NCBI GenBank assembly: GCA_009835325.1
Contig: VXWP01000038.1
Location: 1-44,343 of the forward strand
DNA from: Gemmatimonadota bacterium
GTDB taxonomy: Bacteria > JAAXHH01
DNA: 44,343 nt
Reading direction: 5' to 3'
In this document: in pieces, positions 1 to 44,343 of the stretch
Position numbering within the stretch: position 1 is the first letter of the stretch
Layout of the letters: each line of letters begins with the position of its first letter
The notes under the pieces: generated by a model
What the model was told of the DNA's origin: nothing
What the model saw: the letters and a program-made list of their open reading frames with translations, nothing else
Databases searched by the model: none
Translations under genes and position numbers: made by a program

Positions 1-1
1 G

Positions 2-466
2 TCCGGCTGTTCCCTCAGGGAGATCCGGGGCCAGCTCGACGAACGCCTGGAAGACGCGCCGCAGTCCAGGCGGAAGATCGTGCAATTGTTCATCCAGTAC
101 AGCGAATATCTCTTCGATTTCGAGGAAAACGAGAAAACCCATATCGGCGGCACGACCTATATCGTGTCGCAGCCGGAGTTCGTGACGGACTACACGAAGC
201 TTTCGTCGCTGCTGCAGTTTCTCGAGCACAAGCGGACGGTGGCACACTGGCTGAGCGAGCGCCATCACGACAACCGGATCGCCGTCACCATCGGGCGCGA
301 GAACGGGCAGCGTGAAGTAACCTCGTGCAGCGTGGTGACTTCGACCTACCGAATCGGCGACATGACGGGTGTTATCGGGGTGATCGGCCCGACGCGCATG
401 CCCTACGCGCGGCTGATGTCCGTCGTCGGCTACACGGCGAGGTACCTGAATACGAAATTCGCTTGA
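2..466 (+). CDS. hrcA: Heat-inducible transcription repressor HrcA (3' end only)
   Basis: The reading frame is open from the first bases of the window, so this is the C-terminal part (about 154 residues) of a gene that starts upstream. HrcA represses chaperone operons by binding CIRCE elements and is itself kept active by GroEL. The C-terminus carries the family signature: GVIGPTRMPYARLMSVVGY followed by TARYLN, and the preceding stretch with IGREN matches the HrcA effector/dimerisation region. The winged-helix DNA-binding domain is outside the window. It is followed by a clear stem-loop terminator (500-532) and then grpE and dnaJ, the usual partners. No CIRCE repeat is visible between hrcA and grpE. 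Family assignment is secure; the start cannot be seen. Confidence 0.93.
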   Translation, partial: SGCSLREIRGQLDERLEDAPQSRRKIVQLFIQYSEYLFDFEENEKTHIGGTTYIVSQPEFVTDYTKLSSLLQFLEHKRTVAHWLSERHHDNRIAVTIGRENGQREVTSCSVVTSTYRIGDMTGVIGVIGPTRMPYARLMSVVGYTARYLNTKFA

Positions 467-499
467 GTCTCAGGGGTTTTCGTACCGAACCGGTTTACC

Positions 500-532
500 A
501 GCGGACGTGAGCGATCACGCCCGCTTCGTTTT
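500..532 (+). terminator. Intrinsic terminator after hrcA
   Basis: An 11-nt arm at 500-510 (AGCGGACGTGA) pairs with 515-525 (TCACGCCCGCT), giving 10 of 11 pairs around a GCGA tetraloop, followed by TCGTTTTG. It lies 33 nt after the hrcA stop. It would separate hrcA transcription from grpE-dnaJ or act as an attenuator between them. Confidence 0.65.
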
Positions 533-569
533 GATATGCCGGTCGCGTCCGGGCGTTACCGGGCGGACA

Positions 570-596
570 TTGCAGAACGGGCAAAAGCGGTAGAAT
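570..596 (+). promoter_or_regulatory. Possible sigma70-type promoter for grpE
   Basis: TTGCAG (570-575) and TAGAAT (591-596) lie between the hrcA terminator and the grpE start. The -10 box is good (5 of 6), but the 15-nt spacer is shorter than the preferred 16-18, so this is only a candidate. No sigma32-like box was recognised. Confidence 0.25.
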
Positions 597-664
597 GGAC
601 TGAACGGACTGAACCGAAAACGGTCGTCCGTGCTGAATTCCGGCGTAGTGACAGGAGGTTTGAA

Positions 665-1531
665 GTGTCTATGGGCAAGGAAGAGGAAGCAGCAATCGAG
701 TCTGCGGCGTCGCCCGGTGACGCAGCCGAAGTGACCGGGACCACGGCGGAGGATAACGACCCGGAGGCCGGAGAGGATTCCGAGGCCGGGGCCGATTCCG
801 CGGCCGGAGAGGATTCCGAGGCCGGGCCGGACCATGGCGCCGAACCGGGTAACGGACCGGCGGCCGGGGCGAAGGATCAGCCCGGCGGGGCCGCGTCCGG
901 CGACGAAGCGGACTCCAGGGAGCCATCGGGTGGGGCTGCGGTCGATGCGGAGGAAGATGAACAGACCAGGCTGGCCGAGGAGGTCCTGCTTTACAAGGAC
1001 CGCCTGGTACGCCTGGCCGCCGAGTTCGACAACTACAAGAAACGGACCGGCCGCGAGTTCACCGCGCTGGTAAAGAACGCGGGTGAATCGCTGATCACCG
1101 AGCTGCTGCCCATCCTCGACAACATCGAAAGGGCCCTCCAGGCTCCGCAGACCTCCGACGAGACCCGGTCCTTCGCCCAGGGTTTCGAGATGATCCGGCA
1201 GCAATTCCTGGAGAAACTGGAGAAGGCGGGGATGAAGGAGATCGCCGCCGAGGGAACGCCCTTCGATCCCACGCGGCACGAAGCCGTCATGGCCGTAGAA
1301 AACGAAGATCACCCGGCCGATACGGTGATCAACGTGGTCGAAAAGGGCTACACACTCAATGAAAAAGTCCTGCGCGCGGCCAAGGTCATCGTAACACGCG
1401 CGCCGGTGAAATCACCGGACCAGGCAGACCAGGCGGACCAGGCAGACCAGGCAGACCAGGCAGACCAGGCAGACCAGGCGGAAACGGAGAACCAGGACGG
1501 CAACCAGGCGTCGGGATCCAGTGGAAGATGA
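665..1531 (+). CDS. grpE: Nucleotide exchange factor GrpE
   Basis: GrpE releases ADP from DnaK in the DnaK-DnaJ-GrpE chaperone cycle in the cytoplasm. The frame is open from 536, but AGGAGG at 653-658 sits 6 nt before a GTG at 665, which I take as the start (288 residues); ATG 671 is the alternative. The conserved core begins around residue 100 ([20 protein letters not shown], long helix) and ends with the beta domain ([20 protein letters not shown] and [16 protein letters not shown]). The protein is longer than usual because of an acidic Ala/Glu/Gly/Asp-rich N-terminus built from 18-bp repeats (about 763-831) and a C-terminal tail of repeated Asp-Gln-Ala. It overlaps dnaJ by 4 nt (ATGA), implying translational coupling. 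dnaK is not adjacent. Confidence 0.95.
1418..1480 (+). repeat. Seven tandem copies of a 9-bp unit (GACCAGGCR) in the grpE tail
   Basis: Units start at 1418, 1427, 1436, 1445, 1454, 1463 and 1472. All read GACCAGGCA or GACCAGGCG and encode Asp-Gln-Ala in frame. The same core recurs in other genes of the window (37763-37789, 34394-34429; related GACCGGGCG at 10837 and 15537). Confidence 0.95.
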
Positions 1532-2679
1532 ATAAACAGGACTACTACGATACCCTGGGCGTGGCGCGCTCGGCATCCGAGGACGAAATCAAGAAGGCGT
1601 ACCGGAAGCTGGCCATGCAGTATCATCCGGACCGGAACCCGGACGACAAGGCAGCGGAGGAGAAATTCAAAACGGCCGCCGAAGCCTACGAGGTGCTCAG
1701 CGATCCGGACAAGCGCACGCGGTACGACCGGTTCGGCCACCAGGGCGTGGCCAGCGACTTCGGATCGGGCGGCTTCCAGTGGACGGACTTTTCCCACGCC
1801 GGAGACTTCGAGGACATCCTGGGGAACCTGTTCGGGGGCGGCATATTCGGCGACCTCTTCGGCGGGCGGACCCGTGGGAGGGCAAGCAACCGCGGCGAGG
1901 ATCTGCGGGTGAACCTCAAGTTGACCCTTGAGGAACTGGCCCAGGGCGTCAGCAAGACGATTCGCATCAAGCGTTACGTGCCCTGCGACAGCTGCGATGG
2001 AGTCGGCGCCGCCGACCGGGACGGCGTGCGGACCTGTCCCACCTGCCACGGTCAGGGCCAGGTGCAGCAACGTGCGTCCTCCCTGTTCGGCGTCGTGATG
2101 AACGTGACGACCTGCCCGAACTGCCAGGGGCAGGGGAAGACCATCGACCGGCCCTGCAGCGCGTGCGAGGGGCAGGGCAGGCAGGTGAAGACGGTTACGG
2201 TCAAGGTGGATATCCCGACCGGCGCCGGCGACGGGAACTACATGCGACTTCAGGGCCAGGGCCACGCGGGGATCCGCGGCGGACCGGCGGGCGACGTGCT
2301 CGTCGTCATCGAACAGGAGTCCCACGAGTACTTCGAACGGCAGGACGACGACGTCATCTACGTCATGCCGCTCAGTTTCAGCCAGGCGGCCCTGGGTGAC
2401 CAGGTCGAAGTCCCGACCCTCTCGGGCAAAGTCCGTCTCACCATCCCCCCCGGTACCCAGTTCGGCAAGGTGTTCCGGCTGCGGGGCAAGGGCATGCCCC
2501 ACCTCAATGGTTACGGCCAGGGCGACCAGCTCGTAAAGGTCATCGTGTGGACGCCCACGGAACTCACCGGCCGGGAAAAGGAACTGTACCAGGAGTTGTC
2601 CCGCCTGCACAGCGGGAAGACACCGGAAAACGACCGGGGATTCCTCAACCGGATCCGGGACGAGTTGTTCGGCGACTGA
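1528..2679 (+). CDS. dnaJ: Chaperone protein DnaJ (type I Hsp40)
   Basis: DnaJ delivers unfolded clients to DnaK and stimulates its ATPase. At 383 residues it has the full type I layout: J domain (1-70) with HPD at 33-35; a Gly/Phe-rich stretch (about 75-120, with [11 protein letters not shown]); a cysteine-rich zinc domain with four CxxCxGxG-type repeats ([32 protein letters not shown]); and C-terminal client-binding beta domains. The ATG at 1528 overlaps the grpE stop as ATGA. prmA and rsmE follow, the order common in many bacteria after hrcA-grpE-dnaK-dnaJ, except that dnaK is absent here. Confidence 0.97.
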
Positions 2680-2728
2680 GCCGCTGCGGAAACTCGAACT
2701 CCGACCCGCGTCCGCCCGATCCTCGCCT

Positions 2729-3613
2729 ATGCGCCACTGGGTTGAAGTCACCATAGCCGTCTCGCCCGAAACCGAAGAAGCGATCGTCAACGCGTTCTGG
2801 GAACTGGGGTCCAGCGGGGTCCAGCAATCCGGGGATGGAAGTATCGGCACATCCGATCGCGTAACGGGCTTCTGGCCCGATCGGCCCGGAGTGGACGAGA
2901 AACTTCACCGGGTCGCACGCCTGTGGGAGGAACTTCGCAACCTGGGCCTGGCGGAAGGTCCTTGCCGGATCTCCACGCGCAGGGTTTCCGAAGACGACTG
3001 GTCCGGGAAATGGAAAGCGCAGGTGGGGCCCGTCCGGGTCTCGGAAGGGCTCACGGTCGCCCCGCCCTGGTCCGAGGTGCCCCAGTCCAATCGCTCGCTC
3101 GTGGTGCGGATCAACCCGGGCACCGGGTTCGGCACGGGCGGCCACGAAACCACGCAACTGTGCCTTCGGCAACTGGAAAAGCGGATCAGGCCGGGAGACC
3201 GGGTGCTTGATGTGGGATCGGGTTCCGGCGTGCTCTCCATTGCCGCGGTCCTCCGGGGCGCCTCCCGGGCGACGGGCATCGATATCGATCCCGAGACCCT
3301 CGGAAACGCGCGCGAGAACGCCCGGCTGAACGGGGTGGCCGACCGTGTCGACCTCCATGCCGGCCGCCTGGATCATCCTGCGGTGAGCGGCCGCTACCGG
3401 GTCGTGGTCTCCAATATCAGCGCGGCCAGCCTGACCGCCATGCTTCCCGGTTTCGCAGCCCACCTTCACCCCGGTGGCGAACTGATCCTGTCCGGACTGC
3501 TCATCGAGGAAGCCGGGTCATTCGAAGCTTTGCTGGCCAGCGAAGGATTTTCGCTGATCGAGCGGGAGACCCAGGGCGTCTGGTGGGCCGGCGCGGCTGT
3601 GCCGGCGATCTGA
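2729..3613 (+). CDS. prmA: Ribosomal protein L11 methyltransferase PrmA
   Basis: PrmA uses S-adenosylmethionine to trimethylate ribosomal protein L11. The 294-residue length is normal. The N-terminal L11-recognition domain (MRHWVEVTIAV...) is followed by the class I methyltransferase fold, with the PrmA hallmark NPGTGFGTGGHETTQLCL just before motif I (LDVGSGSGVLSIAA), the acidic motif II (TGIDIDPETLGNA) and VVSNISAASL at the active site. The start ATG has no strong Shine-Dalgarno site and lies 49 nt after dnaJ, so it is probably in the same transcript. Placement between dnaJ and rsmE is a widespread arrangement. Confidence 0.95.
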   Translation: MRHWVEVTIAVSPETEEAIVNAFWELGSSGVQQSGDGSIGTSDRVTGFWPDRPGVDEKLHRVARLWEELRNLGLAEGPCRISTRRVSEDDWSGKWKAQVGPVRVSEGLTVAPPWSEVPQSNRSLVVRINPGTGFGTGGHETTQLCLRQLEKRIRPGDRVLDVGSGSGVLSIAAVLRGASRATGIDIDPETLGNARENARLNGVADRVDLHAGRLDHPAVSGRYRVVVSNISAASLTAMLPGFAAHLHPGGELILSGLLIEEAGSFEALLASEGFSLIERETQGVWWAGAAVPAI

Positions 3614-3672
3614 CGGATGGCGACCGGCCGTTCCGGTAACGGCCGGACGGCAAGCCATGATCGGTGGAATTG

Positions 3673-4416
3673 ATGGAATTCAGCTACGTGCCCCCGGAAC
3701 GGATCACGGGAAATTCGGCCTTCGTTACCGACAAGGACGAACAGCATCACCTGGCCCGCTCATTGCGGAAGAAACCGGGGGACGCCGTGCATTTCGTGGA
3801 CGGCGAAGGCTGGATCTACGACGGCGTGCTCGTAAGCTTGAAGCCGGAGATCGAAATCCAGATCCGGGACCGCCGGAGAGACCGGGAGACGGAATCGCCC
3901 GAAGTCACGCTCGCACCGTCGCTGCTCAAGGGGACGCGGCTGGACACCGTCGTCGAGAAGGCGACGGAACTGGGTGTTTCCGCCATCCTTCCCATGCGCA
4001 CCGCCCGGACGGTGGCGGGCGGCAGGCCTGCAGGCAGGCAGGCCGGTCAACGGCTGGACCGCTGGCGGCGCATCGCCCTGAGCGCGATGAAGCAGTCGCT
4101 GCGCGCCCGATTGCCCCGAATCGAACCGGTCACGAGCATTGGGGACGTCGTGGGGACCGCGTCATCCTACGACCTGGCCCTCATCGCCTGGGAAGAGGAA
4201 GGGGAAAGGCGCCCGGGCCTCGCGGCGGGCCTCGACGCGACGGCAAGACGCGTCCTGCTGATGATCGGTCCCGAGGGCGGTTTCGCCGGGGAGGAGATCG
4301 CCATGGCCCGTGAGGCGGGCATGGTGACGGTTTCCCTGGGACGCTCGCGCCTGAGGTCCGACACGGCGGCCATCGCGGGACTGGCCCTGCTCATGGCGGC
4401 GCTGGACGCCCCGTGA
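3673..4416 (+). CDS. rsmE: 16S rRNA m3U1498 methyltransferase RsmE
   Basis: RsmE methylates N3 of U1498 in 16S rRNA. The frame opens at GTG 3664, but GGTGG at 3662-3666 is well spaced for ATG 3673, and starting there matches the family N-terminus (247 residues). An N-terminal PUA-like domain (about 1-70, with EQHHLARSLRKKPGD) precedes the SPOUT methyltransferase domain with KATELGVSAILPM and the knot sequence LLMIGPEGGFAGEEIAMA, then SLGRSRLRSDTA. A small Gly/Arg/Gln insertion (GGRPAGRQAGQR) lies in a surface loop. It follows prmA, as in many genomes. Confidence 0.95.
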   Translation: MEFSYVPPERITGNSAFVTDKDEQHHLARSLRKKPGDAVHFVDGEGWIYDGVLVSLKPEIEIQIRDRRRDRETESPEVTLAPSLLKGTRLDTVVEKATELGVSAILPMRTARTVAGGRPAGRQAGQRLDRWRRIALSAMKQSLRARLPRIEPVTSIGDVVGTASSYDLALIAWEEEGERRPGLAAGLDATARRVLLMIGPEGGFAGEEIAMAREAGMVTVSLGRSRLRSDTAAIAGLALLMAALDAP

Positions 4417-4476
4417 GCGAGACTGACGGGAGTCACCGCCCCGTGTCAAGCACGAGGCACAATGGAGGACGATAAC

Positions 4477-4821
4477 ATGTCCGAGTGTCTGTTCTGCCGG
4501 ATCGTCGCCGGATCGCTGCCCACCGAATTCGTCTACGAAGACGAGCACGTCGTGGCCTTCCGGGACATAAACCCCGCGGCCCCGGTGCATATCCTCATCG
4601 TGCCGCGGGAGCATATCGAAACGGTCGCCGACCTGGGCAGCGATGGGACCGGAGTCATGAGCCGGCTCACGGCGGCGGCGAACCGGATCGCCCGGGAAAC
4701 CGGCGTCGACACCGGCGGATACCGGCTGATCGTCAACTGTGGCCCGGACGGGGGCCAGACCGTTTTCCATCTCCACATGCACCTGCTCGGCGGCCGCAAA
4801 ATGCCCGAGCTGGCCGCTTGA
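4477..4821 (+). CDS. HIT family (HinT-like) nucleotide-binding protein
   Basis: Histidine-triad hydrolases of this branch cleave purine nucleoside phosphoramidates and aminoacyl-AMP. The 114-residue protein has the N-terminal CLFCRIVAG segment (Cys4, Cys7), the core ILIVPREH, and the triad H98-L-H100-M-H102-LL at the C-terminus; H100 is the expected nucleophile. The frame opens at 4462, but GGAGG (4464-4468) lies 8 nt before ATG 4477, which fixes the start. It lies between rsmE and rpsU; the dnaJ-prmA-rsmE-hit-rpsU-yqeY order is also seen in many Gram-positive genomes. Confidence 0.92.
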   Translation: MSECLFCRIVAGSLPTEFVYEDEHVVAFRDINPAAPVHILIVPREHIETVADLGSDGTGVMSRLTAAANRIARETGVDTGGYRLIVNCGPDGGQTVFHLHMHLLGGRKMPELAA

Positions 4822-4874
4822 GCGGCGAGGGGCGGGACGAAGGGCGCATATCGGAATCAAACGAATTAATCTCC

Positions 4875-4903
4875 TTGCTTTTTCTACCGGTCCATGGCAT
4901 ATT
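4875..4903 (+). promoter_or_regulatory. Possible promoter upstream of rpsU
   Basis: An AT-rich patch in the gap before rpsU contains TTGCTT (4875-4880) and CATATT (4898-4903) separated by 17 nt. The boxes are weak (3 of 6 and 4 of 6), but this is the only promoter-like sequence before rpsU-yqeY. Confidence 0.3.
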
Positions 4904-4976
4904 AGATAGGCTTGAATAGAGACGGAGAGTAAGACTTGGTTCACCCGATTCGAGAGGCATGAGAGGGGGTGTGAGG

Positions 4977-5174
4977 ATGCCAGGTATTCGTGTCAGGGAA
5001 GGAGAACCGTTCGAAAAGGCCCTGCGTCGTTTTACCAAGACTTGCGAGAAAGTCGGCATCATGTCTGAAATACGCAAGCATCAGCATTTCGAAAAGCCAA
5101 GCGCGAAACGCAAGCGCAAGCTGAACGCGGCGAAGCGGAAGAATCAGAAGCGGCTCCAGCAGGAAAGATACTGA
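4977..5174 (+). CDS. rpsU: Small ribosomal subunit protein bS21
   Basis: A 65-residue, strongly basic protein of the 30S subunit, near the mRNA exit/anti-SD region. It shows the family pattern: an N-terminal strand ([19 protein letters not shown]), [20 protein letters not shown], and a Lys/Arg-rich C-terminus. The frame runs upstream to 4959, but GAGGGGG at 4963-4968 is placed for ATG 4977, and starting there gives the expected length. yqeY begins 17 nt downstream; the rpsU-yqeY pair is widely conserved and supports both calls. Confidence 0.95.
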
Positions 5175-5190
5175 ACGACCGGAGCGGGTC

Positions 5191-5673
5191 ATGGCGCTTA
5201 AAGAGCGTTTGACGGATGACATGAAGTCGGCACTCAGGAACCGGGAGACCGTACGCCTCGGACTGGTCCGCATGATACGCGCGCAGATCAAGAACCGGGA
5301 GATCGCCAAGGGGAGCGACCTGGAGGACGAGGAAACAGTCGAGGTGGTCTCTTCCCTGATCAAGGCCAAGAGAGAAGCGCTGGAATTCGCCGTCAAGGGA
5401 GATCGAAAGGACCTGGTCGCCCAGGCCGAAGAAGAGCTGGAGATCCTTGCGTCCTATCTTCCGGAACAGTTGTCCGAGGAAGAGATCAGATCCGTCGTCC
5501 AGGAAGCCATCGACCAGTCCGGCGCAGCGGGACCGGGAGACCTGGGCAGGGTCATGGGCGCGGTCATGCCCCGGGTAAAGGGCCTGGCGGACGGCAGGCT
5601 CGTCAACACCATCGTGCGGGAATGCCTGGCCGGCCTGGCCACGCAGGACATGCAGTCCGTGCAGACCGGATAA
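5191..5673 (+). CDS. yqeY: GatB/YqeY domain protein
   Basis: A 160-residue protein of the YqeY family, related to the tRNA-binding tail domain of GatB amidotransferase; its exact function is not settled. Typical features are the N-terminal helix LKERLTDDMKSALRNRET, RMIRAQIKNREI, and the later segment EILASYLPEQLSEEEI followed by DLGRVMGAVMPRVKGLADGR. It sits directly after rpsU with GGAG in front of the ATG, so it is very likely cotranscribed. A stem-loop follows at 5712. Confidence 0.92.
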   Translation: MALKERLTDDMKSALRNRETVRLGLVRMIRAQIKNREIAKGSDLEDEETVEVVSSLIKAKREALEFAVKGDRKDLVAQAEEELEILASYLPEQLSEEEIRSVVQEAIDQSGAAGPGDLGRVMGAVMPRVKGLADGRLVNTIVRECLAGLATQDMQSVQTG

Positions 5674-5711
5674 TACTCTTTATATCACGGTCTGCGACGG
5701 TCCTGATTTCG

Positions 5712-5750
5712 AAGCCTCTCCGAATCCCCGGGGAGGCTTTCCGTGTTTTG
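5712..5750 (+). terminator. Probable terminator after rpsU-yqeY
   Basis: AAGCCTC (5712-5718) pairs with GAGGCTT (5733-5739) and is followed by TTTCCGTGTTTT. A 7-bp stem with a 14-nt loop and an interrupted T-run makes it a moderate candidate. It ends just before cvpA. Confidence 0.5.
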
Positions 5751-5755
5751 ATGCC

Positions 5756-6289
5756 ATGAACTGGATCGATATCGCCATCGGGATCCTCGTAATCTTTCAG
5801 GCGGCAACCGGCTTTGGCAAGGGAATCGCCCGGAGTCTGCTCGACCTTGCGGGCATCGTCGCGGCGGTGGTCATTTCCCTGACCCAGTTCGGTCTGGTGT
5901 CCGATTTCATCGGGCGCATGACCGGCATTTCCACTGGATGGCTGCACTGGTTCAGCCTGTTCGTCTGCCTGGTCCTGTCGCTCGCGCTGGCCAACGTCGT
6001 GACCGGCGTGGCCGGCCGGTCGTTACGGGGCGCTTCAAAGTCCCTTCTCGACCGCGTGGCCGGATTTCTGCTCGGCGGCGCGCGCGGCTGCGTCATCGCG
6101 AGCCTGCTGTTGATCCTTTACGCATTCATGCCGTTCTCCGGAACGGCGAAGACCCAGCTTGACCGGTCGTCCCTGGCACCGGAGACCATGTCCATCATAC
6201 CGGCGATCATCGATACCGTCATGGACCGCGTCGCGCCCGGTTCCCCGCCGATCATGGAGAAACTGGCACGGTACCTGCTAACCAGGTAA
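5756..6289 (+). CDS. CvpA family membrane protein
   Basis: A 177-residue inner-membrane protein of the CvpA (colicin V production) family. Four hydrophobic segments are visible: about 3-20, 28-48, 62-85 and 105-125. The first contains the characteristic WIDIAIGILVIFQAATGFGK, followed by GIARSLLDLAGIVAAVV. The family has been linked to envelope homeostasis and bile resistance, but its molecular role is uncertain. It directly precedes mutS2 (24 nt gap); cvpA-mutS2 adjacency is common in many bacteria. Confidence 0.88.
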   Translation: MNWIDIAIGILVIFQAATGFGKGIARSLLDLAGIVAAVVISLTQFGLVSDFIGRMTGISTGWLHWFSLFVCLVLSLALANVVTGVAGRSLRGASKSLLDRVAGFLLGGARGCVIASLLLILYAFMPFSGTAKTQLDRSSLAPETMSIIPAIIDTVMDRVAPGSPPIMEKLARYLLTR

Positions 6290-6313
6290 CCGGCCCGATG
6301 TGAGCGACCGAGC

Positions 6314-8818
6314 ATGAAAATCGGTATACCTCCCCACACGCTGAAAGTACTGGAATTCGACGCCGTCAGGACCATGTGTTCGGAAAGAACGGTCTCCGCA
6401 CCGGGCCACCGCCGGGCCATGTCCCTGGAACCGGGCAGAGACGTCGTCGTGATCGGGAACAACCTGCAGACCGTCACCGAGATGCGCGGATTCCTGGACC
6501 AGGCCGAAACGGTTCCCCTGCGGGGCATCAAGGACATCGGCGGGGCCCTGGAACGGGCCGGCGTGGCCGGAGCAAGAATGGAGCCCCAGACGCTGCTGGA
6601 CATGGCCGACACCCTCCGGGTAAGCCGGCGCATGCGGGCATTCGGCCAGAGGTTGCGGAATCGTTCCACGGCCCCCCACGTCGGGTCCCTCACAGCCGGA
6701 CTGGGAGACTTCCAGGAGATCGAAAACTCGATCGGTCAGGCCATCGACGGTGACGGCAACATACGCGACCACGCCAGTCCCGGGTTGCGGCGAATCCGCA
6801 CGGACCAGCAGACCATGCGGGAGCGCGCGAGAAACTGGCTGCAGCGGTTCATCCAGTCGGAAGCCGGAGCCAAAGCACTGCAGGAACCGGTCATCACCAT
6901 GCGGGACGGGCGGTACGTGGTCCCGGTACGCATGGACCACCGCGGCCAGGTGCAGGGCGTGGTCCACGACCAGTCGGCCAGCGGCGCCACGGTATTCATA
7001 GAACCCATCGGCGTCGTCGAATTCAACAACCGACTGCGCGAACTGATCGTGGCGGAAGGCCGCGAGATCGAGCGCATCCTGCTGTCCCTGACCGACCAGG
7101 TACACCAGCAGGTGGAAGCCATAACCGTTTCGTACGGCCTGCTGGGCCAGCTCGACTTCTTTCACGCGGCGGCCGTGCTTTCCATCGACCTCCGGGCCGC
7201 GCCGCCTCGGTTGAATACCGACGGGCACATCGTCCTGCGCAACGCCCGGCACCCCATCCTCGAGCTGTCGGACCAGTGCGAAACCGTCGTCCCGTTGAAC
7301 CTGCAGGTCGGGGAAAGCGCGCAGACGCTCGTGATCACCGGTCCCAACATGGGCGGCAAGACGGTCGCCCTGAAGTCGATCGGCATCCTGACCATGATGG
7401 CCCAGTCCGGATTGCACATACCGGCGGACGACGACACCGAAATCGCCGTGTTCGACTCCATCTTCGCGGACATCGGGGACGAGCAGTCGATCGAGGCGAA
7501 CCTGAGTACCTTCTCGGCCCACCTGGTGCATATCCGGACCATACTGGAGGAGGCTGACGATCACACGCTGGTGCTCCTCGACGAGCTGGGCGCCGGCACG
7601 GATCCATCTGCGGGGTCGGCCATGGGCATGGCCATCCTGGAATCGCTGACCCAGCGGGGGACCGTCACCGCGGCCACGACTCACTTCGATACGCTCAAGG
7701 CTTTCGCCACCCGGACCGCGGGGGTGGAAAACGGTTCGATGATCTTCGACGTGGAGACCCTGACACCTTCCTACCAGTTCAGGCAGGGCATTCCCGGCGC
7801 CAGCTACGCGCTGGAAATCGGCAGCCGGCTCGGCATGCCCGGTGACGTGCTCGAGCGCGCCTCCCGGTTCATGGGCAACGCCGAAAAGCGCCTGGACGAA
7901 GTCATCATGGAAGTGGACCGGAAGCACGAACTGCTCGTGGCCGCGCAGGAGCAGGCGGACCGGCTTCGCGCCGAACTGGACGGACTGAAACGGACCTACG
8001 AGGACCAGATCGCTTCTTACCGGCAAAAGGAACGCGACACGATCGCCGCCGGCCGGGAGAAGATGGACCGGCTGCTGAAAGACGCCCAGGCCGCCATCGA
8101 CCAGGCGGTGGCCGCGGTCCGCAGGGAACAGGCCGCGGCCGGGGCCGTCGAGGCATCGCGCAAGACGGTCGGCGACCAGCGCGCGCGGCTCCAGCGCATG
8201 CTCGATACCATCGATTCAGCATCTTCTTCGGACGGGGACGCCGGGGAGGCTGCCGCGGACAGTACGGGCGCCGCTGCGGACAGTGCAGGCGCCGCTGCGG
8301 AACGCGCCGGGGAGGCCGCCGTGGAACCCTCCGTGAACTCCGGCACGGGACCCGCCCGTGAGGCCATTTCTGCGGGCGACGAGGTGTGGGTGGCGTCGCT
8401 GGGACAGGCGGGGAGCGTGATCCAGGTCCAGGGAGACCGGCTGCGCATCCGGACCGGCAGGATGGAGATCACGGCCCGGCGGTCCGAGGTCCGGTTGCAT
8501 AAACCCGATCCCGCGCCGTCACGGGGAAAACCGGCAGGCCGCGTGGAAGTGCGGATGGACCGTCCACGCGCTGCCCTGACGGAACTGGACGTGCGGGGCT
8601 TCCGCGCCGGGGAGGCCATCGACGCCGTGGACCGCTACATCGACCAGACCACCCTTGATGACCTCAACGAAATCCGTATACTTCATGGTAAGGGTACCGG
8701 GGCCCTGAGCAGCGCGATCCAGGAGTTTCTGCAACACCACCCCCTGGTCAAGTCTTCCCATTTCGCCGAACAGCGCGACGGGGGGACCGGGGTGACCATC
8801 GTGGAGATGAAGGACTGA
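6314..8818 (+). CDS. mutS2: Endonuclease MutS2
   Basis: MutS2 is a MutS homologue without a mismatch-recognition domain. It has been implicated in suppressing recombination and in rescuing collided ribosomes. The 834-residue protein has N-terminal lever/clamp helices, a Walker A motif GPNMGGKT (about residue 343), Walker [15 protein letters not shown], the coiled-coil clamp ([18 protein letters not shown]...), and a C-terminal Smr nuclease domain with LDVRG and HGKGTG. Between the coiled coil and the KOW-like region, a low-complexity Ala/Gly/Glu linker (about 8215-8330) is built from near 21-bp repeats ([17 protein letters not shown]), unusual for the family. It is probably the second gene of a cvpA-mutS2 unit; a UUCG hairpin overlaps its stop codon. 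Confidence 0.96.
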
Positions 8819-8833
8819 GCGCGTTCGCGCGCT
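8818..8833 (+). other. UUCG-capped hairpin at the mutS2 stop
   Basis: AGCGCG (8818-8823) and CGCGCT (8828-8833) form a 6-bp GC stem capped by TTCG, an unusually stable tetraloop. No T-run follows, so it is more likely an mRNA 3'-end stabiliser or a Rho-assisted end than an intrinsic terminator. Confidence 0.45.
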
Positions 8834-8930
8834 GACGTCGCGCTGTCGCCGCGGTGGCGGGTTCAGACTGCGGCAGACGGACGATCCATATTCGATTTCA
8901 ATTAACGTTCTTGAGGCAGGAGGGACGATC

Positions 8931-9512
8931 ATGGCCTTTACGCTGCAACTGGGCGAATCCGCGCCGGGGTTCTCGCTTCCGGCGACGGACGGCAGGACCT
9001 ACAGCCTGGACGATTTTTCGACCGCCGAGACGCTGGTGGTGTTCTTCACGTGCAACCACTGTCCCTACGTGACCGGTTCCGACGAAGTGACGCGCGTTTC
9101 CGCGGAGAAATTCGCGTCCCGCGGCGTCCGGTTCGTCGGGATCAACTCCAACAGCGAGGTTACCCATCCCGACGACGACTTCGATCAAATGGTCGTACGG
9201 ATGAACGTCCATCGCTTCCCGTGGGTCTACCTGCGCGACCTGTCCCAGGATACCGCGCGGGCGTACGGCGCCCTCCGGACGCCCCACTTCTACGTCTTCG
9301 ACCGGGACCGCAGCCTGGTCTACACCGGCCGCGGCGTCGACAGCCCCCGGGACGTGGACGGCATCACGGTGAACAACCTGGAAGCGGCCCTCGACGACGT
9401 AACGGCGGGACGTCCCGTGCGGACGGCGCTCACCAACCCCATAGGGTGCAACGTCAAGTGGGAGAACCAGGACGCGCACTGGATGCCGCCGGAGGCGTGC
9501 GACCTGGTGTGA
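8931..9512 (+). CDS. Thioredoxin-fold redoxin family protein
   Basis: A 193-residue cytoplasmic protein (no signal peptide) of the AhpC/TSA-redoxin superfamily. The N-terminus [19 protein letters not shown] is typical of peroxiredoxin-like folds, followed by [12 protein letters not shown] with a CxxC pair (CNHC). The C-terminus [10 protein letters not shown] is shared by a subfamily usually annotated simply as thioredoxin family protein. The expected activity is thiol-disulfide exchange or peroxide reduction with an unknown substrate. A good Shine-Dalgarno site (GGCAGGAGGG) precedes the ATG. It stands between mutS2 and dnaG with no obvious functional link. Confidence 0.85.
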
Positions 9513-9563
9513 GGATCTTCAACAAGCCCGCCCCAGGCCGGCGGCATACGCGGGGAGAGCGCC

Positions 9564-11366
9564 TTGGCGCGGATACCGGAAGAGCTCGTAGATTCGATCC
9601 GTTCGCAGGCAGACATCGTGGACGTCGTGTCCGACTACGTCACGCTGCGCCGATCGGGTAAGAACTACATGGGGCTCTGTCCGTTTCACGACGAGAAGAC
9701 GCCTTCCTTCAGCGTCAACCCGGAGAAACAGATCTTCCACTGCTTCGGCTGCGGCAAGGGCGGCAGCGTGTTCACCTTCCTCACGGAGCACGAGAACGTC
9801 ACATTCGTCGAAGCGGTCCACCACATCGCCCGGCGCCTCAACATCACCATACCCGATACGCACGGGGAACGCGAGGAAAGCAGCGAGGCGGAAAGCCTGG
9901 CGCGGGTGACCCGGTTCGCCGCCCGGTTCTTCCACGACCGGCTGATGAACAGCGGGCGGGATTCCATCGTCCGGCGGTACGCCGAACGGCGCGGGCTGTC
10001 CGAAGAGACGATAAAGTCCTTCGGGCTCGGCTACGCGCCCGATTCCTGGAACGACCTGCTCAGCACCGCCCAAAAACAGGGCATCGGCGCGGACTGGCTC
10101 GTCAAGGCCGGATTGGCCAAGACGGGTGAGCAGCGCACCTACGATGCCTTCCGGAAACGGCTCATCTTTCCCATACAGGCGCCGAGCGGCCGCGTGGTCG
10201 GATTCGGCGGGCGAGCGCTTTCCGACGAGGACCAGCCCAAGTACCTCAATTCACCCGAATCCCCCATCTACCGGAAGAGCCAGGTGCTCTACGGGCTGTA
10301 CCAGGCCCGGGACGCGTTGCGGCGGCAGGGACAGGCGCTGGTCGTGGAAGGGTACATGGACCTGCTCGGCCTGCATGAACAAGGGATCCAGGGAGTGGTC
10401 GCCCTGTGCGGAACGGCGTTGACGCGGGAACAGGCCCGGCTCCTGGCGCGGTACGGGCAGCAGGCGTACCTCGTCTACGATTCGGACCAGGCCGGCGTAC
10501 GGGCGACCTGGCGCGCCATCGAGCCCCTGGTGGAAAGTGGGCTCTGGACCCGCGTCGTGCGGCTGCCGGAGGACTACGACCCTGACTCCTACGTGCGGGA
10601 ACACGGGCAGGACGGGTTCATGAAACTCGTCGAACAGGCCGATTCCCTGGCCGATTTCATGGGCTTTCACGCCAATCTCCAGGCAGCGGGCGATCGGGAC
10701 GAAGTGTTCCGGATGCTGGCCGGCCTGATCCGAAAGACGACGAACCTGGTCCACCGGGAAATGTACCGGGAAGAAGCCGAACGCCGGTTTCCGGCGCTGC
10801 AGGGCCTGCTGGCCTCTGAGCTGCGGCACCCAGGCAGACCGGGCGGACCGGGCGGACCGGGCGGTTCGGGCACCGCGGGGCGTGATCGCCAGGCGACCCA
10901 CGCTGCGCCGGCGCGGGACGGCGACGAGCGGGTGGAACGGGACCTGGTCCAGCTCATGCTCAGCGACCGGACCATCGCCGAACTCGTCGAAGGCCAGCTG
11001 GAGCCGCAGGACTTCAAGTATCCCCTGTACCGCCGGATCGTCGAACAGTGTCTCGCCGGACTGGGCGACGGGGGATCCTACGACCTTTCCGGCCTGATCG
11101 ATACCATCGGCGACGACGAGGCCGCACGGGTGATCACGGAACTGATCAACACGTCGGACTCCGGCGTTCACCTGGAGCAGAGGGCCCGGGACCATATCGT
11201 CCGGATCAAGCAGAAACGGCTCAAGGAAAGCATGGCCCGCCTGATGGAACAGATCAAGCAAATGGAAACGGGAGGGCGAAGCAGCGAATTGAACGAAGCC
11301 ATGGCCACCTACATGGAACTCAAGCAACAGGAAAAAGTCCTGCTGCGGTCGGCCCGCGGCGACTGA
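9564..11366 (+). CDS. dnaG: DNA primase DnaG
   Basis: DnaG makes RNA primers for replication. The 600-residue protein starts at TTG 9564, preceded by GGGGAGAG. It has an N-terminal CHC2 zinc domain (C39-P-F-H42 and C60-F-G-C63), the catalytic core with FPIQAPSGRVVGFGGR, a TOPRIM domain with VVEGYMDLLGLH and YDSDQAG, and a C-terminal DnaB-helicase-binding domain (about 455-600). The linker between core and C-terminal domain contains GGPGGPGGPGG, encoded by tandem 9-bp repeats. A promoter and tRNA genes follow; rpoD, which often follows dnaG, is not adjacent. Confidence 0.97.
   Translation: MARIPEELVDSIRSQADIVDVVSDYVTLRRSGKNYMGLCPFHDEKTPSFSVNPEKQIFHCFGCGKGGSVFTFLTEHENVTFVEAVHHIARRLNITIPDTHGEREESSEAESLARVTRFAARFFHDRLMNSGRDSIVRRYAERRGLSEETIKSFGLGYAPDSWNDLLSTAQKQGIGADWLVKAGLAKTGEQRTYDAFRKRLIFPIQAPSGRVVGFGGRALSDEDQPKYLNSPESPIYRKSQVLYGLYQARDALRRQGQALVVEGYMDLLGLHEQGIQGVVALCGTALTREQARLLARYGQQAYLVYDSDQAGVRATWRAIEPLVESGLWTRVVRLPEDYDPDSYVREHGQDGFMKLVEQADSLADFMGFHANLQAAGDRDEVFRMLAGLIRKTTNLVHREMYREEAERRFPALQGLLASELRHPGRPGGPGGPGGSGTAGRDRQATHAAPARDGDERVERDLVQLMLSDRTIAELVEGQLEPQDFKYPLYRRIVEQCLAGLGDGGSYDLSGLIDTIGDDEAARVITELINTSDSGVHLEQRARDHIVRIKQKRLKESMARLMEQIKQMETGGRSSELNEAMATYMELKQQEKVLLRSARGD
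10837..10872 (+). repeat. 9-bp tandem repeat (GACCGGGCG) in the dnaG linker
   Basis: Three perfect units (10837, 10846, 10855) and one degenerate unit (10864). In frame they encode the Gly-Gly-Pro linker between the primase core and the helicase-binding domain. The unit differs by one or two bases from the grpE repeat and is identical to that in hxlA. Confidence 0.93.
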
Positions 11367-11386
11367 ATTGCCGCCCCATCTTTTGC

Positions 11387-11415
11387 TTGACGATGACCCG
11401 CCGTTCGCCTATATT
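11387..11415 (+). promoter_or_regulatory. Sigma70-type promoter for the tRNA pair
   Basis: TTGACG (11387-11392) and TATATT (11410-11415) with an ideal 17-nt spacer; each box matches 5 of 6 consensus bases. Predicted transcription starts near 11422, about 33 nt before the first tRNA. Confidence 0.75.
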
Positions 11416-11454
11416 GGTCCCGCTTGTCGGGCATGCTGACTGGGCATCTACCAT

Positions 11455-11528
11455 GGGCCTGTAGCTCAGTTGGTTAGAGCATCCGACTCATAATCGGACG
11501 GTCCCAGGTTCGAGTCCTGGCGGGCCCA
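11455..11528 (+). tRNA. tRNA with CAU anticodon (probably tRNA-Ile2, possibly elongator tRNA-Met)
   Basis: The cloverleaf is complete: acceptor GGGCCTG/CGGGCCC, D arm GCTC...GAGC, anticodon stem TCCGA/TCGGA with loop CTCATAA (anticodon CAT), T arm CCAGG-TTCGAGT-CCTGG, discriminator A. CCA is not encoded. CAU is used by Met-tRNAs and by the Ile tRNA whose C34 is changed to lysidine by TilS. The C4-G69 and C5-G68 pairs, and the stem/variable-loop resemblance to Bacillus tRNA-Ile2, favour Ile2. It is not an initiator tRNA, because position 1 forms a G-C pair and the anticodon stem lacks the three G-C pairs. Confidence 0.93.
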
Positions 11529-11534
11529 TTTGCC

Positions 11535-11608
11535 GGGCGCTTAGCTCAGCCGGTTAGAGTGCCACGCTCACATCGTGGAGGTCAGTGGTTCGAGTCCACT
11601 AGCGCCCA
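11535..11608 (+). tRNA. tRNA-Val (CAC anticodon)
   Basis: Acceptor GGGCGCT/AGCGCCC, anticodon stem CCACG/CGTGG with loop CTCACAT (anticodon CAC, reading GUG), T arm AGTGG-TTCGAGT-CCACT, discriminator A; no encoded CCA. It lies 6 nt after the preceding tRNA, so both come from one transcript. Confidence 0.95.
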
Positions 11609-11635
11609 TAGGGTGTAAAGGTTTACGTCGAAAAG

Positions 11636-11664
11636 CGGAGGCTTTCCTGAAGTCTCCGTTTTTT
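11636..11664 (+). terminator. Strong intrinsic terminator after the tRNA genes
   Basis: CGGAGGCTT (11636-11644) pairs with AAGTCTCCG (11650-11658), nine pairs including one G-T, around a 5-nt loop; TTTTTT follows at 11659-11664. Confidence 0.9.
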
Positions 11665-11677
11665 AATTGGGTCTGTC

Positions 11678-12505
11678 ATGTATCGTCTCCTCGCCCTGGA
11701 CATCGACGGCACGCTGCTCGACGGCAGGCGGGAAATGTCCGATGCCACGGTCGACGCCGTTCGGTACGCGGCCGGCCGCGGCGTCCACGTCACGGTGTGT
11801 ACCGGGCGAAGCCTGCCCTCTGCCGAAGAGGCCGTGCGGCATCTGCCGTTGAACGTCCCCTACGTACTGAACAACGGCGCCATGATTTACGACGCCCCAG
11901 GTCGTCGCGCCAGGTATCTGCGAAACCTGCCGAGCCATCTTGCGATGGACGCCGTCCGGGTCTTTCGCGGTATCGGGTTTCATCCCATCGTGTATGGCCC
12001 CCTGCCCGAAGTGCAGTACTTCTACTACGACTCCTTCGATCCGGACAACCACGCGTTCATTGACTATGCAAAGCAGAATGCCGACCGCGTTCACCGGGTG
12101 GACGACGTCTGCGCGTTTCTGCGCCAGGACATTGCCTGCATCACGGTCGCCGAGCGCAACGAACGGGTCAATTCCCGGGAATCACACATAAGGGCCCAAC
12201 TGCCCGATACGGGGGTGGTCTTCGAAATCAGCCCGTGGGACCCTGGCTACCACGTCATCACGGTCATGCCGGCCGGCGTGTCCAAAGGCGACGGACTGCG
12301 CAGGCTGGCCCGGCTTCTCGGGATCGGGCTCTCCGAGGTCATGGCCGTGGGGGACAACCTGAACGACCTGGAAATGCTCGACGTCGCGGGCCTGGGCGTG
12401 GCCATGGGAAATGGCCCCCCCGAAATCCTCGCCCGGGCGGATTATGTCACGGCTTCCGTGGACGACGAGGGTGTCGCCCGGGCTATCGAGCGCTTCATAA
12501 AGTGA
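11678..12505 (+). CDS. Cof-type HAD-IIB hydrolase
   Basis: A 275-residue cytoplasmic phosphatase of the HAD superfamily, Cof subfamily, which dephosphorylates small metabolites (sugar phosphates, pyridoxal phosphate, nucleotides). Visible motifs: motif I ALDIDGTLLD (D8, D10), motif II VTVCTGRS, a large C2B cap in the middle, the Lys of motif III (PAGVSKGDGL), and motif IV VGDNLNDLEMLDVAGLGVAM. The start codon lies 14 nt after the tRNA terminator with no clear Shine-Dalgarno, so translation may be leaderless or use an internal promoter. A paralogue of nearly the same length follows immediately. The substrate cannot be predicted. Confidence 0.9.
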   Translation: MYRLLALDIDGTLLDGRREMSDATVDAVRYAAGRGVHVTVCTGRSLPSAEEAVRHLPLNVPYVLNNGAMIYDAPGRRARYLRNLPSHLAMDAVRVFRGIGFHPIVYGPLPEVQYFYYDSFDPDNHAFIDYAKQNADRVHRVDDVCAFLRQDIACITVAERNERVNSRESHIRAQLPDTGVVFEISPWDPGYHVITVMPAGVSKGDGLRRLARLLGIGLSEVMAVGDNLNDLEMLDVAGLGVAMGNGPPEILARADYVTASVDDEGVARAIERFIK

Positions 12506-12523
12506 ATTGAAAGAGTTGCGGGC

Positions 12524-13354
12524 ATGACCTACGACCTGATCGCCATCGACATCGACGGCACGTTGCTGACCTCGCGCCGCGAGGTCTCCCCGGTAACGCG
12601 CGAGGCGCTTCAAAGGGCCGTCTCGGCCGGGAAGCGCGTGGCGCTCTGTACGGGGCGAAGCCTGAACTCCGGCCGGGCCGCGGCGGAGCAGGTGCCGTCC
12701 TCCACGACGCTGGTCTTCCACAGCGGCGCGCTCATACTCGAGCACCTGGACGGCCCGTTGCTCAGGGCGCAAAACCTGCCCAGGGACCTGGCGGCCGACC
12801 TGGTCGATTTCTGCAGGCGGCGCGGTCACGACCCCCTCGTCTATGAACCGGTCCCGGAAAGCCGGTATATCTGGTTTGAATACCCCCGTACGGCGAACGG
12901 ATGGCGAGAACGCTACCTGGAGGCCAATGCGGACAAGGCCTTCCAGGTGGACGGCCTGGAGGAGGTGCTGCACCGGGACCCGGCGCAGATCGCGGTGGCC
13001 GGAAGGGGATCGTCCATGCATGAACTGAAGGCGGAGCTGGCGGAATACGGCGACCGGATCGGCGTCATCTTGTCGCGCAGCACCCTGGTGGGCGACTACT
13101 GGTGCATGGAGATCGTACCGGCCGGCGTGTCCAAGGCGAAGGCCCTCGCTTTCCTCGGCGAACGCTACGAAATCGGAGCGGAGCGGATGATCAGTATCGG
13201 CGATAACTTCAATGACCTGGACATGATCGAATACGCCGGCCTCGGCGTGGCCATGGGGAACGCGCCCGACGCCGTGCGGCGCGCCGCGGACCGGGTCGCG
13301 CCGGACAATGACGCCGACGGGGTCGCCCACATCATCGACACCTGTCTGCTGTAA
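12524..13354 (+). CDS. Cof-type HAD-IIB hydrolase (paralogue)
   Basis: A 276-residue HAD phosphatase with the same layout as its upstream neighbour: motif I IAIDIDGTLLTSRREVS, motif II ALCTGRSLNS, the C2B cap, VPAGVSKAKAL, and motif IV SIGDNFNDLDMIEYAGLGVA. The gap to the first gene is only 18 nt, so they form one operon and look like a tandem duplication that has diverged, mainly in the cap domain that sets substrate choice. Typical activity is Mg-dependent hydrolysis of a phosphorylated metabolite. A palindrome follows the stop. Confidence 0.9.
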   Translation: MTYDLIAIDIDGTLLTSRREVSPVTREALQRAVSAGKRVALCTGRSLNSGRAAAEQVPSSTTLVFHSGALILEHLDGPLLRAQNLPRDLAADLVDFCRRRGHDPLVYEPVPESRYIWFEYPRTANGWRERYLEANADKAFQVDGLEEVLHRDPAQIAVAGRGSSMHELKAELAEYGDRIGVILSRSTLVGDYWCMEIVPAGVSKAKALAFLGERYEIGAERMISIGDNFNDLDMIEYAGLGVAMGNAPDAVRRAADRVAPDNDADGVAHIIDTCLL

Positions 13355-13360
13355 GCGCTT

Positions 13361-13382
13361 CCCCGGTCCGGCCGGTCCGGGG
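13361..13382 (+). terminator. GC palindrome after the HAD pair, possible terminator
   Basis: The 22-nt segment 13361-13382 is an almost perfect palindrome: CCCCGG and CCGGGG arms, with CCGG/CCGG inside. A T-rich stretch (TTGATTTTTT) begins 9 nt later. The distance to the T-run makes termination uncertain. Confidence 0.4.
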
Positions 13383-13390
13383 AGAATCAT

Positions 13391-13418
13391 TTGATTTTTT
13401 AACGGATTTTCTTATCTT
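13391..13418 (+). promoter_or_regulatory. Possible promoter for the globin-like gene
   Basis: TTGATT (13391-13396) and TATCTT (13413-13418) with a 16-nt spacer in an AT-rich gap, each box 4 of 6. It would start transcription near 13425, about 90 nt before ATG 13516. Confidence 0.4.
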
Positions 13419-13515
13419 CCTGTATAACCCTGTTGACGCAGACGACGGACAAGACGAGAGATGGAGTCTGTACCGAAACAACATGACCCGTACCGGGACT
13501 AAGGAGATTGTCAAA

Positions 13516-14187
13516 ATGACTCGAATGGTTATGGCTACCGCGGCGCTTTCCGCGCTGTTGCTGCTGATCGGAACCGCAGCGCCCCTGCATGCCCAGCATG
13601 ACGATCCGAACATGGAATGGGTGATGGACGGCCCCCTGTTTGACCGTCTGGGCGGCGAAGAGATGATCATGGGCGTGATCGACGACTTCGTTGCCGCGGC
13701 CGTGGATGAGGAACCGTTGAAGGGTCATCTCGAAGGGGTCGACCAGGATGCGTGGAAGGAGACCCTGCTGGCCCAGTTCACTTTCGTCTCCGGCGGTGAA
13801 ATCGAATACGACGGCAGCAGTTTCAAGGAAAGCCTGGCGGAAATGGGCATCGAGGAAGCCTCCATGGAGACCGTCGCCGATCAACTGACGATCGCGCTGG
13901 AGTTGAACGAGGCCTGGCCGGAAGACGTGGATGAACTGCTGGTCGCCCTGGAATTGAAAGAAGCCGAATTGACCGAAGAGGAGATGGCCGAAGAGGGGAT
14001 GACCGAAGGGGAGATGGAAACAGGAAGCGGCCAGGACAGTGAGGCCGGGGACGCCGAAGCCAGCGACGCAGGGGAAGCCAGCGGCGACGCCGAAGCCAGT
14101 GAAACCAGCGACACCGGGGATGCGAGCAGCGACGCCGGAACAAGTGAAACCGGAGATGCCGCGGCGGATGGCGGGACCCGCAAGTAG
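13516..14187 (+). CDS. Secreted group 1 truncated-globin-like protein without the proximal His, with acidic tail
   Basis: AAGGAG (13501-13506) fixes ATG 13516 (223 residues). A signal peptide (1-26, ending APLHA before QHDD) directs export. Residues 40-150 resemble group 1 truncated haemoglobin: PLFDRLGGEEMIMGVIDDF, LEGVDQDAWKETLLAQFTFV, then YDGSSFKESLAEMGIEEAS. In that family the proximal haem-ligand His precedes the MGI segment; here Leu107 occupies the place, so normal haem coordination looks impossible. After residue 150 the chain is very acidic and low-complexity (Glu/Ala/Ser/Asp/Gly repeats such as EASDAGEASGDAEASETSDT), probably disordered. It might be a structural or binding derivative of the globin fold, perhaps metal-binding; the function is unknown. 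Globin kinship is from pattern, not alignment. Confidence 0.65.
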   Translation: MTRMVMATAALSALLLLIGTAAPLHAQHDDPNMEWVMDGPLFDRLGGEEMIMGVIDDFVAAAVDEEPLKGHLEGVDQDAWKETLLAQFTFVSGGEIEYDGSSFKESLAEMGIEEASMETVADQLTIALELNEAWPEDVDELLVALELKEAELTEEEMAEEGMTEGEMETGSGQDSEAGDAEASDAGEASGDAEASETSDTGDASSDAGTSETGDAAADGGTRK

Positions 14188-14202
14188 CCTGACCCGCTTT
14201 TT
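14171..14202 (+). terminator. Possible terminator overlapping the globin-like stop
   Basis: GCGGG (14171-14175) can pair with CCCGC (14193-14197), which is followed directly by TTTTT (14198-14202). The stem is short and a competing CCCGC lies at 14177-14181. Confidence 0.35.
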
Positions 14203-14214
14203 CTACCGATTGCC

Positions 14215-14249
14215 ATGACCGGGCGATGAGCGAAAGATCGTCCGGTCAT
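14215..14249. promoter_or_regulatory. 13-bp inverted repeat before larC
   Basis: ATGACCGGGCGAT (14215-14227) pairs with ATCGTCCGGTCAT (14237-14249): 13 pairs with one G-T and a 9-nt loop, followed by TTATATATGG. It may be a second terminator for the globin-like gene or an operator/leader hairpin for larC, whose start is 20 nt downstream. Confidence 0.6.
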
Positions 14250-14268
14250 TTATATATGGGGCGGACGC

Positions 14269-15045
14269 ATGGCCATAGCGTACTTCGACTGCTTCTCCGG
14301 CATCAGCGGCGACATGATTCTCGGCGCGCTGGTGGACGCCGGCCTGGATTTCGATACGCTGAACAGCGAACTGGAGAAACTCCCCCTGGACGGTTTCCGG
14401 CTCACCCGAAAGACGGTGACCCGGCAGCTTATCGCGGGTACTAAGATCGATGTGATCGTCCGGACCGCGGAGGGCCGTGAAATCATCGAAGGCCCCGGCG
14501 AATCCGGACCCTTCCACGACCACGGGGAAGCGAGGCACCTGGAAGATTTGACCTCCGTCATCGAAGGCAGCACGCTCGACGGGGCCGTCAGAGGCCGGGC
14601 CATCGAGGTGTTCGATCACCTGGCGACGGCGGAAAGCAAAGTGCACGGCATCTCGAAACAGGAGGTACACCTCCACGAAGTCAGCGGGGTGGACGCTGTC
14701 GTGGACGTCGTGGGCGCCTGCATCGGCCTGGCCCTGCTCGACATAGACCGGGTTTACGCGTCGGCGCTGCCGGTGGGACGGGGATTTATCCACTGCGCGC
14801 ACGGCCGGATGCCCGTCCCCGCCCCGGGCGCGCTTGAACTGATGCGCGACATGCCGGTTTACCACACCGGAATCGAAGGTGAACTGGTCACCCCGACCGG
14901 CGCCGCGTTCCTTAAAGCCACGGCCAACGGGCACGGAGTCCTGCCAAGGATGATTTTGAGGAAGATCGGCTATGGCGCGGGTACGAAGGATCTCCCGGAA
15001 CACCCGAACCTGCTCCGGGTTTTTATCGGCGACGGTGTGGACTGA
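14269..15045 (+). CDS. larC: LarC family nickel-pincer cofactor protein, N-terminal part only
   Basis: LarC inserts nickel into the pincer cofactor of lactate racemase and related enzymes. The 258-residue protein starts with the family hallmark MAIAYFDCFSGISGDMILGA and contains KVHGISKQEVHLHEVSGVDA, PVPAPGALELM, GELVTPTGAAFLKA and GYGAGTKDLPEHPNLLR, all from the LarC1 half. Family members are usually about 400 residues, with a C-terminal LarC2 domain; here the frame ends soon after the LarC1 boundary and nothing resembling LarC2 follows before hxlA. In Lactiplantibacillus LarC1 and LarC2 are joined by a ribosomal frameshift, so the truncation is worth checking. larB and larE are not in the window. 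His-rich loop FHDHGEARH noted. Confidence 0.85.
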   Translation: MAIAYFDCFSGISGDMILGALVDAGLDFDTLNSELEKLPLDGFRLTRKTVTRQLIAGTKIDVIVRTAEGREIIEGPGESGPFHDHGEARHLEDLTSVIEGSTLDGAVRGRAIEVFDHLATAESKVHGISKQEVHLHEVSGVDAVVDVVGACIGLALLDIDRVYASALPVGRGFIHCAHGRMPVPAPGALELMRDMPVYHTGIEGELVTPTGAAFLKATANGHGVLPRMILRKIGYGAGTKDLPEHPNLLRVFIGDGVD

Positions 15046-15097
15046 CCGGGTCGAAGCGGACCCGTTGCCCACCGCTGCTTAAGTGGACAAGGCCATC

Positions 15098-15796
15098 ATG
15101 TTGCTCCAACTCGCCCTGGACACGCCGCACGCGGATACGGTTCGCCGCCTGTTGGACGAGACCGCCGGCGACGTGGACATCATCGAACTCGGAACGCCCC
15201 TGCTGATCCGTTACGGGGTCGACATCATCGCCGGGATCAGGCGGGACCATCCCGACAAGAAGATCCTGGCGGATCTCAAGATCGCCGATGCCGGCGCCGT
15301 GGAATCGGGCCTTGCCTTTGATGCGGGAGCGGACATCGTAACCGTGCTCGGGACGGCCCACCCGGCCACGCTTCGGGAAGCGGTCGAGCGGGCGAAGCGC
15401 TCCGGCGGCCGGGTCATGGCCGACCTGATCACCGTCCGCGCATTGGACGAGGCGGTTTCCCTGGCCCGCAGGCTGGATCGGTCCGGGCTGGATTACATTT
15501 GTCTGCACACGGCTTTCGACGCCCGGGGGCCGGGAGGACCGGGCGGACCGGGCGGACCGGGCGATTCAGCGCGAGACCTGGAAGGCATAGGCCAGGTCGG
15601 CGCAGCGGTCGAACGGGCGGGGCTGGCCGTCGCGGGCGGACTGGACCCCGACTACATAAAGCGGTTGATACCGCACGGGCCGGACATCGTGATCGTTGGA
15701 GGTTACATCACCGGAAACGCCGACCCCGGCCGCGCAGTCCGTGCGGTCCGAGCGGTCCGGCAGAGCATGGAGACTGTGCATCGAGCCGATGGATAA
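15098..15796 (+). CDS. hxlA: 3-hexulose-6-phosphate synthase
   Basis: HPS condenses formaldehyde with ribulose 5-phosphate (RuMP pathway: formaldehyde fixation or detoxification and, in reverse, pentose supply). The protein is an OMP-decarboxylase-superfamily TIM barrel with LQLALDTPHADTV, VDIIELGTPLLIRYGV, the catalytic KILADLKIADAG, DAGADIVTVLGTAHPAT, GLDYICLHTAFD, and IVIVGGYITGNADP. ATG 15098 matches the family N-terminus and follows AAGG; GTG 15083 is an alternative. The loop after LHTAFD is enlarged by repeated Gly-Gly-Pro encoded by 9-bp repeats, and the C-terminus has a second triplet repeat (RAVRAVRAV, 15731-15757). It overlaps hxlB by 8 nt. An OMP decarboxylase is excluded by the HPS-type motifs and the hxlB partner. 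Confidence 0.9.
   Translation: MLLQLALDTPHADTVRRLLDETAGDVDIIELGTPLLIRYGVDIIAGIRRDHPDKKILADLKIADAGAVESGLAFDAGADIVTVLGTAHPATLREAVERAKRSGGRVMADLITVRALDEAVSLARRLDRSGLDYICLHTAFDARGPGGPGGPGGPGDSARDLEGIGQVGAAVERAGLAVAGGLDPDYIKRLIPHGPDIVIVGGYITGNADPGRAVRAVRAVRQSMETVHRADG
15528..15563 (+). repeat. 9-bp tandem repeat (GACCGGGCG) in an hxlA surface loop
   Basis: Three perfect units (15537, 15546, 15555) preceded by one degenerate unit (15528), inserting Gly-Gly-Pro repeats into a loop of the TIM barrel. The unit is identical to that in dnaG. Confidence 0.93.
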
Positions 15797-16379
15797 CGAG
15801 AGAGCCTCTCCCCCATTCGATGTAGTCGCCCAGTCCATCCTGGACGAACTCCGGCAGACGCTGAACCAGGTCTCAAGCGACGAAGTCGAGGCGCTGGTGC
15901 GGGAAGTCACTGGGGCCCGGCGGGTTTTCGTTGCCGGCGCGGGACGTTCCGGGCTGGTCATGCACAGCTTCGCCATGCGCCTTGCGCAGCTCGGCCTGCT
16001 GGTCCACGTGGTGGGCGAAACGACCTCGTCCGCCATCCGACCTGGCGACCTGCTGCTGATCGGATCGGGATCTGGCGTGACGGACCGCCTGGTCCGCTAT
16101 GCCGGGAAAGCCGCCGAGGCCGGCGCGCGTGTTGCGGCGGCGACCGCCGTCCCGGATTCTCCCGTCGCCCGGCGGGCGGACGTTGTCGTCGTCATACCGG
16201 CGCCCACGCCGAAATCACCGAAAGAAACCAGCGGACAGGAACAACGGTCGGGCCAGCCGATGGGCACGCTCTTCGAACAGAGCCTCGGGGTGATGCTCGA
16301 TGCCTGCGTCATGCTGCTCATGGCGCGGCTCGGCGAAACCGGACGGAGCATGTTCGCCCGCCACGCCAATCTGGAGTAG
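15789..16379 (+). CDS. hxlB: 6-phospho-3-hexuloisomerase
   Basis: PHI isomerises hexulose 6-phosphate, the HxlA product, to fructose 6-phosphate. The 196-residue SIS-domain protein contains VFVAGAGRSGLVMHSFAMRL, VHVVGETTSSAIRPGDLLL, GSGSGVTDRLV and the C-terminal PMGTLFEQSLGVMLDACVML with the conserved Glu. The start at ATG 15789 overlaps the hxlA stop, a tight pairing that argues for translational coupling and a joint RuMP role. A short insert (KSPKETSGQEQRSGQ) precedes the PMGTLFEQ motif. It converges with the minus-strand gene downstream. Confidence 0.92.
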   Translation: MDNERASPPFDVVAQSILDELRQTLNQVSSDEVEALVREVTGARRVFVAGAGRSGLVMHSFAMRLAQLGLLVHVVGETTSSAIRPGDLLLIGSGSGVTDRLVRYAGKAAEAGARVAAATAVPDSPVARRADVVVVIPAPTPKSPKETSGQEQRSGQPMGTLFEQSLGVMLDACVMLLMARLGETGRSMFARHANLE

Positions 16380-16432
16380 GCGCCGGTAGTTCCGGCAAGC
16401 GCCGGTAGCTCTCGCGTGTCTGCGGTCCCGGG

Positions 16433-16451
16433 CCGCGGCTCCGTGCCGCGG
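16433..16451. terminator. Hairpin between convergent genes
   Basis: CCGCGGC (16433-16439) and GCCGCGG (16445-16451) form a 7-bp GC stem with a TCCGT loop, between the end of hxlB (+) and the end of the glycoside-hydrolase-like gene (-). There is no T-run on either strand, so bidirectional termination is only plausible. Two copies of GCGCCGGTAG lie just before it. Confidence 0.4.
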
Positions 16452-16454
16452 ATG

Positions 16455-18074
16455 CTATGCCTTCGACAAGCGCCTGAGCACTTCCCGGTCCAGGACGGCC
16501 TTCAGGAATCCACGCCAGTGGCCGTTGCGGTCTCTGTCCGCCGACCGGTAGGGATCGGTACCGATGTACAGGGCGCCGCCGTCCTTGTGCGGTTTCAGGA
16601 TCACCGCGGGCGAACCGTCGCCCCACCGTCCGATGACGCGCACGTCGTCGTCGATTTCCGCCGGTCGGACCCGCCACTGGTGCGCGTCGAGCGCGGCGCC
16701 CTCGGGCAGGTCGGGCCAGCCGGCAGTCAGCAGGATCCGGTCCGGATCATTGAGGACGGACTCCGCCTGTATGCCGAACACGCGTGCCCGCGCGTCGCCG
16801 TGACGCATCCCCTCGTCCAGGCGGAAGTCGTCGGCCGAACCCACGATCCATCCGCCTGCCCGCATGTAGCGAATCAACCGTTCGACGACCGCTTCTTTCA
16901 CCGTTGGACAGGGCGTGCAGCAGAGCCATTCACACCCGGAGAGTTTGTCCCCGTCCGATACCTGGTGATCGGACGCGTATCCCACTTCCCGCCCCGTGCT
17001 CTCTTCGAGGATGCCATGGGGAGTCCAAACGTCCAGCGCGGGCACGCGGCTCGCGAAGGAATCATACGAAAGCAGGCATCGGTATTCCGTGGATGGTCCA
17101 TTCGCGCGTTCCATTTCGGTCACCGAACGACTCAGTGTGGAAATCGCCGCCCATTGCTCCGGGTTCGATTCCGACAGGGACCTGCCCCGTATGGCCCGGC
17201 CTTCCCACCACGCGGTATCGTCCCAGTTATGCCAGCCAACGGCCGATACCCCCGGCGCAATGGCCGCGCCCGACCATTCCCGCAGCTCCCGAAGCGTGGC
17301 CTGGTACCTGCCCCGCATCATCTGCGAACCGACGACCATCCAGACGTCCCTTTCCGCCAGAGACCCGGCCGAGCGTGCCGACCAGCGGATCAGGCGGCCG
17401 GTATCCGCCGCGGACCGAACCGGCGGGGATCCCGGATCGATGATGACGAAGTCCAGCGCGCGGGCCGTCTGCTGAAAGTGGACCAGCGTTTCGGCGGGCA
17501 GGAGGGCGTCGAGATGGAAAGCCATCGTCGTCTTCAGGTTCGATTTCACCTTCTTCACGGCCCGGGCCACTTCTGCCGTAAACAGCGCATGTTGTTCCAT
17601 CTGCCAGATCCTGCGCCCATGCCGGTATCCGTCTTCGGTCATCTCCATCGTCAACAGGCGGCCTTCGACGGACTCCATCACCTGTTGCCAGCGGTCCTCG
17701 GGGTACTCGCTGCCTCCCGTGGGCGCGTCCTCCAGCTGCAGCGCGTACAATCCCTTGCAGGACCCGAATACTTCCGACACGCGCCGCACATAGTCAAGGC
17801 GCCACGCCCGGGTGTCGGGCAACAGGTACAGGGCTTTCGGGTTGCCGATGTGCAGGATGGACCGGATGCCCGCGTCTGCCGCGGTGCCGATCATTTCTTT
17901 CACCCGGTCCGTCTGGTCTTCGGAGGCCAGCTGGTTTCTGAGATCGAATCCGTCTCGGAAGACGACGAATTGAAATCCACCGGCTTTGAGCTCGGCGAAG
18001 TCGTCGCGCCATCGGTCCGCGCGGTCAAACTCGTTATAGTACGTGAAAGCCTGTAGTCTTGTTTTGGCGAACAT
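16455..18074 (-). CDS. Glycoside-hydrolase-like (beta/alpha)8 protein, function unknown
   Basis: 539 residues, no signal peptide, with a good Shine-Dalgarno (GGAAGGGAGAC) on the minus strand. The N-terminal half looks like a clan-A TIM barrel: RWRDDFAELKAGGFQFVVFR, AGIRSILHIGNPKALYLL, GLYALQLEDAPTGGS (possible acid/base Glu/Asp), LDFVIIDPGS. The second half (about 355-460), with CLLSYDSF, VKEAVVERLIRYMRAGGWIV and FRLDEGMRHGDARARVFG, resembles the glutamine-amidotransferase-like middle domain of GH42 beta-galactosidases. I cannot name a family with certainty or give a substrate. A long plus-strand frame opposite it is a shadow. It is the last minus-strand gene after tamA. Confidence 0.55.
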   Translation of the reverse strand: MFAKTRLQAFTYYNEFDRADRWRDDFAELKAGGFQFVVFRDGFDLRNQLASEDQTDRVKEMIGTAADAGIRSILHIGNPKALYLLPDTRAWRLDYVRRVSEVFGSCKGLYALQLEDAPTGGSEYPEDRWQQVMESVEGRLLTMEMTEDGYRHGRRIWQMEQHALFTAEVARAVKKVKSNLKTTMAFHLDALLPAETLVHFQQTARALDFVIIDPGSPPVRSAADTGRLIRWSARSAGSLAERDVWMVVGSQMMRGRYQATLRELREWSGAAIAPGVSAVGWHNWDDTAWWEGRAIRGRSLSESNPEQWAAISTLSRSVTEMERANGPSTEYRCLLSYDSFASRVPALDVWTPHGILEESTGREVGYASDHQVSDGDKLSGCEWLCCTPCPTVKEAVVERLIRYMRAGGWIVGSADDFRLDEGMRHGDARARVFGIQAESVLNDPDRILLTAGWPDLPEGAALDAHQWRVRPAEIDDDVRVIGRWGDGSPAVILKPHKDGGALYIGTDPYRSADRDRNGHWRGFLKAVLDREVLRRLSKA

Positions 18075-18096
18075 GTCTCCCTTCCCGGCGTAAACC

Positions 18097-18112
18097 CGCG
18101 ATTGAAATCGCG
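18097..18112. promoter_or_regulatory. Perfect 7-bp inverted repeat in the leader of the minus-strand GH-like gene
   Basis: CGCGATT (18097-18103), GA spacer, AATCGCG (18106-18112), 23 nt upstream of the start codon on the minus strand. The compact dyad with a 2-nt centre looks more like a protein-binding site than an RNA hairpin. A further CGCGATT at 18110-18116 and GTCGCG nearby add partial copies. Confidence 0.4.
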
Positions 18113-18145
18113 ATTGTAGTCGCGTCGGCTCTTGGGTGAATAGAC

Positions 18146-18171
18146 AAATGGGTGAATGGGTAAATGGGTGA
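18146..18171. repeat. Short ATGGGTRA tandem repeat between tamA and the GH-like gene
   Basis: Three near-identical 8-9 nt units (AATGGGTGA, ATGGGTAA, ATGGGTGA), with a more distant copy (GGGTGAAT) at about 18134, in the 133-nt gap between the two minus-strand genes. Confidence 0.7.
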
Positions 18172-18207
18172 TTGAAGGCAATGCGGAAAGGCGCCGTCCG
18201 GTCGAAA

Positions 18208-20097
18208 TCAGAACGCCTGTCCGAGACCGAAGTAGAAGAACGTCCGGTCGTACTTCCTCGAATTGGGCGGGTCGATCTTGCTTTGATTGTGAAAGCCCAC
18301 GTCGCCCCGAATCAGCCCGATCGGCGAATTCACCCGGACTCCCGCCCCGTAACCGAGCAGGAGATCTCCGAAACCGAAAGAACCCACCGTCTTGCCTACC
18401 CCGCCCCAGTCCGCGAACAAGGCCAGGTCAAAACGGGAAAAGGGTATCTGGACTTCATGCTGCGCGCTGATGGCGATCAATCCGCCGTCGGGCTGGCCGA
18501 TCCGGTTAATGCCGAACCCCCGCACCGATCGGTCGCCTCCGATGAACAGTCTGCTGTCGAGGGGTACGCGGTTTTCATTCAGCGCCCTCACGTAGGCGAA
18601 CGAGACCGCAGTGGAAAAATCCGGCGCGTTGGAAAAAGACAGGTACTTACGGGCTATGGCCCTCACCGTAAGTATCGAGCTCCGGTTGAGCGTGGAACTG
18701 CCGAGCAGTGGGCTGGCCACGCTACTCTGGAATTGACCGTAGAAACCCGTCTTCGGATTCAGGATATCATCCCGCGTGTCGTACGTCACAAGCCCGGTCA
18801 GACTGCCTTCGCGCCTGGACCGAAGGCTGTCGACTTCCGAACCGCTTCGCAGGAGCTCGGCCAGTTCGTCGCTTAGCGACGACACCTCGATGTTCTTCAG
18901 CGTATAGGTCAGTTGACTGCGGTAGGTGCGGGAGAGTTCGCGGTTGACCGCCACGGACACGCCCGCTTCCTGCTCGGTATGGCTGATGCGGTCCTCGCGC
19001 CGGAAGAACGCGCGCAGGATGCCCGTCGTCCTGGTCCGGAACAACCACGGCTGAGTGACCCCCGACTCGACGTGCTGGAAGAGCGTACTGATCTGACCGT
19101 TGGCGCCAATGGTGATCCCCCGGCCCAGCAAGTTTCGGTAGGCGACACTGAAGCTGCCCCTGAAGCGTTCGGCCGTGGCGTACCCGGCGCCGAAGCTCAC
19201 CTCGCCACCGGGCAGTTCGGTGACCTCCACCACCAGGTCCCGCACCGTGGCGGAGGTGTCGCTCCTCAGGGGCGACAGGCGCACGCTGCGGAACAGGCCC
19301 GTCTGGAAGAGCCGGGTCTGGCTCAACGATATCTTCGCGTTGTCATAGAGTTCTCCCGGTTGGATCTCCAGTTCGCGGATCACCACGTTTCTGTGGGTCT
19401 TCAGCAGACCTCGGACCTGTATCGTGCCCACGCTGACTGGATGCCCTTCGGTAACCCGGAAGTTTACGGTAATGGTACGGTCCTCCACGTGCAGCACGAT
19501 GTTCGAATCCACCACCACGTCCAGCAGCGCCCGGCGATCGGCGAGACGTTGGATGTAGCGTTTGTCCGTCGCGGCGGACAGCCGGTAGAAAACCTGGCCT
19601 TCCCGCGTGATCAGGTTCTGCCGGACCTCGTCTTCGGACAGGTATCCGAAGCCGTTCAGATTGACCGCGCGCACGGTGTACCGCGGACCTTCGTCGATGA
19701 CGATCCTGAGCGCGATCCGATCCGTGTCAATCTCTTCGCGAACGGACCGGACTCTTGCGTCCAGAAACCCGCTGTTCCTGTAGAAACTCTCTATCGCCGA
19801 CAGGTCGGTCCGCCAGACGGCGTTGTTTATTCGTCTGCGTTGCCAGAATCTGGGCCTTAGAAAACTGTCCGTTCTGGTTTCGATCAGACTGAGTATACGG
19901 TCCTCGGCGATGGACGCGTTGCCATCGACGACGATGCGCTCGACGATAAGGGACTGCTGGGCGTTGGTGGGGAAAGCGTACAGGATCGCCAGGAGAAACA
20001 GCGTCCGGATCGTACCGGTATACCGCATCCGGGATGAGCCGATACGACCCGATTCGGCAACGGTTGGCTTCGAGGGAAGCCTCATTCCCTTTACCAT
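18208..20097 (-). CDS. tamA: Omp85-family outer-membrane protein (TamA/BamA-like)
   Basis: Omp85 proteins insert or help insert proteins (and, with TamB, possibly lipids) into the outer membrane. The 629-residue chain has an N-terminal export signal (RTLFLLAILYAFPTNA before QQS), three or four POTRA-like units (IVVDGNASIAEDRILSLIET; YTVRAVNLNGFGYLSEDEVR; VSVGTIQVRGLLKTHRNVVI), and a C-terminal 16-strand barrel with YDTRDDILNPKTGFYGQF, the lid motif GGDRSVRGFGINRIG and a terminal Phe. M24 (20028) would give a neater signal peptide than the first Met. tamB lies 54 nt upstream in the same direction, which favours TamA over BamA; no bamA/skp/lpx cluster is present. Confidence 0.85.
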   Translation of the reverse strand: MVKGMRLPSKPTVAESGRIGSSRMRYTGTIRTLFLLAILYAFPTNAQQSLIVERIVVDGNASIAEDRILSLIETRTDSFLRPRFWQRRRINNAVWRTDLSAIESFYRNSGFLDARVRSVREEIDTDRIALRIVIDEGPRYTVRAVNLNGFGYLSEDEVRQNLITREGQVFYRLSAATDKRYIQRLADRRALLDVVVDSNIVLHVEDRTITVNFRVTEGHPVSVGTIQVRGLLKTHRNVVIRELEIQPGELYDNAKISLSQTRLFQTGLFRSVRLSPLRSDTSATVRDLVVEVTELPGGEVSFGAGYATAERFRGSFSVAYRNLLGRGITIGANGQISTLFQHVESGVTQPWLFRTRTTGILRAFFRREDRISHTEQEAGVSVAVNRELSRTYRSQLTYTLKNIEVSSLSDELAELLRSGSEVDSLRSRREGSLTGLVTYDTRDDILNPKTGFYGQFQSSVASPLLGSSTLNRSSILTVRAIARKYLSFSNAPDFSTAVSFAYVRALNENRVPLDSRLFIGGDRSVRGFGINRIGQPDGGLIAISAQHEVQIPFSRFDLALFADWGGVGKTVGSFGFGDLLLGYGAGVRVNSPIGLIRGDVGFHNQSKIDPPNSRKYDRTFFYFGLGQAF

Positions 20098-20151
20098 GTG
20101 AATTGCCTGACCGTTTGGTCCCCTGACGTCCTTACAAGAAATGTCGCAGGC

Positions 20152-23100
20152 TTACCGAAACCGGAATTTGACCCGGAGGTCGATTCCATTCTGGGGAAGT
20201 TCGCCCGATTGATCGGAAAATGTCTCGATATACAAGTAGTCGGTCAATTGGTAACCGACCCGCAGCGAGTATTCCGAAGATTGGAACAATCGAGTAAAGC
20301 TGACCCGGGCACGCCGGTTGATCCGCTTGCTGAGGGTAAGTTGAACCGGCGATCCGGCTTGAATGGCGCTGTTCATCGAGAAAGGATCGCCCTCGACCTG
20401 GACTTCGTCGAGATTCAACAAGGCCTCTGCGAGTGCTTCACCGGTCATCATAAAGGCCCTGTTTCGCATACCGGCGTATTCATCGGGCGTACCCAGGCTG
20501 GTTAGTCCGGCCGTGCCGAAAGTCAGCAGGGAGACGACCTCGGGACCGTAGATTACCTCGGGGCCGGCAAGCGACCGGGAACCCGACGCCAGAATCTCCG
20601 TCGCGTTGTCGTCGCGCGGCGCCGCACGCAGCTGGGGTGTCACCGTGGAGACCGGTCCGGACGCGAGCAGTTCCACTTCGTAATAGGTATCGTGAATGTC
20701 GCGCACGCGGGGCGCCCAGGCCTGAATGTTCAGGACCGGGTCGAGCTGCGCCACCGGGTACTCGATCAACGCGGTGAAGCTCTCCAACGGTACGCGTCTG
20801 GTCAGGTCGATCCGTCCGGTTTCCAGTTCGAACGTGGCGCCCAGGTACCTGATCACGCCGTCTTCCTCGGCGACTGCGTTTCCGGTCACCAGGGGATTCT
20901 GCACCGTGTTGCCAAGGGCCACTCCGCCCTCGACGGTCAGTTGGGCGATATTGTTCTCGACGGCCAGATCGGTCACGTCCACGGCTACGTCCAGCGCGAT
21001 ACTCTCCAGGAATGGGTCCGGCGTGTCTTGCGGACGTATGATCGCGTTGTCGAGGAGCAATTCGCCTATATCCAGCGAATGCGTGACCACTCCGGTCACG
21101 ACGATCGGATCGGCTACATTGTAAATCCGTGAAAGTTCCCTGTTGCCGGTCCAGGCAAGCGATCCGTCGATTATGAGCATGGCCGAACCGAGCCGTTCCA
21201 CTTCAGCCTGGCTGAAATCGGCATAGGCTTCGATTTGGGAGAAGGACAGATTGTCCGTCAAGAGGTCGCCGGAAACCCGGACCGTGCCGTCCCCGGCGCG
21301 GAACGCTGCGGGCTTCAGCTCGAAGGCGCCTCCGTCGACGTCGACCCGGAGTACGTCTGTCCGGAACATCGGTTCGAACTCACGGAACCGCAACGCCGCA
21401 TCCCGAACGGTGACCTGTCCGACCGACCGGGGTGAAGCGGGCGATCCTCCGATGGACAGGCGGATGTCGGCCTTCCCCTCGATGCGTTCGAGGTCGTACA
21501 CGACGCCACTCAGGAAAGACAGGTCGATGTCGTCTCCTTCGACGGTCAAAGCGATATCCTCCACACCGGTCGCGTCGCCGGTCCTTTCAATACGGGCCGG
21601 GTCATAAGGTATGGTGCCGTGGGCGGTTATGGTATCGTCGCCTTTGCGAATCCTCAGGTCCCGGATGGCGATTTCCCCGCCGCCATACACCATGTGGGCG
21701 GAGAGGCTGTCCAGGGAGGCCTGATTGTAACTCGGTCGATCCATGGAAACGCGGGCGTCCATGACCCGGGCGGAGGCCGGACCGGTGACTTCGATCCGGG
21801 TATTCACGTTACCGCCCAGGGGAAGGTCGAGATTCGCCAGTGCCATGACGGCGTCCATCCTGATCTGCTCACCCTGGATGACGAGGTCGGACGCGCCCGC
21901 CTCCGTTCCGCCATCGACGTACGCCAGGCGGCCGCCCATCGTAAGCCGGCCCCGCTCGTCATCGGGTTGGTTGATTCGGCGAATCGTGGCGGACATGGAA
22001 TCCATATGGATGTGGGCCCCGTCGAAATGCAGCCTGACGGGTTCCGTGTTCACCAGCTCGTTCTGGAGACCGAACAGTTTCAGCGAATCCAGCGCCATGA
22101 CCCCGTTGACGTCGCTGCGGTCCCGGACCGAACCGTTCACGTCGATCCTGCCCCGGATGTACCCGTCCAGATCGGCGGGAACCACCTCGAAGAACTCCCG
22201 CAGGGGCGCCACGGCCAGGTTGTCCACGACCATGGACGCCGTGTATCTCTCGCCGGACGGAAGCGGCTCCGGTTGAACCTCCGGCGCCCATCGCAGATCG
22301 ACCGGATAGACAAGATCGATCTCCGATCGTCCCAACGGGCTCTGCACGGATAGCATGGGAACCCGCAACAACCGGTCTTCGTAAAGCGCCGTAGCGGCCA
22401 CCGTGCCAAGCAGGTTTGTTCTGTTTCCTGTTGCATAACTCACGTTCGACACGGTCAGCAGGCTGTTCATCCTGGGATCCTCCGGAGTGCCCCCCAGGGA
22501 GATCACGCCGTCCATGGCGCCGCTGAACGTGCCGGCCGACACCAGGAAAGGCGAGAAGAACTCCAGCTGCACGCCTTCCAGGACAGTTTCAAGGTCGACC
22601 GGTCCGTCCGCGGCGAGACTCGCCGTACCGTCGACCGTTATGCGGCCGAAATCGCCCGCCAGTCTGAATTCGTCCACGGTAATGACCTGGTTCTCCAGCT
22701 TCACGGTGGAGGGGGCCTCGGAATGCAGTATCCGGTCGTTCATCAATACATCCAGCGAATCGAGGGAGACCGTTATGGTGGAAAGGTCCGGATACCCGGC
22801 CAGTCCCACGGCGTTTACGCTCCCGCTGAACGTACCGGTGCCGCCTTCGATCGGTCTCTTGGAGAGTATGGAGAGCAGCGGAGACAGTGAAGTCTGCAGC
22901 AGATCGACCCGCAGATCGTAGGGGTACTGCCCGGTCAATTCGAGGGATCCTTCCGCGTGTACGGTGGGACCCGGCACCCTGGTCAGGGTGAATGCCAGGC
23001 GGTCCGTGTCGATCGTCATTTCCAGATCGGTGTCGCCCAGGTCTTCGTTCTGAATCGACAGATTCTTAACGGAGCCCATCCCCGTTACGGAGGGCTGTTG

Positions 23101-24933
23101 AAGGGTACCGGCAATATCGCCCCGCATACGCAGGATGGCATCCAGCCCCCACCAGGATTCGCTTTGGAGGTAGTCCGCAAGCCTGAGGTCATGCACGTTG
23201 AAGTATCCGGAAACAGCCTGGTCCCCGGCCAGGTTCGTCCTGGCGCGGAGTTCCAGCCTGTCCAGCACGGCATTGACCGTCAGGTTGCGCCGTTCGTCCA
23301 GAAACCCTTCGACTTTCGTTTCGCCGAGGAGGACATCGCCATAGGCCAGGCCGCTGAGCCAGCCACCCAACCGCACGTTCGGCCGCCGGAGCGTGCCCAG
23401 CAGGTAGAGATCCAGGTCGCCCGAACCTCGGAGATTTGCGAAGTCCAGCGGCGGGGGAAGCTGTCCGACGTCATGCACGTCGACCGAACCGGTCAGTTGG
23501 ATGTTCCCGTCCGTACCGAGATGTCCCTCGGTGTTAACCTGGAATGACGCTTCCCGAAGGTCGGTCCGCAGCAGGCCGCGACGGTACGCGGCCGTCGCCG
23601 TTACCTCCCGCAACGGCAGGCCGCTTATGCTCACCAGGGCGGAAGTAGCGTTCAGATCGGCCCTGCGGGGCGCATCGTCGAAGCCGTCGCCTTCCATTTC
23701 GAAGGCCAATTCCACCTCGCCCTCCAGTTCGCTCCCGGCGCCGACGAGGACCGTCGGTAACGCGGGAAGCGCGATCCCGGGGGACTCCAGCTGCAGGCGG
23801 TATCCGGTAGATTCACCGCTGAAATCGAGCAGGCCCCTTCCCGATATCCATCCGGCCTCATGCCGGCCCCGGAACCGGTTGACCGTGAGCACGTCCCGCG
23901 CATAGGCCATATCCAACGCGGCCAGGTTGAACGCACCGTATTCCGATCGTACCACCGGCGACGCGAACCTGGCCTCGATGGCCGGATCGGACAGGCCGTT
24001 GCGCAGCGACCCGGTCATGGTGAAGGTCCCTGGCATGGTGTTTTCGAAACCGATGATCCTCAGTATGGCGCCGACTTGTCCGTTCGCGGCGAAATCCAGC
24101 GTGGCCGGGTTCTCGTCCGCGGTCGATATCTCGCCGGTCACGTGGTATCTGATCAGGGGGCCGTGGGCGGATTCCATGATCAGGTCGTGAACCGTAAGGT
24201 CGTCCCCTTCGAAGTACACGTCCGCGCGCATATTCGTTGCCGCGTCTTCATAACCTGCAATACGGTAAGCCACGTGTCCCGCGTCGATCTCGCCTTCCAC
24301 CGTGAACGGCCGGAGCACGGAGCCGATGAAACCGACTTCCCCGGCGCTCACCGCCGTGGAATCCCCGGGATCGAAATAACGGAACGTGCCATTCCGGATC
24401 CGCAGGTCGCGCAGATCGAAGGGCAGGCCGGACGTTCCCTCGTCCGCTTCCCCGTCCTGCACCGCTTCCCCGTCCTGCACCGATGCCCCGTCCTGCGCCG
24501 CTTCCCCGTCCTGCGCCGGGCCTCCAAACAGCAGATCCAGGGAATTCATCCCGCTGCCGGCGGCGTCTTCGATGTAGGCCATGCGGAATCCGTCGATCCC
24601 GACGCTGTAGAGCGGCGCATCGCCCACTGCGGCGTCCCAGACGTTGAAGTCTATCCTGATTTCGTCCGCACCCGCGACCTCACCGCCACCATGGACGTCC
24701 GCCAGGCGCAAGGATACGCCCCGCATCGCCAGGTGCGTCCGCAAGCCGGTTTCGACACGCTCGATCGTTACCTGCCCGTTGATCCGGTCCTGAACGTTCC
24801 GCACCACGGCGCGGCGGATCTGGTCATTGCCCCAGCCGGTTCCCAGCAGGACGAGGACGCCCAGGCTTGCCGCCAGCGTCAACGCGGCGAGCAGGCCCAG
24901 TCCCATGGTCCATATGTTCAGCCGTAGTTTCAT
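20152..24933 (-). CDS. tamB: TamB-like translocation/assembly protein (AsmA family, DUF490)
   Basis: TamB-type proteins form a long hydrophobic beta groove across the periplasm, partner TamA, and are implicated in phospholipid transport to the outer membrane and in barrel assembly. The start is placed at the Met of MKLRLNIWTMGLGLLAALTL (24933); the frame extends to 25008 but that part lacks family features. 1593 residues: an N-terminal signal anchor (about 9-30), an AsmA-like start (NDQIRRAVVRNVQDRINGQV), a very long repetitive beta region, and the C-terminal DUF490/TamB domain (YPVAQLDPVLNIQAWAPRV ... QLTLSKRINRRARVSF ... LRVKFRFR). Near residue 150 is an unusual low-complexity insert of Gln-Asp-Gly-Glu-Ala repeats. 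It begins 24 nt after the upstream minus-strand gene, so they are probably cotranscribed. Confidence 0.88.
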   Translation of the reverse strand: MKLRLNIWTMGLGLLAALTLAASLGVLVLLGTGWGNDQIRRAVVRNVQDRINGQVTIERVETGLRTHLAMRGVSLRLADVHGGGEVAGADEIRIDFNVWDAAVGDAPLYSVGIDGFRMAYIEDAAGSGMNSLDLLFGGPAQDGEAAQDGASVQDGEAVQDGEADEGTSGLPFDLRDLRIRNGTFRYFDPGDSTAVSAGEVGFIGSVLRPFTVEGEIDAGHVAYRIAGYEDAATNMRADVYFEGDDLTVHDLIMESAHGPLIRYHVTGEISTADENPATLDFAANGQVGAILRIIGFENTMPGTFTMTGSLRNGLSDPAIEARFASPVVRSEYGAFNLAALDMAYARDVLTVNRFRGRHEAGWISGRGLLDFSGESTGYRLQLESPGIALPALPTVLVGAGSELEGEVELAFEMEGDGFDDAPRRADLNATSALVSISGLPLREVTATAAYRRGLLRTDLREASFQVNTEGHLGTDGNIQLTGSVDVHDVGQLPPPLDFANLRGSGDLDLYLLGTLRRPNVRLGGWLSGLAYGDVLLGETKVEGFLDERRNLTVNAVLDRLELRARTNLAGDQAVSGYFNVHDLRLADYLQSESWWGLDAILRMRGDIAGTLQQPSVTGMGSVKNLSIQNEDLGDTDLEMTIDTDRLAFTLTRVPGPTVHAEGSLELTGQYPYDLRVDLLQTSLSPLLSILSKRPIEGGTGTFSGSVNAVGLAGYPDLSTITVSLDSLDVLMNDRILHSEAPSTVKLENQVITVDEFRLAGDFGRITVDGTASLAADGPVDLETVLEGVQLEFFSPFLVSAGTFSGAMDGVISLGGTPEDPRMNSLLTVSNVSYATGNRTNLLGTVAATALYEDRLLRVPMLSVQSPLGRSEIDLVYPVDLRWAPEVQPEPLPSGERYTASMVVDNLAVAPLREFFEVVPADLDGYIRGRIDVNGSVRDRSDVNGVMALDSLKLFGLQNELVNTEPVRLHFDGAHIHMDSMSATIRRINQPDDERGRLTMGGRLAYVDGGTEAGASDLVIQGEQIRMDAVMALANLDLPLGGNVNTRIEVTGPASARVMDARVSMDRPSYNQASLDSLSAHMVYGGGEIAIRDLRIRKGDDTITAHGTIPYDPARIERTGDATGVEDIALTVEGDDIDLSFLSGVVYDLERIEGKADIRLSIGGSPASPRSVGQVTVRDAALRFREFEPMFRTDVLRVDVDGGAFELKPAAFRAGDGTVRVSGDLLTDNLSFSQIEAYADFSQAEVERLGSAMLIIDGSLAWTGNRELSRIYNVADPIVVTGVVTHSLDIGELLLDNAIIRPQDTPDPFLESIALDVAVDVTDLAVENNIAQLTVEGGVALGNTVQNPLVTGNAVAEEDGVIRYLGATFELETGRIDLTRRVPLESFTALIEYPVAQLDPVLNIQAWAPRVRDIHDTYYEVELLASGPVSTVTPQLRAAPRDDNATEILASGSRSLAGPEVIYGPEVVSLLTFGTAGLTSLGTPDEYAGMRNRAFMMTGEALAEALLNLDEVQVEGDPFSMNSAIQAGSPVQLTLSKRINRRARVSFTRLFQSSEYSLRVGYQLTDYLYIETFSDQSGELPQNGIDLRVKFRFR
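24445..24516 (-). repeat. Four 18-bp tandem repeats inside tamB
   Basis: Units at 24445-24462, 24463-24480, 24481-24498 and 24499-24516 (plus-strand CGCTTCCCCGTCCTGCAC and close variants). On the coding strand they read as Ala/Val-Gln-Asp-Gly-Glu/Ala-Ala/Val repeats near residue 150, where a disordered loop seems tolerated. Confidence 0.93.
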
Positions 24934-24956
24934 CGTGCCATACCGAGAGTGAAATC

Positions 24957-27263
24957 TCAATCGAACAGCTTGTGGACGAAACGGGTCCTCAGCGCCCTGG
25001 CCGCCCATTCCATGTTCCGCTCAATGTCCCGCCGCAGCTGCGCGTCCGGTCCCGCGCCGTCTCCCTCCTCGTACCCCAGGCGGCGGGCAAGGAAAAGAAA
25101 CTCCTGGGAAGACCAATCCGGAAGGACCAGGTCCCGGGCGTTGCCGCGCACCATCCGAAGGGCGTTGATCAGCCTGACGAGGAACCGGTATGCCCGGTCC
25201 AGCATGCCGCGCTCTTCGTCTGAAAGGAATCCGGTCCGGTTGAGCGTCTCCATGGCCTCCAGCGTGTTCGGCCCGCGTACGGAGGGGTTTTCGGCACCGT
25301 AGAGAATCTGCATATCCTGCACGAAATACTCGATGTCGATCAGGCCGCCGTAACTGTATTTAACGTTTATGGCGCCGGTTTCGACCAGTTCGTCGTTCTG
25401 CCGCTCGCGAAGATGGGCCCACGACCTGCCGTCGACCGGGGCTTCGTGGTATACGAATGCGTCGCGGGCGTCCTCGACGTTACCACCCAGGACCGGATCG
25501 CCGCCGATGGCGCGCAGCTTGATCAGCGCATGACGCTCGTAGGGCAGGGCGCCGCCCTTTTCGTTGAAATACGCGTTGAACTTCTCCAGGGACGAGGCCA
25601 GGGCCCCTTTTTCGCCGTAGGGCCGGAGCCGGAGGTCGATCTCGAACAAACCTTCTCTCCGGGACTCGATGGTGCTGCAGATCATGCGCACGAGCCGCTC
25701 GTAGTACTCCGAATTCAACACGACGTGGGGGCCGCTTGTACTGCCCTGTCCGGCATAGATGAACATCAGTTCAATGTCCGAGGCCCAGCCCAGTTCCCGG
25801 CCGCCGCACTTCCCCAGCGCGCAGATGCTGAAGACGCAGGGCTCGCCGGAGGGCAGCGTGGGCTCGCCGTATTGCCGTCGCTGCTCCTGGTCGCAGATGT
25901 CGTACGCAGATTCGAGGACCACCTCCGCCAGCGTGGTGAGTTCGCGGGAAAAGGCCTGTATGTCCTGTTTCTTCTCCAGGATCTGGCGCATGCTGATCCG
26001 GAGCATCTCCTTGTCCTTGTACCTGTTCAGCAACTCCTTGCGGCGGGCGTAACTCCCGACCTTCGACAACCGCGCGGCCAGTTCGCCTTCCATCTGCTCC
26101 CGCGACCTTACGATACCGACTACCCTGATGTCCTGCAGCACAGGGAACAGGTTTTTGTACTGCATCCTGAGAAAGTCCTTCCACAGGAAATCGCTCGTGC
26201 CGAAGAGTGTCGCCATCGCGCTGATCACTTCCTGTTTCTCCAGCTGGTCGAACATCTCCTCCATCGCCCGGCCGGGCGGTACGTTGGACAGGACCTGGTC
26301 AATCAACTGGTTGAAGTGTTCCAGGGCCTGGGCGGGATTCGGCGCCCGGGTCAGCAGATGGGTAAACTGCTTGATGAGGGTGATCACGAACCGCAGTTCA
26401 TGGAGTTTCCTCGGGTCGGTAATCTTGCCTCCGCGCCGGTCGGTCACCTCGAGCGTGTCCTGCACCTCGACGCCGGCGGCCGCAATGTCGATCCTTCGTA
26501 TGTTGATGTCGCGCAGTGCCAAGGCGGTCGAAAGAGCGTACAGGAACGCGGGGGTGTCCTGGCCCGTGATGTCCAGGCGGGTCGCTCCGGTCCCGGTTTC
26601 GTTGTCGATCGCCACGCGCACCGGGAACATGGAGGAGCGCTCCGCGTCCTCTTCGTGACGGAGGTAGTCCACGACGCGCTCGTTGATCCTTCGTTGCAGC
26701 GCCCCCGCACTGTTCATCCGCAGGCTGTGCATGGCATCCTTGATTTCCCGTTTAATGGCGGACCAGTCCGGAGGCGCCTCCGACGGCGCGCCCACACGGA
26801 AGACATCCACGATTTTACGCTGCGTCCTCAGCGACGCCGAGGTGATCTCCGGCGGTGCGGCCGGCGTTCCCGGACGTACACGACGGCGGCGGCGCGGCCG
26901 CAGGGACCGTTTGCGCGCATCAACCGCCGGCGCCGCGTCGGCGTAGGTGAACACGTCTCCCCGCCGTATGCTCAGTCCATTAGACGCCAGAAGGCCCGAA
27001 AGGATCGAGATTACCGTCAGGTTGTCGAAAGCCACGACAGTTAGCCGCCACGTGGCATCGTCCAGGGGCTCCACGTCGATCTCCGCGGCGCTGTCCGGTC
27101 CCAGCCGGCTGATCATTTCGATGTGCTGGCGAACCACTCCGGGCTCGTAACGCTCGAAGTAGGCCGGCTCCATCCGGTCGAGATGATCCCGGATCAGCAT
27201 ATCCGGCAGATCGGTGCCCTTAAGCTGCTCCGAAAGTTCCATGTAAGGGATCGTATTCGTCAT
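24957..27263 (-). CDS. ACT-ACT-GlnE-type nucleotidyltransferase fusion
   Basis: 768 residues joining GlnD-like sensory domains to one GlnE-like catalytic domain. Residues 72-158 (RLTVVAFDNLTVISILSGLL ... KIVDVFRV) and 228-275 (TRLDITGQDTPAFLYALST ... EVQDTLEVTD) look like ACT domains of PII uridylyltransferase, the first split by a very basic insert (RPRRRRRVRP). From about 290 the protein resembles glutamine-synthetase adenylyltransferase: ALGKCGGRELGWASDIELMF carries the metal-binding motif at D496 and E498 (GlnE normally has Asp at the second place), then LFEIDLRLRPYGEKG and YGGLIDIEYFVQDMQI. Normal GlnE is about 950 residues with two such domains. Likely a nitrogen-linked adenylyl- or uridylyltransferase that senses glutamine directly; the target is not shown. 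A promoter lies at 27313-27341. Confidence 0.8.
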   Translation of the reverse strand: MTNTIPYMELSEQLKGTDLPDMLIRDHLDRMEPAYFERYEPGVVRQHIEMISRLGPDSAAEIDVEPLDDATWRLTVVAFDNLTVISILSGLLASNGLSIRRGDVFTYADAAPAVDARKRSLRPRRRRRVRPGTPAAPPEITSASLRTQRKIVDVFRVGAPSEAPPDWSAIKREIKDAMHSLRMNSAGALQRRINERVVDYLRHEEDAERSSMFPVRVAIDNETGTGATRLDITGQDTPAFLYALSTALALRDINIRRIDIAAAGVEVQDTLEVTDRRGGKITDPRKLHELRFVITLIKQFTHLLTRAPNPAQALEHFNQLIDQVLSNVPPGRAMEEMFDQLEKQEVISAMATLFGTSDFLWKDFLRMQYKNLFPVLQDIRVVGIVRSREQMEGELAARLSKVGSYARRKELLNRYKDKEMLRISMRQILEKKQDIQAFSRELTTLAEVVLESAYDICDQEQRRQYGEPTLPSGEPCVFSICALGKCGGRELGWASDIELMFIYAGQGSTSGPHVVLNSEYYERLVRMICSTIESRREGLFEIDLRLRPYGEKGALASSLEKFNAYFNEKGGALPYERHALIKLRAIGGDPVLGGNVEDARDAFVYHEAPVDGRSWAHLRERQNDELVETGAINVKYSYGGLIDIEYFVQDMQILYGAENPSVRGPNTLEAMETLNRTGFLSDEERGMLDRAYRFLVRLINALRMVRGNARDLVLPDWSSQEFLFLARRLGYEEGDGAGPDAQLRRDIERNMEWAARALRTRFVHKLFD

Positions 27264-27312
27264 GCCGAGGTTCCGGTGTTTATAGTCAAGGGCATAAAAC
27301 GCCTATCATACA

Positions 27313-27341
27313 TAATACATCCAACTTTCCGTAAACACAAC
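27313..27341 (-). promoter_or_regulatory. Promoter for the ACT-GlnE-tamB-tamA minus-strand unit
   Basis: On the minus strand TTGTGT (27341-27336) and TATTAT (27318-27313) are separated by 17 nt. The -10 box matches 5 of 6. Predicted transcription start is near 27306, 43 nt before the start codon at 27263. Confidence 0.5.
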
Positions 27342-27456
27342 CACGTAACACATTTAGGTACACGCGCCCGGGCGTGCGCGTGCGTACGAGACCGGGCGGG
27401 ACAGGGCAGAACCAGGCGCACGGCTGCAATAAACTTGCGGATTGTCCACTTTTTTC

Positions 27457-27484
27457 TTGACAGTCCCACGAAAGATTTTATTAT
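27457..27484 (+). promoter_or_regulatory. Promoter for the DtxR-type regulator
   Basis: A perfect -35 TTGACA (27457-27462) and -10 TATTAT (27479-27484, 5 of 6), spacer 16 nt. Transcription would start near 27491, downstream of the earliest possible start codon (27442), which supports the later ATG at 27562. TTTG...CAAA half-sites with a 6-nt centre at about 27497-27510 could belong to an operator, but this is weak. The rest of the 298-nt divergent gap shows only a GC-rich stretch around 27360-27415. Confidence 0.65.
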
Positions 27485-27561
27485 TCGATGGCATATTTGA
27501 TAAGCCAAACTTTTTATTGTGTCGGCAACACGATGGTTGCCATAACGAATCGGACAGTGAG

Positions 27562-28092
27562 ATGGATGTCTGGAGAGAGTTCGAGCACAACGAGATTACG
27601 CACAGCGGCGCGCACTACCTGATGACGGTCCAGCAGTTAATCGAAGAACAGGGATATGCGCGGGTTTCAGACGTGGCCCGGGAAATGCACATCACACCCG
27701 GCAGCGCGTCGATCATGATCAAGTCGCTCCGTGAGAAGGGATACCTCGAAGAGGACAGGAACCGGTTTCTCCGGCTGTCGGACGAGGGAAACCGGCTGGC
27801 GCAGTCGGTATGGTCGCACCGCCAGATCCTCATCGCCTTTCTCAAGGGCGTCCTGCATATCGACGCGGAACAGGCGGAGATCGACGCGTGCAAGATCGAG
27901 CACCTGATCAGCACGAAGACGGGAGAACGGCTGCTGCTTTTCCTGCAGTTCCTCCTGTCGGACGATCCCCACGGCAAGGCGTTCCTCAAGTCCTACTGGG
28001 ACGCCAACGTGCTGACGATCTGCGATTTCGATACCTGCGCGGTGTGCGAGGAAGTGGGCGAATGCCTGGTCATCCGATCGGAGTCGGCGTGA
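27562..28092 (+). CDS. DtxR-family metal-dependent regulator with Cys-rich tail
   Basis: Represses or activates metal-homeostasis genes when bound to Fe2+ or Mn2+. The frame opens at 27442, but the promoter and family N-terminus favour ATG 27562 (176 residues). A winged helix-turn-helix (about 18-75: ARVSDVAREMHITPGSASIM IKSL region) is followed by the metal-binding/dimerisation domain with EIDACKIEHLIS: C110, E113 and H114 match DtxR C102/E105/H106. MntR has Glu at the Cys position, so this looks iron-type. The SH3 domain is missing; instead the tail carries C154-x4-C159-x2-C162-x5-C168, suitable for a zinc or Fe-S site. It heads the porin-apbE-feoAB block and is the natural candidate regulator. 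Confidence 0.88.
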   Translation: MDVWREFEHNEITHSGAHYLMTVQQLIEEQGYARVSDVAREMHITPGSASIMIKSLREKGYLEEDRNRFLRLSDEGNRLAQSVWSHRQILIAFLKGVLHIDAEQAEIDACKIEHLISTKTGERLLLFLQFLLSDDPHGKAFLKSYWDANVLTICDFDTCAVCEEVGECLVIRSESA

Positions 28093-28150
28093 GGGAAGTG
28101 GAAGCATTCGGTGTCCTGGCGGCGGCTCACGCGTCGTCAGAAAACGTAAA

Positions 28151-28192
28151 GGGACTATCGCAACATGGCCCGGCAAGCCCGGCGATAGTCCC
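28151..28192. promoter_or_regulatory. Perfect 11-bp inverted repeat upstream of the porin gene
   Basis: GGGACTATCGC (28151-28161) and GCGATAGTCCC (28182-28192) pair perfectly around a 20-nt loop; a direct repeat GCCCGGC starts in the loop (28168-28174, 28177-28183). There is no T-run immediately after, but a second small dyad (GTACG-GA-CGTAC) and TCTTGTTCTTT follow near 28227-28255. Either a terminator for the regulator gene or a leader element for the iron block. Confidence 0.6.
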
Positions 28193-28309
28193 TGGCAGGA
28201 CAGGTGATAATGTCCCTGAGGGCGGTACGGACGTACGCGACCCTCTTGTTCTTTAATATATATTGGCCGCTCGAAAGGGTCAATGTATTACTCGAAAGGA
28301 TTTCGTTAG

Positions 28310-29581
28310 ATGTACTGTCGTATACTGGTCGCCGTGATCGGCCTGATGATCCTCCCCAGCGTGCTGTTCGCGCAGGACGACACGAAGGATGAATCCGAGG
28401 AAATCAAGCGACGGATCGATGCGCTTGCCCAGGAGATCGAACAGCTGAAACTGGGCGAAGCTCTCGTGGATGCCAATCAAAGCCGATTCGGCTTCGGTCC
28501 CGCGGCTTCCAAGATCTACCAGACCGAGCGCGGCGTTTCCATCGGCGGTTACGGCGAGGCCGTGTATTTCAATTACGCCGGCGAAAAGGACGACGGCTCG
28601 AGCGGCAAGGCGGACGTGACCGACCTGTTGCGCGCCATCGTGTACGTCGGGTACAAGTTCGACAGCAAATGGCTCCTCAACACCGAGTTCGAGTTCGAAC
28701 ACGGCTCGACGGGCGCGGGCGGCAGCGTCTCGGCCGAGTTTATCCACCTGGAGTATACTCACAGCCCCGCCTTCAACATGCGTTTCGGCCTGTTGCTCGT
28801 CCCCATGGGACTGGTCAACGAACTGCACGAACCGACGGTCTACATGGGCGCGAACCGGCCGGACGTCGAGAAAGCCATCATGCCCAGCACCTGGCGGGAG
28901 AACGGGTTGGGCATCTACGGCGACACGGGTACGGTTTCCTACAGGGCCTATATCGTCAACGGTCTTAGAGGCTCCAAGTTCTCATCCGGCGGTCTGCGCG
29001 GCGGCCGGCAGAAAGGCGGCAGAGCGGTAAGCGACCATTTCGCGCTGGTCGGAAGGGCGGACGTCACGCCGCGGCCCGGGGTTCTCTTCGGCGGGTCATT
29101 CTACTATGGTAATTCGGGCCAGGATCTGGCACGCGAAAACGCCAATGTCAAGGTCCCGACGGGCATCTACGAAGGCCATGTCGACATTCGCCATTCAGGC
29201 CTGTGGTTCAGCGCCCTCGCCGCCTACGCGAAATTGGGTGACGTGGCGGCGTTGAACGATGCGCTCGGCTATACCGGTAACGGTTCCGTGGGTGAAACGT
29301 TGAATGGATTCTACGTCCAGGCAGGATACGACCTGCTGCACCGCTCCAGCTACGTCGGCCAATCCTTCATGCCATACCTGCGGTACGAGCGCGTGAACAC
29401 GCAGGCCTCCGTGCCATCGGGTTACACATCGAACCCGGCAAACGACAAGGGCAGTATTACGTTCGGCGCCGCCTATCAGCCCGAACCCAGGATCGTGTTC
29501 AAGGTGGACTACAAGAACAACACCAACGAGGCGGACTCGGGACTCGATCAGTTCAACCTACAAGTCGGATACGTCTTCTAG
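28310..29581 (+). CDS. OprP/porin-like outer-membrane beta-barrel protein
   Basis: 423 residues with a signal peptide (MYCRILVAVIGLMILPSVLFA before QDD), a short coiled coil (EEIKRRIDALAQEIEQLKLG) typical of porins that anchor to the cell wall or trimerise, and then alternating aromatic beta-strands: GVSIGGYGEAVYFNYAGE, YVGYKFDSKWLLNTEFEFEH, FNMRFGLLLVPMGLVNELHE, YAKLGDV, and a C-terminus ending in Phe (LQVGYVF). It resembles phosphate-selective porin O/P family members. It begins the apbE-FMN-cytochrome-feoAB block with a 3-nt gap to apbE, so it probably lets iron chelates or another redox substrate enter the periplasm; specificity cannot be read from sequence. AAAGGA lies upstream of the ATG. 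Confidence 0.8.
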   Translation: MYCRILVAVIGLMILPSVLFAQDDTKDESEEIKRRIDALAQEIEQLKLGEALVDANQSRFGFGPAASKIYQTERGVSIGGYGEAVYFNYAGEKDDGSSGKADVTDLLRAIVYVGYKFDSKWLLNTEFEFEHGSTGAGGSVSAEFIHLEYTHSPAFNMRFGLLLVPMGLVNELHEPTVYMGANRPDVEKAIMPSTWRENGLGIYGDTGTVSYRAYIVNGLRGSKFSSGGLRGGRQKGGRAVSDHFALVGRADVTPRPGVLFGGSFYYGNSGQDLARENANVKVPTGIYEGHVDIRHSGLWFSALAAYAKLGDVAALNDALGYTGNGSVGETLNGFYVQAGYDLLHRSSYVGQSFMPYLRYERVNTQASVPSGYTSNPANDKGSITFGAAYQPEPRIVFKVDYKNNTNEADSGLDQFNLQVGYVF

Positions 29582-29584
29582 TTC

Positions 29585-30595
29585 ATGACCATCAGCCTTT
29601 TACTCATACCCTGGTTGGCCCTGCTGCCCGAAAACCGGCCGGATCCCGTGCGCGTCGAGCGTCATCTGACCCTGATGGGTACTACCCTGGTGATCTCGGT
29701 CGAGGCCGGGGACCGGCGCGCGGCGATGGTAGCCAGCGAGAAAGCACTGGAAGCACTGCATCGGGCTGAGCGAAGGCTGTCGACCTGGACGAACGATTCC
29801 GAACTGGCCCGATTGAACGAAGCCGAGGTGGGGCGGACGGTGAGCCTGTCCCCCGAACTGGCCGCGGATCTGACCGTTGCCCGGGGGTGGTGGATCGCGA
29901 CTGGCGGCGCTTTCGATCCCGGAATCGGGACGCTCACCGAGATATGGGGCCTGCGCAGCGGCGGGAAGATGCCGACCCGCGCGTTGCTCGATCGGGTTGG
30001 GGACTTGCCGGGGTTGGAGGCGCTGGATATGGACGGGCCTACCGCCGCCCGGCGGCATCCCGACCTGCGCATCGACGAGGGGGGATTCGGTAAAGGCGCC
30101 GGCCTGGACGACGCGGTACGAAAGCTGACAGAGACGGATGCGACGTCCGCCATGATCAACCTGGGCGGGCAGGTGGCGCTTTACGGCTCCGGCAGATCCG
30201 TTCGTTTCGATGTGGCGGATCCATCGGACCGGCAACAGGTCGCGCTGACGCTCACCATCGACCGGGGAGCGCTGGCCACATCGGGGAACAGCGAGAGAGG
30301 TCTCGTGATCGGCGATCGAACCTACAGCCATATCCTTGACCCGAAAAGCGGAATGCCCGTACCGGATTTCGGTTCGCTGACCGTGTGGGCCGATGACGCC
30401 TTGGCGGCGGACTGCCTTTCGACCGGCCTTTACGTGCTCGGACCGGAAAAGGCCCTGGACTGGGCGGCGGAACGCGACGGGATAGAAGTACTCGTGCTTG
30501 AATCTTCCGATGACGGTATGTACGCCCGCGCGACAACCGGATTCAGGGGCCGAATCGATTCAGGAGGACCGGATGTCGTCCTGTCCTTCCGTTAA
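29585..30595 (+). CDS. apbE: FAD:protein FMN transferase ApbE
   Basis: ApbE cleaves FAD and attaches FMN by a phosphoester bond to a Thr/Ser of periplasmic flavoproteins. The 336-residue protein starts with a hydrophobic export segment (TISLLLIPWLALL), then HLTLMGTTLVISVEAG, LSTWTNDSELARLNE, GGAFDPGIGTLTEIWGL, GGFGKGAGLDDA (in the place of the usual GG-x-x-KGY), ATSGNSERG, YSHILDPKSGMPV and ADCLSTGLYVLGPEKAL with the metal-binding Asp/Thr. The next gene encodes a probable FMN-accepting protein and overlaps this one by 23 nt, giving enzyme and substrate in the same transcript. Confidence 0.93.
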   Translation: MTISLLLIPWLALLPENRPDPVRVERHLTLMGTTLVISVEAGDRRAAMVASEKALEALHRAERRLSTWTNDSELARLNEAEVGRTVSLSPELAADLTVARGWWIATGGAFDPGIGTLTEIWGLRSGGKMPTRALLDRVGDLPGLEALDMDGPTAARRHPDLRIDEGGFGKGAGLDDAVRKLTETDATSAMINLGGQVALYGSGRSVRFDVADPSDRQQVALTLTIDRGALATSGNSERGLVIGDRTYSHILDPKSGMPVPDFGSLTVWADDALAADCLSTGLYVLGPEKALDWAAERDGIEVLVLESSDDGMYARATTGFRGRIDSGGPDVVLSFR

Positions 30596-31172
30596 TTCCA
30601 AGCCGTCGTGGCCGGTCCTGCTGCAGGCAATGCGGTTCAGCCCATGGCTGCTTGCGACTGCTGTACTGATTACGTTACCGGCCCCTGCTTCTGCCAACGT
30701 TTACCTGTCCGTAGGCGAAGCGCTCGAAATGGCGTTTCCGGAATGCGAAATCGAGCGGCGGACGATTTACCTGACGGAGCAGCAGAAAACCGATGCCGGC
30801 GGAATGGCACGGGTGGAACTGAACAGTGTAATCATTTACCCCTACGTGGCGTTGAAGGGAGGCCGAATCGCCGGAGTCGCATACTTCGACAGCCATATCG
30901 TGCGTACGCTGGGGGAAACGATCATGGTGGCCATCGACCCGGACGACAGGGTAAGCCGCGTCGAACTGCTGGTGTTCAATGAACCACCGGAGTACATACC
31001 TCCGGAGGCCTGGTATCGGTTGTTCCCGGGCCAGCGGCTGGATGACCGCCTCGCCGTGAACCGGGGAATACGCGGCATCCTGGGCGCAACCTTAACGACG
31101 CGCAGCACCACCGACGCGGTGCGGCGCATGCTGGCGATTCATCATGTTATCAAGGATCAACTGGGACATTGA
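30573..31172 (+). CDS. Periplasmic FMN-binding (flavinylated) protein
   Basis: AGGAGG (30562-30567) fixes ATG 30573, inside the end of apbE (199 residues). An N-terminal signal or anchor (about 24-41, ending APASA) is followed by an FMN-binding domain of the NqrC/RnfG type: YPYVALKGGRIAGVAYFDSH, VMVAID-like strand IMVAIDPDDRVSRVELLVFN, and GILGATLTTRSTTDAVRR. G171-A-T-L-T175 matches the flavinylation motif of NqrC/RnfG (SGATLT), with Leu in place of the first Ser; T175 is the predicted FMN attachment site. With ApbE upstream and a cytochrome-b-like protein downstream it should carry electrons in the periplasm. It is not part of an Rnf or Nqr complex, whose other subunits are absent. Confidence 0.85.
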   Translation: MSSCPSVNSKPSWPVLLQAMRFSPWLLATAVLITLPAPASANVYLSVGEALEMAFPECEIERRTIYLTEQQKTDAGGMARVELNSVIIYPYVALKGGRIAGVAYFDSHIVRTLGETIMVAIDPDDRVSRVELLVFNEPPEYIPPEAWYRLFPGQRLDDRLAVNRGIRGILGATLTTRSTTDAVRRMLAIHHVIKDQLGH

Positions 31173-31663
31173 GCAGGATCGAAGTATGGTTCGTACATAT
31201 CTCGACGATCCTGGTCGGGGTTACCGGAGTGGCTTACGCCGTCATGAGATACCTCATGGAACCCGCGGATGCCTACTCCGTGGTCAACCACCCATGGCAG
31301 CCCGGCGTGCAGTATCTTCATATCGTGGTCGCCCCGTTCGCAGTGTTCGCCATCGGGCTGATCTGGAAGAACCATGTCTACGACCACTATCGGCGCGGAT
31401 TGACGACCGGGCGGCGCAGTGGGATAAGCATGATGCTGACGATGGTTCCCATGGTCGTATCGGGGTACCTGATCCAGGTGTCGGTCGGCGAGACCTGGCG
31501 CGTAATCTGGATCGTCGTTCATTGCATCGCATCTTTCCTCTGGATAACCGGTTACCTCGTGCATCAGGTAATCCATCTACGCAAAAAGGGGGCACTGCCT
31601 ATCCGAAAAACACCTTTGCGTTCCGTAGCGAGTACCGGCATCGGACCTTCTGACGCGAGATAA
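31169..31663 (+). CDS. Four-helix cytochrome-b-like membrane protein
   Basis: 164 residues with four hydrophobic helices (about 6-28, 48-67, 88-106, 112-135). Helix-located histidines H10, H51, H118 and H132, with H136 just beyond, are the pattern expected for a b-type cytochrome with one or two haems (DUF4405/cytochrome b561-like). The only possible start is TTG 31169, overlapping the stop of the FMN-binding gene by 4 nt (TTGA), so it is translationally coupled to it. Probable role: passes electrons from the quinone pool to the flavinylated periplasmic protein. feoA begins 3 nt after its stop. Haem binding is inferred from His placement only. Confidence 0.72.
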   Translation: MSRIEVWFVHISTILVGVTGVAYAVMRYLMEPADAYSVVNHPWQPGVQYLHIVVAPFAVFAIGLIWKNHVYDHYRRGLTTGRRSGISMMLTMVPMVVSGYLIQVSVGETWRVIWIVVHCIASFLWITGYLVHQVIHLRKKGALPIRKTPLRSVASTGIGPSDAR

Positions 31664-31666
31664 CCC

Positions 31667-31930
31667 ATGCAATCCGAACAATTTACCAGTACACAAGCGA
31701 ATACGATTTGCCTGGATGAGTTGAAACCGGGCGAGAAAGCGACGATCAGGCAGATCAAAGGCACGGCGGGGGAAGAAGTTCACCTGATGGAACTGGGACT
31801 GTTACCCGGGACAACCGTCGAAATGATCAAACGCGCACCTATGGGCGATCCGATCGAGATACGCGTTCGGAGATACCATCTGTCCATACGATGCGCGGAG
31901 GCCCGTTCGGTCATGGTGGAAAGAGAATGA
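31667..31930 (+). CDS. feoA: Ferrous iron transport protein FeoA
   Basis: 87 residues forming the SH3-like FeoA domain (about 15-85): LKPGEKATIRQIKGTAGEEV, LMELGLLPGTTVEMIKRAP, GDPIEIRVRRYHLSIR. FeoA is a small cytoplasmic partner of the FeoB transporter. It sits 3 nt after the cytochrome-like gene and 6 nt before feoB, so the redox genes and the transporter appear to share one transcript. Confidence 0.92.
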   Translation: MQSEQFTSTQANTICLDELKPGEKATIRQIKGTAGEEVHLMELGLLPGTTVEMIKRAPMGDPIEIRVRRYHLSIRCAEARSVMVERE

Positions 31931-31936
31931 TGGTTA

Positions 31937-34171
31937 ATGGCTGAAGTTTCGGATACATATACGGCGCGTGAATCCGTAATCGACGTACTCCTCGTCGGCA
32001 ATCCGAATACGGGCAAGACTTCCGTATTCAATTCGTTGACCGGGCTTCGTCAGAAAACGGGCAACTATCCCGGCGTGACCGTGGAGAAAAAGACGGGCAA
32101 CGTGACGGGGCCGGACGGCGGCACGCTTCGGCTGCACGACATGCCGGGGATGTACAGCCTTACCCCGAAGTCCCTCGACGATTCCATCGCCCGGGAGGTG
32201 CTGATCGGGGAAGCGGACGAGGACCTGGACATCCGCCTCATCGTGGTCGTGGCGGACGCTTCGAACCTCAACCGGAACCTCTACCTGGTCACCCAGCTCA
32301 TAGACCTCGGCATCCCCGTCGTCGTGGCCATGAATATGATGGACAACGCCGTCAGCAGCGGCGTACACATCGATCTCGACGCGCTATCCGATCAGCTCCA
32401 GGTCCCCATCGTGCCCGTCGTCGCTTCCCGTCAGCAAGGCATAGACGAATTACGGAAGATGATGTTCGACCAAATCGGTCCGGTGGGACCAGATACGCCC
32501 GCACCCGGGTCGACCGAAGCAGCCGGGACCGGTTCGACGGGGTCGGTGCCGTCCTCGGTTTCCTTCGCCGAACGGTTTCCTCGGAGACGGCTGCTGGGCG
32601 GCCTCCTCGACGAGGCGCTCGCCCCCGCGGCGGCGTGGTTCGGGGAACATACGAACCTGAACGAGGTGGCGCAGACCTCGGAAGCGTTGCGCGTGACTTC
32701 GAGCGACCAGGCGCTGCAGACTTGGATGGAAGGCCGACAGGACCCCTCCTGCAAGGAAGACCTGAAACGCATCGTGGAACAGACACGGGGCAGGCTGGAC
32801 GAGTTGCAGGTTCCGTGGCGGATGCTGGAGACCATCCTGCGGTATGACCAGATCGACGATCTCTATTCTCGGGTGGTGCGGGAGGACCGGGACGCACAGG
32901 CCAGCCTGAGCGTCCGGCTGGACCGCGCGTTCACCCACCGGATTGCCGGTCCGGTCATCGTCCTGGCCGTGTTCGCGCTGGTCTTCCAGTCCATATTCTC
33001 CTGGGCAGAAGCGCCCATGACGCTCATTGAGGAGGGGATCGCCGCCCTGGGCGCCTTCGTCTACCAGTTCCTGCCCGCCGGCATGCTGCGGGACCTGCTC
33101 GTGGACGGCGTCATCGCCGGCGTGGGCGCCGTGCTCGTCTTTCTCCCGCAGATCCTCTTCCTCTTCTTTTTCCTTGCGCTGCTTGAAGACACGGGCTACA
33201 TGGCCCGCGTCGCCTTCATCATGGACCGGTTCATGAAGAGCATGGGCCTGTCCGGCCACTCGGTCATGCCGCTGCTTTCGTCCTTTGCCTGTGCGATTCC
33301 CGGCATCATGGCGACCCGTACGATCAAGAACTGGAAGGACCGCCTCATCACCATCATGATCGCGCCGCTGATGAGCTGCAGCGCCCGCCTGCCCGTGTAC
33401 ATCCTGCTGATCGGCGCTTTCTTTCCGTCCATGACGATCCTGGGCGTGTTCACGCTGCAGGGGCTCATGCTGTTTTCCATGTATATTTTCGGGATCGTCG
33501 TCGCTATCGGCGCCGCGCTGGTGTTCAAGCGGTTATTCATGAAGGACGCCGTCCCCACGAGTTTCGTCATGGAACTGCCGCCCTACCGGCGGCCCTCCCT
33601 GAAGTGGGTCCTGCTGCAGATGTACGAGCGGGCAAAAGTCTTCGTGACGGAGGCGGGCCAGATCATCCTGGCCATATCGGTCGTCCTCTGGTTCCTGGCG
33701 TCCTATCCGCAACCCGACGACTACGATTCCATGACTTCCCGGTCGCGCATACAGCAAAGCTACGCCGGCGAACTCGGCCAGTTGATCGAACCGGCCATCG
33801 AGCCGCTCGGGTTCGATTGGAAAGTGGGCATTGGACTGATCACCTCCTTTGTCGCCCGGGAAGTGCTGGTCAGCACCATGGCCACGATCTACAACGTGGA
33901 GGAGGCCGATGAGACCTCGGTCGATCTGAGATCCTCGCTTCGAAGCGAGGTGGATCCCGAAACGGGCGATCGGGTCTATACGCCGCTGGTCGCCGTATCG
34001 CTCATGGTGTTTTTCGCGCTGGCCTGCCAGTGCATGGCCACGGTCGCCATCGTGAAACGGGAGACCAACGGTTGGAAATGGCCCATCGTCATGGTCCTGT
34101 ACATGACGGCCCTGGCCTACGTGGGGTCCCTGGTCGTCTACCAGGGGGGATTGCTCCTGGGGTACGGATAA
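31937..34171 (+). CDS. feoB: Ferrous iron transporter FeoB
   Basis: FeoB carries Fe2+ across the inner membrane. The 744-residue protein has the N-terminal G domain with G1 GNPNTGKTS (21-29), NYPGVTVEK, G3 DMPGMYSL and G4 NMMD, a helical spacer with a Pro/Gly/Thr/Ser-rich insert (PDTPAPGSTEAAGTGSTG), and a membrane domain of about 8-11 helices with two Gate motifs (VFLPQILFLFFFLALLEDTG; FACAIPGIMATR) and the second half with FDWKVGIGLITSFVAREVLV. It follows feoA by 6 nt and precedes a small FeoB-associated membrane protein. Immediate linkage to ApbE, an FMN protein and a cytochrome is uncommon and suggests coupled ferric reduction. Confidence 0.96.
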   Translation: MAEVSDTYTARESVIDVLLVGNPNTGKTSVFNSLTGLRQKTGNYPGVTVEKKTGNVTGPDGGTLRLHDMPGMYSLTPKSLDDSIAREVLIGEADEDLDIRLIVVVADASNLNRNLYLVTQLIDLGIPVVVAMNMMDNAVSSGVHIDLDALSDQLQVPIVPVVASRQQGIDELRKMMFDQIGPVGPDTPAPGSTEAAGTGSTGSVPSSVSFAERFPRRRLLGGLLDEALAPAAAWFGEHTNLNEVAQTSEALRVTSSDQALQTWMEGRQDPSCKEDLKRIVEQTRGRLDELQVPWRMLETILRYDQIDDLYSRVVREDRDAQASLSVRLDRAFTHRIAGPVIVLAVFALVFQSIFSWAEAPMTLIEEGIAALGAFVYQFLPAGMLRDLLVDGVIAGVGAVLVFLPQILFLFFFLALLEDTGYMARVAFIMDRFMKSMGLSGHSVMPLLSSFACAIPGIMATRTIKNWKDRLITIMIAPLMSCSARLPVYILLIGAFFPSMTILGVFTLQGLMLFSMYIFGIVVAIGAALVFKRLFMKDAVPTSFVMELPPYRRPSLKWVLLQMYERAKVFVTEAGQIILAISVVLWFLASYPQPDDYDSMTSRSRIQQSYAGELGQLIEPAIEPLGFDWKVGIGLITSFVAREVLVSTMATIYNVEEADETSVDLRSSLRSEVDPETGDRVYTPLVAVSLMVFFALACQCMATVAIVKRETNGWKWPIVMVLYMTALAYVGSLVVYQGGLLLGYG

Positions 34172-34175
34172 CCGC

Positions 34176-34232
34176 CGTCGGACCTCCTGGCAGTCGTCGG
34201 ACCGCCTGGCAGCCGTCGGACCACTTGGCTTT
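34176..34232 (+). repeat. Three 19-bp tandem repeats after feoB
   Basis: Units 34176-34194, 34195-34213 and 34214-34232 share CGTCGGACCNCCTGGCAGN (the last is diverged). They fill most of the 88-nt gap between feoB and the small Cys-rich protein and contain the GGACC / CCTGG elements seen in the 9-bp coding repeats. Confidence 0.88.
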
Positions 34233-34259
34233 TAGCCCGTCCGACATTATCTTGCTATC

Positions 34260-34493
34260 ATGGACCTTCAAACCCTGATCGTCGCCATAGTCGTGGGGGT
34301 CGCGGCCGCGTTTGTCTTGCGCACTTTCACCCGGCAGTTCACCTCCCGGGACCGGAAGGGATGCGGGAGCTGCGCTCACGGCGGCTCGTTGCTGACCGGA
34401 CAGACCAGGCAGTCCAGGCAGTCCAGCGCATCGCGTGACGACGAGCTGATCCAGGTAGAGCCGATCCAGGTGGAGGAGTCAATCCGGGAGTAG
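34260..34493 (+). CDS. FeoB-associated Cys-rich membrane protein
   Basis: 77 residues: one N-terminal transmembrane helix (LQTLIVAIVVGVAAAFVL, 3-20), a basic stretch, then GCGSC (C35, C38) followed by a polar tail. This matches the small FeoB-associated Cys-rich membrane proteins found directly after feoB in many genomes, thought to help FeoB assembly or metal delivery; their mechanism is unknown. The family usually stops soon after the Cys motif; here the tail is lengthened by a 9-bp repeat encoding Arg-Gln-Ser units. The position after feoB supports the call. Confidence 0.75.
   Translation: MDLQTLIVAIVVGVAAAFVLRTFTRQFTSRDRKGCGSCAHGGSLLTGQTRQSRQSSASRDDELIQVEPIQVEESIRE
34394..34429 (+). repeat. 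9-bp tandem repeat in the FeoB-associated gene
   Basis: Units GACCGGACA, GACCAGGCA, GTCCAGGCA, GTCCAGCGC at 34394, 34403, 34412 and 34421. The second is identical to the grpE unit. The reading frame differs from grpE (Thr-Arg-Gln-Ser instead of Asp-Gln-Ala). Confidence 0.85.
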
Positions 34494-34529
34494 CTTTCGC
34501 CTTAGAGGCAACGGTCGACATCTAATCAC

Positions 34530-35096
34530 ATGTCCGTATTCAATACGATCCGTAACAGACGGTCGATTTACGAATTCAAGCCGGAACCGGTCCCTCGGGA
34601 AGTGATCGCCCGCGTGCTCGAGACCGCCGTGTGGGCGCCGAACCACAAGCTGACGGAACCCTGGCGCTTCCTGGTCGTCACCGGGAAAACCAAGGAGACC
34701 CTGGCGAACATCTACTGCAGGATCCAGCGGGAGAAGACGAAGACGGACGATTCCGGCATCCTGCGGAAGGCCACGGAAAAGGGCTATGCCAAGATCATGT
34801 CCAAGCCCGTGATCATCGGCGTGGCCTGCAAGAAGGACGCGGACGCCTTTCGCGCCCGGGAGGATTACGCGGCAACCTGCTGCGCCATACACAATATCGC
34901 CCTGGCCGCCTGGGAAGAGGGCATCGGGATGCAGTGGAGCACGGGAGGGCTGATACGGGATCCCGATACGCTGGAGCTGCTGAAGATCGACGATCGGGAA
35001 GAAGAGATCGTCGGGTTCCTCTACACTGGCTATCCCGCGCAGGTCCCAGCCCAGAAGAGAGTGCCCGCCGCCGAACGGACCGAGTGGTTCGCCTGA
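34530..35096 (+). CDS. Nitroreductase family FMN oxidoreductase
   Basis: 188 residues, cytoplasmic. The nitroreductase fold is visible: N-terminal FNTIRNRRSIYEFKPEPVP with the FMN-contacting RRS, AVWAPNHKLTEPWRFLVVTG, EDYAATCCAIHNIALAAWEEG, MQWSTGGLI, and the C-terminal VGFLYTGYPAQVP. These enzymes use NAD(P)H and FMN to reduce nitro compounds, quinones or other electron acceptors, and some reduce flavins. It begins 36 nt after the FeoB-associated gene, so it could be the last gene of the iron transcript, but the link is not shown. Confidence 0.87.
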   Translation: MSVFNTIRNRRSIYEFKPEPVPREVIARVLETAVWAPNHKLTEPWRFLVVTGKTKETLANIYCRIQREKTKTDDSGILRKATEKGYAKIMSKPVIIGVACKKDADAFRAREDYAATCCAIHNIALAAWEEGIGMQWSTGGLIRDPDTLELLKIDDREEEIVGFLYTGYPAQVPAQKRVPAAERTEWFA

Positions 35097-35119
35097 CCGA
35101 CCGGTCAACCCGTCCCGCC

Positions 35120-35147
35120 AACCTGTCCAAGTCAACCTGTCCAAGTC
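35120..35147 (+). repeat. 14-bp direct tandem repeat before the thioredoxin-fold gene
   Basis: AACCTGTCCAAGTC occurs twice in tandem (35120-35133, 35134-35147), and GTCAACC at 35104-35110 is a partial third copy. It lies in the 76-nt gap after the nitroreductase gene. Confidence 0.9.
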
Positions 35148-35172
35148 AACCTCGAAACAGCCTGGAGACGCC

Positions 35173-35700
35173 ATGTCCGTAGTTTCCGAAGAACGATTCG
35201 CCTCGGGATTCCTGTGGGATGACTACATGGGGAACAGCGAGAAGAATCTCGAACGATTCCATGATAATTACGACAGATTTACTTTGGAAGGGGAGGACGC
35301 CGGTTTCTTCGCCGCCGTCGAGACGCCCGTGAAGGTGCTGATCCTCGCTGAAGACTGGTGCGGCGACGTGGTGCAGAGCCTCCCGCCCATCGTCCGCATG
35401 CTGGAGGGCAGCCCGTCCATCACGTACCGCATCTTCCGCCGGGACGAGAACCTCGATATCATGGACCGGTATCTCACCGACGGTTCGAAGGCCATTCCCT
35501 ACCTGGTCTTCATGGACGCCGGCCGGAACGAGCTGGCCCGGTGGGGACCGCGTCCCGAGGCGTGCCAGGCGATCATGCGGGACAACAAGGGCAGGATCCC
35601 CATGGAGGAAATCTACCCGCGTATACGCACCTGGTACCGGCAGAACGGTAACGGTCCCCTCGTCACGGAGATCCGGGACGTCCTCGAAGGGATCACGTAG
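35173..35700 (+). CDS. Thioredoxin-fold protein with a single active-site Cys
   Basis: 175 residues, no signal peptide. The central part is thioredoxin-like: VKVLILAEDWCGDVVQSLPP, ITYRIFRRDENLDIMDRYL, SKAIPYLVFMDAGRNELARW (with the cis-Pro after Ile). The usual WCGxC is WCGDV, so only the N-terminal Cys remains and disulfide reductase activity is unlikely; glutathione- or bacillithiol-linked chemistry or a non-redox role are possible. It is related to the group annotated as thioredoxin family protein (Thioredoxin_9-like). It is followed 7 nt later by a DUF402 protein, implying cotranscription. Confidence 0.78.
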   Translation: MSVVSEERFASGFLWDDYMGNSEKNLERFHDNYDRFTLEGEDAGFFAAVETPVKVLILAEDWCGDVVQSLPPIVRMLEGSPSITYRIFRRDENLDIMDRYLTDGSKAIPYLVFMDAGRNELARWGPRPEACQAIMRDNKGRIPMEEIYPRIRTWYRQNGNGPLVTEIRDVLEGIT

Positions 35701-35707
35701 CCCTTCC

Positions 35708-36220
35708 ATGGCCACCACCATTACGGAAATCAAGCACAACCCGGGCAAGCCCGACCAGTCCTTCCAGTGCGGCCTGCTGCACCACGGCGGCAGCCGCATG
35801 GTCATCTCCTACCGGTCCGACCGGCCGTACAGCCAGGGTGACATCCGGATCCCTGCCGGCACGTTGACATTGGCGTATTACGAAGAGGGGCTTCCGTACA
35901 TCCTTTGGAAGATGATCGGACCCGACGGCCGTCTCGTCGGGCATTACGTGCACCTGTGCGACGGGGTGCGGATCGGACCGGACCGCGTGGAATACGACGA
36001 CCAGTTGCTGGACCTGTGGTTCTACCCTGACGGCGGCTGCCGCGTGCTGGATGAGGACGAGCTTCAGCAGGCCAGCGACGCCGGACTGATCGACGGGCAG
36101 ACGGCGAATCGCATCAGGACGTCCGCCGCGGAAGTCCAGCGCGGCATACACCGGATCATGAGGGATTTCGACGCATTGCTCGACCGCCTCGGCATCGAAT
36201 CGCATTCGGAATACGCTTGA
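35708..36220 (+). CDS. DUF402 (Ntdp/FomD-like) family protein
   Basis: 170 residues of the DUF402 superfamily, which includes nucleoside di/triphosphatases and the FomD hydrolase that acts on cytidylyl phosphonates. Conserved signs: YEEGLPYILWKMIGPDGRLV, HYVHLCDGVRIGPDRVEYDD (metal-binding acidic cluster), LLDLWFYPDGGCRVLDEDEL and ASDAGLIDGQTANRI. The substrate is not predictable. The gap to the preceding thioredoxin-fold gene is 7 nt. The next transcript appears to start at a promoter overlapping this stop codon. Confidence 0.82.
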   Translation: MATTITEIKHNPGKPDQSFQCGLLHHGGSRMVISYRSDRPYSQGDIRIPAGTLTLAYYEEGLPYILWKMIGPDGRLVGHYVHLCDGVRIGPDRVEYDDQLLDLWFYPDGGCRVLDEDELQQASDAGLIDGQTANRIRTSAAEVQRGIHRIMRDFDALLDRLGIESHSEYA

Positions 36221-36245
36221 CACGGACCGGATTCAGCCTTAGATT
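36217..36245 (+). promoter_or_regulatory. Sigma70-type promoter for phoH-ybeY-corC
   Basis: A perfect -35 TTGACA (36217-36222) overlapping the DUF402 stop, a 17-nt spacer, and -10 TAGATT (36240-36245, 4 of 6). Transcription would start near 36252, leaving an 86-nt leader before phoH. Confidence 0.6.
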
Positions 36246-36337
36246 TTACTTACGGGAAACGTGGCGAAAGCGTTGCCTGACCGGACAGTCGGAACAGGCC
36301 GGCGAATCGCACCGTACAAGCATCGACCTTCCAATAT

Positions 36338-37303
36338 ATGCCATCATTGAAAAACACGGTTACGCAACGCCTGTCGGCCAAGGGCATCGATCCCCTCGCG
36401 CTCTACGGCCAGTTTGACTCCAGGCTGCGCGCCATCGAAAGCGAATTCGACGCCAAAATCACCGCCCGGGGCGAAGAGGTCGTGATAACGGGCAAGGCGG
36501 AAGAGGTAAGGCAGATCACCCGTGTGCTGCGCGAAATGATAAAGTCCGTCCAGCAGGGTCGGGCCAAGGAAGTGGATGACATCATCCGGGCAACGCGTAC
36601 CGGGACGAAAAGCGGCGAGGATCAGGGATCGGATTACGGCGATTCCATCGACGTGCTCTCCCGGCGGGAACGGATCCGGGCTCGGAGTCCCAATCAGCAG
36701 AAGTACGTGGACCAGGTTCGCAAGTGCGATATCGTCTTCTCCATCGGACCCGCGGGCACGGGGAAGACCTACCTGGCCGTCGCCATGGCCATCTCGGCCC
36801 TCCGCCATGGGGAAGTCGACCGGATCGTGCTGGCGCGGCCGGCCGTTGAAGCGGGAGAGAGTCTCGGCTTTCTGCCCGGAGACCCGCGGGAAAAAGTGGA
36901 CCCGTACCTGAAGCCGCTCTACGACGCGCTGCACGACATGATCCCGAACCACAAGGCCGGGCGGCTCATCGAAGACGGGACCATAGAGATCATCGCCATG
37001 GCGTACATGCGCGGCCGTACGCTGAACAACGCCTTTGTCATACTCGACGAGGCCCAGAACACGACGACGGCGCAGATGAAGATGTTCCTGACCCGCCTGG
37101 GCGCGAACTCCAAGGCGATCATCACGGGGGACATCACCCAGATCGACTTGCCCGAGGAAAAGGTTTCCGGACTGGTACACGTGCAGGAAGTGCTCGCGGA
37201 CATTCGCGGGATCTCCTTTGTATACCTGACGGAGACGGACGTGGTCAGGCACCGGCTCGTCCAGGACATCATCAAGGCCTATGAACGCCATGAAAACCCG
37301 TAA
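36338..37303 (+). CDS. PhoH family ATPase (YbeZ-like)
   Basis: 321 residues: an N-terminal KH-like RNA-binding region (about 20-75) followed by the PhoH ATPase core with Walker A GPAGTGKT (137-144), LARPAVEAGESLGFLPGD, and Walker B AFVILDEAQNTTTAQMKMFL, then RLGANSKAIITGDITQIDLP. In many bacteria the YbeZ ATPase partners YbeY in rRNA and ribosome quality control; ybeY is the next gene here (18 nt gap), followed by a CorC-type protein, the conserved ybeZ-ybeY-ybeX order. ATG 36338 lies in an AT-rich leader without a clear Shine-Dalgarno. Confidence 0.94.
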   Translation: MPSLKNTVTQRLSAKGIDPLALYGQFDSRLRAIESEFDAKITARGEEVVITGKAEEVRQITRVLREMIKSVQQGRAKEVDDIIRATRTGTKSGEDQGSDYGDSIDVLSRRERIRARSPNQQKYVDQVRKCDIVFSIGPAGTGKTYLAVAMAISALRHGEVDRIVLARPAVEAGESLGFLPGDPREKVDPYLKPLYDALHDMIPNHKAGRLIEDGTIEIIAMAYMRGRTLNNAFVILDEAQNTTTAQMKMFLTRLGANSKAIITGDITQIDLPEEKVSGLVHVQEVLADIRGISFVYLTETDVVRHRLVQDIIKAYERHENP

Positions 37304-37321
37304 TTCCACCCGCGACGACAC

Positions 37322-37837
37322 TTGAATATTGAAATCGAGACCGTCCTGCCCGCGCCGGACATCCCGCGCGAGGCGCTATGGACCGCAGTCTGCCGGGTAC
37401 TCCGGGGCGAAGGCCGGGACCATGCGGCCGTGACCGTGGTACTGGTCGATGACCCCTATATCCGGAAGTTGAATCACAAGTACCGCCATCTGGATCGCGC
37501 GACGGACGTGCTGTCGTTCGGCATGGACGACGATCCCGGTTCCGAAGGGGAAACCCTGGGCGACGTTTACGTATCCGTCGACCGGGCCCGGGAACAGGCC
37601 GCCCGTCATCACGTGTCCCTGGACGACGAGTTGCATCGGCTCGTGGTCCATGGGTGCCTGCACCTGCTGGGATATGACCACCACACCGCTTCACAGCGCA
37701 AAGTGATGCGGGAGAAGGAGCGGGTCTATTCGGCGGATGCGGCGGTCAGGTTCGGCCGGGCCGACCAGGCCGACCAGGCTGACCAGGCTGACCGCGGGAT
37801 TCCGGAAGGTCAAGTGGGAGAAAAATGTTGTGGATGA
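37322..37837 (+). CDS. ybeY: Endoribonuclease YbeY
   Basis: YbeY is a zinc-dependent endoribonuclease needed for 16S rRNA 3' maturation and 70S quality control. Starting at TTG 37322, the 171-residue protein has NHKYRHLDRATDVLSF, LGDVYVSVDRA and the metal motif H110-GCL-H114-LLGYD-H120. After the family domain (about residue 145) comes a tail of Asp-Gln-Ala repeats encoded by the 9-bp unit, absent from typical YbeY. The end overlaps the corC start by 8 nt. It lies between phoH and corC, as expected. Confidence 0.95.
   Translation: MNIEIETVLPAPDIPREALWTAVCRVLRGEGRDHAAVTVVLVDDPYIRKLNHKYRHLDRATDVLSFGMDDDPGSEGETLGDVYVSVDRAREQAARHHVSLDDELHRLVVHGCLHLLGYDHHTASQRKVMREKERVYSADAAVRFGRADQADQADQADRGIPEGQVGEKCCG
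37763..37789 (+). repeat. 9-bp tandem repeat (GACCAGGCY) in the ybeY tail
   Basis: Three units at 37763, 37772 and 37781 encode Asp-Gln-Ala in the same frame as the grpE repeat, just before the corC ribosome-binding site. Confidence 0.93.
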
Positions 37838-39152
37838 CGACGTTCCTCTATTGATCGAATGGCTTGTCCTCATTGGATGCACCCTCTACGCCATGCTCCT
37901 GACCGGAGCGGAATCCGCGTTTTCCAGCCTGCCCAAAACCACGCTCCAGGAACTCAAGGCCGCCCACGAGGGCGGACAGTCCAGCCGGGTTACCCGGTGG
38001 CTGGACAACCAGGAACGCCTTTTCACCACCCTGCTGATCGGGAAGATCATCACCACGGCCGGCGTCGTGATCTCCGTGGTGGCGCTGTTCCTGACCCCGC
38101 CGCTCACCGACTGGTTCGGTTCGACGCTGACGCTGACCCTTTTCGGACTGTTCGCCATCGGGCTCCTGCTTGTGCTCATCGAATGGCTGCCGAGACTGCT
38201 CGTATCGCACTACTCCGATCCGACCGTCCGCGTCTCCGCCGTGCTCGTGCTCATCAGCTACTGGCTGTTCTGGCCGCTGATCACGCCGCTGCTGCTCGTC
38301 AACCGGCGCATGGCACGCGGGGGGCTCTTCAGCAGCGGACGCAATCCATACTGGCTCGACGACGAATTGCACCGGGTGCTCGAACTGGAAGAAACCCACG
38401 AACTGAAACCGGACGACAAGGAGATGATTAGCAGCATCATCGAAATGCACGACACCAACGTGCGCGAGGTGATGGTCCCGAGAGTGGACATGGTGTGCGC
38501 CGAACGATCCAGGCCCATTCCGGAACTGCTGGAGCTCATCCGCGAGATGGGACACTCCCGGATTCCGATTTACGGCGATTCCGTCGACGATATCGTGGGC
38601 GTCGTCTACGCCAAGGACCTGCTCCAGTTGAGCGAAGACCCGGAAGGGGAGAAGGATCTGGACGGGCTGCTTCGCCCGCCCTACGTCGTGCCGGAGACCA
38701 AGAAAGCCGCCGAGCTGCTGAAAGAGTTCCAGCAGGAGAAGATCCACCTGGCCATCGTCGTGGATGAACACGGGACCACCGCGGGCCTGGTGACCCTGGA
38801 GGACCTGCTCGAAGAAATCGTCGGCGAGATTCAGGACGAGTACGACGACGAGGACCCCATGTACGAGGCGACGCCCGACGGCTCTTACATCGTCCACGCC
38901 CGGCTCAACATCGATACGCTGAACGACATCCTGGACCTCGATATCACGCCGGACGGGTTCGAAACTGTCGGCGGGCTGATCTTCAATGAGCTCGGCCGGG
39001 TGCCCGAACCCGGAGAGGATGTGCCGTTCCCGAACGCCCGGATCGTGGTGCGCGAAGTCGAAGGCCAACGCATCATCAAGGCGGAGGTGACCCGGCTGCA
39101 TCCTCCGTCCGAGGATGACGGCGACGGTGAGATGGAGGACCGCGTTGCCTAA
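37830..39152 (+). CDS. CNNM/CorC (HlyC) family transporter with CBS domains
   Basis: An inner-membrane protein of the CNNM/CorC family, linked to Mg2+/Co2+ efflux. The frame is open from 37737, but GGAG at 37817-37820 suits GTG 37830, giving 440 residues. The N-terminal DUF21 membrane domain has about four helices (LIEWLVLIGCTLYAMLLTGA; LIGKIITTAGVVISVVALFL; LFGLFAIGLLLVLIEWLPRL; VLVLISYWLFWPLITPLLLV). Two CBS domains follow, with VREVMVPRVDMVCAERSRPI and IVGVVYAKDLLQ, then VDEHGTTAGLVTLEDLLEEI, and a C-terminal CorC_HlyC domain (DGFETVGGLIFNELGRVPEP). It comes third in the phoH-ybeY-corC order and overlaps its neighbours at both ends. Confidence 0.92.
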   Translation: MDDDVPLLIEWLVLIGCTLYAMLLTGAESAFSSLPKTTLQELKAAHEGGQSSRVTRWLDNQERLFTTLLIGKIITTAGVVISVVALFLTPPLTDWFGSTLTLTLFGLFAIGLLLVLIEWLPRLLVSHYSDPTVRVSAVLVLISYWLFWPLITPLLLVNRRMARGGLFSSGRNPYWLDDELHRVLELEETHELKPDDKEMISSIIEMHDTNVREVMVPRVDMVCAERSRPIPELLELIREMGHSRIPIYGDSVDDIVGVVYAKDLLQLSEDPEGEKDLDGLLRPPYVVPETKKAAELLKEFQQEKIHLAIVVDEHGTTAGLVTLEDLLEEIVGEIQDEYDDEDPMYEATPDGSYIVHARLNIDTLNDILDLDITPDGFETVGGLIFNELGRVPEPGEDVPFPNARIVVREVEGQRIIKAEVTRLHPPSEDDGDGEMEDRVA

Positions 39153-40677
39153 CCCGCCTGGCCCGCCTGGCCCGGACCGTCCGGACCGCCCGGACCGCCC
39201 CAACATCATCCTCATCATGACGGACCAGCAGCGCATCGACACGATCCGCGGCTGGGACCAACCCCACATGATCACCCCGGCCCACGACCGGCTGGTCGCC
39301 GAAGGGGTTTCCTTCCGGCAGGCCTATTGTCCGGGCGCCACCTGCGTGGCCTCGCGGGCTGCCATCTTCACCGGCATGTACCCCCACAACACGGGCGTCT
39401 ACAGTTTCCAGCCCTGGGGACGCCACCGCAACTGGGTGCAGGACCTGGCGGAAAACGGCTACTGGTGTGCCAGCATCGGCAAGATGCACTTCATGCCCCG
39501 GGACATCCCCGGCGGCTTCCACGAGCGGGTCGTCGTCGAGAACCCGACCGGCATGAGTCTGGCCGGCGGCGGCGCGGACGACGACTGGGGCCGGTACATG
39601 ACCTTCCACGGCGTGGAGCGGCCCAACGACCGCCACCTGACGGACCCCCACTGGTGGACCAAACTGCAGGGCGTGCCGTGGCACGAGGAGGAGCGCTTCC
39701 ACAGCGACGTCTTCATCGGCAACTCGGCGCTCAACTGGATCCGCAGCCACCGCGGCGACAAGCCCTTCTTCCTCGAAATCGGATTCACAGGTCCCCACGA
39801 ACCCTGGGATCCCCTCCCCCGTCACCTGAGCCTGTACGACGATGTCGAGATACCCATGCCGGTAACCCGGGAGAACGAACTGGCGGAAAAACCGCCCCAG
39901 CAGGAAGCGCTGAAGAAGATGTTCTCCACGGCCGGCCACGAATCCGGCATCAACATGTACCTGGCCAACGACGAACGCATCGACCGCATGCGCCGTCACT
40001 ACTACGCCAAGGTGACCACGGTGGACGAGAAGATGGGAGAGATCCTGGACGCCCTGGAGGAACGGGGCTACCTGGAAAACACCCTGGTCATCTTCTGCTC
40101 GGACCACGGCGAGAACCTGGGCGACCACGCCCTGGCCTACAAGTGGCTGATGTACGACACCATCACCCACATCCCGCTCATCATCCGATACCCGGACCGC
40201 CGGCGCCGGGGCGACCACGTAAGCAACCTGGTTTCTCTCATGGACCTCGGTCCCACCATCCTCGAGGCGGCCGGCGTACCGGTCCCCACCTACCTGGAAG
40301 GGCGGTCCTTGCTGCCCTATGCCGACCCGGACGCATCCGTCACGCCGCGTGACTACGTCTTCTGCGAGGACAACTACCAGATCATGATGCGCGGCCCGGC
40401 CCACAAGATGGTTTATTACATCGGCCAGGAGGAGGGCGAGCTATACGACCTGGAGGCCGATCCCGGAGAGTTGTGGAACCGGTGGGACGACGATGCGTAT
40501 GCCGGGATCAAGGCGAAGATGAAGGAAGACCTGCTGGAATGGCTGGCGGCCAGCAACTACTGGCAAGCCGGCTACAAGCGGGACCGCTCCGCGCACTATA
40601 ACGTGCGCTGGCCCACCGGGGACAACGTCAACCTGCAGGGGCCGGCCGCGGAAGACGCGGAGAAGCCGGGGTTGTAG
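39145..40677 (+). CDS. Sulfatase (formylglycine-type) with a CxAxR motif
   Basis: 510 residues of the alkaline-phosphatase/sulfatase superfamily, no signal peptide. GGAGG (39134-39138) favours TTG 39145; an in-frame ATG lies at 39115. Motifs: metal-binding PNIILIMTDQQ, the active-site CVASRAAIFTGMYPHNTGV (formylglycine site; consensus is CxPSR, so Pro is Ala here), FFLEIGFTGPHEPWDP, and FCSDHGENLGDHALAYKWL. The enzyme needs a maturase (FGE or anSME) encoded elsewhere. The C-terminus LYDLEADPGELWNR is typical of the choline-sulfatase/heparan-sulfatase-like groups. The substrate is unknown. The N-terminus is a Pro-rich repeat made by 9-bp units. It overlaps corC by 8 nt. Confidence 0.9.
   Translation: MPNPPGPPGPDRPDRPDRPNIILIMTDQQRIDTIRGWDQPHMITPAHDRLVAEGVSFRQAYCPGATCVASRAAIFTGMYPHNTGVYSFQPWGRHRNWVQDLAENGYWCASIGKMHFMPRDIPGGFHERVVVENPTGMSLAGGGADDDWGRYMTFHGVERPNDRHLTDPHWWTKLQGVPWHEEERFHSDVFIGNSALNWIRSHRGDKPFFLEIGFTGPHEPWDPLPRHLSLYDDVEIPMPVTRENELAEKPPQQEALKKMFSTAGHESGINMYLANDERIDRMRRHYYAKVTTVDEKMGEILDALEERGYLENTLVIFCSDHGENLGDHALAYKWLMYDTITHIPLIIRYPDRRRRGDHVSNLVSLMDLGPTILEAAGVPVPTYLEGRSLLPYADPDASVTPRDYVFCEDNYQIMMRGPAHKMVYYIGQEEGELYDLEADPGELWNRWDDDAYAGIKAKMKEDLLEWLAASNYWQAGYKRDRSAHYNVRWPTGDNVNLQGPAAEDAEKPGL
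39153..39197 (+). repeat. 9-bp tandem repeats at the sulfatase N-terminus
   Basis: Five units at 39153, 39162 (both CCCGCCTGG), 39171 (CCCGGACCG), 39180 (TCCGGACCG) and 39189 (CCCGGACCG), beginning one base after the corC stop. They encode a Pro-rich leader before the conserved PNIILIMTD. The array changes from a CCTGG-type to a GGACC-type unit midway. Confidence 0.92.
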
Positions 40678-40955
40678 GTGCGGTTTTCGAATTGCACTGT
40701 TTCCATTCGCAACTAAATCACCACAACTTAGTCTAAGGGTTAAGTCCCTGATCATGTGGTCGATGGGCCTCGCTTCGGTATTCGGAACGGTCCGTCAGTA
40801 CCCTTTCTTCCAGCTCACCCGATCCATCCAGATAGTAACGCGAGATCATGCGCAGAAAGTAGGGTAATACCCTATTGATGGCGGTGTTTCTTTCTGGTTT
40901 GTTATCGGTCGAATAGTGCTTGGGATCGTTTGTAAGGTTTATTCTGGGTGACCCT
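40678..40955. other. 278-nt intergenic region before the propeller lipoprotein gene
   Basis: No convincing gene. An AT-richer patch with a small dyad CTTAG-T-CTAAG lies near 40728. On the minus strand about 40733-40890 an open frame ends with a peptide of natural-looking composition (ISRYYLDGSGELEERVLTDR), which may be a gene remnant; no family was recognised and the rest of that frame is a shadow of the next gene. No clear promoter was found. Confidence 0.3.
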
Positions 40956-41984
40956 ATGTATCCTGTGCTGACCACGCTTGCCGCTACGGCCGTGTTTCCG
41001 GTGTTGTTGACTGGTTGTGCCGAGGAAAGAACGCTCGTTTTCGACGATGTTTTCCGGGAAGAATCCCGAATTGTGTTGGATTCGAGCGACGAGTTTCTTA
41101 TCGGACCTCTGCCCCGAATAGGAACGGTAACGCCGGACGGCGATATCATCATACTGGATGTCACCCCGCGTGTAGGGATCTACGACCGGACCGGGACCGG
41201 CAAGGGAAGGATCGGCGGGCCGGGCGACGGTCCGGGCGAGTACCGTTATCCGGTCTCGATGACCTCTTTCAATGATGGGTTGTACCTGTATGACCGAACG
41301 CTGTCCCGAATATCGCGTTATGACAGGACATTCCGTTTCGTCAGCTCCATGCCGGTATCGGAGCACCTGGATGAAATCAGTTACTCAGACAATGGCCGGC
41401 TATTCGGTTACTGGTCCACCCATCCCACGGAACTGGTATGCGAACTGGACGATGAGGGCCAGCTTTCTCGAAGGTTCGTGCTTCAATCTGAAAACTACAA
41501 TGAAGCGTCCAGATCATCGGGCGGAGGATTGGTCATATCGGAGGGATTCCTCTACACCATATCGCCTTACGAGTACACCCTTTCGCAGTATACGCTGGAT
41601 GGCGTCCTTGTCGACTCAGTCCAGGGCCGGTCGGCGCACTATGTCCCACCGCCTGATCAATTCGACGTACGTATCTTGAACGACATTCCCCGTCTTAACG
41701 AGTACCATGACCAATGGAGCCATATCCTTCAGATCCTGCGGATCGGCGACCGTGGCCTTGCGGTGGTGTTTGCTGTACCCGGCTATTCGCGCGCGTTCCT
41801 TGCCCTCTACGATTTGGATCTCAACCCGATTGCGGAAGATATCCAGTTGCCGGATTACACGAGGGCGCCCGGTACGCTGTTCTCTCGCGGCGACCGGCTC
41901 TACATGCTGGTGGAACCGTCGGATGACCAGGCGAATCCATCGGTGGCTGTCTACACCTTGAGACGGTCTCTCGACGATCTGTAA
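40956..41984 (+). CDS. 6-bladed beta-propeller lipoprotein
   Basis: 342 residues. The frame opens at 40920, but ATG 40956 gives a proper lipoprotein signal: hydrophobic VLTTLAATAVFPVLLTGC with lipobox LTGC. The mature part shows repeated beta-propeller blades: IGTVTPDGDIIILDVTPRVG, IYDRTGTGKGRIGGPGDGPG followed by EYRYP (the GxGPGE signature of these propellers), LYLYDRTLSRISRYDRTFRF, and similar segments with Asp-Gly turns. Such proteins are abundant in Bacteroidota and related phyla; roles are mostly unknown (ligand or carbohydrate binding, protein scaffolds). A similar partial gene lies at the end of the window with an efflux adaptor between them. Confidence 0.78.
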   Translation: MYPVLTTLAATAVFPVLLTGCAEERTLVFDDVFREESRIVLDSSDEFLIGPLPRIGTVTPDGDIIILDVTPRVGIYDRTGTGKGRIGGPGDGPGEYRYPVSMTSFNDGLYLYDRTLSRISRYDRTFRFVSSMPVSEHLDEISYSDNGRLFGYWSTHPTELVCELDDEGQLSRRFVLQSENYNEASRSSGGGLVISEGFLYTISPYEYTLSQYTLDGVLVDSVQGRSAHYVPPPDQFDVRILNDIPRLNEYHDQWSHILQILRIGDRGLAVVFAVPGYSRAFLALYDLDLNPIAEDIQLPDYTRAPGTLFSRGDRLYMLVEPSDDQANPSVAVYTLRRSLDDL

Positions 41985-42031
41985 CTACGTTTCTCAACCA
42001 CTTTCCTGGTCGAGGTAAGGCGCTTCGCGGC

Positions 42032-42060
42032 TTGACAGAAATGTTTGAAAACGGTAACGA
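42032..42060 (+). promoter_or_regulatory. Possible promoter for the efflux adaptor gene
   Basis: A perfect -35 TTGACA (42032-42037) with a poor -10 TAACGA (42055-42060) after 17 nt. A direct repeat TGGTCCGATCCTC (42083-42095 and 42102-42114) lies in the leader just before the ribosome-binding site. Confidence 0.35.
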
Positions 42061-42128
42061 TTCGATGGTTCCCGGTTTTTTTTGGTCCGATCCTCTTTCA
42101 ATGGTCCGATCCTCAAGGACGAATACCT

Positions 42129-43361
42129 GTGAAGATTCGAGTAACAACCTTCGCTGTATTGGTTGCGGTCGTCGTGACCTTTGCAGCCTGCCTGAGTGCG
42201 TGTACTGCAGATCCCGGTGAGGAGGCCGCTCAGGAAACTGCCGATGGGGCTGCCGAAGTCAATCCATCTGAGAACACCGTGCAGCCCTTCCCGGTCGAAG
42301 CCGTGGTGGTGAGCCCCCGCACACTGACCCGTTCGATCGTCGCATCGGGCCGGCTCACAGCCATCCGGCGCACCAAGTTGAGTACCGGCGTTTCGGGCAA
42401 GGCATTGGAAGTCCTGGTGCGCGAGGGCGATCGCGTCACGGAGGGCGACCTGCTGCTGCGCCTGGACGAAGCGCCGTTCAAACTGAGTGTCGAGAAAGCG
42501 GAAGCGGATCTGCTGGACAAGCGGATCGACTATGCCGTGTACGTCATGGATACTACCGCCGTACTGAACTCGGACACGACCTGGGTGGTACGTGAACGCG
42601 AAGCACTGGAAAAGGCTCGTCAGGCATTTGAGCTTGGCGAAATCGATGACGGGAAACTGAAGTCGGCGCAAAGGAACCTGGATGCCGCGGAGTTACTCAG
42701 TGGATCGCAGCTGGATCTCCTAGCGCTGAACACGGGACTCATCCTGGCCGAAGTAGAGCATGCCCGTGTGCAGTGGGAACTCCAGCAGACCTCCGTCCAT
42801 GCTCCGTTTTCAGGCATCATCGCAGAAAGACTGGTAGAGGAAGGTCAACAGGTCAGTTCGGGCGAGACCTGTTTCGAATTGATCGACATCTCCAGGGTAC
42901 GCGTCAGGGCTGCCGTGCTGGAAAGTGACCTGGGCGCCGTCGGCGTCGGTCACGGGATACGCATCAGCGTCACCACGTGGCCCGGCGAGTTCTTCGAAGG
43001 CAGGATATCCCGTATACACCCCACCGTCGACGAAGAGAGCGGGACGGCCATCGTCGAAGCGGAACTCGCCAATCCGGGAGGACGGCTCAAGCCCGGCATG
43101 TTCGCCGAGGTGCTTATCGAGGGTACTTCATACGAAAACCGGATCGCCGTGCCGGACGAGGCCATCGTCAGCCGCGACGAACGCACGCTGGTGTTTGTCA
43201 TTCAAGGTGGAAGGGCGCAGTGGTCCTACGTCACTTTAGGGCAGGAAGGCGACGCCTGGAGGGAGGTGACTTCCGGGGTCAGCGAAGGCGACACGGTGGC
43301 CGTCACCGGCAACATCACCCTGGCCCACGACGTCCCGGTCCGGGTGCGGTTGAGGGAATGA
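42129..43361 (+). CDS. RND-type efflux periplasmic adaptor (membrane fusion) lipoprotein
   Basis: 410 residues from GTG 42129, preceded by AAGGA (42115-42119); the frame extends to 42045 without family features. A lipoprotein signal (TTFAVLVAVVVTFAACLSAC, lipobox LSAC) is followed by an acidic linker, then the adaptor architecture: barrel strand VVSPRTLTRSIVASGRL, lipoyl/biotinyl half-motif GKALEVLVREGDRVTEGDLL, an alpha-hairpin (about 115-200), the second half-motif VHAPFSGIIAERLVEEGQQV, beta-barrel IDISRVRVRAAVLESDLGAV, and the membrane-proximal domain with RIAVPDEAIVSRDE. No RND pump or TolC gene is visible before the window ends; the next gene is a beta-propeller instead. Confidence 0.88.
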   Translation: MKIRVTTFAVLVAVVVTFAACLSACTADPGEEAAQETADGAAEVNPSENTVQPFPVEAVVVSPRTLTRSIVASGRLTAIRRTKLSTGVSGKALEVLVREGDRVTEGDLLLRLDEAPFKLSVEKAEADLLDKRIDYAVYVMDTTAVLNSDTTWVVREREALEKARQAFELGEIDDGKLKSAQRNLDAAELLSGSQLDLLALNTGLILAEVEHARVQWELQQTSVHAPFSGIIAERLVEEGQQVSSGETCFELIDISRVRVRAAVLESDLGAVGVGHGIRISVTTWPGEFFEGRISRIHPTVDEESGTAIVEAELANPGGRLKPGMFAEVLIEGTSYENRIAVPDEAIVSRDERTLVFVIQGGRAQWSYVTLGQEGDAWREVTSGVSEGDTVAVTGNITLAHDVPVRVRLRE

Positions 43362-43383
43362 TGCGGCTTGCCAATGCACGTGT

Positions 43384-43414
43384 GTTCCTGAAGAAAGTGT
43401 ATTCCTGAAGAAAG
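43384..43414 (+). repeat. 18-nt-spaced duplication around the ribosome-binding site of the last gene
   Basis: TTCCTGAAGAAAG occurs at 43384-43396 and again at 43402-43414. The second copy provides the AAAGG ribosome-binding sequence for the following start codon, so a recent local duplication seems to have doubled this leader segment. Confidence 0.8.
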
Positions 43415-43425
43415 GCGATATCGTT

Positions 43426-44343
43426 TTGAAAATGCTTATCTCCGTCGTATCAACAATTGTTTTCACGGCTGCTTCAGGTACGGCAGATGCCCAGCCATTC
43501 GCATTCGAGAAAGTCAGTGCAATCCCGCTTCAACTTGGAGATGAGTTTGTCGGACTAATCTCAGATCTGATTCAGGACACGGACGGACGGTACTACCTGA
43601 CGGACTGGCAGCAGCATTCCGTTTGGATTTGTGACTCGGAAGGCAAACTGATCCGACGTGTCGGGCGGGAGGGAGCCGGTCCCGGCGAGTTGCAGCATCC
43701 CACCGGAACCGCTGTATTTGAAGACAAGATTATCGTGCTGGATACCGGAAACGGCCGGGTAATGATATTCAAGAAGGATGGTACACATTTAAACGACTTC
43801 AGATTGGACTTCCTCCCAATGACATCAGGGATCCTGGTGAGCAAGGATGGCCGGATCGCGGTCAATTCTCTCTGGGAGCCAACACTCTTCACGGTTTACG
43901 ATATGGATGGCGGCATCATTGGCAGCCGAGGTGAAAGAGTGCCGGACCAGGCGGTTGGTTATACCATTGGTGATCAGCATTTCAGCCAGACACCGGACGG
44001 CCATATTCTGTACTCCACGGTCAAGGAATATCCCGTTTACAGAATGCAGTGGGACGGAACTGTTATAGCAACTTACGAAGCCGATTCCCCGGGTTACGGC
44101 AAGCTCACCTATCCGCCCGGTGCCATGTTTATAAACCACAAGGAGATCATGAAAATCTGGACGCCCATACTGCGAGCCCTCGTTGTCTCTGATCACGTAC
44201 TCACGCAGCGAAAGAAGGAAAACGTCGAGAGCGACGGAACTATTGACTACTTCGGCGATCTCTTCACTATGGCCGGCGAACCTGTTCAGCTTGCGATCGA
44301 ACTTCCCATGCAATTCTATGCCGCTGATGGCAATCTCCTCTCC
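43426..44343 (+). CDS. 6-bladed beta-propeller protein (3' end beyond window)
   Basis: An open frame runs from TTG 43426 (or ATG 43432) to the last base with no stop: at least 306 residues. AAAGG at 43411-43415 suits the TTG. A signal peptide (MLISVVSTIVFTAASGTADA before QPF) exports it. Blades are recognisable: ISDLIQDTDGRYYLTDWQQ, SVWICDSEGKLIRRVGREG followed by AGPGELQHP (the GxGPGE signature), IIVLDTGNGRVMIFKKDG, GILVSKDGRIAVNSLWEP, FTVYDMDGGIIGSRGE. It is of the same family as the lipoprotein at 40956 but lacks a lipobox, so it is probably periplasmic or secreted. Function unknown; the immediate neighbour is an efflux adaptor. Confidence 0.75.
   Translation, partial: MKMLISVVSTIVFTAASGTADAQPFAFEKVSAIPLQLGDEFVGLISDLIQDTDGRYYLTDWQQHSVWICDSEGKLIRRVGREGAGPGELQHPTGTAVFEDKIIVLDTGNGRVMIFKKDGTHLNDFRLDFLPMTSGILVSKDGRIAVNSLWEPTLFTVYDMDGGIIGSRGERVPDQAVGYTIGDQHFSQTPDGHILYSTVKEYPVYRMQWDGTVIATYEADSPGYGKLTYPPGAMFINHKEIMKIWTPILRALVVSDHVLTQRKKENVESDGTIDYFGDLFTMAGEPVQLAIELPMQFYAADGNLLS

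Follow-up and report, generated by a model that had tools for sequence, protein, structure and literature searches.

Within the window, the 44,343-nucleotide stretch of Gemmatimonadota DNA analysed here, eight co-directional genes occupy positions 27562-34493 (Table 1), and all eight are open on the forward strand where the earlier sequence-only reading had placed them. They encode, in order, a DtxR-type regulator, a porin-like protein, ApbE, an FMN_bind protein (FMNp), a four-helix membrane protein (cyt), FeoA, FeoB and a small Cys protein. The computed intergenic gaps bear out the tight coupling claimed from the porin to feoB (gaps of 3-6 nt or overlaps): 3 nt between porin and apbE, −23 nt between apbE and the adjacent gene of its FMN_bind substrate, −4 nt between the FMNp and cyt genes, 3 nt between cyt and feoA, and 6 nt between feoA and feoB. 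Wider gaps flank this block, with 217 nt between dtxR and the porin gene and 88 nt between feoB and the Cys protein gene. Related genomes in the genus, the family and the order carry these genes in an identical order at the corresponding site, so the operon arrangement exceeds chance; chance adjacency of the porin-apbE-FMNp-cyt part (hereafter the module) and feo is ruled out by conservation across genera together with linkage elsewhere. DtxR is 95-98% identical at the same position across the genus genomes searched, and the promoter TTGACA is kept in 11/11 aligned genus sequences. The nitroreductase and a Thioredoxin_9 protein, both downstream, are also kept in synteny among the relatives. 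A PHROGs search returned nothing.

Table 1 Features of the locus, and gene orders of feo-linked modules outside the window's order.
Feature	Position or locus	Strand	Basis or remark
Sigma-70-like promoter TTGACA-16-TATTAT ahead of dtxR	27457..27484	+	11/12 consensus matches; consensus match only
dtxR/mntR-family metal-dependent regulator, 176 aa	27562..28092	+	Both domains present: Pfam PF01325 2.2e-10, PF02742 1.3e-13
Conserved structured element, candidate RNA leader or attenuator	28145..28262	+	Between dtxR and porin; three hairpins
Element hairpins	28150-28193, 28198-28215, 28218-28245	+	Parts of structured element
Porin-like outer-membrane protein, 423 aa	28310..29581	+	Family alignment A9; signal peptide, N-terminal coil, C-terminal Phe by eye
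apbE, FAD:protein FMN transferase	29585..30595	+	PF02424 1.9e-60
FMNp, exported FMN_bind protein	30573..31172	+	PF04205
Predicted FMN-accepting Thr173 in GATLT of FMNp	31089-31091	+	Alignment with RnfG; covalent FMN inferred
cyt, four-helix membrane cytochrome b candidate, 164 aa, TTG start	31169..31663	+	AlphaFold2 model, structural matches, invariant His
feoA	31667..31930	+	PF04023 4.1e-21
feoB, Fe2+ importer	31937..34171	+	PF02421 1.4e-55, PF07670, PF07664 9.4e-18; TIGR00437 526 bits
Small FeoB-associated Cys-rich membrane protein	34260..34493	+	PF12669 FeoB_associated 7e-6; same place in relatives
Nitroreductase-family flavoprotein, downstream neighbour	34530..35096	+	PF00881 7.9e-30; same place in relatives
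feoB-apbE-porin-FMNp-cyt	L087, L131		feoA and Cys protein by eye in L087
Fur-feoB-DtxR-apbE-porin-FMNp-cyt	L141, L269-L271		
Fur-porin-FMNp/ApbE-4TM-feoA-feoB	L244		
Fur-feoB-porin-FMNp-4TM	L221		
feoA-feoB-x-porin-FMNp	L220		

FeoAB is complete, with FeoA and FeoB domains both present, and the small Cys protein falls just below the PF12669 cut-off (26.6 bits, cut-off 27). No Pfam family matched the porin at E 0.01, and still none at E 5; among the 12 members of its family alignment, one has a weak match to BBP2 and another to Porin_O_P, and a Parabacteroides protein annotated as a porin is 31% identical to it. PDB sequence searches with the porin and with cyt gave nothing useful. FMNp, which has a single domain and one predicted flavin, matches PF04205 at 1.9e-4 (22.4 bits, cut-off 22), and its profile aligns with RnfG (E 0.008 to 0.12). 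The conserved GATLT motif falls over the GxTxT stretch of the RnfG flavin site, whose aligned Thr we take to be the FMN-carrying residue of RnfG, and G171, T173 and T175 of FMNp are invariant in 9/9 aligned sequences. On this alignment FMNp is predicted to carry a flavinylation motif; covalent FMN itself is inferred.

The four-helix protein has no Pfam family at E 0.01, and up to E 5 only MFS_1 appeared, at 0.017; PF01292 was absent from the Pfam results, as were, up to E 5, PF14358 (DUF4405) and the NapH, MsrQ, PepSY, DsbD and NQR/RNF classes. An AlphaFold2 model made with 42 sequences reached pLDDT 92.1 and pTM 0.80, curing a poor earlier model made with 9 sequences (pLDDT 59.7), and His51, His69, His118 and His132 are invariant in 42/42 aligned relatives. 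Diheme b cytochromes lead both structural match lists (Foldseek, VIA). The leading VIA matches are HyaC, cyt b6, CybB and FdnI at Z 9-11, in a range (below about 13) where scores for helical bundles are ambiguous; next come channels and further helical proteins, at Z 8-9, and Foldseek gave no match at E 0.001. The model is in line with the proposal of a haem-b-like membrane protein to the extent that the predicted fold, with its four invariant His, resembles diheme b cytochromes; heme content is inferred. Neither Pfam nor the model supports placing cyt among MFS or DUF4405 proteins. One match to cyt, in genome G057, was dropped as spurious (7 internal stops).

Used as a query, the structured element ahead of the porin matched once in each genome at E 0.01, with 90-96% identity in the full-length matches. 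Nine pairs showed changes in both partners, against 1.6 in shuffles, and 95.9% of cells were paired versus 30-46% in slid controls. The hairpin pattern occurred at 22 sites in 15/17 genomes, all inside this operon and ahead of each reductase module, which rules out a dispersed genome repeat. A known riboswitch is without Rfam support: no family reached the gathering score for the element (two tRNAs only in the whole window), and at laxer limits it had one sub-threshold match (E 0.69, other strand) and its second copy three (E 2.1 to 5.3), all below the gathering score. For the second element, 0/33 pairs had both sides changed, the sequences being too conserved. A plain DNA operator is not excluded, but RNA fits better because the arms are spaced 20-23 nt and the upper stems covary. 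By these comparisons the element appears to be new and undescribed, and its regulatory role remains a candidate only.

All seven module copies seen in the window's order directly precede feoA: G000, G002, G003, G007, G012, G015 (porin split over two contigs) and contig L083 share the order apbE-FMNp-cyt-feoA downstream of the porin, and in 3/7 a PepSY gene sits between feoA and feoB. A PepSY_TM protein holds that same position in 8/8 genus species without the module (G001, G004, G005, G006, G008, G009, G010 and G011), five of which keep a scar before feoA. The domain match is strong (PF03929 3.5e-53 for the G002 copy, L065:7785-9023); reductase activity is inferred. Two genomes and contig L083 carry both module and PepSY_TM, G013 carries neither intact, and taken by itself the alternation of module and PepSY is weak (Fisher p 0.11). 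Because module-bearing and module-free genomes interleave on a four-gene tree, successive losses alone do not account for the history of the module; with this interleaving, and with one junction common to all five scars, many separate deletions cannot be inferred, and the two observations together slightly lower our confidence in the main reading given below.

Outside the window's order, porin, FMNp and a 4-TM protein stay together as a conserved unit across several phyla, usually with ApbE. Among 80 fetched loci, a 4-TM protein was present in 77 and a porin of the same family lay within 3.5 kb of FMNp in 76; ApbE (62/80) and any iron gene are less constant neighbours of FMNp than the porin. 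FMNp profile matches at E 1e-3 were found in 122/396 Acidobacteriota and 79/294 Planctomycetota genomes, the weak tail of which will include other FMN_bind proteins. No convincing feoB lay within 9 kb in 70/80 loci, some of these being truncated by contig ends, weak and partial matches in L230 and L235 (1e-7, 4e-5) having been dropped. A strong feoB within 6 kb of FMNp was seen in 6/80 Acidobacteriota genomes, with 0.23 to 0.46 expected; these six are not six independent events because they comprise only two gene orders (P for two or more, 0.02 to 0.08). Relatives in which the module is never near feoAB, which would have refuted the sequence-only reading, are not what the 7/7 and 6/80 counts describe. 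The module is an independent unit and feo coupling is one use of it, since it lies away from feo in most other loci seen.

Gene content, order, conservation, the scars and PepSY_TM in module-free species are demonstrated at the level of sequence. The operon probably serves reductive iron uptake, with electrons passing from quinol through diheme b and covalent FMN to Fe(III), followed by import through FeoB; the feo linkage, the cyt model and PepSY_TM in module-free sisters support this earlier interpretation, of which electron direction, substrate and iron response are inferred. ApbE would covalently link FMN to exported FMNp, and the four-helix diheme b cytochrome would draw on the quinol pool and deliver electrons through the inner membrane to FMNp. 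Fe(III), free or chelated, would enter the periplasm via the dedicated porin, whose cargo is likewise inferred, and be reduced by FMNp; FeoAB would import the resulting Fe(II), and DtxR and the structured element may set expression. A broader proposal, which we put forward only tentatively and hold to be rather doubtful, is that the flavin-porin-diheme b set and PepSY_TM are interchangeable non-homologous ferric reductases on one FeoAB chassis, each downstream of a separate copy of an RNA, from a cis-regulatory class not yet described, that would respond to iron, flavin or redox state and thereby gate the reductase.

The scarcity of feoB near the module outside the window's order, where neighbours vary and some (PPK2, lipase, pyridine-nucleotide oxidoreductase) have no iron link, is what would be expected if porin, FMNp and cyt delivered electrons to the periplasm in general, for an acceptor other than iron (e.g. 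peroxide, another metal or an organic compound), with the location beside feo reflecting only shared regulation (flavin or iron economy). An Ideonella plasmid set of related porin, FMN-binding protein, FMN transferase and small protein indeed adjoins cytochrome c peroxidase. We nevertheless judge a non-iron acceptor unlikely: iron genes (FeoAB, Fur, DtxR, ferritin, multicopper oxidase) recur near the module in separate groups and different orders, although the measured expectation covers FeoB only and none exists for Fur, DtxR, ferritin or oxidase, and PepSY_TM lies inside feoAB of module-free sister species.

The constancy of the porin, above that of ApbE or any iron gene, and a single open frame joining porin and FMNp in L209 could also point to an outer-membrane electron conduit, in which FMNp, docked within or beneath the porin, reduces Fe(III) or minerals outside the cell in the manner of porin-cytochrome conduits, and Fe(II) returns through the pore to FeoB. 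With one predicted flavin in FMNp, no evidence for its placement inside the barrel, and no multi-flavin or multi-heme wire seen in the operon, such a conduit seems improbable. Electrons might instead flow inward, the module oxidising a periplasmic donor (Fe(II) or a reduced metal) to feed quinone and limit toxicity during iron uptake; reversed direction is possible in principle according to the main text of PMC8238504, and in L206 and L207 the module has multicopper oxidase and ferritin genes as neighbours. We give this very little credence, as an Fe(II) oxidase would counteract the Fe(II) importer of the same operon and PepSY-type relatives act as reductases.

Reductive iron uptake, our preferred reading, addresses a general need: Feo-using bacteria living on oxidised iron require a periplasmic ferric reductase, and one study, in the text available, describes the enzyme that serves inorganic iron in Bradyrhizobium as unknown (PMC10760861). 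The module offers a specific candidate for such a reductase: it is compact and includes a small, Pfam-less four-helix protein that may be a cytochrome. The occurrence of a putative PepSY reductase instead of the module within one operon lends itself to testing whether one can functionally replace the other, and the structured element, confined to this operon, can likewise be tested as a new candidate regulator.

HyaC, FdnI and CybB carry two b hemes. By structural matches of ambiguous score, cyt is modelled as a four-helix bundle resembling these diheme cytochromes b; unlike them, it is without PF01292, and its gene partner is a flavoprotein rather than a hydrogenase or dehydrogenase. DUF4405 and FezC cytochromes, as far as the available text describes them, are membrane proteins that bind heme b through centrally placed His and are associated with flavinylation or iron, features that cyt is inferred to share (PMC11334425). 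DUF4405 is described there with six helices, whereas cyt has four and no DUF4405 match. Flavinylation coupled to the iron transporters VIT1 and P19/FTR1 has already been published (Meheust et al. 2021, PMC8238504), with NapH-, MsrQ-, PepSY-, DsbD- and NQR/RNF-like membrane partners given in its main text. Those systems have in common with the window ApbE, an exported FMN_bind protein, a membrane electron carrier and an iron-transporter gene link, while the window differs in its Pfam-less four-helix protein, porin and FeoAB. The claim that a redox chain coupled to feoAB was undescribed consequently survives only in part: the general idea is published, while Feo occurs in that main text only in a reference title, and the supplementary files may list a Feo-linked cluster. 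From the portions of the reports available, Bradyrhizobium depends on FsrB (FoxB family, COG3182), acting before FeoAB, to use ferric siderophores (PMC10760861), and FoxB-like HiuB is termed a PepSY protein (PMC13001220). FsrB, FoxB and HiuB are single large proteins without a separate flavoprotein and have no sequence family in common with the window module; the likeness, inferred on the module's side, lies in an inner-membrane protein reducing periplasmic iron ahead of Feo, and in the PepSY_TM of the sister-species operon. Although no ApbE, FMN protein or cytochrome is given in the available text for the Fur-regulated porin-feoA-feoA-feoB2 operon of Geobacter sulfurreducens (PMC545781), that operon, with its predicted Fur site, resembles the window in having a porin that adjoins feoAB.

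The eight co-directional genes proposed by the sequence-only reading (dtxR, porin, apbE, the exported FMN_bind protein FMNp, the four-helix membrane cytochrome b candidate cyt, feoA, feoB and a small Cys protein) were all present as claimed, and their tight spacing from porin to feoB was borne out (3, −23, −4, 3 and 6 nt). Pfam families were found for DtxR, ApbE, FMN_bind, FeoA and FeoB, with the FeoB-associated Cys protein slightly below cut-off; the porin and the 164-aa cyt matched no Pfam family. In the window's own genome, FMN_bind gives one match and FeoB two; the second feoB is on another contig, with another DtxR-like gene ~3 kb away. Depositors have assigned the relatives' contigs variously to Gemmatimonadetes/Gemmatimonadota, Candidatus Latescibacterota and Candidatus Zixiibacteriota, which leaves the phylum assignment unresolved.

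Coordinates of the features discussed
Feature	Contig or locus	Position
Operon, + strand	Window	27562-34493
First structured element	Window	28145-28262
Segment folded	Window	28100-28290
Second element copy (example)	L065	7658-7766
PepSY_TM gene in two pieces	L071 (G001)	5171-6407
Second 4-TM protein type	L210	8661-9158
Second 4-TM protein type	L211	8769-9269
Second 4-TM protein type	L214	7626-8123
Second 4-TM protein type	Others	
Genes between porin and flavoprotein	L206	5756-7777
Ideonella dechloratans plasmid genes	L289	3475-7862
Porin relative and redox genes	L290	4872-8851
Porin relative and redox genes	L291	4785-9021

Within the genus, the site layout is GlnE-dtxR-[M]-feoA-[P]-feoB-Cys-nitroreductase-thioredoxin-PhoH, where M denotes the porin-apbE-FMNp-cyt module and P a PepSY_TM gene (PF03929, 3.5e-53 in genome G002) plus a small protein, whole or partial, in 8 of 11. 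M is carried by the window's genome (G000), G002, G003, G007 and contig L083, and outside the genus by G012 and G015. Five M-less genomes (G001, G004, G005, G009 and G011) bear a scar before feoA that consists of the end of cyt, with a common junction and an ungapped identity to the window of 60 to 78 of 85 nt (73 to 83 in M-bearing genomes). M is also absent from G006, G008 and G010, where there is at most a weaker remnant (48 to 50 of 85) and the first structured element is missing; in G013, from another genus, M has collapsed to the porin start and a cyt fragment. P was present in G001-G006, G008-G011 and L083, and not found in G000, G007, G012, G013 or G015. M, P or both occurred in 15 of the 16 genomes or contigs with the operon; the two-by-two pattern of M versus P alone was not significant (Fisher p 0.11). 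G014 held no close copy of the operon's dtxR, cyt or FMNp. L083, of the window's genus type, was counted as a contig rather than a genome; both listed FeoB_C matches of its 5.3 Mb bin (G059) lie on another contig, so the bin may be mixed. In G001 the PepSY_TM gene reads as split, one part covering residues 1-321 and the other 323-412; the gene may be decaying, or the assembly may be wrong there.

Two histories could account for this distribution, loss of M or its regain by recombination. In a tree from four locus genes, genomes with and without M are intermingled (G007, which has M, pairs with G011, which does not), so that the two histories cannot be distinguished. The function of M can be approached through P. 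According to PMC10760861, FsrB, of the FoxB family, is required for ferric siderophore use in Bradyrhizobium and acts upstream of FeoAB, with a different, unknown reductase needed for inorganic iron; PMC13001220 gives a similar job in Caulobacter to HiuB, a FoxB-like PepSY protein, together with the small HiuC. Since every M-less member of the genus carries PepSY_TM in this operon, ferric reduction is the most economical role for M.

Used as a query, the first structured element (dtxR-porin gap) matched a single place in each of 7 of 16 genomes; six matches were full length, the window's own and others at 90-96% identity, and that of G009 was cut by a contig end. The segment around it folded 3.6 standard deviations below shuffles. 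When ten sequences were aligned to the element model, 95.9% of cells paired (30-46% in slid controls) and nine pairs changed on both sides, versus 1.6 in shuffles (0/500 as high). Much of this covariation came from G012 and G013, and the sequences had been aligned so as to fit the structure; an earlier, unfitted alignment gave seven such pairs. At its end the third hairpin runs into T-rich sequence, resembling a terminator. A covariance model detected further copies that score less well (E 2e-4 to 0.01): they sit between feoA and PepSY_TM or, in G007, where P is missing, between feoA and feoB. Neither the first element nor the second copy reached the gathering score in Rfam. Of 17 genomes (~71 Mb), 15 contain the core hairpin pattern, with 22 sites in total, all inside the operon (10 in the gap from dtxR to the porin or what remains of it, 12 after feoA); the pattern's reverse gave none in the same genomes. 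Judged from sequence, the element appears operon-specific and placed ahead of each reductase module; it may act either as RNA or as DNA.

A profile built from nine FMNp sequences aligned with RnfG of solved Rnf complexes across the GATLT stretch (E 0.008, 0.11 and 0.12), with unrelated chains in the same list at 0.11 to 0.8. G171, T173 and T175 were invariant (9/9); in NqrC/RnfG the threonine of this stretch carries the FMN. Modelling of cyt from an alignment of 42 of the 48 sequences at hand yielded four helices (pLDDT 92.1, pTM 0.80). Foldseek returned nothing at E 0.001, its top three matches being E. coli hydrogenase-1 cytochrome b (E 0.12 to 0.57, probability 0.99 to 0.94). By VIA-align, the best match was a designed two-heme protein (Z 11.2, rmsd 2.8, 104 aligned), then HyaC (Z 11.1), cytochrome b6 (10.7) and CybB superoxide oxidase (10.1), with FdnI at 9.2. 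Rows 1-13 were all b-type cytochromes or the designed protein; below them, channels and other helical proteins intermixed at Z 8-9, and the tool itself cautions that Z values in this range may not be decisive for helical bundles. His51, His69, His118 and His132 were invariant (42/42; His10, 33/42). Helices 2 and 4 each bear two of these four, which on the model we read as two putative pairs of axial ligands, one towards each face of the membrane.

FMNp matches at E 1e-3 were obtained in 122/396 Acidobacteriota genomes, 79/294 Planctomycetota genomes and 85/384 genomes sampled among relatives of the window's genome and elsewhere in the domain, although the weak tail of each list will contain other FMN_bind proteins. 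Beyond the window's order we examined 80 loci, most of them among the highest-ranking matches in these lists (duplicates L125 and L226 removed before counting; many are close kin). Near FMNp were a porin of one family within 3.5 kb (76/80), cyt or a second 4-TM type (77/80; 61 and 16, respectively) and ApbE (62/80). The second type, 150-195 aa, replaces the window-type cytochrome, and the two scanned gave no confident Pfam family. Porin and FMNp form a single open frame in L209, as do FMNp and ApbE in L243-L245, in keeping with a functional unit. By annotation, genes of the imelysin family and for a di-heme oxidoreductase come after the porin relatives of Parabacteroides and Pseudoalteromonas, which suggests that this porin family pairs with several periplasmic redox sets. 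The Ideonella plasmid has in a row genes for a cytochrome c peroxidase, a related porin-like protein, an FMN-binding protein, an FMN transferase and a small hypothetical protein.

Regarding iron, 99 Acidobacteriota genomes had strong FMNp matches, and 80 of them were searched for FeoB; a strong FeoB lay within 6 kb of FMNp in six (G060, G332, G363, G379, G417 and G424), with 0.23 to 0.46 expected given one to two feoB per genome. These six represent two gene orders, feoB-apbE-porin-FMNp-cyt (L087, L131; L087 also has feoA and the Cys protein, by eye) and Fur-feoB-DtxR-apbE-porin-FMNp-cyt (L141, L269-L271; in L141 Pfam confirmed Fur, and the DtxR protein carries a FeoA domain). If each order is taken as a single event, the enrichment is modest (P 0.02 to 0.08). 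Other groups showed FeoB linkage in L220, L221 and L244, the last with a confirmed Fur. The coupling to feoAB that had been singled out recurs in part: feoB lies within 9 kb in 12 of the 80 loci, or 10 after two weak cases are dropped (7/77 without L269-L271, which were selected for FeoB), but 70 had no convincing feoB within that distance, some ending at contig edges. Other iron genes within 9 kb were Fur family (17), DtxR (6), ferritin (3) and multicopper oxidase (3), without a background rate; some neighbours are iron-unrelated, which together with the 70 loci counts against a strict iron link. In L206, multicopper oxidase and ferritin-like genes (Pfam) lie between porin and flavoprotein.

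Full-text searches, which did not cover most subscription papers, preprints and supplements, found no literature joining flavinylation, ApbE and FeoB; FMN-binding, porin, feoB and iron together returned only a Cupriavidus genome paper, by its listing. As far as a word count of the accessible text can tell, neither PMC11334425 nor the ApbE review PMC12052999 mentions porin or Feo. Within the text searched, the supposition that this arrangement was not a described system stands for Feo, but its iron aspect has a precedent: the main text of PMC8238504 reports flavinylation with the iron transporters VIT1 and P19/FTR1, with porin absent and Feo only in a reference title.
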